Shown: one piece after another, positions 1-36,008 of the stretch
Layout: the number at the start of each line of letters is the position of its first letter
Numbering within the stretch: the first letter of the stretch is position 1
From: Acidobacteriota bacterium
GTDB taxonomy: Bacteria > Acidobacteriota > Terriglobia > UBA7540
DNA: 36,008 nucleotides
Direction of reading: 5' to 3'
Assembly (NCBI GenBank): GCA_902812365.1
Contig: CADDZC010000040.1
Location: 1 to 36,008, forward strand
Program-made: the position numbers and the translations under genes
The notes under the pieces: model-generated
The model's input: only the letters and a program-made list of their open reading frames with translations
What the model was told of the DNA's origin: nothing
Database searches by the model: none

Positions 1-172
1 GATCCGCCAGTCGCTACCAGCCGCGCACTGTTGGGAGGCATGGGCACGGGCGATCCGCCAGTCGCTACCAGCCGCGCACTGTTGGGAGGCATGGGCACGG
101 GTGATCCGCCAGTCGCTACCAGCCGCGCACTGTTGGGAGGCATGGGCACGGGCGATCCGCCAGTCGCTACCA
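1..172. repeat. 51-bp tandem repeat, about 3.4 copies
   Basis: Units begin at 1, 52, 103 and 154 (the last one partial). The unit is 51 bp, a multiple of three, so the frame is kept on both strands. Copies are identical except for one C/T difference at the last base of the second unit (position 102), which is silent in the leftward frame (TCG versus TCA). Such near-identity suggests recent expansion or ongoing homogenisation. The array continues beyond the window's left edge, so the copy number is unknown. Confidence 0.95.
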
Positions 173-416
173 CGGCTCGACGACGAATTGGGTTGACTCG
201 GCCGGCGGAAGGCGTGGACGGCGGGCTTAGTTTGGGCGCTGCGGAAACCTTCGGCGCATCGAGAGCAAAAGCGGGCAGCGGAGAACTGCCGATGGCTGTG
301 GTGTGCAAAAGCCATTGTTCAGACGCCTGATCGTGAGCGGCACACACGCGCCGCAATCCGACGCTTGCCAGTACGACCCACATGGCAAGCAACAACGGTA
401 GAAAACGCTTTGACAT
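1..416 (-). CDS. Secreted protein with 17-residue tandem repeats (partial, runs off left edge)
   Basis: An open frame starts at ATG 416-414 and is still open at base 1, so at least 138 residues are visible and the C-terminus is missing. A strong ribosome binding site, GGAGGAG, lies a few bases before the ATG and fixes the start. The N-terminus looks like a signal peptide: basic MSKR, a hydrophobic stretch FLPLLLAMWVVLASVGL, then RRVCAA with likely cleavage before HD. A Pro/Ser/Ala-rich linker follows (about residues 45-80), then near-identical 17-residue repeats with unit VATGGSPVPMPPNSARL, encoded by a 51-bp tandem repeat. I recognise no catalytic domain and do not know the function; an exported or surface protein is an inference. 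It lies downstream of, and on the same strand as, the ROK gene, 275 bp away, with its own possible promoter. Confidence 0.6.
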   Translation of the reverse strand, partial: MSKRFLPLLLAMWVVLASVGLRRVCAAHDQASEQWLLHTTAIGSSPLPAFALDAPKVSAAPKLSPPSTPSAGRVNPIRRRAVVATGGSPVPMPPNSARLVATGGSPVPMPPNSARLVATGGSPVPMPPNSARLVATGG

Positions 417-445
417 TAGACTCTCCTCCAGCGAAAGAATAGCGT

Positions 446-462
446 GGCCGCCTAAAGCGGCC
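446..462 (-). promoter_or_regulatory. Hairpin in the 5' leader of the repeat-protein gene
   Basis: GGCCGC, a five-base CTAAA loop, then GCGGCC make a perfect 6-bp stem about 30 bases upstream of the ATG at 416. It lies between the candidate promoter and the ribosome binding site. A leader hairpin that affects stability or translation is possible; no known family is recognised. Confidence 0.4.
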
Positions 463-534
463 CGCGTGGAGGTAGAGCCTAACGGACAATTCTCGAGAAG
501 TCTATCTTACTCGGCTTCTCTTAATGCCAGCGCC

Positions 535-564
535 ACCGTACCATAACCGGTAGAGTTCTGTCAA
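535..564 (-). promoter_or_regulatory. Possible promoter of the repeat-protein gene
   Basis: On the minus strand TTGACA (564-559) is followed by an 18-base spacer and TACGGT (540-535). The -35 box is perfect and the -10 box is weak (3 of 6). It lies in the relatively AT-rich gap between the ROK gene and the repeat-protein gene and would give a leader of about 110 bases. Confidence 0.3.
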
Positions 565-691
565 GTGAAAAATTGTGTCATGTTGCTTCACTCACTAACT
601 CAATCAAATGGCCGCGCCCGGCCCGCGAAACCTTGGGGCATGGAACGAATCGGCCGGCAATTGGCGCACAGGCCGTCTCACCCCGCAGCAC

Positions 692-1714
692 CTATCGTCG
701 GTTTTGGCGTGGGGCTTGAGCCGACTCGCGCCGCGAGGGTAATGAGGGCAATCCCCGAGCTACGCATAGGGCGGCCACGTCGCCGATGTGCTCGCCCAAT
801 CCGGCCGGGACCACCTGGCACGCCTCGGCAGACCCTTGAAGCGCCTCTTTTTTCATAGTCTTACGGGCAGGATCCAGCAGCCAGGCACCCCACCGGAGGG
901 CCAATCCGCCAATCACCATGCGCTCCGGGTTTAAAATATCCACAAGGATGGCCAAGGCCTCGCCCAATCGCCGGCCCGTAGCGGTGATGATGCTCCGGGC
1001 CAGGCTATCCCCGCGCTGGGCGGCGTCGCCTACGTCCCGCGCTGTGATCTCTTGATTTTCACGTAAGTCATTGATCAGTAATGTCTTGACTCCAATTTGC
1101 CGGGCCCTCGCGGCGGCCCGCCGGGCGACTTGAGCCACACCTCCTCCGCTCACCCAACCCTCGACGGATCCAGCCTTGTGATACCCGACCGGGCCGGAGC
1201 GAGTCAGCCGAACGTGACCGATTTCCCCTGCCGACTCGCTCGCGCCCCGATAAAGGCGTCCAGCAATAATAATTCCAGCGCCAAAACCCGTCCCCATCGT
1301 CAAGAAGACCATGTTGTGGCAGCCGCGTCCAGCCCCATAGCGATGCTCGGCGACAGCCCCGGCGTTGGCGTCATTTTCGACGCGGCAGGGTGCGCCAAAT
1401 TCTCGCTCGAGAATGGACTTGACAGGTATGTCCTTCCACGTCTGAAGGTTAGGAGGAGATTGAATGATGCCCTGCACGGGATCCAGCGGTCCGCCGCAGC
1501 TAACCCCGAGCCCTCGGATATCCCCTGCGGTCACCCCATGGCGAGAGAGTAGGCTCCGGAGCACGCTTTTGATGCGTTCCAGGGCGGGCTCCGGCCCCCT
1601 CGCCGGCCGGGTCGGAAACTCAACGCGGTCAATCAGATTCGGAAGCTTTCGGGAGAGCGAGACGGCTGTCTTGGTGCCTCCAATGTCGATACCCACCCAG
1701 AACTTCTCGCGCAT
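692..1714 (-). CDS. ROK family sugar kinase / glucokinase-like protein, lacking the zinc-cysteine motif
   Basis: 340 residues, the usual ROK length. The N-terminal phosphate-binding motif DIGGTKT is at 10-16, the END-type catalytic region with Asp115 at 113-115, and the second phosphate motif MGTGFGAG near 140-147. ROK kinases phosphorylate glucose or N-acetyl sugars with ATP in the cytosol. The family zinc site normally reads CxCGxxGCxE; here the same place (about 174-186) reads GPVGYHKAGSVEGWVSG with no cysteine, although the EIGH histidine (167) is kept. This resembles a known zinc-less ROK subgroup, so it is probably active, but the substrate cannot be told. The protein has no helix-turn-helix domain, so it is a kinase type rather than a repressor. 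The start is an ATG without a clear ribosome binding site. The tail after about 320 is low in complexity. Confidence 0.88.
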   Translation of the reverse strand: MREKFWVGIDIGGTKTAVSLSRKLPNLIDRVEFPTRPARGPEPALERIKSVLRSLLSRHGVTAGDIRGLGVSCGGPLDPVQGIIQSPPNLQTWKDIPVKSILEREFGAPCRVENDANAGAVAEHRYGAGRGCHNMVFLTMGTGFGAGIIIAGRLYRGASESAGEIGHVRLTRSGPVGYHKAGSVEGWVSGGGVAQVARRAAARARQIGVKTLLINDLRENQEITARDVGDAAQRGDSLARSIITATGRRLGEALAILVDILNPERMVIGGLALRWGAWLLDPARKTMKKEALQGSAEACQVVPAGLGEHIGDVAALCVARGLPSLPSRRESAQAPRQNRR

Positions 1715-1859
1715 CTCGGCCGCACCCGCCCCGCCATCTCACCTACGCGGTCGCATGATACACGCATTCGCCGGTCGATCAAGAGGTCTTTGCGCCTTCT
1801 GAAGATTCCGGCATTCGGCCACGGGGCCGTCACCCGCCTGTCTGTTGAGTGGTCGAGGA

Positions 1860-2702
1860 TCAGGCCTTGTAGGAATGTCTGGGCGGGCTCGTGGAGAGTG
1901 TCTGAGCGGCCCAAGTGCCCCACCGCCGCGTGTCTGCATATATCTCTATTGGAATCAATCGGATAACGACTTCCTTGGCGATGCTTTCCGCCACCTGAGC
2001 CGCGAGGGTCAAAATATCGTCGACGGCCTGCTCGTAGCTGGCAGCCCAAGCGTGGGTTTGGTCGCTGGCCCGGATCAACTGCGCCGTGACGCGCGCTCGT
2101 CCGCCGACGCAACGTACAGTCCCGGCAATGAGATAGCTCACGTGGAGCGCCTGGGCGATGGACTCGATCGGGGCCGCGCCGCCTTGGAATCGCAGAACGG
2201 AGTGGCGCGCCAGCACCCCTATCCGCCGCGGGTTCAGACCGCCGAGCCATGTAGTCAACTCCTCGGTGATGCTCTCCGCCAGATGTCCCTGATGTTGGCT
2301 GGGGCTGTAGTCCTCGAACGGGAGCACCGCCACAATGACTCGGTCAGATCGTAACCATCGTGGAATCAGTGAATCGCCGGTCGAGCGCTCGACCGGCGAT
2401 ACAAACCGGTATCCTCGCCGGGGCAGGGTCTCAACGAAGCGGGGGTGACGAGCGTCGTCGCCCAAGGCGTTTCGAAGCTTGCTCAGCGCCGTCTTGAGGC
2501 TGTGGTCGAAGTCTACGAATACCCCTTGCGGCCACAGTTTGGCGCGCAATTCTTCCCGCGTTACGACCTCGCCGGGCCGCTCGAGCAACAGGCCGAGAAT
2601 TTGAAACGGCTTCTCCTGCAGTTTGATTTTGCATCCGCGCCGGTGAATCTCACCGGCTCGCAAATCGACTGTAAAATCATCAAATTGAACCACTTGTGCC
2701 AT
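1860..2702 (-). CDS. Winged-helix (OmpR/PhoB type) regulator with TolB-like domain
   Basis: 280 residues. Residues 5-102 form an OmpR-type winged helix: LQEKPFQILGLLLERPGEVV, the conserved LW, then SLKTALSKLRNALGD and the wing RGYRFV. Residues 120-255 match the TolB-N/FlgO-like domain often fused to it in Acidobacteriota (AVLPFEDYSP, LAESITEELTTWL, YLIAGTVR). It is cytoplasmic with no transmembrane segment. Homologues usually continue into TPR repeats; this protein stops soon after the TolB-like domain in a tail that looks unrelated, so the C-terminal TPR part is missing. ATG 2702 is preceded by AAAGG at good spacing. Targets are unknown; the ROK gene begins 145 bp downstream on the same strand. 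Confidence 0.85.
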   Translation of the reverse strand: MAQVVQFDDFTVDLRAGEIHRRGCKIKLQEKPFQILGLLLERPGEVVTREELRAKLWPQGVFVDFDHSLKTALSKLRNALGDDARHPRFVETLPRRGYRFVSPVERSTGDSLIPRWLRSDRVIVAVLPFEDYSPSQHQGHLAESITEELTTWLGGLNPRRIGVLARHSVLRFQGGAAPIESIAQALHVSYLIAGTVRCVGGRARVTAQLIRASDQTHAWAASYEQAVDDILTLAAQVAESIAKEVVIRLIPIEIYADTRRWGTWAAQTLSTSPPRHSYKA

Positions 2703-3043
2703 GCTAACACCTTTCCGGCCGGAGGTGCGCGCCCAGCTTAAACCGACTTCAGAATGGGATCGCCCAACGGAGGATCAACAGAAAATCCTGGGCTTGCTCG
2801 TTCGCGACAGCGCGCCTCTTGCCGCAACTGAACTACCAGTCGGTAGGCCACTGACAAGCCATAGAAAAAAAATGGGTCATCTCCATGAGTCGGCTCTCCG
2901 GGGCAGGTAACGATTACACGGCAGCGGAAAAATCGTTCGATCCCCCGCCCGCGGTCACCCCGTTCAGCGCATCACTGCCGAGCGGGTTCGGCGGAGCTCT
3001 GAAGCCTGGCTGGCACCCGAGACCCCACCAGTCGTGGAGGGGA
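2703..3043. other. Gene-free gap between the winged-helix gene and rsmB
   Basis: 341 bp with no convincing gene. It must hold the promoter of the leftward winged-helix gene, but I see no good -35/-10 pair. On the minus strand a run of eight T (2872-2865) follows a weak 4-bp ATGG/CCAT stem (about 2887-2873). This is a poor but possible terminator for the transcript that ends with rsmB. Confidence 0.4.
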
Positions 3044-4375
3044 TCAGGAGGACCGCTTCTCGATGACGGCGGCGAAAAAGCCGTCCATCCTGTCGCGGTC
3101 GGGGCGGGTGCGGAAATAGCCGTCAGCATCGAAAAGTGGGGCGAGGGCCGGAAATTCCCCGGCCAACTCGCTCCGACCCAGCCGCGCGGCGTTCTGATTC
3201 GCCAGCGCCCGCTCGACCACTCCTTCGTTTTCTTCCGGCTCGAGCGAGCAGGTGGCGTAGACGAGGCGGCCGCCCGGGGCCAGGACGCTGAAAGCGTTGG
3301 CGAGCAGGCTGATCTGCAAGGCCGCCAGCCGCGGCAGGTCTTCGGGCTGGAGCCGCCACTTGATTTCGGGATGGCGTGCCAGGGTGCCCGTGCCCGAGCA
3401 GGGAGCGTCGACCAGCACGCGCTCAAACCCTCCCGTAAACGGCAGCGGCTGCGAGGCGTCTAAACGGATTGGGGCCCAAATGACGCCGGGCGGCATCGTT
3501 TCGCGCACCAGCCGAGTCATCGCCCGGAGCCGGCGCGCGCTCAGGTCTGCCGCCACCAGCATTCCGGACCCCAACTCTTCCGCCATCTGGGCCGTCTTCA
3601 TCCCAGGGGCCGCGCACAAGTCGAGCACGCGCTGCCCGGGCCGGATCCCGAGCAGTTCGATAACCAACTGCGAGCCTTCGTCCTGAATCACCGCCCGGCG
3701 ATCCCGCACAAGCTCAGCCGAGCCCGCCCGCCCCTCATCCACGATGAGCGCGCGCGCGGCGTAGCCGGCGGGCCGCGTGCGGAGTCCTTCCGCCGCCAGT
3801 TGTTCCTGCGCCTTCTCCTGATCCTCCACCCGCAGCGTCAGCCGCAGCGTCACACGGGGCGGAGCGACGCTCGCCAGAGCCAGCCGATCGGCCGTCTCGG
3901 CGCCGAAATGCTCCTTCCAGCGGGCGAGCAGCCACGGCGGAAGCGATCGGCGGGCCGCTTCAAGCTGTTGGCAAAAGGATGCGCCCCCGGGCGGTTCGCA
4001 TTTCCGCAGCACGGCGTTGACGAACCCGGCGGCCGAGCGCTTGCGCGCTCGCTTGGCCAGCCGGACGGCTTCGTCCACGGCGGCCCGCTTGGGGATTTTC
4101 GTGAGGAAGCGAATCTGATACACCCCCAGGCGCAGAATGGCCAGAATTTCTGGATCGAGCGTCTCCAGCCGCCTTTGCGCCAGGCTGGCAATCCAGAAGT
4201 CCAGCTCGCCCCGCCAGCGGAGCACGCCCATCACCAGCTCCGTCGCCAGCCGGTGATCCGCCTCGCTCAGCCCGGCGGCCATCGGCCCCTCCAGCGAGTC
4301 CACGGCGAAGCCGCGCCCCGACTGGACGCGGCAGAGGATTTGGTATGCGACCAGGCGGGCCGGAGAAATCGACAA
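3044..4375 (-). CDS. rsmB: 16S rRNA (cytosine(967)-C(5))-methyltransferase RsmB
   Basis: 443 residues from the chosen start, typical for RsmB. The N-terminal NusB-like helical domain (about 1-140) binds RNA; the C-terminal Rossmann methyltransferase has the SAM motif VLDLCAAPGMKT (about 250-261), the catalytic cysteine in DAPCSGTG (about 326) and the second cysteine in ATCSLEPEENE (about 376). It methylates C967 of 16S rRNA. I chose TTG 4375 (LSISPARLVAY) because a GAGG lies 7 bases upstream and this avoids overlap with fmt; the only ATG (4444) lies inside fmt and would add 23 residues that look non-native. It is last in the leftward aroC-def-fmt-rsmB cluster, as def-fmt-rsmB often is. Confidence 0.93.
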   Translation of the reverse strand: MSISPARLVAYQILCRVQSGRGFAVDSLEGPMAAGLSEADHRLATELVMGVLRWRGELDFWIASLAQRRLETLDPEILAILRLGVYQIRFLTKIPKRAAVDEAVRLAKRARKRSAAGFVNAVLRKCEPPGGASFCQQLEAARRSLPPWLLARWKEHFGAETADRLALASVAPPRVTLRLTLRVEDQEKAQEQLAAEGLRTRPAGYAARALIVDEGRAGSAELVRDRRAVIQDEGSQLVIELLGIRPGQRVLDLCAAPGMKTAQMAEELGSGMLVAADLSARRLRAMTRLVRETMPPGVIWAPIRLDASQPLPFTGGFERVLVDAPCSGTGTLARHPEIKWRLQPEDLPRLAALQISLLANAFSVLAPGGRLVYATCSLEPEENEGVVERALANQNAARLGRSELAGEFPALAPLFDADGYFRTRPDRDRMDGFFAAVIEKRSS

Positions 4376-4400
4376 TCGGCAACCTCGGGCCGGGCCGCGA

Positions 4401-5363
4401 TCAAGAGGCGGCTTGCGGCTTCGTTTCCACTCCCAACACTTCACCCGGCGCCGCCCGAAGGCCGTTCAGAAAATCGGCCACCGGCATCCGCTTGCGGCCT
4501 TCGAGCTGGACTTCCAGCAGTTCGAGCGTGGTGCCCGAGCCGCACGCCACCAGCCACCGCCGCCCCGCCACCATCGAGGTCCCGGGCGGCAAGCCGTTCG
4601 GCAAGCGATCGGGGGCGACCCGGGCTTTCCAAACGTGCAGGTTCTTGCCCCGCCAGGTGGTGTAAGCTCCCGGCCAGGGCTGGAATCCGCGCACGCGCCG
4701 CTCGATCTCGGGCGCGGGGAGCGACCAATCGATGCGGCCGTCTTCCCGGCGCAGAGGCGGGGCCGCCGTCGCCAGCGCCGGATCTTGCCGTTCCGGCACG
4801 ATCGTTCCCCGCTCGAGGCCGCGGAGCGTCTCCACCATCAGTTCGGCCCCGGCCACGCTCAGACGGGCGGCCAGCGTCTCGGCGGTGTCATCGTCGCGGA
4901 TGGGGATTTCGCGGCGCAAGAGCACGTCGCCGGTGTCCAGCCCGGCGTCGATCTTCATCGTGGTGACGCCGGTCACGCGCTCGCCGCGAACGATGGCCCA
5001 GTGAATCGGGGCGGCGCCGCGGTACTTCGGCAACAGCGAGGCGTGCACGTTGATGCATCCGAAACGGGGAAGCTCGATCAGCCAGGAGGGAAGCAGGTGC
5101 CCGTACGCCACGACGACGATGGCGTCTGGGTGCCACTGGGAGAGGAAGGCGCGGGCAAACGGGTCCTTCAACTGGCGGGGCTGGAAGACCAGCAAGCCCC
5201 GCCGCAGAGCCGCCTGTTTGATGGGAGTCGGCTTCGGCTCGTAGCCTCGCCCGCTCGCCTCGTCCGGATTGGTAACCACCAGCTGGACCGCGAAGCGCTC
5301 CGCGAGCAACCGTTCCAGCGTGGGGACGGCGAACTCCGGCGTTCCGCAAAAGATGAGGTTCAT
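4401..5363 (-). CDS. fmt: Methionyl-tRNA formyltransferase
   Basis: 320 residues, full length. It transfers a formyl group from 10-formyl-tetrahydrofolate to Met-tRNAfMet for translation initiation. The N-terminal formyltransferase domain has Asn105 and His107 in NVHASLLPKYRGAAP and the catalytic Asp143 in GLDTGD; the C-terminal domain (about 205-310) has FQPWPGAYTTW, usual for Fmt. It sits between def (85 bp upstream) and rsmB (about 25 bp downstream). The start is an ATG without an obvious ribosome binding site, as for its neighbours. Confidence 0.96.
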   Translation of the reverse strand: MNLIFCGTPEFAVPTLERLLAERFAVQLVVTNPDEASGRGYEPKPTPIKQAALRRGLLVFQPRQLKDPFARAFLSQWHPDAIVVVAYGHLLPSWLIELPRFGCINVHASLLPKYRGAAPIHWAIVRGERVTGVTTMKIDAGLDTGDVLLRREIPIRDDDTAETLAARLSVAGAELMVETLRGLERGTIVPERQDPALATAAPPLRREDGRIDWSLPAPEIERRVRGFQPWPGAYTTWRGKNLHVWKARVAPDRLPNGLPPGTSMVAGRRWLVACGSGTTLELLEVQLEGRKRMPVADFLNGLRAAPGEVLGVETKPQAAS

Positions 5364-5448
5364 GGCGGATACTCGATCTCAGGGCTCGCCACACCGCGCC
5401 GCTCCGTGAGCGGCCGCCCGGCCACGTTTCGGCGGCCCGCCGGGGCGG

Positions 5449-5958
5449 TTACCATTGTCCGGCTTTGGCCATCTTGCGCACTTTGCGCTTGATGGAGTCG
5501 CGCTTCAGCATACTGAGATGCTGAATAAAGAGAATGCCGTTCAGGTGGTCGGTTTCGTGGCACAAGGCGCGCGCCAGCAAGCCTTCGCCGGTCAGGGTGA
5601 ACTCGCGGCCCTGGACGTCCTGGGCGCGGACGGTGGCTCGTGCGGGCCGCGGCGTGTCGGCGCGGAAGTCGGGCAGGCTGAGGCATCCTTCCTCGTTCAC
5701 CTGCTTGCCTTCGGCCGCCACGATGACCGGATTGACAAGCACCAGCCGGGCCTTCGGGTCCTCTCCCGAGCTGGTGTCGATCACGCAAATCCGCTTCGGG
5801 ATGCCGATCTGGGGCGCGGCCAAACCCACGCCGCGAGCCGCGTACATCGTCTCGAACATATCGGAGACCAGCTTCTCGAGCGCGCCGTCAAAGGCCACGA
5901 CCGGCTCGGCGGGGGTCTCGAGCACCGCCTGGCCGTACTTCACAATGGGATAGATCAT
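5449..5958 (-). CDS. def: Peptide deformylase
   Basis: 169 residues. It removes the N-formyl group from nascent proteins and needs a divalent metal. All three motifs are present: GVGLAAPQIG (43-52), EGCLS (90-94, metal ligand Cys92) and HETDH (134-138, two histidine ligands and the catalytic Glu135). It lies 48 bp after aroC and 85 bp before fmt on the same strand, so the enzyme that undoes formylation is co-oriented with the one that makes it. It is an iron or zinc enzyme by family. Confidence 0.96.
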   Translation of the reverse strand: MIYPIVKYGQAVLETPAEPVVAFDGALEKLVSDMFETMYAARGVGLAAPQIGIPKRICVIDTSSGEDPKARLVLVNPVIVAAEGKQVNEEGCLSLPDFRADTPRPARATVRAQDVQGREFTLTGEGLLARALCHETDHLNGILFIQHLSMLKRDSIKRKVRKMAKAGQW

Positions 5959-6006
5959 GGTTGGTGATGAAGCGGCCGCCGCTCCCCGAAGAGCCGCAAG
6001 CCCCCC

Positions 6007-7182
6007 TCAGAAGCGCTTCACTTGCTCTTGATAACCTTCGAAGTTCCGCCGCGTCTCTCCAAGCGAATCGCCGCCGAACTTCTCCAGAAACGCGCGCGCC
6101 AGAACTAGCGCGACCATGGCTTCGCCGACCACGCCGGCGGCCGGGACCACGCAGACATCCGAGCGCTCATAGGCGGCCTTCACGGGCTGGCGAGTCTCGA
6201 AATCGACCGACTCGAGCGGCCGGCGGAGCGTCGAGATCGGCTTCAGGTAGCCGCGCACCACGACGTCCTCGCCGTTCGTCATCCCGCCTTCCAGTCCTCC
6301 GGCGCGATTCGACCGGCGCGTGAAGCGGGCGCGCTCGCGGTCGTAACCGATCTCATCCTGCACGCGGGATCCGGGCTGGGCGGCATTCGCAAACCCCGTT
6401 CCCAGCTCGACGCCCTTGACGGCCGGAATCGAGACGATGGCCTGCGCCAACTGCCCGTCCAAGCGCTCGTCCCACTGCGCGCAGGAGCCGAGGCCGGGCG
6501 GTAAGCCGCGAGCCACCACTTCGAACACGCCGCCCACCGTGTCGCGGTTTTCCGTGGCGCGATCCACTTCCTCGACCATCTTCGCTTCCACCGCCCGGTC
6601 CGCGCAGTTCAGGACCATCTCTTCCTGGTCCCGCAACGCCAGAATGGCTTCAAAGGGCACCGGCTCCGCCCCGATCCTCACCGCTCCCACTTGCACGACG
6701 TGGCTGGCCACCTGAATGCCAAACTCGCGCAGGAACAGCTTGGCCAGCGCCCCGGCCGCCACGCGGGCCGCCGTCTCGCGGGCGCTGGCCCGCTCGAGCA
6801 CGTAGCGGGCTTCGCGGAAGTTGTATTTCAGGCAGCCGGCCAGGTCGGCATGGCCCGGCCGCGGCCGCTCGAGAGGCTTGTATCGGGCGCGCGCCTCGGG
6901 GCTGTCCTCGACGGCCATGGCTTGCGACCAGTTCTTCCAGTCGCGGTTTTCGATGAGCACCGCAATCGGCGAGCCGATGGTGGCGCCGTGCCGGACGCCG
7001 GAAAGAAACTGCGCCGTATCGGACTCGATCTTCATGCGGCCGCCGCGCCCGTAGCCGCCCATGCGGCGCTTCAGCTCGCGATCCACGTAAGCGAAATCCA
7101 CCGCCATTCCCGCCGGCAGGCCGGAAAGGATGGCCACCAGGGCCTGACCATGGGACTCACCGGCGGTTTGGAATCGCAGCAT
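6007..7182 (-). CDS. aroC: Chorismate synthase
   Basis: 391 residues. It converts 5-enolpyruvylshikimate 3-phosphate to chorismate using reduced FMN, the last step of the shikimate pathway. Signature regions are GESHGQALVAILSGLPAG (8-25), GYGRGGRM (44-51), ENRDW, SARETAARVAAG, and RSNRAGGLEGGMTNGEDV near the C-terminus. It is the first gene of the leftward cluster with def, fmt and rsmB; a good promoter lies at 7277-7306. The ATG at 7182 has no clear ribosome binding site. Finding aroC joined to def-fmt-rsmB is less usual than that trio alone. Confidence 0.96.
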   Translation of the reverse strand: MLRFQTAGESHGQALVAILSGLPAGMAVDFAYVDRELKRRMGGYGRGGRMKIESDTAQFLSGVRHGATIGSPIAVLIENRDWKNWSQAMAVEDSPEARARYKPLERPRPGHADLAGCLKYNFREARYVLERASARETAARVAAGALAKLFLREFGIQVASHVVQVGAVRIGAEPVPFEAILALRDQEEMVLNCADRAVEAKMVEEVDRATENRDTVGGVFEVVARGLPPGLGSCAQWDERLDGQLAQAIVSIPAVKGVELGTGFANAAQPGSRVQDEIGYDRERARFTRRSNRAGGLEGGMTNGEDVVVRGYLKPISTLRRPLESVDFETRQPVKAAYERSDVCVVPAAGVVGEAMVALVLARAFLEKFGGDSLGETRRNFEGYQEQVKRF

Positions 7183-7276
7183 CGAGTTTCATCACAGGCG
7201 TGGCGTCGTCGCGCGCCGCCGCTCGCCGTCGGGCGGCCCGGAATGGGCGGCCGGCGCGAACGCCCTTACGCTTATG

Positions 7277-7306
7277 ATCTTAGCGGAAAGGCGGGGAGCA
7301 GGTCAA
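7277..7306 (-). promoter_or_regulatory. Promoter of the aroC-def-fmt-rsmB cluster
   Basis: On the minus strand TTGACC (7306-7301), an 18-base spacer, and TAAGAT (7282-7277). The match is 5 of 6 for -35 and 4 of 6 for -10. Transcription would start near 7270, giving a leader of nearly 90 bases before the aroC ATG. Confidence 0.5.
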
Positions 7307-7356
7307 AACCGCGCCGTGGTTCCGTCCTTCGGCCCTCGGGCGGCGGTGCTTGCCAT

Positions 7357-7387
7357 GGCCGGGCAGAATCGGATGCCCGGCCGATTC
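7357..7387. repeat. Two interleaved inverted repeats (mutually exclusive hairpins)
   Basis: First repeat: GGCCGGGCA (7357-7365) pairs with TGCCCGGCC (7374-7382), a 9-bp stem with an 8-base loop. Second repeat: GAATCGG (7366-7372) pairs with CCGATTC (7381-7387), a 7-bp stem with an 8-base loop. They overlap in an A-B-A'-B' order, so both full stems cannot form at once. There is no following T-run, so it is not a simple terminator. Confidence 0.7.
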
Positions 7388-7604
7388 GCCGCCGTCTCGG
7401 GCAGCGAACCCGAGCGGGGGTTGCTCTGCATGGCGAAGTGTGGTATTCCAAGGCTGGGTAGTCAAACGGAAACATTCCACCGGGGTCTGCGAATCAGGGA
7501 GTCCAGGCGCGCTTCTGCTGGGGTGGCGCGATCGCGGCCAGACGCCCCGGGCGAGCTCGGGTGGACCCATCGAGGGCCGGCTCCCCGCTGCCGGACGGTA
7601 GGCC

Positions 7605-8495
7605 ATGAGCCAAGAAGACGCTCGGGGAATGGGGGCATGGGTGAGGGCGGCCGGACGTTCCGACGTGGGGCGAGTTCGGAGCCACAACGAAGACAGCTTA
7701 ATGGCCTGCGACCTTTCCAGCGGCGAGAGGCGGCTGGGACCGTTCGACTACGACCTGCGGCTCGGGCCGAAGGGCCTGCTGCTCGGGGTCGCGGACGGCA
7801 TGGGGGGCGAAGCGGGCGGTGAACTGGCCAGCCAAATCTGTGTGGAGGAAGTCTCGCACCGCCTGCTGGCCGGCGGAGACGAGCGGGAGGTGGGCGAACG
7901 GTTGCGGAGAGCCATCGAGGCGGCCAATGAACGCATCCGGCAAGAAGCGCAGCGCCACCCCGCCTATCAGGGCATGGGCACAACGATCACGGCCGCCCTG
8001 TTACGGGATTCGTCGTTGTGGGTCGCCCAAGTGGGAGACTCGCGGGCGTATCTGGTGCGGGATCGGGAGGCCCGCCTGTTGACCCGCGACCAGACGCTCG
8101 TGAACTATCTCGCCGATCTGGGCGCGGAATGGGACGTTGAGGGTGAAAACGATCCGCGGCGGAACATTCTGATCCAGGCGGTGGGCACGAGCGCGGTGTT
8201 GGACGTGGAGCTGACCCGCGTCAGGTTGTTGCCGGGCGACCTCGTGCTGGTGTGTTCGGACGGACTATCCAACTGGCTCCAGCCCGCCGAACTGGTCGAG
8301 GTGCTGGCGGCAGACGAGCCGCTGGCGCGCCGGTGCCAGGCCTTGATTGATCGCGCCAACGCCCGCGGCGGGCCCGACAATATTACCGCCGTGGCGGCCC
8401 AGCTAGCCGGGTGCGAGGGGCGCTGCCGGGACGGGACTGGCCTCGGTGCAGCGGAGCCGGGCGGAGGAGGGCGAGCTCCGGGGGCGAAGCGCTAG
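7605..8495 (+). CDS. PP2C-type serine/threonine protein phosphatase
   Basis: 296 residues with a complete PP2C (PPM) domain, which needs two Mn/Mg ions. Motifs: RSHNED (25-30), DGMGG (64-68, metal-binding Asp), GMGTT (123-127), GDSR (144-147), SDGL (218-221) and GGPDN (255-259, metal Asp). Such bacterial enzymes reverse phosphorylation by PknB-like kinases. The protein is soluble, with no transmembrane segment; the last 30 residues are Gly-rich and look unstructured. No kinase gene lies beside it in the window. The start ATG 7605 has only GGTAGG close upstream; ATG 7629 is an alternative that also keeps the whole domain. Confidence 0.93.
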   Translation: MSQEDARGMGAWVRAAGRSDVGRVRSHNEDSLMACDLSSGERRLGPFDYDLRLGPKGLLLGVADGMGGEAGGELASQICVEEVSHRLLAGGDEREVGERLRRAIEAANERIRQEAQRHPAYQGMGTTITAALLRDSSLWVAQVGDSRAYLVRDREARLLTRDQTLVNYLADLGAEWDVEGENDPRRNILIQAVGTSAVLDVELTRVRLLPGDLVLVCSDGLSNWLQPAELVEVLAADEPLARRCQALIDRANARGGPDNITAVAAQLAGCEGRCRDGTGLGAAEPGGGGRAPGAKR

Positions 8496-8826
8496 AAAAT
8501 CGGCTCAAGTTTTCGAACTGCCCAACCGAGACAAGGGATGAGGCGGCGACGGCCTTGCTCAATGATCGGGGGAGGACCCCACGTCGGGCCGCGGACGCCG
8601 CCTCGCCAGTCTCTGGCTGGGAGGTGGATGCCCGCCCCGAGCGGGTGAACCCGGCGCCCGGGAGGAGGCCGGCCCAGGCCTTGCCCGGCTCTCCAACCGC
8701 TTCCCTTCCGGCCCTAAACACGGTAAGTTGTGAGGGTGCGGTATTGCCGCGCTCAGTTCCCGTTTCTGCCCCGTCAGTGAACTGACCCGGGCAAGACAGC
8801 GCCGTTCGCCGCGAAGGGCTGGGCTT
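8496..8826. other. GC-rich leader region before the PLP enzyme gene
   Basis: 331 bp without a gene. The part at about 8625-8665 can fold into consecutive short GC hairpins (CCCGC/GCGGG and CCCGG/CCGGG), and GTCAG/CTGAC with a TGAA loop occurs near 8777-8790. Because the next gene acts in methionine or cysteine metabolism I looked for SAM, SAH and cobalamin riboswitch cores and found none. I see no clear promoter. Confidence 0.4.
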
Positions 8827-10050
8827 ATGAACCCGGCCTTCCGCGATCCATCGATGGCGCCGAGGTTGCTTATGCCAGACGCACGGCGGTTTGCAACCCT
8901 GGCTGTTCACGCCGGCGAAGCCGGCTGTCCGGCGACCGGGGCACTGGATACGCCCATCTACCAGTCCACCACGTTTACGGCCGCGAGCGCGGCGGAAATG
9001 GCCGCCGTCTATGGCGGCGAGCAGCCGGGGTTCATGTACACGCGGTACGGGAACCCGACGATTCGGGCGCTTGAGGAAAAGATGGCCGCGCTCGAGGGGG
9101 GTGAAGCGGCCCTGGCCACGGCGACCGGAATGGCCGCCATCTCCACCGCCATTCTGGGCTGCGTCCAGGCGGGTGACCACGTGGTGGCCGCGCAATCGCT
9201 CTATGGGGGCGCTTACGACTTCATTCGGCGGGTGCTGCCGCGCCTGGGCGTGGATCGAACGTTCGTCGGGATGGACGCGGTGGCGGATTTTGAAAAAGCG
9301 GTGCGCCCCAACACGCGGCTGATCTATTTCGAGACGCCCTCGAACCCGGTGCTCGGCATCCTCGACATCGCCGCCCTGGCGCGGCTCGGCCAGGCGCGCG
9401 GCATCCCGACGATCATGGATAATACGTTCGCCACGCCGCTGCTCCAGCGGCCCCTGGCTCGGGGCGTGACGGTGGTGGTGCATTCGGCCACCAAGTACCT
9501 TTGCGGGCACGGTGACGCGATGGGAGGGGTAATCATCGGTCCGAAGAATTACATTGCCGAGCTGAATCGCGACGTGCTCCGCGACTTTGGCGGGGTGATC
9601 AGCCCCTTCAACGCCTGGCTCATTCTGCGCGGCATCCGCACCCTCCACGTCCGAATGCCCGTGCACTGCGCGAACGCTCAGAAGATCGCCGAGTTCCTGG
9701 AAGGCCATCCGAGAGTGGAGCGCGTCAATTATCCCGGCCTGGCGCGACACCCAGGGCACGAGCTAGCGGGGCGGCAGATGGAGGCCTTCGGCGCCATGAT
9801 GAGCTTCGAAGTCAAAGGGGGTTACGAGGCGGGCCGGCGGGTGATGGACGGGGTGAGAATCTTCGCGCGGGCCGCCAGCCTTGGGGACACCCGCTCGCTC
9901 ATCGTGCATTCGGCGTCCACCAGCCACGCCGCCGTACCGCGCGGCGAGCGCCTGGCGATGGGCGTCAGCGACGGTCTGGTTCGCTTGTCGATCGGGCTGG
10001 AAGCGGTCGAGGACCTGATCGAGGATCTGGGCCAAGCCCTCGCCGCCTGA
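8827..10050 (+). CDS. Trans-sulfuration family PLP-dependent enzyme (cystathionine gamma-synthase/lyase or O-acetylhomoserine sulfhydrylase type)
   Basis: 407 residues, a full Cys/Met-metabolism PLP enzyme. The PLP lysine is Lys223 in HSATKYLCGHGDAMGG, the pyridine-nitrogen Asp198 lies in MDNTFATP, and the substrate loop YTRYGNPT is at 71-78. SLYGGAY (124-130) lacks the cysteine seen in methionine gamma-lyases (YGC), which argues against that activity, although the closely related GHGD segment does occur in them. The C-terminal ASTSHAAV and GLVRLSIGLE are found in sulfhydrylases and gamma-synthases. The exact reaction cannot be settled from sequence alone. The start may be ATG 8827 or the downstream ATG 8857 or 8872. 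It converges with glgC with 20 bp between the stop codons. Confidence 0.9.
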   Translation: MNPAFRDPSMAPRLLMPDARRFATLAVHAGEAGCPATGALDTPIYQSTTFTAASAAEMAAVYGGEQPGFMYTRYGNPTIRALEEKMAALEGGEAALATATGMAAISTAILGCVQAGDHVVAAQSLYGGAYDFIRRVLPRLGVDRTFVGMDAVADFEKAVRPNTRLIYFETPSNPVLGILDIAALARLGQARGIPTIMDNTFATPLLQRPLARGVTVVVHSATKYLCGHGDAMGGVIIGPKNYIAELNRDVLRDFGGVISPFNAWLILRGIRTLHVRMPVHCANAQKIAEFLEGHPRVERVNYPGLARHPGHELAGRQMEAFGAMMSFEVKGGYEAGRRVMDGVRIFARAASLGDTRSLIVHSASTSHAAVPRGERLAMGVSDGLVRLSIGLEAVEDLIEDLGQALAA

Positions 10051-10070
10051 GCCGCGCCGGCCGCGGTGAG

Positions 10071-11333
10071 CTACTCCGGTTCCTCAAACATGACCTCTTC
10101 GAACATCCGCCGCTCGGGCACCACGACAACAATCCCGGTCTCGGTAACATGGTATTTCTTGCGGTCTTCTTCGAGGTTGTAGCCGATCTCGGCGCGCTCG
10201 GGAATCTTGATGTTGCGGTCGATGATGGCGCGGCGGATGCGGGCATAGCGGCCGATGTTGACGTGCGCGAAAAGGATCGAGCCATCCACCTCGCTGAAGC
10301 TATTAATGCGCACATCGAGCGAGAGGATGGAGTTGGTGACCCGGCCGCCGGAGATGATCGAGCCCATCGACACAATCGAGTCCACGGCGATGCCCATGCG
10401 CCGGCCCGTTTCGGCGAAGACGAATTTGGCAGGCGGGTACTGCCGCTGGTAGGTGCGGATGGGCCACTCTTTGTCGTACAGGTTGAAGACGGGCGAGACC
10501 GAGACGAGGTCCATATTGGCCTCGTAATAGGCTTCCACGGTGCCGATGTCGCGCCAGTACTTCGCCTCCTTCTTGTTTTCGTCGACGAAGTTGTAGGAAT
10601 AAACGCGGTGGGTGGTAATGAGCTTGGGAATGACGTCCTTGCCGAAGTCATGGCTGGAGGCGGGGTCTTCGGCATCCGCCACCATGGCTTCGATGAGCAG
10701 GTCGCGGTTAAAACAATAGATGCCCATCGAGACGTGGCACTTGCTGGGGTCGTGGGGGGAGGGCTTGGGGTCGGCGGGTTTTTCCTCCCATCCCACGATG
10801 CGGCCGGAAGAATCCACCTCGACCACCCCGAACCGGAAGGCCTCCGAGCGATCGAACTCAATCGTGCCAATGGTGACGTCGGCGCCGGCGTCCACGTGCT
10901 GCTGGAGCATCTTCTGGTAGTCCATTTTATAGACATGATCGCCGGATAGGATCAAAACGTACTTGCACGCCTCGCTCCCCACCGAGTACAGGTTCTGGTA
11001 GATGGCGTCGGCCGTGCCCTGGTACCAACTCTCGCCCACCCGCTTCATCGGCGGCAGAATCTGCACAAACTCCCCCAGTTCATGCGCCAGAATGTGCCAG
11101 CCTTCGCGGATGTGGCGGATGAGGGAAAGCGCCTTGTACTGCGTCATGACGAAAATGCGGCGCAGTTCGGAGTTGACGCAGTTCGACAGCGTGATATCAA
11201 TAATGCGATAGATGCCGCCGAAGGGCACGGCCGGCTTGGCGCGATCGCGGGTGAGCGGATACAGGCGCTCGCCGGCCCCGCCGGCCAGCAGGCAGACCAG
11301 CGTGTCTCGCACAATGGGATGAACGCTGCTCAT
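10071..11333 (-). CDS. glgC: Glucose-1-phosphate adenylyltransferase
   Basis: 420 residues. It makes ADP-glucose from ATP and glucose 1-phosphate, the committed step of glycogen synthesis. The N-terminal nucleotidyltransferase has GGAGERLYPLTRDRAKPAVP (18-37), SWYQGTADA, GDHVYKMDY and EEKP; the C-terminal part (about 300-400) is a left-handed beta-helix used for allosteric control. No other glycogen gene is in the window. It is divergent from dgt with a shared 152-bp region that holds a perfect TATAAT for the glgC side. Confidence 0.95.
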   Translation of the reverse strand: MSSVHPIVRDTLVCLLAGGAGERLYPLTRDRAKPAVPFGGIYRIIDITLSNCVNSELRRIFVMTQYKALSLIRHIREGWHILAHELGEFVQILPPMKRVGESWYQGTADAIYQNLYSVGSEACKYVLILSGDHVYKMDYQKMLQQHVDAGADVTIGTIEFDRSEAFRFGVVEVDSSGRIVGWEEKPADPKPSPHDPSKCHVSMGIYCFNRDLLIEAMVADAEDPASSHDFGKDVIPKLITTHRVYSYNFVDENKKEAKYWRDIGTVEAYYEANMDLVSVSPVFNLYDKEWPIRTYQRQYPPAKFVFAETGRRMGIAVDSIVSMGSIISGGRVTNSILSLDVRINSFSEVDGSILFAHVNIGRYARIRRAIIDRNIKIPERAEIGYNLEEDRKKYHVTETGIVVVVPERRMFEEVMFEEPE

Positions 11334-11401
11334 CGCCGCCGGCCCGGACCTGAAGGTGAGAGTCGCACACGCGCCTCCGACGGACGCTTCGAAAAGATGA
11401 A

Positions 11402-11407
11402 ATTATA
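11402..11407 (-). promoter_or_regulatory. -10 box of the glgC promoter
   Basis: TATAAT on the minus strand (11407-11402), with only a weak -35 (TTGCGT at 15-base spacing). The start would be near 11395, about 60 bases before the glgC ATG. The overlapping plus-strand TATAAC (11404-11409) could serve dgt, but no -35 box is seen for it. Confidence 0.4.
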
Positions 11408-11485
11408 ACAAGAGTGGTGAAGACGCAACGACTTTCCCGGCGCGCCGGTTGCCGCCCGGGGACGGAGGCGAGACGCGGAGAGGCC

Positions 11486-12634
11486 ATGAAGGCCGAACGA
11501 GAGAGCGAGCTGGCCGGCTACGCCATGCGCGTGGAGGATTCGCTCGGACGGCGTTACGCCGAGCCCCCCCATCCCTACCGGAACGACTACGTCCGTGACC
11601 GCGACCGGATCATCCACGCGCGCGCCTTTCGCCGCCTCGAGAACAAGACCCAGGTCTTCGCGCGCCGCTACTCGGACCATTTTCGCAATCGCCTGACGCA
11701 CACGCTGGAAGTGGCTCAGATCAGCCGGACCGTGGCGCGCGCCCTCGGCCTGAATACCGATCTGGCGGAGGCGCTGGCGCTGGTTCATGACGTGGGTCAT
11801 CCGCCCTTTGGACACACCGGGGAACAGGTTCTCGACCGGCTGATGAGACCGTACGGGGAGCGGTTTGATCACAACCTGCACGCGCTGCGGGTGGTGGAAC
11901 ATTTTGAGCAGAAGTATGCCGAGTTTCCTGGCCTGAATTTGACCTTCGAGGTGCGCGAAGGCATCATCAAGCACTCCCGCGACTATGACCCGGCGGCGCA
12001 TCCCGAGCTGGCCGAGTACCGCCTGGCCGAATATCCTCCCCTCGAGGCGCAACTGATCGACCCGGCCGACGAGATCGCTTACCACTGCGCTGACCTCGAC
12101 GATGGCTACGAAGCCAAGCTTTTGACCCTGGAACAGATCGTCGGCGAGGTACCCTTGTTCGCCGCCTGCTACCGGGAGGTGGAGCGAAGGTATCCCGCCG
12201 CGCCCGAAAAGCTGAAATTTAACGAGGCTCTCAAGAAGCTGTTGGATACCCTGGTGACAGACCTGATCGATGCCACCCGTCGGCGTCTGCGGCAGCAAAA
12301 AATCCGCTCGGTCGACGACGTGCGGCGGAGCCGCGCCCGACTCGCCCAGCTCAGCGCTCCGATGGCTCGCGAGAATCGGCACCTCAAGGAATTCCTTTAC
12401 AGCCAGCTCTATTCCCACCGCCACGTCGATGCCGAACGCCGTCCGACCGTGCGGCTGATCGAAGAGGTTTTTCGGTACTTTATGGAACACCCCCGAAGCC
12501 TTCCCAGTTTTTATTTGGCTAAGACCCGCGAGGAACCCCTGCATCGTGTCGTCTGTGATTACGTGGCCGGCATGACTGACAACTATCTACGCCAGCAGCC
12601 TCGCGCCGACCGGCGGAACCTTACTCGGCGGTAG
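11486..12634 (+). CDS. dgt: Deoxyguanosinetriphosphate triphosphohydrolase-like HD protein
   Basis: 382 residues from ATG 11486, which has GGAGAGG just upstream; an earlier start at 11414 would add a 24-residue Arg-rich tail that looks non-native. The HD domain has RLTHTLEVAQ (His72), HDVGHPPFGH (His101-Asp102) and the later metal-binding Asp in DPADEIAYHCADLDDG. The leading ENKTQVF and the GHPPFGHTGE segment are typical of dNTP triphosphohydrolases, which cleave dGTP or other dNTPs to nucleoside and tripolyphosphate and help to set the dNTP pool. The C-terminal region (about 280-380) matches the dGTPase inhibitory/helical extension. The 3' end overlaps the convergent radical SAM gene by 14 bp. 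Confidence 0.92.
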   Translation: MKAERESELAGYAMRVEDSLGRRYAEPPHPYRNDYVRDRDRIIHARAFRRLENKTQVFARRYSDHFRNRLTHTLEVAQISRTVARALGLNTDLAEALALVHDVGHPPFGHTGEQVLDRLMRPYGERFDHNLHALRVVEHFEQKYAEFPGLNLTFEVREGIIKHSRDYDPAAHPELAEYRLAEYPPLEAQLIDPADEIAYHCADLDDGYEAKLLTLEQIVGEVPLFAACYREVERRYPAAPEKLKFNEALKKLLDTLVTDLIDATRRRLRQQKIRSVDDVRRSRARLAQLSAPMARENRHLKEFLYSQLYSHRHVDAERRPTVRLIEEVFRYFMEHPRSLPSFYLAKTREEPLHRVVCDYVAGMTDNYLRQQPRADRRNLTRR

Positions 12635-14191
12635 AAACCGCCTCTACGGTCTCGCCGCCCGCGCTGGCGGTCGGGCGGCCCCCGAAGCGCAGAGCCAGTC
12701 CCTCGCGCGCCAGCCGGAGGAAGGCCTTTCGATTGCGGAAGATCAGCCAAGCCCAGTTGTGCCACCTCATCTGGGGAAAGTAGATGCCTCGGAAGATCAA
12801 CCGGGCGGTGAGGTGGGTGATGCGGTCGGAAAGGGGCCGGGGCGCCAACCAGCGCAGGGCGCGAGAGATGGCGGCCGGATTGTAGGACGCCTCCCACGCC
12901 TGTCTCACCTCGGCCTCGGCCTGTTCGGCGGAGAGCCCCTTTGGGGTGTGAGCCATGGCGAAGGGCCGAAAATCAAGCCAATGTTTCGGGCGGGTCAGCC
13001 GTCCGGCGGCTGCCAGTTTGTTATAAAGCGGGGTAGCGGGATAGGGCGTCAGCAAGCCAAAAACGGGCAGGCCCGGAGGCCACGAAGCGATGGTGTCGAG
13101 CGTTCGGTCGGCGGCACCGGGCCGATCGCCGTCCATCCCGAAAATAAAAGACGTAATGGCGTAAAGTCCGTGGCGGGCCAGAAACTCCAAAACCGCCGCG
13201 TATTCGCCGGGTCTGTTGAACCCTTTGCTGACGCTCTTAAGGTTTTCCGGATCAATCGATTCCAAGCCCATAAAGATCCATCGACCGCCGCTTTCTGCAA
13301 TCAGCGATACGAGCTCTTCGTCGCGGAGTAGATTCATGCTCATCTGGGCTACCCACGGCATTTGAGCCCCGTTGGCAATGATATCTCTCAGCAGGGATTT
13401 CGTTCGTTTGCGATTGATGGCGAAATTGTCGTCGATGAAGAAGACGGCGATCTTCCCGCTCTGCCGCTTTTCGAGGGCCTTCAGTCGCAACAGTTCGCCC
13501 ACCACGCTTTCGTTCGAGCGGAATCGGATAGCGTCGCCAAAAAAACCGGTGACCGTGCAGAATTCGCAGCCGTAGGGACATCCTCGGCCGGATTCGATCG
13601 GAATCATGTGGAAACTCTCCCAGGTCATGCCCAGGCGATGCAGCAATCGTCGGGCGGGCCCGGGAAGGCGCCGGATCAGGTCGAACTGGGCGAGGTCCAT
13701 CCGGTCCCAGTGGATCTCGGGATAATCGGCGAGCGAGGGCTTCACTTCCCGGCCGTTTCCATCCACCGGCAAGTAGACTTCCCGGAGGATTCCCCGCTCG
13801 GCATCGTCCACGATCCGAGGCCAGGTCTGGTCCGCCTCGCCGAGCGCCACCGCGTCCGCGTGGCGAGGTCCGCCGTCGCGGCCCAGGGGTTCGCCCGGCA
13901 CCTCGGTGACGTGAGGCCCACCCATCACCACGGGCACCCCCGCCGCGCGGACGGCGTCGGCCATGCGGTAAGCCTTGGCGGCCATGCGCGTCATGGCCCC
14001 GATTCCGACCAGGCCGATCTCCCGCCTGCGGACGTAGGCCACCAGGTCCCGCTCGCTCATTCGTTGGGCGTTGCCGTCGATCAAGAAAACGGAATGACGG
14101 GGGGAGTCAAGGATTTGAGAAGAAACATCCACAGGTGGGGCATGAAGTTGTGGGTGACTTCGTTATCGGGATTATAGAGCAGAATATTCAC
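12621..14191 (-). CDS. B12-binding-type radical SAM protein, with a one-base frameshift near its N-terminus
   Basis: The long open part (14132-12621, GTG start) encodes the rest of a B12-binding-like domain (EIGLVGIGAMTRMAAKAY, PVVMGGPHVTEVP) and a radical SAM core with the 4Fe-4S motif CPYGCEFC, followed by DDNF and a HemN/Elp3-like barrel. The true N-terminus lies in another frame: from GTG 14191, with GAGGG just upstream, it reads NILLYNPDNEVTHNFMPHLW, then MFLLKSLTPP and joins the main frame at RHSVFLIDGNA. The switch falls in a run of six C (G6 at 14099-14104); one more C would restore a single 523-residue frame. Either the gene is broken, or the run is miscalled. The substrate is unknown. 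It lies 207 bp downstream of a second radical SAM gene on the same strand. A TATAAA at 14324-14319 is a weak promoter hint. Confidence 0.85.
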
Positions 14192-14398
14192 GGCGCCCTC
14201 GCTTTCTTCATTCCCTCCGGCAGCGGGTGGCAAGCGGAGCGACTTACCGGGTGAGCTTCGCGATGTCCCTGTCGGAAAGCGACTTGAGCATACATCATTT
14301 GAGGGGGGCGTCGTTCTTTTTATACGGGTTGTTCACCACCGTGAGCCGGCGCGGGCCGGGAGCGAGTCAGCCGGACGGGAGTGACCGCATTGACCGCA

Positions 14399-15451
14399 TC
14401 AGGCCGGCGGCGACGGCCGGAGCGCCCCGGTGGGCTTTAAGGGCTGCAGGGAGATCAGGGCTGGGAGGGGTTGGAACGCCGGGCGGGTCTGCGGGCCCCG
14501 CCAATTGTCAATCATGGCCACCTGCTGGACACAGGAGATCGTGCAGTGAGGGGCACATGCTTTGCGCGTGCGATATTCGTAATCGATGTGGACGCGCGTA
14601 TATTCCGCCAGCGGAATACCGGGATAGCCCCGCTGCTGGGAGCAGTAATGCACCAGTCCGTTTTCGCAGATATACAGGTAGCGGCTTCCCGCGCGGCAGC
14701 GCCACTGATGGGCGAGGCCGCGGGCGATGCTGCTTTGAAAGGAATTCAGGCGCGCGTAGGATTGTTTGCCTAAGCTCCGAATTTCCGCAAAAATCTGCTG
14801 CTGCCTCTCGCTGAGCGGTTGGAGCTGTCCGTTCGCATCGTGCAGGATGCCCACGGTGCTCGTCAAGCCGAGCTCGAGGGCTCGACGCGCGACCACGAGG
14901 GCGTCTTCAGGATTGCGGACCGGGCTGCCCAGTACCGAATTGATGTTGACGTGGAACAGGGCGTGTTCCGCCAACAGACGCAGTTTCTGGTCAAGCACCT
15001 TGAGGCTCTTCTTGGAGCTCTCATCGGGCATGACGTTATCGATGCTGATCTGCAGGTGATCGAGGCCGGCATCATTCAGGCTGAGTATCCGCTTCGCCGT
15101 CAACAGGTAGCCGTTGGTAATGAGGCCGGCCAAGAGGCCGCGCGAGCGAATCCGCCGAATGATCTCTTCCAGTTCCGGGTGGAGCAGGGGTTCGCCGCCG
15201 CTGATGGTGATGATCGTCGTGCCCAAGTCGGCCAGTCGATCGACGCGCCGGAGCATCTCCTCGGTGGGAACGGGCTTGGAAACGCTATCGTATTCGTTGC
15301 AGTAACTGCACGCCAGATTGCAGCGGCGGATCGGAATCAGATGAGCGTCGATCGGATGATGAGTCGAGAGCAAACCCTTGGCGATCATCCGCAGCTCGCG
15401 CCACTGCCGATTCCATCTCCGAATTGTTCGCTTCCATCGGATGTGTTTCAT
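14399..15451 (-). CDS. Radical SAM/SPASM-like protein of unknown substrate
   Basis: 350 residues from ATG 15451. The upstream open frame (to 15811) adds 120 Arg/Ser-rich residues that do not look like protein, so I reject them. The radical SAM cluster motif CNLACSYC is at 44-51 (Cys44, 48, 51), then ISGGEP (SAM-binding GGE) and a barrel with ITNGYLLT and LQISIDN. The C-terminal third has six cysteines (WRC, YIC, HYC, KAC, PHC, ISC), a pattern like a SPASM/auxiliary iron-sulphur domain ending in APHCTISCV and DNWRGPQ. This points to modification of a peptide or other large substrate by radical chemistry, but no precursor peptide or maturation partner is visible. It could work with the B12-type radical SAM protein downstream. 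I see no clear ribosome binding site. Confidence 0.82.
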
Positions 15452-15942
15452 GGATCGTCGCGCGGTTCGCCGAAGCGCGCCGGCGGCCAGTCCCGTTACG
15501 GGCCGCGGTCCCACGCTGCTTTCGCCGGTGTCGCCTCCTCTCACCGCCGCTTTCGAGCCGGGGCTCTGAAGGAAGTCTCTTCTGCGCCAGCCGCCCGAGC
15601 TTCGGCCCCAGCCTTCGCCAAGCCCATTCCCAGCCTGTTGCACGGTAACGGACCGTTCTCCCCACCGGCAAGTTCTAAGCTGCGAACGGCAAAAATTCGG
15701 GCTTGAAGCGCTCTTGCCGGCTTTAAGTTGTAGAAAACAAAGCTGCTGCCGGGTGCGTGAGAAGGCCGACGGGTTGGGCGCAGCGAGGACGGCGCGCTGC
15801 TCGCTTTCCATGAGTTAACCCGCTCCTTGAGCTTTAGGCGCCGGACGATCACGGTCTGACCACAAGAAACATCTGGCCCGCCGCGCACGCCGGGTTGGCG
15901 GGGAAGAGACAGTGGCATCGGGAGGCCGCTCGATGCGGCTCC
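15452..15942. other. Gene-free gap upstream of the radical SAM/SPASM gene
   Basis: 491 bp between two leftward genes. Open frames here are Arg/Ala-rich shadows without recognisable domains. AT-rich patches at about 15680-15740 may hold the promoter of the radical SAM gene, but no good -35/-10 pair is seen. I see no RNA gene. Confidence 0.4.
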
Positions 15943-17130
15943 TTACAGGTCTTGGGCGGAAAGGATCAGCTTGGCAATGGTTTGCAGTTGCATGAACGAT
16001 GTGCCCTCGTAGATTTTCGTGATCTTCGAATCTCGCAGGTATTTTTCGACCGGATAGTCCCGGGTAAAACCGTAACCGCCGTACACCTCGACAGCTTCCG
16101 AGGCCACTCGCTCGGCAACCTGGGAGCAGAAATACTTGGCCATGGCTGCCTCCTTGACGAACGGCCGGCCAGCATCTTTCAAGCGCGCGGCGTTGTAAGT
16201 CATCAACCGCGCCGCCTCCACCTCCGTTGCCAGTCTTGCCAGTTGGAATTGGAGGGCTTGAAATTCGGCGATCGGCCGGCCAAACTGCCGCCGTTGCTTG
16301 GCGTAAGCGACGGCATGGCGCCAAGCACCGGCGGCGATGCCGGTGGCCTGGGCGGCGATACCGATGCGGCCTTCGTTCAGCGTTTCGATCGCCACTTTGT
16401 AACCCTTGCTGATGTCGCCCAACACCTGAGCCTTGGGGACGCGGCAATGGTCCAAGATCAGTTCGCAGGTGGAGGACGCCCGGATGCCCAGCTTGTCCTC
16501 TTTCTTGCCGACGATCAGGCCCGTCGCCCCCCGCTCGACCAGGAAAGCCGTGATGCCCCGATAACCCAGTTCGCGGTTAATGGTCGCAAAAACGATGAAG
16601 AGGCCCGCTTCCTGAGCGTTAGTAATCCAGAGCTTGCGTCCGTCGAGAACGAAGGAGTCCCCGTCGTCGCGGGCACGCGTCTCGAGGGCAAAGGCGTCGC
16701 TACCCGAGTTCGGCTCCGAGAGGGCATACGCCCCGACCGTGTCGCGCGTGAGGCGCGGGAGAAAGATTCGCTTCTGTTCTTCGGTCGCCCAACGCAGAAT
16801 GGCGTTGGAGACCAAGGTGTTTTGGACGTCGATAACCACACCCGCCGAAGCGTCGACACTCGAAAACTCCTCGATCGCCAGCACCGCCATGAAAAACGAG
16901 CCGCCGGCTCCTCCGTAAGCTTCCGGCACGATGATGCTCATATAGCCTTGAGCGAAAAAGTCGTCAATCAGGGTCTGCTTGAACGCGCCGCTGCGGTCCA
17001 TCTCTTTGACGTGGGGGGTAATCTCCCGAGCGGCGAACGCACGGGCTGCCGCTTGAAAGAGGTGCTCCTCTTCGGTAAGATTAGTGAGCCCTGCCGGCGT
17101 GGCGAGCGGCGGGATCGAAGGGGGCTCCAT
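15943..17130 (-). CDS. Acyl-CoA dehydrogenase
   Basis: 395 residues from ATG 17130, which has GGGAG about 10 bases upstream; a GTG at 17166 would add 12 residues. FAD-dependent alpha,beta-dehydrogenation of acyl-CoA in fatty-acid or branched-chain catabolism. The helical N-terminal domain (about 20-130), the beta domain with YALSEPNSGSDA and WITNA (about 135-240), and the C-terminal helical domain with RRQFGRPIAEFQ, EVYGGYGFTRDYPVEKYLRD and the catalytic base Glu375 in IYEGTSFMQ are all present. Position of the base and motifs fit short-chain (butyryl/SBCAD type) enzymes, so butyryl-CoA-like substrates are likely by inference. It is divergent from the GH10 xylanase, 116 bp apart. Confidence 0.93.
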   Translation of the reverse strand: MEPPSIPPLATPAGLTNLTEEEHLFQAAARAFAAREITPHVKEMDRSGAFKQTLIDDFFAQGYMSIIVPEAYGGAGGSFFMAVLAIEEFSSVDASAGVVIDVQNTLVSNAILRWATEEQKRIFLPRLTRDTVGAYALSEPNSGSDAFALETRARDDGDSFVLDGRKLWITNAQEAGLFIVFATINRELGYRGITAFLVERGATGLIVGKKEDKLGIRASSTCELILDHCRVPKAQVLGDISKGYKVAIETLNEGRIGIAAQATGIAAGAWRHAVAYAKQRRQFGRPIAEFQALQFQLARLATEVEAARLMTYNAARLKDAGRPFVKEAAMAKYFCSQVAERVASEAVEVYGGYGFTRDYPVEKYLRDSKITKIYEGTSFMQLQTIAKLILSAQDL

Positions 17131-17218
17131 AGTCGTCAGTCTCCCGGGGCCCGGGTCGCCGAGCACCGGCGATCATGATACACCGGCTGCGCCGAGCGCG
17201 CTCGATGCCGGAAACCGA

Positions 17219-17232
17219 GTTAACCGGTCAAC
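17219..17232. promoter_or_regulatory. Near-palindrome before the xylanase start
   Basis: GTTAACCGGTCAAC is a 14-bp inverted repeat with a single mismatched pair, about 15 bases before the chosen GTG start and next to the ribosome binding site. It lies in the divergent region with the acyl-CoA dehydrogenase gene, so it could be an operator for either gene. Weak evidence only. Confidence 0.3.
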
Positions 17233-17246
17233 CGAGGAAACGATTC

Positions 17247-18332
17247 GTGCGATTCCGCCTGTTCGCGTCGGTGTCGATCGTAGTGGTCTTCGGCGCGGCG
17301 GGCAGCGCGCGAGGCGCCGCCCCCTCGCTCCGCGAGCAGGCCGCCCGAATTGGAATTCAGGTGGGCGCGGCCGTCAATCCCGCCCACTTCAGCGAACCGC
17401 CTTACGCCTTGACACTGGCGCGAGAATTCAACCTCGTGGAGCCTGAAAACGTGATGAAGTGGCCCGCGACCGAACCCGCGCGCGGGCTTTTCAATTTCGA
17501 GGCCGCGGATGCGGTGGTGGCCTTCGCCGAACGCCATCGTATGAAGGTGCGCGGCCACAATCTCGTCTGGAGTGTGCATAATCCGGCGTGGCTCACTCAA
17601 GGCCAGTTCACGCCCCAACAGTTGTCGGCCATTCTTCACAACCACATCTTGAGGGAAGTTGGACATTATGCCGGACGCGTCTTCGCGTGGGATGTCGTCA
17701 ACGAGGCGTTTGACGCTCGTGGAAACCTCAAGCACTCGATCTGGTACGATCAGCCCGGAATCGGTCTGGCGGGAGGAGGGAGCGCGTATATCGAACGGGT
17801 GTTTCGCTGGGCGCGCGCGGCGGATCCGAAGGCGCTCCTTTTCTACAACGATTATGACGTCGAAGGTCTCAACGCCAAGTCTGATGCGATTTACGCCATG
17901 GTGAAAGATTTCAAGGCTCGCGGCGTCCCGATTGACGGCGTGGGCCTGCAGATGCACATCTTCAACTTCGACACCCACAACCTATCATCCCTTCCCGCCA
18001 ATATGGCGCGGTTCGCTGCCCTGGGCGTCCAAGTGCATATCACGGAGATGGACGTGGCCATTCCGATCCGCACGGACGGCCGCCCCGCAAACTTACCGGA
18101 CCTTCGTCGGCAGGCCGAGATTTACCGCCAAGTGGCGGCGAGCTGCGTTGCGCAGCCGGCCTGCACGGGGTTCCAAACATGGGGAGTGACCGACCGTTAT
18201 TCGTGGATGCCCGCCGCGACGAAAGGCCGGGCCGGCGCGGGGCTCCTCTTCGATCAGGACTACGCGGCCAAGCCCGCCTATCGCGCCGTATTCGATGTCT
18301 TCAGCAACGCCCCCGCGAGATCGAAGCGGTAG
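17247..18332 (+). CDS. Secreted endo-1,4-beta-xylanase, glycoside hydrolase family 10
   Basis: 361 residues from GTG 17247, chosen because GAGG sits 9 bases upstream and a clean signal peptide then starts the protein: MRFRLF, hydrophobic ASVSIVVVFGAAG, cleavage near SARGA. Earlier starts (17175, 17205) would add a charged tail. The mature part is one GH10 (beta/alpha)8 barrel: EPENVMKWPATEP (65-77), GHNLVW (103-108), the acid/base Glu153 in WDVVNEAF, and the nucleophile Glu267 in HITEMDVAI, then WGVTDRYSW near the end. It cleaves xylan outside the cell or in the periplasm with retention. No carbohydrate-binding module is seen. The next gene is the convergent arylsulfotransferase remnant, 12 bp away. 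Confidence 0.94.
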   Translation: MRFRLFASVSIVVVFGAAGSARGAAPSLREQAARIGIQVGAAVNPAHFSEPPYALTLAREFNLVEPENVMKWPATEPARGLFNFEAADAVVAFAERHRMKVRGHNLVWSVHNPAWLTQGQFTPQQLSAILHNHILREVGHYAGRVFAWDVVNEAFDARGNLKHSIWYDQPGIGLAGGGSAYIERVFRWARAADPKALLFYNDYDVEGLNAKSDAIYAMVKDFKARGVPIDGVGLQMHIFNFDTHNLSSLPANMARFAALGVQVHITEMDVAIPIRTDGRPANLPDLRRQAEIYRQVAASCVAQPACTGFQTWGVTDRYSWMPAATKGRAGAGLLFDQDYAAKPAYRAVFDVFSNAPARSKR

Positions 18333-18344
18333 TTCCCGTTGGCG

Positions 18345-19385
18345 CTACCCTTGCACGCCCGGATACAGGCTCGGAATGCGAAAGGCGCGGTAGGCGTACT
18401 GTCCCGTTGATCGTCATTTCGAGAACCAGTTCGGGAGCGGGGCTATCGGTGACTTCCTCGATCGTTGCGGCAGGGGATTGCTGGAGGATGCGGAAGCATC
18501 GAACTCGATATTCTGGTTCGGAAATTGTTGCACATAGCCCCCGAAGACCGAAAAGAGTGGCAACGGTTCCTGCCAGACCAGTGTCGCGGTCTTGGCGTTT
18601 TCATCGACCTGGAAGATTGGGACGCGACCGTAGCAGGCAACGCTCGAGCCGCACAAATCTCCAGCCGAGTCTACGAGCCGGTCATCTCCATTGTCGAAGA
18701 CGGCCAGCTTAAAGACTCCCCCTGCTTCGGGAGTCAAAAGGATGGGAGCGTGCTGGGCATAGAACCAGTCCATTGGATCCGTTCCGCCTTCCAGAGTGAA
18801 GTCGCCGCCTTCTCCCAAACGCCAGAGAACATTGCCGCTTCCCTTTCCGTCCCGATAATCGATCTTAATAATCCAATTCGGGTGGCGCATGGAAATCAGT
18901 AAGTCGCCGTCACTCGGGGAATAGAGCACCGCATTGGTATGCGTCCAGTCGGGAAAGCCCATGGGATGACGGTTGACGTCGAGATGATCAAAGGCGTTCC
19001 AGACCCAAACCGGCCTGCCCGCCGGGTCGAGGTCCACCAGCAGATCTCCCGTTACGGTTGTCGAGCCGGGATATCCGACCAGGTCCGTGAATGTCTGGGT
19101 GATGGTTGCGATCAGGATCAAGTGTCCATTAGGAAGGGAGACGAAATTATGATGCGTTCCCACAGGGATCACGTTCAAGAAATCATCCACGAGCCGCTGG
19201 TCGAGATCATTGGTCGTCAACTGCCAGATCGTGTTCCCGGCCAGATCCACTTCTCTTAGAACGGAGTCTGTGCCGTCGGTGCCTCCGGTAGCGCTGCTGC
19301 AGTACACCAGTAGGTCGCCGTTAGGAAGCAACTTAACCAGATTCGGGCGGATGGCCAGAGTAATGTTGGAAGCGTGGGAAAGCCT
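18345..19385 (-). pseudogene. Arylsulfotransferase (ASST-type) remnant, truncated and twice frameshifted
   Basis: The main open part (19331-18414, 305 residues) matches the arylsulfotransferase beta-propeller family: LLPNGDLLVY, GTHHNFVSLPNGH, DWTHTNAVLYSPSDGDLLIS and GGDFTLEGG. The N-terminal part, with signal peptide and first blades, is missing: homology starts a few codons after the stop of the RNase HI gene, in the same reading frame. At the 3' end the family sequence goes on only after two indels: AATIEEVTDSPAPELVLEMT comes in another frame after a C run (G4 at 18473-18476, one base short), and GQYAYRAFRIPSLYPGV in a third frame after a G run (18403-18405, one base too many), ending at TAG 18347-18345. 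It is probably a decayed gene. The only start in the main part is a TTG. Confidence 0.75.
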
Positions 19386-19889
19386 TCACTCCCCAGAACG
19401 GCGAGCGGCCTCCAGCGCCGCATTCGCCAACCGGTCGGCTTCGGCATTCTGTTCGCGAGGAACGTGCGTGATTGAGAACGTTTCGAGCTGGGCGATCAGG
19501 CGCTGGGCCTCATCGTAAAGCGCTCGGAGTCCGGGATTCTTCACCTGGTAACGACCGTTGATTTGGCGGGCCAGCAACTCTGAATCTGTGTGCACCCGCA
19601 GGCGCCGGTGGCGGTGATCGAGGGCATACTGCAGCGCGGCCAACAGGCCTCGGTACTCGGCGACGTTGTTCGTGGCGTTACCGAGGAACTGCGACCAGGA
19701 AGCAATGGGATGCTGCTCGGGTGTCGTCAGCACGACCGCGCACGCGGCGGGCCCGGGGTTACCTCGGGAAGCGCCGTCGATGTGGGCGATCAATTCCGAT
19801 GGAGCGGCGGTCCAAGCAGTTGTGTGAGCACGGCGCTCGAGAGGGAAGGCGGTGCGGCCCTCAGTTCGACGTTGTCGCTTCGCCGGCAC
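19386..19889 (-). CDS. RNase HI family protein
   Basis: RNase H fold with the four acidic catalytic residues visible: Asp in AHIDGASRGNPG, Glu in NNVAEYRGL, Asp in VHTDSELL, and Asp in EADRLAN. It would cleave RNA in RNA-DNA hybrids; short family members of this type (about 130-150 residues) are often annotated as ribonuclease HI-like. The start is uncertain: ATG 19940 would overlap the zinc-ribbon gene by 80 bases, GTG 19889 by about 29, and TTG 19793 lies just before the domain. I chose GTG 19889. It follows the zinc-ribbon gene on the same strand, so they are probably cotranscribed. Its stop codon is the in-frame boundary with the arylsulfotransferase remnant. Confidence 0.85.
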   Translation of the reverse strand: MPAKRQRRTEGRTAFPLERRAHTTAWTAAPSELIAHIDGASRGNPGPAACAVVLTTPEQHPIASWSQFLGNATNNVAEYRGLLAALQYALDHRHRRLRVHTDSELLARQINGRYQVKNPGLRALYDEAQRLIAQLETFSITHVPREQNAEADRLANAALEAARRSGE

Positions 19890-20634
19890 GACCTTCGTAC
19901 CCGCCCGCTCCGCCGCTTTCGGGCGACGGAGGCTGAACATAGTAGAGAATGCGGCCGCACGTCTCGCAGGTCATCAGCGAGTCGGTCGTGCGCACTTCGT
20001 TGTAGGCTTGCGGTCGAAGACGAACATGGCAGCCGCTGCACGAGCCGTCGACCACCTGCGCCACGGCCTGGCCCCGCCGCGCCTTGCGGATTTTTTCGTA
20101 GAGGTCGCGCACCGCGGCGTCTAAGGAACCGGCCAGCGCCTGCCGGTGCGCCCGCGCCTCCTCAAGTTCTTTCGCGTCCTGATCGCGGATCGACTGCAGC
20201 CGACGCACTTCCATGGCCACGCGCGCTTTCTCGCCCTCCAGGTGCGCCGCCGCTTCCCGCACGAACTTCTCCAGTTGCTCGGCCTCCAACATGTTTTCCA
20301 GAATCTTGTCTTCGATGGCCCGATTGTTCATTTCCTCGGCTTCAATCTCGGCGAGCAGGGCGCGATATTGCTCGTTGGTCTTGACTTCGTAAAGCTGGTC
20401 GCGGTGCCGCGCAATCCTGGCCCGGAGGCCCTGGATCTCGGCCTCCCATTCACGCCGCTCCTTCTGGTTCGCGGCCAGGCGCTGCTTTCGTTCGTCGTAA
20501 GCCTTCAGGAAGTCGGCGAGCTGAGCCTCCACGGCCCGGATTTGCGAAGGCAAGGCATCGATTTGAGAAGTGAGTTCCGCGATGCGCAGATCGGTCTGTT
20601 GCAGCTCGATCACGATCTGGAGGTCGGGATGCAC
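19861..20634 (-). CDS. Coiled-coil protein with C4-type zinc ribbon (zf-RING_7/DUF164 type)
   Basis: 257 residues from GTG 20634, which has AGGAG four bases upstream; the open frame to 20736 adds an unlikely N-terminus. Residues about 10-185 are a long, charged coiled coil (LRIAELTSQIDALPSQIRA, KTNEQYRALLAEIEAEE). The C-terminus carries two CxxC pairs, GSCSGCHVRL and MTCETCGRILYY, making one zinc ribbon. The family is widespread next to RNase H-like or Nif3-like genes and is presumed to bind nucleic acid, but its biochemical role is not settled. The following RNase HI gene overlaps its end. A promoter lies at 20708-20736. Confidence 0.9.
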   Translation of the reverse strand: MHPDLQIVIELQQTDLRIAELTSQIDALPSQIRAVEAQLADFLKAYDERKQRLAANQKERREWEAEIQGLRARIARHRDQLYEVKTNEQYRALLAEIEAEEMNNRAIEDKILENMLEAEQLEKFVREAAAHLEGEKARVAMEVRRLQSIRDQDAKELEEARAHRQALAGSLDAAVRDLYEKIRKARRGQAVAQVVDGSCSGCHVRLRPQAYNEVRTTDSLMTCETCGRILYYVQPPSPESGGAGGYEGRAGEATTSN

Positions 20635-20707
20635 TCTCTCTCCTGCCTCATCATGGCCTCCGGCCCCAAAAAACCTAAACTCTGGGAGCCCGGTCTCTGT
20701 TCCCGCT

Positions 20708-20736
20708 ATTGTGTCACAAACGCGCCGGCGGGGCAA
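20708..20736 (-). promoter_or_regulatory. Promoter of the zinc-ribbon/RNase HI pair
   Basis: On the minus strand TTGCCC (20736-20731), a 17-base spacer, and CACAAT (20713-20708). Each box matches 4 of 6. The start near 20701 gives a leader of about 65 bases. Confidence 0.4.
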
Positions 20737-20790
20737 GGGCGGCGGCCCCTTTTCGGGCTGAGACCGGCCAGCCCCCGGTGGCGCCCTCGG

Positions 20791-21153
20791 TTAATCGCCG
20801 CCCCTCGCCGGGTCGCCGGCAGGCCCATCCAGGAAGCTCTCCAGGATCTCGGTCGCCTCCTGTAAATCCTCTTCGCGCACTAGCAATTGCACCACGTCGA
20901 TCCCGGGCAGCGCCTCCGCCGAAAACTCTCCCGGCAAGACACTCGGAATGCCTTCCGCTTGGAGCAGATTCTTCGCCAAGTTCGCGTCCATGTGAGCCCT
21001 CGGACCTCCGAAGGTACGAACCCGGACCAGCTTGGCGGGAACATCGGACCGTTCAGCATCGGGGGGCGGGCCGGCGCAGAGGGCCACATGGCAATCCATG
21101 CACTCGCGCGCTTCTTCAGCGTATTCCGTCCGGCATCGGGGGCAGTAGGCCAC
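20791..21153 (-). CDS. Small zinc-ribbon protein with DUF2007-like domain
   Basis: 120 residues from GTG 21153; AAGGA lies about 10 bases upstream. A GTG at 21198 would add 15 residues. The N-terminus has two CxxC pairs (YCPRCRTEY and ECMDCHVAL), a short zinc ribbon. The rest (about 45-110: LVRVRTFGGP, NLAKNLLQAEGIPSVLPGE, QLLVREEDLQEATEIL) looks like DUF2007, a small alpha/beta domain proposed to be a signal-transducing fold. No catalytic residues are known and the function is open. It lies 84 bp after the M24 peptidase gene on the same strand. Confidence 0.75.
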   Translation of the reverse strand: MAYCPRCRTEYAEEARECMDCHVALCAGPPPDAERSDVPAKLVRVRTFGGPRAHMDANLAKNLLQAEGIPSVLPGEFSAEALPGIDVVQLLVREEDLQEATEILESFLDGPAGDPARGGD

Positions 21154-21236
21154 GCTGTCGATTCCTTTTCCTTCACGCCGATAATCGCGGGACGGCACCG
21201 CCGTCCTTCATCCCCCCGGAGCCACCCAATCGCGAT

Positions 21237-22604
21237 CTACTTCTGCGACATGATTCTCTCAATTTGATCGGGATCGCGCGGCAGGCGGCGCGTCAGAATT
21301 TCATTGCCCCCTTCGGTGATGAGGATCATATCTTCGATGCGGACGCCGATCTTTTCTTCCGGAATATAAATGCCCGGCTCGACCGTGATCACCATGCCCG
21401 GCTCGAGCGGCCGATCGTAGTTCATCGGATCGTGGACGTTCAAGCCGACGGAATGGCCAATACCGTGGATGAAATAACGGCCGAGAGGCTGGCCGTGCAA
21501 GTCCTTACCGTGGCTATTGATGTAATTGTAGGCGACGCTTTGCAGGCCCTGTTGGCCGTAACGATCCACCCGTGCCCCCGGCTTTGCCGCCGCGATCACC
21601 GCGTTTTGCGCGCCCAAGACAATTTCGTAAATCTCGCGCTGGCGGGCCGTAAAGTGGCCGTCGACGGGAACGGTGCGGGTGATGTCGCTGGCATAGCCGC
21701 TGTACGAACCGGCCACGTCCATGACGACCACGTCCCCGGCCTGCATCTGCCGGTCATCGGCATCGTAGTGCAAGACGGTCGAGAAGAATCCCGAGCCGAC
21801 AATCGGCGGGTAGGACGGCCACTCGCAGCCCCGCCTCTCATATTCATACTTCATGAGCGCCGCAATCTGGTATTCCCACACTCCCGGGCGCACCGCCTTC
21901 ATGGCCGCCAGATGCGCGTCCATCGAGGCGTCGATGGCCTTGCGCATCAGGGCCAATTCTCCGGCCGATTTGACGGCGCGCATCCGGGTGAGGTAGGGGC
22001 GCACATCCTCGAATTGAGCGAGCGGCGCGAGCTTGCGGAGCCGCGCCACCTCATCTTGCTGGAAGCAATCTTCCCCGCTTTCCGGCTGCGGCGTCAGCTC
22101 GGTATAGACTTTGCGGAATTGCTTGAGGGCGGCCAGCAGCTCGCTCGGGAAAAGGGTGCTGCTTTCGACGGTCGCAAACCCGGTGCGCGCCGGAGCGTCA
22201 GGATCGTCGGGACCGATCTTGGGGCCGGTCCATTTTTCCTCTTGATAGTCTCGTGGCGGGATGAAAAGAATTTCCCTGCCGATCTCCTTGGTCTCGTCGG
22301 CGGGGCCGCGCGGCGTCTTGGGCACAATCAGCAGCATCGCGCCGGGTGAGTTCCAGCCGGTGAGATAGTAGAACTGCTCGTTTTGATGGAAGGGCGTCAC
22401 GCTCGCCGCCACGTCGTCTTCCTGGTATCCGAGCAGGGCAATCACGCCGTCGCCCGTCTGGGCCACCAGGCGCGCGCGCCGATCGTGATAGTCGGAAAGC
22501 GGTCCGCGATCCCACCCCGCGGCGGAAGCCGCCGCCAACAGGCACCAGGCCACGGCGAAGGCGGCGCGAAGCCGGAAGGCCGGCCCGCTTTTCAGCGTGA
22601 GCAT
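21237..22604 (-). CDS. Secreted M24 family metallopeptidase (Xaa-Pro aminopeptidase type)
   Basis: 455 residues from ATG 22604, with a strong GGAGGT a few bases upstream and a signal peptide right after it (MLTLKSGPAFRLRAAFAVAW, cleavage near ASAAG). The N-terminal aminopeptidase-P domain (about 40-190) precedes a pita-bread catalytic domain whose metal ligands are visible: two Asp in VMDVAGSYSGYASDITRT, His in GIGHSVGLNVHD, Glu in TVEPGIYIPEE and Glu in VRIEDMIL. It would remove N-terminal residues next to proline, dependent on Mn, in the periplasm or outside the cell. An open frame reaching 22718 adds an unlikely extension. Confidence 0.93.
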   Translation of the reverse strand: MLTLKSGPAFRLRAAFAVAWCLLAAASAAGWDRGPLSDYHDRRARLVAQTGDGVIALLGYQEDDVAASVTPFHQNEQFYYLTGWNSPGAMLLIVPKTPRGPADETKEIGREILFIPPRDYQEEKWTGPKIGPDDPDAPARTGFATVESSTLFPSELLAALKQFRKVYTELTPQPESGEDCFQQDEVARLRKLAPLAQFEDVRPYLTRMRAVKSAGELALMRKAIDASMDAHLAAMKAVRPGVWEYQIAALMKYEYERRGCEWPSYPPIVGSGFFSTVLHYDADDRQMQAGDVVVMDVAGSYSGYASDITRTVPVDGHFTARQREIYEIVLGAQNAVIAAAKPGARVDRYGQQGLQSVAYNYINSHGKDLHGQPLGRYFIHGIGHSVGLNVHDPMNYDRPLEPGMVITVEPGIYIPEEKIGVRIEDMILITEGGNEILTRRLPRDPDQIERIMSQK

Positions 22605-22729
22605 CCGTACCTCCAACCCGAACGCGGGCCTCGGCACCGAACCTGACGCGGAGCCGGCTGCCGGGAAGGCGGCGAAAGTTTGCCGGCAGCGCCGGGAAAA
22701 GCCCGGTTGCGGAGACATCCGGCGGTAGT

Positions 22730-22758
22730 TTGACAGTTGTATATCATAACGGTAATAT
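22730..22758 (+). promoter_or_regulatory. Promoter of the pilin-like membrane protein gene
   Basis: TTGACA (22730-22735), a 17-base spacer, and TAATAT (22753-22758). The -35 is perfect and the -10 matches 4 of 6. Start near 22765; the ATG is at 22842. Confidence 0.6.
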
Positions 22759-22841
22759 CCTCATCGTGACCGTTCGCCCCCCGGGCCCGGCCCCTGACGC
22801 CCCACCGCCGGCCCGGGCGAGGCCAGCGGAATGGAGCGTGC

Positions 22842-23219
22842 ATGAGAACCGTCGCAAGTATCGTGGCCGTGGTCGTGGTCCTGGCGATCGCCCTGTTTCT
22901 GTTTCGGACGCAGTTGACGAAGGCCCCCGCCGCACCTCCCCAGCAGCAGATCGACACTGCCGGCGTGATCAACGACCTCGTGGCCCTCGGTGAAGCGGAG
23001 CGACTTTATCTGGCCAATCACGGCAGCTACGCAACCCTGGACGAACTTCAGCAGGAAGGGTCGGTGGCTTTTTCGCCCTCCCACCGTCACGGCTATCGCT
23101 ACACGGCTCAAGTGGATGACGGCCAGCACTTCAGGATTACCGCCGCCCCCGATGATCCATCGGCTGCCGGCGGGCCGACCTTTTCCATCGACGACACCAT
23201 GCAGGTCAAGACGCCATGA
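22842..23219 (+). CDS. Small membrane-anchored, pilin-like protein
   Basis: 125 residues. ATG 22842 is preceded by GGAG five bases upstream. Residues 5-22 are a strongly hydrophobic helix (ASIVAVVVVLAIALFLF) acting as signal anchor or uncleaved signal. The rest is soluble: ALGEAERLYLANHGSYATLD, GYRYTAQVDDGQHFRITAAP and FSIDDTMQV. The pattern of a single hydrophobic helix, then a helix with YLANHGSYATL and a beta-sheet ending in a short Thr/Val strand recalls the globular part of type IV pilin-like proteins. However, the classical prepilin peptidase motif is absent. I cannot name a function. It has its own good promoter and is followed by a small lipoprotein gene on the same strand. Confidence 0.7.
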   Translation: MRTVASIVAVVVVLAIALFLFRTQLTKAPAAPPQQQIDTAGVINDLVALGEAERLYLANHGSYATLDELQQEGSVAFSPSHRHGYRYTAQVDDGQHFRITAAPDDPSAAGGPTFSIDDTMQVKTP

Positions 23220-23323
23220 GCGGCGCGGTGCGCGCCAGGGGCGCCGCCCCGAAAGCGGTCTCCCCCCCCGCGTCCTTTGACAATGCCGCGCCCTCTACGT
23301 TACTGTGACCGCCGGAGGATCGG

Positions 23324-23725
23324 ATGCGAACCCCCAGCCTCGCCGTCGCCCTCACTCTGCTCCTCTCGGCCGGGGCCTGCCGCAAGCGCCCTTCCGCCGA
23401 CGCCGTGGCCGCGGCCATCCAGGCGCACCTGAACCGCAACCCCGGCCTCTCTCTGAATGCTTTCACCACCACGATCGAGGAGGTGAAATTTCAGGGCGAT
23501 ACGGCGAACGCCCGCGTCAGGTTCACCAGCAAACAAAATCCCGGGCTGGCGGTCGAGGTCGGCTATGGACTGAAGCGCGTCGGCAGTCATTGGGAAGTGG
23601 TTTCCAGCGCTCCGTTGGGCGGACAAGGTGACCAGCACGCTCCTCTCGATCAGTCGGGCACCAACCTGCCGGCCGGCCATCCCGATATCGGCGCTCCGCC
23701 ACCCGTCCCGAAAGCCAGCCACTGA
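23324..23725 (+). CDS. Small lipoprotein of unknown function
   Basis: 133 residues. The start is strongly supported by GGAGG followed by ATCGG and ATG. The N-terminus MRTPSLAVALTLLLSAGAC carries a lipobox ending in Cys19. The mature part has a short helix (ADAVAAAIQAHLNRNPGLSL) and a beta-rich core (TTTIEEVKFQGDTANARVRF, LKRVGSHWEVVSS), then a Pro/Gly-rich tail. No known family. A TTGACA at 23277 with TACTGT 18 bases later is a weak promoter that would give a very short leader. It is 104 bp after the pilin-like gene and converges with the P1 peptidase gene. Confidence 0.75.
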   Translation: MRTPSLAVALTLLLSAGACRKRPSADAVAAAIQAHLNRNPGLSLNAFTTTIEEVKFQGDTANARVRFTSKQNPGLAVEVGYGLKRVGSHWEVVSSAPLGGQGDQHAPLDQSGTNLPAGHPDIGAPPPVPKASH

Positions 23726-23771
23726 TTTTCGCCGGTCGGAATATTGAAACGCGGATGAAACCTCCATGGAC

Positions 23772-24845
23772 TTAACCTTTCGGCCTCCACCTTCCGCTCT
23801 GAAAATCCTGCCACCCGGGGATCCCGCCCAGTCCCTTGGCCAGTTTAACGGCGCGGACGATGGCGGCCGCGGTAGCCCGGGCGGCCGCCGTGCCCACGGT
23901 GCTCACGTCGGCGCGCCGGGCTCCCAAAGACAGGGTGAAGACGAGATCGCCGTCGAACATCGTATGCGCGGGATCGATGGCGCGCGCCAAGCCGTCCTGG
24001 GCCATCTGGGCGACCTTAGCGGCCTGCACTTTGTCGAGGCTGGCGTTCGTCATCACCACCACCAGCGTCGTGTTCCGTCCGGCCAGGCTCTTCCGCCCCC
24101 GGCCCTCCAGCATTTGATCCGCCGTCCGCGCCCATTCCGTTGATTGCGCCTCTCGTCGCGCTCCCGCCACCACTTGGCCGCTGGCCGGGTCGATGACGTC
24201 GCCGACGGCGTTGACCACGGCCAGAGCCTGCACGGCGACGCCGCTCGCCATCAGCACCGTGGAAAACCCCACGCCTCCCTTCATGGCCCGCTCCAGTCCC
24301 AGCCACTTGCCCACCGTCGCTCCGGTTCCAGCTCCGACGGAGCCTTCCGCCACCTGCCGCGCCGCCTGCTCGCACGCCCATCTCGCCATCGCCGGTTCCG
24401 GCCTCGCCCGGCACGAGCCGATCCCCAGATCAAAAATCACGGCGGCCGGCACGATCGGGACGCGCGCCACGCCGGTTGGGAAACCGGCGCCTCGCGACTC
24501 GAGGTACTCCATCACCCCGCGCGCGGCGTCCAGTCCAAAGGCGCTGCCGCCGGTGAGAAAGATGGCGTGAACCCGTTCCACAACGTGGCCGGGCTGGCAC
24601 GGCCCCAGGTCGCGCGTTCCCGCCGCTGAACCGCGGACGTCCACCCCGCAGACGGCGCCCTTCTCGGCGAGGATCACCGTGCATCCGGTCAGCCCGCGAA
24701 AATCGCTGGCGTGGCCGATGCGGATGCCCAAAAGACAGCGGGGCGGCATCTGCTGCCCCGCAAGAGCCGCCGCGGGTGCCTGGGTCTGCCCGGGGTCGCC
24801 GAGCGGCGCGCGGCGGGTGCCCGATCCGTCGTCCACGGGTTCCAT
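23772..24845 (-). CDS. P1 family (S58, DmpA-type) peptidase
   Basis: 357 residues. S58/P1 peptidases are self-cleaving N-terminal nucleophile hydrolases of the DmpA/BapA group that act on short peptides. Diagnostic parts: TGGSAFGLDAARGVMEYLE, GAGTGATVGKWLG, MKGGVGF, and the self-cleavage region GRNTTLVVVMTNASLDKVQA, where a Thr after Asn is the probable new N-terminal nucleophile; DGDLVFTLS follows. The arrangement resembles the mycobacterial Rv1333-like group more than DmpA. ATG 24845 has no good ribosome binding site; it starts 20 bp after the upstream lipoprotein gene, so translation may be coupled. ATG 24749 is an alternative start that removes a Pro/Ala-rich head. Confidence 0.88.
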   Translation of the reverse strand: MEPVDDGSGTRRAPLGDPGQTQAPAAALAGQQMPPRCLLGIRIGHASDFRGLTGCTVILAEKGAVCGVDVRGSAAGTRDLGPCQPGHVVERVHAIFLTGGSAFGLDAARGVMEYLESRGAGFPTGVARVPIVPAAVIFDLGIGSCRARPEPAMARWACEQAARQVAEGSVGAGTGATVGKWLGLERAMKGGVGFSTVLMASGVAVQALAVVNAVGDVIDPASGQVVAGARREAQSTEWARTADQMLEGRGRKSLAGRNTTLVVVMTNASLDKVQAAKVAQMAQDGLARAIDPAHTMFDGDLVFTLSLGARRADVSTVGTAAARATAAAIVRAVKLAKGLGGIPGWQDFQSGRWRPKG

Positions 24846-24865
24846 GGTTCGGCAAGCCGTCCGCC

Positions 24866-25762
24866 TTACGCCGCCACCTTCTTCTTAGCGGCTTTCAGTT
24901 CGGCTTCAACTTGCTTCGCCTCCTTTTCCTCCTCGGGATTGGGATTTTGTTTGAGCAAGGCTTCCGCCGCCTTGAACGTCTGTTCGGCGGCGCCATAAAC
25001 GGCCGCGTATTTGGAAGGTTCGTTCAGGTGCTTGTTGTCATAAGCCTCGCCGCCGGCGAGAATTTCCTTGGTCAGGTAGAGAGCGAAGGGCACGCCGTCC
25101 AGCTTCACCGGACCGGCGGAGAGAGCGCTGCGAGCTTTGCCGCGGTCGCCGCCGCCGGCCACCGCGGCCAGCACGTCGTCAATACCCTTGCGCTGAGCGT
25201 CGCGGGCGGCCAGAAGCTGGTCGTCAGGGCTCACCTCGGCGCCTTCTTCGATCCGGCGCAGTGCCGCCACCGTTACCGGTCCTTCCACCGTGGGATAGGG
25301 GGCTTCCAGCGTCAATTCCTTCGGAAACGAGCCGCCGGCGGACAGTTGCTGGCCGAGCTCGGCCAGCCCCAGCGCCAGCTTCGACCAGTACTCCAGGTTG
25401 TCGTTGCGCAACCGGCGGTATTCTCCCTCCAGCCCTGGCCTTTTCGCCGCTTCGGAGCCCCGCTGATAGGCTTCCGCCAAGCTCCGGTAACCATTCATCT
25501 CGCCGGCCAGCAGGACGGCGCGCAGCACGCGAGCCCGTTCCGTGTACGCGTCGGGCGTCCCGGTCACCAGATTGTCGGTAAAACTGGCGGCCCGCTCGAA
25601 GTTACCCTTCAGCATTTCGTCCTTGGCGTCGGCGTAGGCTCGCGCGCTCCCTTGCAGCGGCGGAGTCGGGGCGGAGCAGCCGGCGATGAACATCAGGCCG
25701 GCCAGCGTGCCGGCCACCCGCAAAGGCCTGACCATCGTGCCATCGAGCGACAAGCTTCTCAT
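24866..25762 (-). CDS. Lipoprotein with helical repeats
   Basis: 298 residues from ATG 25762, with GGAGG four bases upstream. After the n-region the hydrophobic GTLAGLMFIAGC gives a lipobox with the Cys at about 29. The mature protein is mostly helical: FERAASFTDNLVTG, EMNGYRSLAEAYQRGSEAA, DNLEYWSKLALGLAELGQQL, and a Lys/Glu-rich C-terminus. It may be TPR-like, but the repeats are weak and I cannot assign a function. It is first in a probable two-gene unit with the P1 peptidase and has a promoter with a perfect palindrome on its -35 region. Confidence 0.75.
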   Translation of the reverse strand: MRSLSLDGTMVRPLRVAGTLAGLMFIAGCSAPTPPLQGSARAYADAKDEMLKGNFERAASFTDNLVTGTPDAYTERARVLRAVLLAGEMNGYRSLAEAYQRGSEAAKRPGLEGEYRRLRNDNLEYWSKLALGLAELGQQLSAGGSFPKELTLEAPYPTVEGPVTVAALRRIEEGAEVSPDDQLLAARDAQRKGIDDVLAAVAGGGDRGKARSALSAGPVKLDGVPFALYLTKEILAGGEAYDNKHLNEPSKYAAVYGAAEQTFKAAEALLKQNPNPEEEKEAKQVEAELKAAKKKVAA

Positions 25763-25920
25763 GATGCCTCCCCCGGGTGCGGACTCTCGGGAGGGGAACA
25801 CGGAAGTGGCGCCGCCCGGCGAAACCGCCGGTCCGGAAGCCCCTCGGCGATTGACCTTCCAGCAGCTCTCGGGATCTGTCCCCGCCCCGAATTCCGCGTC
25901 CGTCTCGCTTTGCGGCGCTC

Positions 25921-25949
25921 ACTATATTCCAACCCGGCATTGAATTCAA
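25921..25949 (-). promoter_or_regulatory. Promoter of the lipoprotein/P1 peptidase unit
   Basis: On the minus strand TTGAAT (25949-25944), a 17-base spacer, and TATAGT (25926-25921). Matches are 4 of 6 and 5 of 6. The start would be near 25914, about 150 bases before the lipoprotein ATG. Confidence 0.5.
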
Positions 25950-25954
25950 TGCCG
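25935..25954. promoter_or_regulatory. 20-bp perfect palindrome over the -35 region
   Basis: CGGCATTGAATTCAATGCCG is its own reverse complement over all 20 bases. It covers the -35 box and much of the spacer of the leftward promoter at 25921-25949 and also lies upstream of the rightward aldo/keto reductase gene. Its form and place fit an operator for a dimeric repressor; the protein is not known. Confidence 0.6.
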
Positions 25955-26055
25955 CCGCCCCGCCGCGTCCCCGGGCTACTCACGCTCGACGCCGGATGAT
26001 AGTATGAGGTTCGCCGGCCGGCGCCGGTGAGCGACGCCGCACCGAGGAGGTCAAT

Positions 26056-27027
26056 TTGAAATATCGCCGCTTGGGGCGCACGAACTGGTCCGTGAGTGAG
26101 GTGGGTTACGGAATGTGGGGGTTGGCCGGCTGGACGGGCTCCGACGAGCGGGAAGTGATGCGGGCCCTGCAAAGGGCGGTCGATCTGGGCTGCAACTTTT
26201 TCGACACGGCCTGGGCTTACGGGGATGGAAAGAGCGAAGCCATGCTGGGCAGGATTCGGCGCGACAACGCCGGCCGGCACCTCTACATCGCCACCAAGAT
26301 TCCGCCCAAGAACCGCCGCTGGCCGAGCCGCCGCGACTATACCCTCGACGATTGCTTCCCGCCGGATCACATCACCGAGTACGTCCATCGGAGTCTCGAC
26401 AACTTGGGCGCCGAAACGATCGACCTGATCCAGTTCCACACCTGGGAGGATTCCTGGGTCGATGACGATCGGTGGTACCGCCAGCTCGACGAGTTGCGCC
26501 GCCAGGGCCTCATCCGTGCCATCGGGATCAGCCTCAACCGCTGGGAGCCCTGGAACGGCGTGCGGGCCGTGAACAGCGGATTGATCGACACCGTCCAAGT
26601 GATCTACAACATCTTCGACCAGAATCCCGAAGACGAACTGTTTCCGGCCTGCCAATCCCGCGACGTGGGCGTGATCGCCCGCGTGCCCTTCGACGAGGGC
26701 ACGCTCACCGGCGCCCTGACCCGGGACAGCCGCTGGCCGGCCGACGACTGGCGCAGCACGTACTTCGTGCCGGAGAATCTGAACGCCAGCCTGGCGCGGG
26801 TCGACCGGTTGAAACCTCTCGTTCCCCCCGGCATGACGATGCCGGAGATGGCGTTGCGCTTCATCCTCAGCCACCCGGCGGTTTCGACCACCATCCCCGG
26901 CATGCGCACGGTGCAACACGTCGAGTCGAACCTGGCGGCGAGCGACGCCGGACCGCTGCCGGCCGCCCTGCGCGCCCAACTGCGCGCGCACCGGTGGGAT
27001 CGCACGCCGATGCCCTGGTCGCAGTGA
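26056..27027 (+). CDS. Aldo/keto reductase
   Basis: 323 residues. TTG 26056 is the start: GGAGG lies five bases upstream and the protein opens with KYRRLGRTNWSVSEVGYGMW, as expected for the family. It is an NADPH-dependent reductase of carbonyls. The catalytic tetrad is Asp50, Tyr55, Lys81 and His128 (FFDTAWAYGDGKSE, ATKIPPK, LIQFHTW). The C-terminal SHPAVSTTIPGMRTVQHVESNL is typical of the group. The protein is cytoplasmic. No pathway neighbour tells the substrate. Confidence 0.92.
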   Translation: MKYRRLGRTNWSVSEVGYGMWGLAGWTGSDEREVMRALQRAVDLGCNFFDTAWAYGDGKSEAMLGRIRRDNAGRHLYIATKIPPKNRRWPSRRDYTLDDCFPPDHITEYVHRSLDNLGAETIDLIQFHTWEDSWVDDDRWYRQLDELRRQGLIRAIGISLNRWEPWNGVRAVNSGLIDTVQVIYNIFDQNPEDELFPACQSRDVGVIARVPFDEGTLTGALTRDSRWPADDWRSTYFVPENLNASLARVDRLKPLVPPGMTMPEMALRFILSHPAVSTTIPGMRTVQHVESNLAASDAGPLPAALRAQLRAHRWDRTPMPWSQ

Positions 27028-27128
27028 GCCTCCGGATCGCGCTTTCGGCGGGTTCGCCGCTTCCCGCGGCGCGATCAGCGCGGCGGCGCTTACCGAGTAC
27101 GAATGGGGGCTTCAGAGTTGCGGATGGC

Positions 27129-27545
27129 ATGAGCGAAGCGCCTCCCCGTTTCCCGGCTCTCTCGAAGCGCGCGGCGCGCCGTCTGATCCAGCGCGCCGTG
27201 GTTCTGGCGGGACGCGATCGCGGCCTGCATGTCCACCTTCGCCACGAGCAGTTCACGGCTCTGTGTCGCATTGAGGACTGGAACTTCGCCTGGAGCATCG
27301 CCGCGCGGCGCGGCCGGCTGCGATTCGACCGCCGCCCCGTCAAGAATCCCGAGCTTACCCTGACCTGGGCCAGCGCCGAGGAGTTTTTCGCCGACGTCGA
27401 GAATTCGTCGGTCGGGGCCGGCCACTTGACGGCCAGCGTGCCGCAGCTCCCCCGCGTCTGGGAACGGATCCATACCGTGTTTTGCGCCTCGCTCCGCCAA
27501 CTCCTGGCCAACCCCGTCGGCGAAAGCGGCGATCCGCTGCTGTAA
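27129..27545 (+). CDS. SCP2-like (sterol carrier fold) small protein
   Basis: 138 residues from ATG 27129; a longer open frame upstream is a shadow of the aldo/keto reductase gene. The core WNFAWSIAARRGRLRFDRRP followed by NPELTLTWASAEEFFADVEN has the form of an SCP2-like domain (a strand reporting on bound lipid, then PDLTLT and a helix), which binds lipids or hydrophobic ligands. The match is weak and the role is open. There is no good ribosome binding site. It is 101 bp after the aldo/keto reductase gene on the same strand and converges with the M23 peptidase gene. Confidence 0.55.
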   Translation: MSEAPPRFPALSKRAARRLIQRAVVLAGRDRGLHVHLRHEQFTALCRIEDWNFAWSIAARRGRLRFDRRPVKNPELTLTWASAEEFFADVENSSVGAGHLTASVPQLPRVWERIHTVFCASLRQLLANPVGESGDPLL

Positions 27546-27617
27546 CGCCGGCCGCGGGCGATCCACCGCCCGAGGGCCCATCCGCCCCTCCCGCTCGCCC
27601 CGGCGAGAGCCTCTCGA

Positions 27618-29060
27618 TCACGGGGCGAAGCGAGGCGCGGCGCCGTGGCGCTCCGCCCCGAACGCCGCCAGCTTGGCGGTGATGCGGTCGCGGATCCAGT
27701 GCGGATCCCACCACTCGACAGGATTGACCGGGACGCCATCGAGCAGCACGGTGAAGTGGAGGTGATCTCCGCCCGCCAAGCCCGTCTCACCGCTGTGGCC
27801 GATCAACTGGCCGCGCTGGACGCGCTCCCCGGCCTTCACGGTGATTTGGCTCAGGTGGCCGTACAGAGTCTGGAGGCCGCAGCCGTGGTCGATAATGACA
27901 GCGTTGCCGTAAATTCCGAAGAACCCGGCAAAGACCACTTGGCCGTCATTGGCTGCGGGGGCGGGCATGTGAGCGGTGCCGGCGAGATCGAATCCGAGGT
28001 GGGTTTGGTGATCCACCACCTGGCCCCGATACAGGTAGGTGCGGTCATCGGCGAAGTGGGCTTCCACCTTCGTATTACCGAGCTGGATAAAGGGCTGCGT
28101 CCACAAAAAGTGCGGACTCGTGTGCTTTGAGAACTCGGCCATCTGCCCGGCTTCAACCTGGCGCAGATGGCCGTTGATGAGCAGAAAATCCTTGAGCAGG
28201 CTGCCTTGATCATCGAGCTCCGCCATCTGGCTCATGATCGGCGGCACGACCCGTTGCAGGAAGGGATCGGTGAGTTCCAGCGTCGAGGTGTGAAACCGCT
28301 GGGGAAAGAGTTTGTACGGAAACGTGGTCACGGTTTGGTTGCCGGCATCGTCGCGCGCCACAATGCGGACGGGCGCGCTCGGATCAAGATCGTAAGGGAA
28401 GGCGAAAAGGCACAAGCGCGTCTGGGGCGCCGAATCCTGAACCGGCCAACTCGGAAAGAAATATTTCCCCGCCTCGACGCCGGACTGGACCGTGCCGGGT
28501 GAGACGGCGAAGATCACCATTTCCGAGCCGCCCTGGTTGATGTAGTGCTGCGCCGTCAGCACTTCCACTTGTGGCGGCGTCCAGCGGACGGGAACGTCAA
28601 GCGCCACGCTGGCCCGCCCGCCGCGAAAGAAGCGCCCCCAGGCGTCGTTGGTCGCCGTCACCACCAGGGTGGCCCGGCCGGGCTGAAGTTCGGGCAGGGC
28701 GTGCCGGGCGATCCGGGCCGTCACGAGCCAATCTTCGGCCGGCCGCCGCCACCCGAAGCTCCAGCCGCGCGCTGCGGTTGGGGCGGCGGGAGAAACGGAC
28801 AGCGAGGAAACCGCGAAGGTCCTCCCGTTCTGCCGAATCTCCACGCCGACCGACTTCAGACGGTGCCGCGCGTCCCGAACGCGAAACTGGAGAACGGTGT
28901 TTGAGCCCAGCCCCAAGACGGGCGCGTCGAAGCGGATCTGCGGCGCCGGATTGCGGACGATGCTCCAGAGGAAGCCGAGCGCCGCCGCCGCCAAAATCAC
29001 CAACAGGAAGCCGGCGCCGGCTCCCCACCCCCCGGTGCCGCTCCGAGCTCCCCTTGCCAA
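27618..29060 (-). CDS. Membrane-anchored M23 family metallopeptidase
   Basis: 480 residues from TTG 29060, chosen because GGAGGT lies four bases upstream; a TTG at 29087 has none. After a basic N-terminus one hydrophobic helix (about 19-36, FLLVILAAAALGFLWSIV) anchors the protein to the inner membrane. A long beta-rich region (about 40-300) precedes the C-terminal LytM domain with HLGFDLAGTAHM (His...Asp zinc ligands), YGHLSQITVKAGERV and GDHLHFTVLLDG (HxH). It would cut peptidoglycan cross-links or, if the ligands are changed, act as a regulator; here all ligands seem present, so activity is likely. It follows the IPT/TIG gene by 72 bp. Confidence 0.9.
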   Translation of the reverse strand: MARGARSGTGGWGAGAGFLLVILAAAALGFLWSIVRNPAPQIRFDAPVLGLGSNTVLQFRVRDARHRLKSVGVEIRQNGRTFAVSSLSVSPAAPTAARGWSFGWRRPAEDWLVTARIARHALPELQPGRATLVVTATNDAWGRFFRGGRASVALDVPVRWTPPQVEVLTAQHYINQGGSEMVIFAVSPGTVQSGVEAGKYFFPSWPVQDSAPQTRLCLFAFPYDLDPSAPVRIVARDDAGNQTVTTFPYKLFPQRFHTSTLELTDPFLQRVVPPIMSQMAELDDQGSLLKDFLLINGHLRQVEAGQMAEFSKHTSPHFLWTQPFIQLGNTKVEAHFADDRTYLYRGQVVDHQTHLGFDLAGTAHMPAPAANDGQVVFAGFFGIYGNAVIIDHGCGLQTLYGHLSQITVKAGERVQRGQLIGHSGETGLAGGDHLHFTVLLDGVPVNPVEWWDPHWIRDRITAKLAAFGAERHGAAPRFAP

Positions 29061-29132
29061 ACCACACCTCCGCCGGGACTGTTCCAAGTGCCGATGATGC
29101 GGCCAAAAACGAGACGATCCCCGCTCGCCCCT

Positions 29133-29798
29133 TCAGTGCAGCGCGCGAACCAGCGCCTCGACGATCGCCTGGCTGTCGCTCGGGCGCAGAGACGGGGCGA
29201 CGAAATTGTACGTCTGGCCGGAGCGGAGAATGACGTGAAAGCTGCCGGTATTGAGGCCGAGGATCATGTTGGGCGCAATCTCCCGCACGTCCGAGGAGGG
29301 GACGGCAAAGACCTGCCGGCCGGCCTCGGTGTAGACCAGCCGGCCGGCCGTGTAGGCGATTGTCCCCGAAGCCTTGCCCGGGGCGGCGAGGATGCCGGCC
29401 ACGTCGCCGAGGTTGAGCACGTCGAACTGCACGGCCTTCGCCGCCCGCGCGGCCTCCGTCACCTCGAAGGCCGTCTCCACCTCGCCCTCGTCCGGGTTGA
29501 CCACGAACAAGCTCGTCGCGCCGGTCGGAGCGTTGGGCGACACTTGAATGGCCACGGAGAGCTCGGAGCTTTTCTTGAAGGTTGTCGACAGAACCCGAAT
29601 GCCGGGGTTGGCAAAGGCGACCTTCGCGCCGGGAGCAAAGTTTTTGCCGGTGACTTTGAGCGCCGTCGAGCCGCCCCGCGCGGCTCGCGCCGGCTCCACC
29701 TTCGTGACCGCCGGCGCGCTTTCGGCGGCCGCGGCCCACGTCGGCGCGCTCAGCGCCACCGCCAGCAGGATCGGGGCTTTTCGAAAGCGGATCACCAT
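29133..29798 (-). CDS. Secreted IPT/TIG-domain protein
   Basis: 221 residues from ATG 29798. The signal peptide MVIRFRKAPILLAVALSA is cleaved near WAAAAE. Residues about 30-110 form an IPT/TIG immunoglobulin-like domain (VTKVEPARAARGGSTALKVT, FKKSSELSVAIQVS, VTEAA). The C-terminal half (about 115-215) is a different beta-rich domain containing GRLVYTEAGRQVFAVPSSDV and GQTYNFVAPSLRP. No enzymatic motif; the role is likely binding or structural outside the cytoplasm. It is upstream of the M23 gene on the same strand, which suggests a shared cell-envelope role. A start 18 codons earlier (29852) would put an Arg/Ser-rich head before the signal peptide. Confidence 0.8.
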   Translation of the reverse strand: MVIRFRKAPILLAVALSAPTWAAAAESAPAVTKVEPARAARGGSTALKVTGKNFAPGAKVAFANPGIRVLSTTFKKSSELSVAIQVSPNAPTGATSLFVVNPDEGEVETAFEVTEAARAAKAVQFDVLNLGDVAGILAAPGKASGTIAYTAGRLVYTEAGRQVFAVPSSDVREIAPNMILGLNTGSFHVILRSGQTYNFVAPSLRPSDSQAIVEALVRALH

Positions 29799-29973
29799 GG
29801 TGACTGAGCTCCCCGCTCGGGCAGAAGGCCGCGCCGAAAAAGCGGTGCCCATTCCTCCCCGTGCACCGCGGCCGATGTCTCTCGAACGGCGAGGGCCGAA
29901 CCCGGCTCCGCTGAGCGCCGCGCCCGCCCGGCCTTCCCATTAGATACGGATTCAACGAGCCGCGGTTGTCGAG

Positions 29974-30002
29974 GCCAGCCGCCGGCGGTTCTAGCGGCTG
30001 GC
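29974..30002. repeat. GC-rich inverted repeat at the edge of the AT-rich island
   Basis: GCCAGCCGC (29974-29982) and GCGGCTGGC (29994-30002) are perfect complements with an 11-base loop. It stands where the sequence turns from GC-rich to AT-rich. No T-run follows, so a terminator is not supported. Confidence 0.6.
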
Positions 30003-30021
30003 AATTTAAGTTATCATATTG

Positions 30022-30244
30022 ATTTTCAATAGCATAGTGGCTTTCGATCGGCTGGCGTTGGCGGCTTCTACGGATTTTCAACAACTTACGATCCACCCGA
30101 ACCCCGGGTTTTTAGACTAAGTCGTTTTTATTCAACGACTTGGTGGCTTTCTGCAACACCCTCTACGTATTTTCAACAACATAGCGGCTTCGTTTTTGAG
30201 CCGAAGCCAATATATTATGTATTTTCATTAACTTAGTGGCTTCG
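30022..30244. repeat. Five degenerate direct repeats, helically phased
   Basis: Copies begin at 30022, 30074, 30128, 30169 and 30221 and follow ATTTTCAAcAAC then wTAGyGGCTTC with changes; the second copy keeps only the left half. Spacings are 52, 54, 41 and 52 bases, which are 4.95, 5.14, 3.90 and 4.95 turns at 10.5 bp per turn, so all copies face the same side of the helix. Copies differ from each other by several bases, which is unlike a CRISPR array. No cas gene is near. Protein-binding sites or a structural element are possible. Confidence 0.65.
30117..30143. repeat. Hairpin inside the repeat array
   Basis: CTAAGTCGTT (30117-30126) pairs with AACGACTTGG (30134-30143), 10 bp with one G-T pair and a 7-base AT-rich loop. 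It overlaps the third repeat. A second hairpin, GGCTTCG/CGAAGCC at 30186-30208, overlaps the fourth copy. Confidence 0.6.
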
Positions 30245-30399
30245 CTCCTCAAAATCAAGATGTTTTGACGTCCGCTCATCACCTGCCTTTAGTCGGCCAC
30301 ACCCTCGTTTGGCCGTCGCCGAACGGGGATTTAGCCGGGGCAAAACCGGCTGGGGTTGATAACGATCCGCGGAGCGCTGAGCCGAGAGCATAATAATTA

Positions 30400-30405
30400 T
30401 ATAAT
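30400..30405 (+). promoter_or_regulatory. Possible -10 box upstream of tlyA
   Basis: A perfect TATAAT in an AT-rich patch, with the weak -35 CTGAGC 17 bases upstream. A second perfect TATAAT lies at 30489-30494 without a -35. Either could start the tlyA-nadK transcript. TTGACG with TTTAGT 17 bases later (30265-30293) is a third, weaker pair. Confidence 0.35.
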
Positions 30406-30555
30406 ACACGCCGATAAGTCACTTGTCAAATCCAGTTCAACGGTACGGTTGACTCGGCCGGGCGCGCTCTCCGCTTCCCGCCCCCGGTTATAATGCCACG
30501 AGAGGACTCGCGCACCGATGGCCCGCCCCGGGTAGCCCGGGCCGGCGGGCGGTTG

Positions 30556-30572
30556 CGCGCCCGGGGGGCGCG
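30556..30572 (+). promoter_or_regulatory. GC hairpin in the tlyA leader
   Basis: CGCGCCC, loop GGG, GGGCGCG: a perfect 7-bp stem about 60 bases before the tlyA start. It could slow leader transcription or ribosome access; no known riboswitch is recognised. Confidence 0.35.
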
Positions 30573-30631
30573 ACCAGAAACCCCTCGCGCGGCGGCGGCA
30601 GGAGCCGCCCGAGTCTGACCGCTATCGACCC

Positions 30632-31375
30632 GTGAACCGGAAACGCCTCGATCAGGTGCTCGTTGAGCGCGGCTTGGCCGACTCGCGCCAGAAAGCCCAG
30701 GCGTTGATTCTGGCCGGCCAAGTGCTGGTCAACGAGCAGAAGGTCGAGAAGTGCGGCGCGGCGGTGGATGCGGAGGCCGCCATCCGGCTGGCCGGCGAGC
30801 CGTGCCGGTATGTGAGCCGCGCCGGCCTCAAGCTGGAAGCGGCGCTCGACCACTTCCGGGTCGATCCGCGCGGTCGGATTTGCCTGGATATCGGGGCTTC
30901 AACGGGCGGTTTCACCCACTGCCTGCTCGAGCGCGGGGCGGCGCGGGTGCTGGCGGTGGACGTCGGGAGCCATCAACTCGATTGGAAGCTGCGGCGCGAC
31001 CCGCGCGTGGTCTCGCTCGAGAACACCAACGCGCGCTATCTGACCTGGGAGCAACTGGGGACGAAAGCGACCCTCGCCACCCTGGACGTGTCCTTCATCT
31101 CGTGCACTTTGATTCTTCCGGTTCTGCCGGGGGTGCTCGAGCCGGGCGCCGAGGTTTTGATTCTGGTGAAGCCGCAGTTTGAGGTGGGCCGCGGGCAGGT
31201 GGGCCCGGGCGGCATTGTGCGCGACGCGCGGCTGCACCGCGAGGCCGTCGACAAGGTATCGGCGAAACTGGAGGGGCTCGGTTTTGGCCGCCGCGCGGCG
31301 GCTCCGAGCGCCTTGGCGGGCGCCAAAGGGAACCGAGAATATTTCATTTACGCGGTTTGGCCGGAACACGCATAA
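30632..31375 (+). CDS. tlyA: TlyA family rRNA 2'-O-methyltransferase
   Basis: 247 residues, usual length. The N-terminal S4 RNA-binding domain (1-65: RLDQVLVERGLADSRQKAQA) precedes an FtsJ-like Rossmann fold with DIGASTGGFTHCLL (SAM motif, about 86-99), LAVDVG, LDVSFIS and LVKPQFEVG. It methylates ribose in rRNA (16S C1409 and/or 23S C1920 in studied members); the old name hemolysin A does not mean it is a toxin. Start is GTG 30632 with no clear ribosome binding site. nadK follows 63 bp downstream on the same strand, a common pairing. Confidence 0.94.
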   Translation: MNRKRLDQVLVERGLADSRQKAQALILAGQVLVNEQKVEKCGAAVDAEAAIRLAGEPCRYVSRAGLKLEAALDHFRVDPRGRICLDIGASTGGFTHCLLERGAARVLAVDVGSHQLDWKLRRDPRVVSLENTNARYLTWEQLGTKATLATLDVSFISCTLILPVLPGVLEPGAEVLILVKPQFEVGRGQVGPGGIVRDARLHREAVDKVSAKLEGLGFGRRAAAPSALAGAKGNREYFIYAVWPEHA

Positions 31376-31438
31376 AATAAGGGGCCGCCACGGAATCGAC
31401 CGCGCGGGCTCCCGTGGGGTTCGTCCGCGACCGTCGCT

Positions 31439-32302
31439 ATGCCAATTCAACGCATCGGAATCACGTCCAAGCCGAAGAAGGTGGAAATCCGCGAAATCGT
31501 TCCGCCGCTCATCGAGTGGCTGCGCGCGCGCCAGATTGAAGTGCTGATCGACAAGGAGACCGGGGCGACCATCGATAGCACGGAGCACTGCCTGACACGC
31601 AACGAACTTCCCTGCCACGTCGATCTGGTGGTGGTGCTGGGGGGGGACGGCACGCTGCTGGCGACGGCGCGAGCCCTCAATCGCAAGCCCGTCCCCATCC
31701 TGGCCGTCAACCTGGGCGGACTCGGGTTCCTGACGGTTCTGACCCTCGACGAGCTCTATCCGACGCTCGAGGCGGTGCTGGCCGGCCAGTACCGCAGCGA
31801 GCGCCGCGTGCAGCTCGACGCCGAAGTGGTGCGCTCGCACGAGGTGCTCTCCACGTTTTTGGCCCTGAATGACGTGGTGCTCAACAAAGGAGCCATCGCC
31901 CGCGTGCTCGATTTTGACGCCTGGGTGGACGGCCAGTTCGTTTCCACTTACAAGGCCGACGGGTTGATCGTTTCAACGCCCACCGGCTCCACCGCCTACT
32001 CTCTGGCCGCGGGCGGTCCGGTGATTGCCCCGACCGTCAGCGCCTTCATCATCACCCCCATCTGCGCCCACACCCTCACCAACCGCCCCATCGTGCTGCC
32101 GGATTCGGTCACCATCGAAGTCGCGGTGAAGAGCCAGCGGGAGTCTGTCTACCTGACGGTGGACGGCCAGGTGGGCATTGCCGTGCGCAGCGACGACCGG
32201 GTGCGCCTCCGCAAGGCGGCTTCCTACGTCGAGATCGTACAGCCGATGCACACGAGCTATTTCGAGATCTTGCGGCAGAAGCTGAAATGGGGAGAGCGGT
32301 AA
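31439..32302 (+). CDS. nadK: NAD kinase
   Basis: 287 residues. It phosphorylates NAD to NADP with ATP or polyphosphate. The GGDGTLL motif is at 68-74, with the catalytic Asp at 70, followed by NLGGLGFLT, ALNDVVL, and the second site TPTGSTAYSLAAGGP. All the expected motifs of the bacterial enzyme are present. It is second in the tlyA-nadK pair, and converges with lysA, 7 bp between the stop codons. Confidence 0.95.
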   Translation: MPIQRIGITSKPKKVEIREIVPPLIEWLRARQIEVLIDKETGATIDSTEHCLTRNELPCHVDLVVVLGGDGTLLATARALNRKPVPILAVNLGGLGFLTVLTLDELYPTLEAVLAGQYRSERRVQLDAEVVRSHEVLSTFLALNDVVLNKGAIARVLDFDAWVDGQFVSTYKADGLIVSTPTGSTAYSLAAGGPVIAPTVSAFIITPICAHTLTNRPIVLPDSVTIEVAVKSQRESVYLTVDGQVGIAVRSDDRVRLRKAASYVEIVQPMHTSYFEILRQKLKWGER

Positions 32303-32309
32303 GCGGGGC

Positions 32310-33578
32310 TCAGCGGGGGGCGTCGCCGCCGATCTGGTCCCCTTCGGTGGCCAGCAGGTCCTCGACGGTTTCGCGGCGGCGGATCGGCCGCGCGGTTCGG
32401 CCGTCCACCAGAACCTCAGCCGGGCGCGGGCGGCTGTTATAGTTGGAGGCGAGCGAGTACCCGTAGGCGCCGGCGGTGAGGATCGCGACGAGGTCGCCGC
32501 CGGCGAGTTCGGGCAGCTCGCGGTCCTGGGCCAGAAAGTCGGCGGTCTCGCAGATGGGTCCCACGACGTCGGCGCGGTGGGCCGGTCCCGCCCGCCGCCG
32601 CACCGGCACGACCTCGTGCTGCGACCCGTACAGCGCCGGCCGCAGCAGGTCGCTCATGCCGGCGTCCACGACAATAAAACGCTTGGCGGGATTGCGCTTG
32701 ACGTAGAGCACCCGAGCCAGCAGCACTCCCGCCTCCCCCACCAGGGCGCGGCCCGGCTCGACGATCAGCCGATAGCGGGAGCCTTCGAGCCGCCGCCGCA
32801 GATGAGCCGCCAGGCGCGCGAAGTCAAACGGCTCTTCGCGGCGGTAGCGGATGCCGTAACCGCCGCCGAGGTCGAGATAGTCGAGCTCGAGGCCTTCGGC
32901 CCGCAGGCGCCCCGCCAGTTCCAGCATCTCATCGAGGGCGCGAGCGAACGGGTCGACCTGAAGGATTTGCGAGCCGATGTGGCAGGCGAGGCCGCGCAGG
33001 CGGAGGAGGGGGGAAGCGGCGGCGCGGCGGTAGAGGGCCAGCGCCTCCTCCGGGGGGACGCCGAACTTGTGGATGGCGCGTCCGGTGGCGATGTAGGGAT
33101 GGGTGGCGGCCTCGACGTCGGGGTTGATGCGGAGGGAGATGCCGGCCAGCCGGTCGAGATGGCAGGCCCGAGCCTCGATCAGTCCGAGCTCCTCGGCCGA
33201 CTCGACGTTGAACATCAAAATGCCGGCGGCGAGCGCGGCGTCGATTTCGGCGGCGGTTTTGCCCACGCCGGAGAAGACGACTTGGCGGGGATCGGCTCCG
33301 ATGCGTTCGAGGCGGGCCAGTTCCCCCGCCGAGACGATGTCAAAGCCCGCGCCCGCGTCTCGCAGCAGCCGCAGGATGCGGAGGTTCGAGTTGGCCTTGA
33401 CGGAGTAGCAGATCAGGGCGGCCACGCCCTCGAGAGCGCCCTGCAGCCGGCGGAATTGGCCGAGAATGGCCGCCTGGCTGTAAACGTAGGTCGGCGTGCC
33501 GAAGCGCTCGGCGATCGAGGCCAGCGGCACCGCTTCGCAAAACCACTCGCCGGCCTGCTCGGAGAAGAAGGAATCCAT
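32310..33578 (-). CDS. lysA: Diaminopimelate decarboxylase
   Basis: 422 residues. It decarboxylates meso-diaminopimelate to L-lysine, the last step of lysine synthesis. PLP-bound Lys61 lies in CYSVKANSN; HIGSQI and GGGYGI (phosphate-binding glycines) follow, then EPGRALVGEAGVL and the C-terminal CETADFLAQDRELP and AGAYGYSLASNYNSRPRPAE with the substrate-binding Tyr. It is separated by only 11 bp from the upstream GAF-SpoIIE phosphatase gene on the same strand, so both are probably cotranscribed. Confidence 0.95.
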   Translation of the reverse strand: MDSFFSEQAGEWFCEAVPLASIAERFGTPTYVYSQAAILGQFRRLQGALEGVAALICYSVKANSNLRILRLLRDAGAGFDIVSAGELARLERIGADPRQVVFSGVGKTAAEIDAALAAGILMFNVESAEELGLIEARACHLDRLAGISLRINPDVEAATHPYIATGRAIHKFGVPPEEALALYRRAAASPLLRLRGLACHIGSQILQVDPFARALDEMLELAGRLRAEGLELDYLDLGGGYGIRYRREEPFDFARLAAHLRRRLEGSRYRLIVEPGRALVGEAGVLLARVLYVKRNPAKRFIVVDAGMSDLLRPALYGSQHEVVPVRRRAGPAHRADVVGPICETADFLAQDRELPELAGGDLVAILTAGAYGYSLASNYNSRPRPAEVLVDGRTARPIRRRETVEDLLATEGDQIGGDAPR

Positions 33579-33589
33579 ACTCGGCGGCT

Positions 33590-35344
33590 CTATTTCGCCC
33601 GGGCCAGCAACAGCGTCTGATCGTCGCGGCGGGGCAAGCCATGCTCGAAGCGCGCAATGGCGCTGAACCCTTTCTCAATGATCTCGGGAATGGGGCGGCG
33701 GGCGTTTTCGCGCAGAATCGCTTCCAGCCGCCGCGATCCGAACTCTTCCTGCTGGGGATTGGTGGCTTCGATGAGGCCGTCGGAGAAGAAGGCCAGCAAG
33801 TCCCCTTTTTCGAGCGTCAGGGAGGTTTCCTGATATTCGGTATGCTCCAGCAATCCGAGCGGCACGCCTTCGGCGGGAATCAGTTGCCCGTGGCCGCGGC
33901 GGACCAGAATCGGCAAAGGCATGCCGGCGTTGGCGAGGCGCAGAGTGCGCGTCTTGGGCTCCCAGATGGCATAGGTGAGGCTGATGAAGTGGCCTTCAAT
34001 CTTCCGTTCGAGCAGCATCCGGTTGAGCTTCTTGAGCATCTCCGTGGTGGAGAGCCTTTGGGGGGCGAGGCTGCGCAGGATGCCGCTGACCATGGCGCCG
34101 TAGAGGGCCGCCGGTGCCCCTTTGCCGCTCACGTCGGCGCTGACCAGCACGTGGCGATCTTTGCCGTAAGCGAGGAAGTCATACAGGTCGCCGCCGAGCT
34201 CGCGCGCCGGCTGGAAGCGGGCGTGGACTTCCAGGCCGGGAATGCGGGGCGAGAGCCCGGGCATGAGGTGGAGCTGGATTTCCCGCGCTCGTTCCAGGTC
34301 CCGCTCGAGGCGGGCTTCGCTCCGCACCACGCGCTCGTAGAGGCGCGCGTTTTCGATGGCAATGGCGATCTGGGGGGCGAGAGTCGAGAAAATGCGCACG
34401 TGCTCGTCGGAGAAGTAGGCGAGGCGCGGACTTTCGAGGTCCACCACGCCAATGACGCGGTCGCGGTAGATCAGGGGGACGGCCATTTCCGAGCGCGTCT
34501 CGGGATTGGTGGGGATGTAACGGGGATCGCGGCGCACATCGGGCACCACCACGGTCTGGCGCGACTCGGCGGCCGCGCCGACGATCCCCTGGCCGAAGGG
34601 GACGGTGGTCTTCTCGGGCATCCGCTCGTCCTGCTTGATGGAGATGACGCTGTTGAAGGTGCGGGCGCGCTCGTCGGCGAGGAGGATGCTGAAGCGGTGG
34701 TAATCAATCAGGCGCTTGGTCAAGGTGCCGATTTTGCGCAGCAGCTCGTTCAGCACCAGCACCGAGCTCACCTCGCGGCTGATTTCGTTGAGCAGTTGCA
34801 GCGTCCGCGCCTGGCGCAGGGTACGGCGATAGAGCCGGGCGTTCTCGATGGCGGTGGCGATGCGGCCGGCGAGCAGCTCGAGGAGGTTCTGATGCCGTTC
34901 GGTGAAAAAGTCGGGCCAGGGCGCTTCCAGGTCGATGACGCCGATCACGCGGTTCTTGGCGATCAGGGGGACGGCGAGCTCGGAGCGCATGGCCGGCAGG
35001 GACTGGATGTAGGCGGGATCGGATTGCACATCGTTCACCAGCACCGACTTGCGGGTGGCGGCGGCGCGGCCGACCAGCCCTTCGCCGACCTTGATCCGGA
35101 GGTGCCGGACGACGTCTTCGGGATGGCCGACGCTGAAGCGGATATAGAGCTCCTGGGTCTTTTCATTGAGGAGCAGGATGGCGAAGACCTCGTAGTCGAT
35201 GGCGCGCTTGACCAGCTCGGCGATGCGGGCCATCAACTCGTCGAGGTCCAGCGTGGAGTTGAGCCGTTCGCTGACCTCCAGCAGCAGCGTCAGAAGCTCG
35301 GTCAGCTCCAGGGGGCGGGCGGCGGTGTGGGTGGCGTCGGGCAT
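33590..35344 (-). CDS. GAF-GAF-SpoIIE (PP2C-like) protein phosphatase
   Basis: 584 residues. Two tandem GAF domains (about 30-165 and 195-335) bind small ligands or sense redox state. A short coiled linker (about 335-365) leads to a SpoIIE/RsbU-type PP2C domain with GGDLYDFL, SADVSGKG (metal-binding Asp) and FFSDGL with the later DDQTLL. Such enzymes dephosphorylate anti-sigma factor antagonists (STAS proteins) and switch stress responses; the target is not in the window. No transmembrane segment or signal peptide is seen, so the protein is cytosolic. It is probably cotranscribed with lysA. Confidence 0.92.
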   Translation of the reverse strand: MPDATHTAARPLELTELLTLLLEVSERLNSTLDLDELMARIAELVKRAIDYEVFAILLLNEKTQELYIRFSVGHPEDVVRHLRIKVGEGLVGRAAATRKSVLVNDVQSDPAYIQSLPAMRSELAVPLIAKNRVIGVIDLEAPWPDFFTERHQNLLELLAGRIATAIENARLYRRTLRQARTLQLLNEISREVSSVLVLNELLRKIGTLTKRLIDYHRFSILLADERARTFNSVISIKQDERMPEKTTVPFGQGIVGAAAESRQTVVVPDVRRDPRYIPTNPETRSEMAVPLIYRDRVIGVVDLESPRLAYFSDEHVRIFSTLAPQIAIAIENARLYERVVRSEARLERDLERAREIQLHLMPGLSPRIPGLEVHARFQPARELGGDLYDFLAYGKDRHVLVSADVSGKGAPAALYGAMVSGILRSLAPQRLSTTEMLKKLNRMLLERKIEGHFISLTYAIWEPKTRTLRLANAGMPLPILVRRGHGQLIPAEGVPLGLLEHTEYQETSLTLEKGDLLAFFSDGLIEATNPQQEEFGSRRLEAILRENARRPIPEIIEKGFSAIARFEHGLPRRDDQTLLLARAK

Positions 35345-35414
35345 AAATCAACGTCGGCGCTCTCTGGCAACTCCCGGGTTTTCGAGTCTCCCTTTGAATT
35401 GAAACTGCTAACGT

Positions 35415-35423
35415 ATTGTAGCA
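35415..35423 (-). promoter_or_regulatory. Extended -10 promoter of the phosphatase/lysA unit
   Basis: On the minus strand TGC followed by TACAAT (35423-35415) is an extended -10 (TGnTATAAT type, 5 of 6). No good -35 is seen, as is usual for extended -10 promoters. The start near 35408 gives a leader of about 64 bases before ATG 35344. Confidence 0.45.
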
Positions 35424-35475
35424 TACCGGCCTGCCCGGCCCGGGGCGCGGAGGGGCCCGTCCGGCGCGGCTTGCG

Positions 35476-35481
35476 TATAAT
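35476..35481 (+). promoter_or_regulatory. -10 box just before tsaB
   Basis: A perfect TATAAT lies 12 bases before the tsaB ATG. Transcription would begin about six bases before the start codon, so the mRNA would be almost leaderless, and in fact no ribosome binding site is seen. No clear -35 box is present. Confidence 0.45.
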
Positions 35482-35493
35482 GTCCGGGTCTCC

Positions 35494-36008
35494 ATGATCG
35501 TCCTCGCCTTTGACACGACGAGCGAGTACGGCGGCGTCGCCGTCTACCGCGACGGCGATGGGGTGGCTAGCGCCAGGAGCGCCGGTGCGGCCAACTATTC
35601 GGTGACGCTTTTTGAGATGGCGGATCGCGTGCTCGCCCAGGCCGGGCTCGCGCTGCGCGACGTGGAGCTATTCGCCGTTGCCAGCGGCCCCGGGTCGTTC
35701 ACCGGCACCCGTGTGGGCCTGGCGGCGGCCCAAGCCTGGGGTCGCGCCTTCGAGCGTCCGGTGCAGGGCGTTTCCGTGCTGGAGGCCATGGTGGAAGAAG
35801 CGCGGCCGGAGACGGAGATCGCCGTCTCGGTCATGGACGCGCGGCGCGGCGAGCTGTTCGCGCAGATTTTCCACGCCGCCGGACAGCCCCCGTCATGGAG
35901 CGCGGCCGGGGAGGGCGTCCTGGCGCGGCCGGCTGAGCTGGCGGCCTGGATTGAGGAGCGCGCCGCCCGGCGGCCGGTGACGGCCATCGCCCGCGAGCAG
36001 GACGCAGC
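35494..36008 (+). CDS. tsaB: tRNA threonylcarbamoyladenosine biosynthesis protein TsaB (partial)
   Basis: The frame opens at ATG 35494 and runs off the right edge after about 171 residues, so the C-terminus is missing. The start IVLAFDTTSEYGGVAVYRDG and the signature SGPGSFTGTRVGLAAAQAWG are those of TsaB (YeaZ), an inactive ASKHA-fold partner of TsaD needed for the t6A modification of tRNAs reading ANN codons. It works with TsaD, TsaE and TsaC, none in the window. Its divergent neighbour is the GAF-SpoIIE phosphatase gene, 149 bp away. Confidence 0.9.
   Translation, partial: MIVLAFDTTSEYGGVAVYRDGDGVASARSAGAANYSVTLFEMADRVLAQAGLALRDVELFAVASGPGSFTGTRVGLAAAQAWGRAFERPVQGVSVLEAMVEEARPETEIAVSVMDARRGELFAQIFHAAGQPPSWSAAGEGVLARPAELAAWIEERAARRPVTAIAREQDA

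Follow-up and report, generated by a model that had tools for sequence, protein, structure and literature searches.

A reading frame at the very end of a contig, built of near-identical short repeats, raises the question of what such a gene encodes in an Acidobacteriota genome and with which partner its product works. The Acidobacteriota are among the most abundant bacteria of soil and, to our knowledge, little is known of cell-to-cell signalling among them. The window, i.e. the whole stretch of DNA analysed here, is the entire contig C40, with 36,008 bases, from an assembly of 3.5 Mb, so that its base 1 is also the contig end.

A repeat-built gene is cut by the contig end

On the minus strand, a frame from the ATG at 416-414 stayed free of stops as far as base 3 of the window (138 codons) and was preceded by a GGAGGAG site at a spacing of 6 nt. 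An earlier note on this DNA had described the frame and the site. That note had also proposed a secreted, repeat-built protein, and this part of its reading held: the N-terminus of the precursor (MSKRFLPLLLAMWVVLASVGLRRVCA) has the look of a Sec signal peptide, as judged by eye, and is followed by about 55 residues, including a divergent unit, and then by VATGGSPVPMPPNSARL repeats up to the contig edge. The single array that TRF detected in the window spans 1-172 and contains 3.4 copies of a 51-bp unit (score 337, 98% matches), and a 31-base piece of this unit was present three times in the window and in none of 100 shuffles. The visible copies differ by one base (C/T), which is silent on the minus strand, again in agreement with the note. 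The features are listed in Table 1.

The 51-bp unit had a second genomic site, in matching orientation, at the right-hand end of another contig, C6 (89571-89644 of 89,644), and no matches elsewhere in the genome beyond C40:1-172 and this one. The precursor frame of C40 carries on in C6, where the minus-strand frame runs through the repeat and stops after TLWRSLELRYAGRV, 14 residues past the final residue of the repeat; no anchor domain lies between the repeats and the stop. This stop is followed by the gene of a 7TM protein, by a third gene, whose one-TM product has a helical domain, and by one that resembles purC by eye. To the other side, a Pfam scan of 10 window ORFs showed that the two closest to the array encode a ROK protein and a regulator of the winged-helix type, and two radical SAM proteins were found 12-16 kb from it. 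In the host's own locus, neither a kinase nor a G protein nor a response regulator was seen beside the peptide-7TM pair. That the neighbour is a 7TM gene and that the pair recurs across the class could not be seen in the earlier reading, which was made from the sequence only.

Contig breaks at the level of the array were also present in relatives: in G030 (C44/C127), G001 (C47/C46) and G011 (C434/C303), the leader and the 7TM gene lie at the ends of two different contigs. A contig end within 600 nt was found 5' of the 7TM gene in 15/103 loci and 3' of it in 2/103.

Table 1. Features of the precursor gene and of its neighbours in contig C6. Positions are those of the window unless a locus is given.
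Feature	Position	Strand	Remarks
Secreted tandem-peptide precursor gene, 5' part	3..416	-	138 codons visible; homologues in relatives share signal peptide type and repeat plan
Ribosome-binding site GGAGGAG	423..429	-	6 nt to ATG
Signal peptide, residues 1-26	339..416	-	probable cleavage after A26 or A27, judged by eye
Divergent single unit AIGSSPLPAF	267..296	-	ahead of array; similar divergent units in G001 and G024
Repeat unit 1, VATGGSPVPMPPNSARL	120..170	-	translation and TRF
Repeat unit 2	69..119	-	peptide identical to unit 1; translation and TRF
Repeat unit 3	18..68	-	peptide identical to unit 1; translation and TRF
Repeat unit 4, start	1..17	-	severed by contig end; more repeat sequence at C6:89571-89644
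7TM gene	L004:4716-5459	-	in C6; aligned part begins about 66 bases past precursor stop
One-TM protein gene (third gene)	L023:1014-1487	-	after 7TM gene

Selection acts on the repeated peptide

As the lone difference within the window array is silent on both strands, the coding strand was decided from the relatives. The repeat period was divisible by three in all 42 of the tandem arrays compared. Mismatches between neighbouring copies of these arrays fell at codon positions 1, 2 and 3 in 32, 16 and 276 cases, and corresponded to 268 silent and 31 amino-acid-changing codon differences, where random changes at these codons would be silent in 27.6% of cases; these copy differences were pooled and are not independent, and the frame of each array was chosen by motif. 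When read antisense, the differences became 24 silent and 275 changing, and the two shifted frames gave silent to changing numbers of 10:291 and 8:287. Therefore, the periods divisible by three and the silent excess indicate that selection acts on the peptide.

The unit consists of a near-invariant core of about 10 residues and a spacer that is free to drift. Differences in the core were 189 silent and 3 changing (788 codons), compared with 79 and 28 in the spacer (472 codons; Fisher p 8.5e-10), with core and frame motifs that were written after the peptides had been seen. The host core is ATGGSPVPMPP, and the pattern of the host family is x-G-x-x-P-x-P-x-P-P. No protease site common to the units was found between them, and the unit VATGGSPVPMPPNSARL itself has no dibasic (Kex2-type) site. 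The window repeat ORF is a real minus-strand gene, of a secreted type and built of repeats.

The 7TM gene is spread through the class and is paired with a peptide gene

A query with the leader plus repeat gave matches in 10 of 101 related genomes, the host's own counted, and a query with the 7TM protein in 49 of the 101, as a single copy in each. Exactly one 7TM match was present in 35 of the 39 genomes of the host family, the four without a match being assemblies of 75-80% completeness. The third gene follows that of the 7TM protein in 45 of the 49 genomes, including 35/35 of the host family. A scan of a genome collection with the host-family alignment returned 28 loci, all 28 from Acidobacteriota, and the named relatives are Acidobacteriota MAGs, several of them labelled gp13, subdivision 13 or Terriglobia. 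The strict 7TM profile A1 matched 14 of 396 genomes of the phylum and the broader profile A4, searched within the class, 85 of 121 (1-6 copies each); A1 alone therefore understates the spread. One 7TM query from family f10 had no matches in 72,556 plasmids.

The region upstream of the 7TM gene was inspected in a sample of 103 loci (49 from the 7TM query, 14 from A1 and 40 picked by hand among further A4 matches), from which 10 with a contig end within 330 nt were set aside. An ORF was counted when it was small, lay directly upstream, had a signal-peptide-like start and contained at least three prolines in its last 45 residues. Such ORFs were present in 74 of the 93 usable loci, compared with 6/93 on the reverse strand and 6/91 downstream as controls, and two of the 74 (G239_L113 and G086_L165) look like chance matches by eye. 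The other 19 loci comprise seven from distant phylum members, five with known causes (a contig end, an N run, an array beyond the searched stretch, genes displaced further upstream) and seven that are unexplained.

The number of units varied between species from about one to eight; some precursors hold just one unit, and the whole protein of the relatives often has fewer than 90 residues. Among the units of the relatives are MGSSPAPIPPYRHVA, GGAPVPPPRKQMVAF, NGGAPLPPSPWK, GPLPPPDDDGTFIAF and GPGPAADGFS. In family f10, the whole small peptide gene is often duplicated in place of the unit.

The tree built from 102 7TM proteins divides family f6 into two separate clades, and the f6 peptides, read by eye, are of the type NGGAPxPPxPWK in one clade and ADGxxPxPPxPW-like in the other. 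Genomes G094 and G089 each hold both kinds, so that the peptide tracks the 7TM clade even inside one genome and goes with the 7TM protein, not with the genome. Such a match between peptide and clade, read by eye, is the pattern that would be expected of a ligand-receptor pair.

Some loci had other arrangements. At L143, L144, L146, L148, L151, L154, L161 and L162 (f10 and some others), two to three head-to-tail peptide genes lie upstream of the 7TM gene. L175 (G040:C74:16840-19171) has a same-strand, head-to-tail row of three 7TM relatives, and no small secreted-peptide gene was found ahead of the one examined. In distant phylum members (L103, L104, L105, L107 and L108), the 7TM relatives carry a C-terminal tail; no small secreted-peptide gene was found upstream of them, and a glycine-rich frame is present there in two.

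The 7TM protein is predicted to have a GPCR-like arrangement of helices

The AF2 model of the 7TM protein, built with 46 sequences, showed seven long helices (pLDDT 90, pTM 0.84). The mean number of K+R was 1.6-3.0 in loops 1, 3 and 5 and the C-terminal tail, and 0.1-0.9 in the N-terminus and loops 2, 4 and 6, from which an orientation with the N-terminus outside and the C-terminus inside is predicted. Conserved polar residues were found in the outer half (R52, Y66, Y70, W71, D74, S118, E136, Q139 and N140), and R91, R104, W215 and Y217 are conserved in the inner half. None of the residues conserved in at least 70% of A1 is His or Cys, and a single glycine is the sole invariant residue in the diverse set A4; therefore, the 7TM protein has no universal catalytic motif.

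Foldseek searches with the model returned mostly GPCRs as top matches, all of them weak (best E 0.02, none below 0.001). When 1000 chains were re-aligned with VIA, all 50 listed were GPCRs, the LYCHOS GPCR domain or designed GPCR-like folds; the top match had a Z of 15.2 (rmsd 4.1, 214 aligned) and LYCHOS a Z of 14.4 (rmsd 4.8, 222 aligned), although Z values near 13-15 are common among helical bundles, as the tool itself warns. For this reason a GPCR-like arrangement is claimed and not homology and, the Foldseek matches being weak and the Z values non-specific, it is topology and context that carry the receptor reading. No sequence relative of the 7TM protein was found among PDB chains.

Neither the 7TM protein nor the third protein nor the repeats reached the cut-off of any model in Pfam, NCBIfam or PADLOC; a match of one repeat protein to PF11602 lay below the cut-off of that family. 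In a Pfam scan of 46 A1 members, no family matched more than one of them and no fused extracellular or signalling domain was recognised. The model of the third protein (pLDDT 78) was uninformative, with a best Foldseek E of 1.4.

A peptide ligand and its 7TM receptor as the proposed explanation

We propose that the ORF is the precursor of a multi-copy secreted peptide ligand and that the adjoining 7TM protein is its receptor, a reading to which we assign a probability of roughly 0.55. The precursor would be exported by Sec, and its units would be released, or displayed, beyond the inner membrane, where the core may bind a pocket that the neighbouring 7TM protein turns outwards; it is from topology and context that we infer this binding. 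The 7TM protein would then pass the signal inward, in the host family probably via the one-TM protein. With many identical copies, each translated precursor would yield more ligand, and a species-specific core would make the signal private.

More tentatively, and with slightly less than even confidence, the loci may represent an undescribed and widespread peptide communication of Acidobacteriota, in which proline-rich precursors each have their own stand-alone, GPCR-like 7TM receptor and which arose independently. With up to eight or more near-identical peptides per precursor, this class could be a bacterial equivalent, in plan, of the pheromone systems of fungi and the neuropeptide systems of animals, a suggestion that we make with the same reserve.

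The plan resembles that of the fungal tandem pheromones, such as P-factor (map2) and Mam2 of S. pombe or the alpha-factor and Ste2 of yeast, in its signal peptide (assigned here by simple criteria), its short peptide in tandem and its 7TM partner; relation is not claimed. The number of copies varies, as in map2 of S. pombe, whose precursor is reported to have 4-8 tandem copies in wild isolates and whose receptor is a GPCR (PMC6342294). Unlike the fungal systems, no sequence relation was found here and the unit has no dibasic Kex2-type spacer; moreover, the 7TM gene adjoins the peptide gene, no G protein is known and the host is a bacterium.

Autoinducing peptide systems of Gram-positive bacteria (agr, ComX/ComP type) likewise have a peptide gene beside that of a membrane protein, and species-specific peptides. 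Both traits are shared by the present loci, which differ in their Sec-type signal peptide, tandem copies and stand-alone 7TM protein; in the host's own locus, which has ROK on one side and the 7TM, one-TM and purC-like genes on the other, no histidine kinase or maturation enzyme was seen next to the pair.

With the bacterial 7TM sensors (7TMR-DISM, 7TMR-HD and LytS-type such as BtsS), the protein shares seven helices and an outside N-terminus, as predicted here, and differs from them in being a stand-alone 7TM protein to which neither a kinase nor an HD domain is fused, in having no Pfam match and in adjoining a peptide gene. BtsS, which is fused to a kinase, is reported to bind pyruvate through periplasmic-side residues of its 7TM part, and is a precedent for ligand sensing by a bacterial 7TM protein (PMC10653868).

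Alternatively, the peptide could work with the 7TM protein without diffusing, as a multivalent periplasmic subunit, regulator or substrate, the 7TM protein then being a transporter or a processing protein. Adjacency and selection fit this equally well, single-unit precursors exist and no processing site was identified; however, a core with a drifting spacer suits separable units, and the polar conservation of the 7TM protein is largely in its outer half, with no universal catalytic motif, so we consider it a serious yet unlikely alternative. Were the peptide a bacteriocin-like product exported by Sec and the 7TM protein its immunity protein, a small secreted peptide would also lie beside a membrane protein, and the peptides would diversify between species as these do. 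Nevertheless, one copy in 35/39 family genomes and presence in 85/121 class genomes speak for a core function and not for a patchy weapon, and with 0 matches in 72,556 plasmids (one f10 7TM query) and nothing convincing in PADLOC, this reading appears quite improbable.

Multi-core precursors occur among RiPPs, so that a modified natural product with several core peptides in one precursor was also considered. It merits very little credence, given the signal-peptide-like start, the constant 7TM neighbour across genomes and the nature of the nearest window ORFs (ROK and winged-helix regulator), the radical SAM proteins being 12-16 kb off. A surface protein or adhesin with a variable number of repeats is in line with the earlier note, which spoke of a surface protein, and the secreted type, the repeat-built body and the copy number that varies between species agree with it; yet the stop in C6, 14 residues after the repeats and with no anchor domain, largely refutes an anchored protein and, as the relatives often have fewer than 90 residues, this idea is scarcely credible. 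The note had also warned that the opposite strand might hide the true gene. The plus strand is indeed open at 1-330, across the array, but a gene on it is refuted by the antisense reading (24 silent to 275 changing) and by the signal peptide that relatives keep on the minus strand. A mobile intergenic repeat, which the note had named as a competing possibility, is refuted by the presence of the unit at one locus only in the genome, and the chance that either of these two accounts is right is close to nil.

A literature search over titles and the starts of abstracts, with subscription papers and preprints outside its scope, returned no account of such a system. We rate the peptide-7TM plan as categorically new for bacteria, with a ligand-receptor step that we infer. 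If the pair is a ligand and its receptor, bacteria use a plan of tandem precursor plus 7TM protein that was thought typical of eukaryotes; if the receptor step is wrong, peptide-level selection and class-wide pairing still define an undescribed conserved module outside the families of Pfam and NCBIfam.

Two further ORFs of the window are recorded here. The one at 20709-22349 (+), of 546 residues and without a Pfam match, overlaps long opposite-strand ORFs and may be no gene. The winged-helix regulator ORF at 1860-2702 (-) immediately precedes the ROK gene, which is on this strand too, and has no Pfam match outside its Trans_reg_C part.

Follow-up and report, generated by a model that had tools for sequence, protein, structure and literature searches.

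The array and its setting

Five degenerate repeats occupy a gap between divergent genes in an acidobacterial contig, and raise the question of what kind of element they form and which neighbouring genes it may serve. The window, that is, the whole stretch of 36,008 nucleotides analysed here, belongs to a 3.5-Mb genome (G000). The first-pass annotation took the repeats for a phased protein-binding region of this locus; the comparison described below points to a dispersed cassette, for which an RNA or translation-coupled role is at least as likely as DNA binding because the array apparently lies inside a transcribed leader.

The repeats start at 30022, 30074, 30128, 30169 and 30221, with intervals of 52, 54, 41 and 52 bp, as originally described, and they occur far more often than chance would give: with 2 mismatches allowed, the unit pattern has 117 matches in the genome versus 1 for the reversed control. 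The AT-rich island is likewise genuine (G+C of 43% in the array versus 65% in the window), and the divergent gap around it measures 833 bp, provided that the left gene starts at 29798. A two-part motif had been ascribed to all five repeats; four units carry it, whereas unit 2, here as in most of the other copies, has its first half only. The parts of the array are as follows.

30012-30016, + strand: TATC flank motif (GATA in the sense direction), marking the downstream edge of the cassette
30022-30045, + strand: unit 1, the unit closest to the left gene
30074-30090, + strand: unit 2, a half-unit (ATTTTCAACAACTTACG); the second half of the motif is missing in nearly all copies too
30128-30150, + strand: unit 3, mean pairwise identity 0.81
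30169-30192, + strand: unit 4, the best-conserved unit, mean pairwise identity 0.97 in 29 copies
30202-30219, + strand: anti-unit, an inverted half-copy of the unit; 30202-30212 pairs with 30182-30192 of unit 4
30221-30244, + strand: unit 5, predicted to be the first transcribed in the sense direction, mean pairwise identity 0.87 in 29 copies

Dispersed copies in the same genome

The 801-bp region of the window has matches at 30 other places in G000 (best E 3e-44), all of which cover the array wholly or partly, so that the element is not specific to its locus as had been supposed. At least 31 array copies can be aligned (30 fetched copies and the window copy), and the window array is one of about 40 dispersed cassettes, each composed of a promoter, a tiny open frame and the repeat array within roughly 500 bases. 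Many contigs end inside cassette copies (L248-L256), indicating that recent, near-identical copies break the assembly and that the copy number is underestimated.

Nearly all aligned copies share the order unit 1, unit 2 (half), unit 3, unit 4, anti-unit, unit 5, at intervals of 52 (63 in a few copies, which resemble one subfamily), 53-55, 41 and 52 bp. In 13 of 30 copies the GATA motif follows unit 1 after 7 nt, and the majority of the remaining copies have degenerate forms of it. Mean pairwise identity is 0.81 for the spacer between units 4 and 5, including the anti-unit, 0.62 and 0.51 for the two stretches flanking unit 3, and near-random to the left of unit 3 (0.35) and in the leader before unit 5 (0.32). 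Spacer identities as low as about 0.3 suggest that a large part of the spacers has become effectively random by drift under an unchanged layout. The earlier view that this is not a tandem repeat, a CRISPR or a decayed gene is upheld. Judged by its repeats, the array is unlike a CRISPR, whose repeats are near-identical with unique spacers: its units are degenerate and recur in the same five-unit layout at about 30 places. An Rfam scan gave no covariance-model match up to E = 1, and the open-access literature yielded no description of such an element, which therefore seems undescribed as far as we searched.

A predicted promoter and leaderless open frame precede the array

Features on the opposite strand connect the array with the genes to its left; the promoter and open frame among them, at 30233-30429, were out of sight of the first-pass annotation.

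30424-30429, - strand: -35 box TTGACA of the promoter TTGACA-N17-TATTAT
30401-30406, - strand: -10 box TATTAT, within the family motif GTGTAYTATnTAGTWAT
30233-30391, - strand: putative leaderless upstream ORF of 52 codons, with its AUG 9 nt past the -10 box and a predicted stop within unit 5
29799-30394, - strand: predicted 5' leader of about 595 nt, from the putative transcription start to the start codon
29133-29798, - strand: gene for a secreted IPT/TIG-type protein (PF09099, 23.3 bits, cut-off 22), the predicted target
27618-29087, - strand: M23 peptidase gene (PF01551), next after the IPT/TIG gene

A near-consensus sigma70 promoter (score at least 9.9) reads into the array in 26 of the 28 testable G000 copies, and the sense-side mean score over all copies is 12.3, compared with 6.7, 5.7 and 4.8 in three control region-strands. 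The distance from promoter to array clusters near 150 bp, and the sequences between them differ among copies. The extended promoter TTGACA-N14-GTGTACTATnTAGTNAT has 16 matches in the genome with 3 mismatches (control 0), nearly confined to array copies or contig ends. On the same side, 65 copies in the related genus g11, comprising genomes G010, G023 and G054, have TTGAC-N18/19-TA[GA][CT]CT (also described as TTGACW-N17/18-TAGYCT). In many g11 copies (L098-L133, L208-L247) the promoter spacer GGCCTAGCATGGTAGYCT holds an inverted repeat, GGCTA-N6-TAGCC, over the -10 box, which is possibly an operator. For the matching unit type in another relative, G001, the search gave no clear sigma70 promoter.

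An AUG lies 7-15 nt past the -10 box in 23 of 26 G000 copies, approximately at the first bases of the presumed transcript, and leaderless genes have been reported for Acidobacteria (PMC3160421). In the 23 frame bodies (about 120 nt each), frame 0 contains 2 stops versus 13.8 expected, a number as low as this being reached in 0 of 2000 dinucleotide shuffles. The other two frames have 21 and 18 stops versus 21.8 and 13.6 expected, thus showing no depletion, and the bodies are open in 22 of 23 cases in frame 0 versus 9 and 12 in the remaining frames. Neither a conserved peptide nor a codon bias was detected in the G000 copies; all three codon positions have a G+C content of 0.69, and the codon usage is not gene-like, suggesting that the peptide is unconstrained. 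Selection seems to act on the openness of the frame and not on its product. The frames end at several points in or just before the array, with no single stop position. In g11, GTG or ATG is located 4-11 nt past the -10 box in 49 of 65 copies, most commonly as GTG at +7; the stop test is uninformative in this genus, since its copies are related to each other and all three frames are depleted.

Some g11 frames run through the array as KRTGEVVENK-like repeats, reaching up to 110 codons in G023, and could be taken to indicate a repeat-encoded peptide or a decayed gene. However, roughly half of the g11 frames end ahead of the first unit. In G000 the intervals of 52 and 41 shift the frame, and the short ORF runs into the array in each of the three frames. 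With no codon-position bias in addition, a coding repeat was rejected for G000, and we regard the whole explanation as extremely improbable.

Orientation and downstream genes

Flanking genes in five genomes were called with our own codon-usage caller in place of a standard annotator, and each pair was described by the signs of the genes on the 5' and 3' sides of the unit strand. Divergent, (-,-), (+,+) and convergent pairs numbered 12, 8, 3 and 1 in G000; 7, 16, 3 and 3 in G010; 18, 24, 0 and 2 in G001; 6, 13, 2 and 4 in G023; and 2, 6, 1 and 0 in G054. Among same-strand neighbours, the strand complementary to the unit, which is sense to the next gene, prevails by 67 sense to 9 antisense (p = 4e-12), although sites shared within g11 are counted separately, and as G010, G023 and G054 have common sites the effective sample is smaller than 67 + 9. 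G001 by itself gives 24 to 0, while the 8 to 3 of G000 is not significant. That the copies nearly always read toward the next gene suggests that the array is probably part of a transcribed leader controlling this gene, and not a one-off protein-binding site.

In the window, unit orientation and promoter both face left, making it very likely that the array is a control element for the envelope genes (IPT/TIG and M23), one of the two targets first suggested; they give no backing to the other, tlyA-nadK. A conserved regulon did not emerge when the flanking genes of three genera were compared: guaB (G000/G010) alone is clearly paired at the same position, a few further matches are at family level, and the downstream genes share no common function or orthology between genera. 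No array was seen upstream of IPT/TIG homologues in nine relatives; G001 has one unit-like match near such a homologue, but downstream of it and in the opposite orientation. The absence of the site from relatives had been named beforehand as grounds for abandoning the idea of a control element. The window site is indeed absent in the nine relatives, while the element family itself is conserved. At one G001 locus (L142), only a few bases separate the end of a unit from the probable GTG start of a gene for a UvrD/PcrA-like helicase, too few to accommodate a promoter.

Distribution in the family and the question of helical phase

With 1 mismatch allowed, 23 of 39 family genomes contain the core TTTTCAAYAAC-N6-GCTTCGTT, whose middle letters are specific to the genus; in the form TTTTCAAYAAC-N6-GNTTCGTT with 0 mismatches it was found in none of 296 genomes sampled from the rest of the phylum. 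One named public contig, from an Acidobacteria bacterium, has an exact long match. By these sequence searches the cassette appears to be restricted to one acidobacterial family.

The first-pass annotation attached importance to kept helical phase, which does not hold as a rule. In g11 the element contains two core units at a distance of 66 bp, the interval of 65-66 bp corresponding to 6.2-6.3 turns and hence out of phase; in G001 the intervals range from 40 to 243 bp without any phase. Whole-turn spacing is thus not kept in relatives, and in G000 it appears to be a single layout inherited by descent.

These data bear on the idea that the array is DNA bound by a regulator or nucleoid protein at an asymmetric two-part site. 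The strict layout with poorly conserved spacers agrees with a multi-site binding region, as do the variant interval of 63 bp (one turn longer) and the two-part core AACGAA-N8-GTTRTTGAAAA, which is common across genera. G001 further contains a second unit type, AACGAACCGGATATGTTGTTGAAAA (about 28 copies in L134-L177), with several TTGTA-like boxes before the unit at steps of about 10 bp. The sigma70 promoter, where found, usually lies about 100-135 bp downstream of this type, which looks like an upstream activating region; such activator-like placement upstream of promoters keeps the protein-binding explanation alive. Against it, the array lies downstream of its own promoter in G000 and g11, the phase is broken in g11 and irregular in G001, and the anti-unit and open frame are left unexplained. 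Taken as a whole, protein-bound DNA is an improbable account of the array.

The anti-unit and candidate hairpins

Two hairpins were originally described. The pairing of 30182-30192 with 30202-30212 is kept across copies (97% paired), whereas the one at about 30118-30144 is private to the window copy. The anti-unit can pair with unit 4 in 97% of cells and with unit 5 in 86%, two alternatives of the kind expected of a switch, though the copies decide neither strand nor structure. For both candidate hairpins and on both strands, covariation did not exceed the controls and no double-sided changes were seen; one pair shows a slight preference for the sense strand (7 G-U versus 1 broken cell), too weak for use. 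In G001 the matching unit type is mostly located between same-strand genes, and in 5 of 14 cases at most 50 nt past a stop codon, a placement that fits a role after translated RNA.

Copying and concerted evolution

Sites are not shared between genera, and the window locus is shared with none of nine genomes. Among g11 copies, roughly 15 of the 30 from G023, and the majority of the ten fetched from G054, occur at G010 sites, with flank identities of about 70-88%. Spacer identity is about 0.76-0.86 within G010 and within G023, and 0.61-0.76 between copies that occupy the same site, one pair excepted; spacers mostly closer to same-genome than to same-site copies suggest concerted evolution in g11. 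In G010 (L098-L133) two tails were noticed, one subfamily ending in short direct repeats GTCCCATTCGTCTCATTTGTCCCA and another in TGTCCCACAATTTTA.

Recent copying is visible in G000, where L027 and L028 share a 373-bp block at 100% identity, which begins near the transcription start, stops exactly at the end of unit 1 and lies between unrelated flanks. C31/C109, C30/C82/C85/C95 and C20/C37 have cassette ends in common, and the blocks shared by copies at contig ends stop at different points in different pairs. On the 5' side, the edge of shared blocks falls anywhere between the transcription start and a point about 75 bp above the -35 box; on the 3' side, it falls between the interior of unit 1 and about 80 bp past that unit. 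Ends that vary in this way appear more consistent with ectopic gene conversion or imprecise copying than with a fixed-end transposon.

The same copies could nevertheless be those of a selfish, non-autonomous MITE-like element that carries its own promoter, with units kept for movement and an orientation reflecting tolerated insertion places. Recent copies between unrelated flanks (those just listed) and the few sites common to different genera are as this would have it. On the other hand, the shared blocks have no fixed end, no terminal inverted repeats were seen, neither G000 nor G001 has the RAYT/Y1 transposase, many sites are kept within one genus, and a 67:9 sense orientation is unexpected of neutral insertion. 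We consider the MITE-like explanation a lesser possibility, doubtful though far from negligible.

A possible translated-leader mechanism

To the reading of the array as the 3' part of a dispersed, attenuator-like cis-regulatory cassette with a translated leader, spread by copying and gene conversion, we give about an even chance. It builds on the dispersal of the cassette, its orientation bias, promoter, AUG and open frame, the conserved parts of the array and the homogenisation of copies, all evident in the genomes compared. The minus-strand sigma70-type promoter TTGACA-N17-TATTAT would start an RNA with AUG almost at its 5' end, and a leaderless frame of no fixed sequence (52 codons in the window) would be translated and stop inside the array. 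Next in the RNA would come AAGCCRCTAAGTTRTTGAAAA, in five copies, together with a single complementary anti-unit, and after these about 200 nt of further leader and the IPT/TIG-M23 genes. Translation of the short frame may bring ribosomes to the array and thereby select the pairing there, or the exposure of the long untranslated leader, and either could set read-through or translation of the downstream gene in cis. Transcription and leaderless translation are predicted steps here, and so are the switching and its signal. Several findings fit this mechanism poorly, namely the hairpin without covariation, the lack of a single stop position, the unrelated downstream genes of different genera, and in G001 a second unit type upstream of the promoter and a matching type with no clear promoter.

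Comparison with known systems

Leader-peptide attenuators such as the trp leader consist of a promoter, a short translated ORF and alternative pairings, followed by the structural gene. The cassette resembles them by sequence in having a promoter and then a short open frame upstream of a gene; it differs in the lack of peptide or codon conservation, in its five repeated units, in the unrelated genes it precedes and in that no terminator was recognised. Clustered operator arrays of regulators hold several degenerate sites at near-regular spacing, whereas this array is situated inside a presumed transcript and its spacing is unphased in relatives. MITEs and intergenic repeats (BOX, RUP, Correia/NEMIS) are non-coding sequences of a few hundred bp, dispersed and often beside genes. 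The cassette is of similar size, dispersed and often gene-adjacent, and shares with MITEs the recent copies between unrelated flanks, but it has a promoter, a leaderless ORF and a strongly one-sided orientation, without terminal inverted repeats or defined ends. REP/REPIN sequences with RAYT (PMC3116915, PMC3733652) are comparable as short extragenic repeats, numerous per genome and similar within it. In contrast to their palindromic unit of 20-40 bp, the cassette units are non-palindromic direct repeats, only the anti-unit being inverted, and are oriented to the downstream gene with a promoter attached. Mobility by REP/RAYT was rejected, Y1_Tnp being missing from the element-rich G000 and G001 and present in several genomes without the element.

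The observation that started this work is real and larger than first noted, and its phased-binding interpretation is only partly right; the function of the cassette is predicted from sequence comparison. In its widest form, the proposal would be a family-wide device in which the array reads out the leaderless translation of a short ORF whose sequence is not fixed, giving one ribosome-state signal to dozens of unrelated genes, with copies spread by ectopic conversion. This extended version seems rather unlikely. A repeat family restricted to one acidobacterial family and preceding many different genes, bringing its own promoter and an open frame that seems selected but codes for nothing in particular, would be a shared switch that spreads by copying. 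The cassette would offer a test of how leaderless translation might serve regulation, and of how cis-elements may evolve in concert across a genome while their sites stay stable within a genus.
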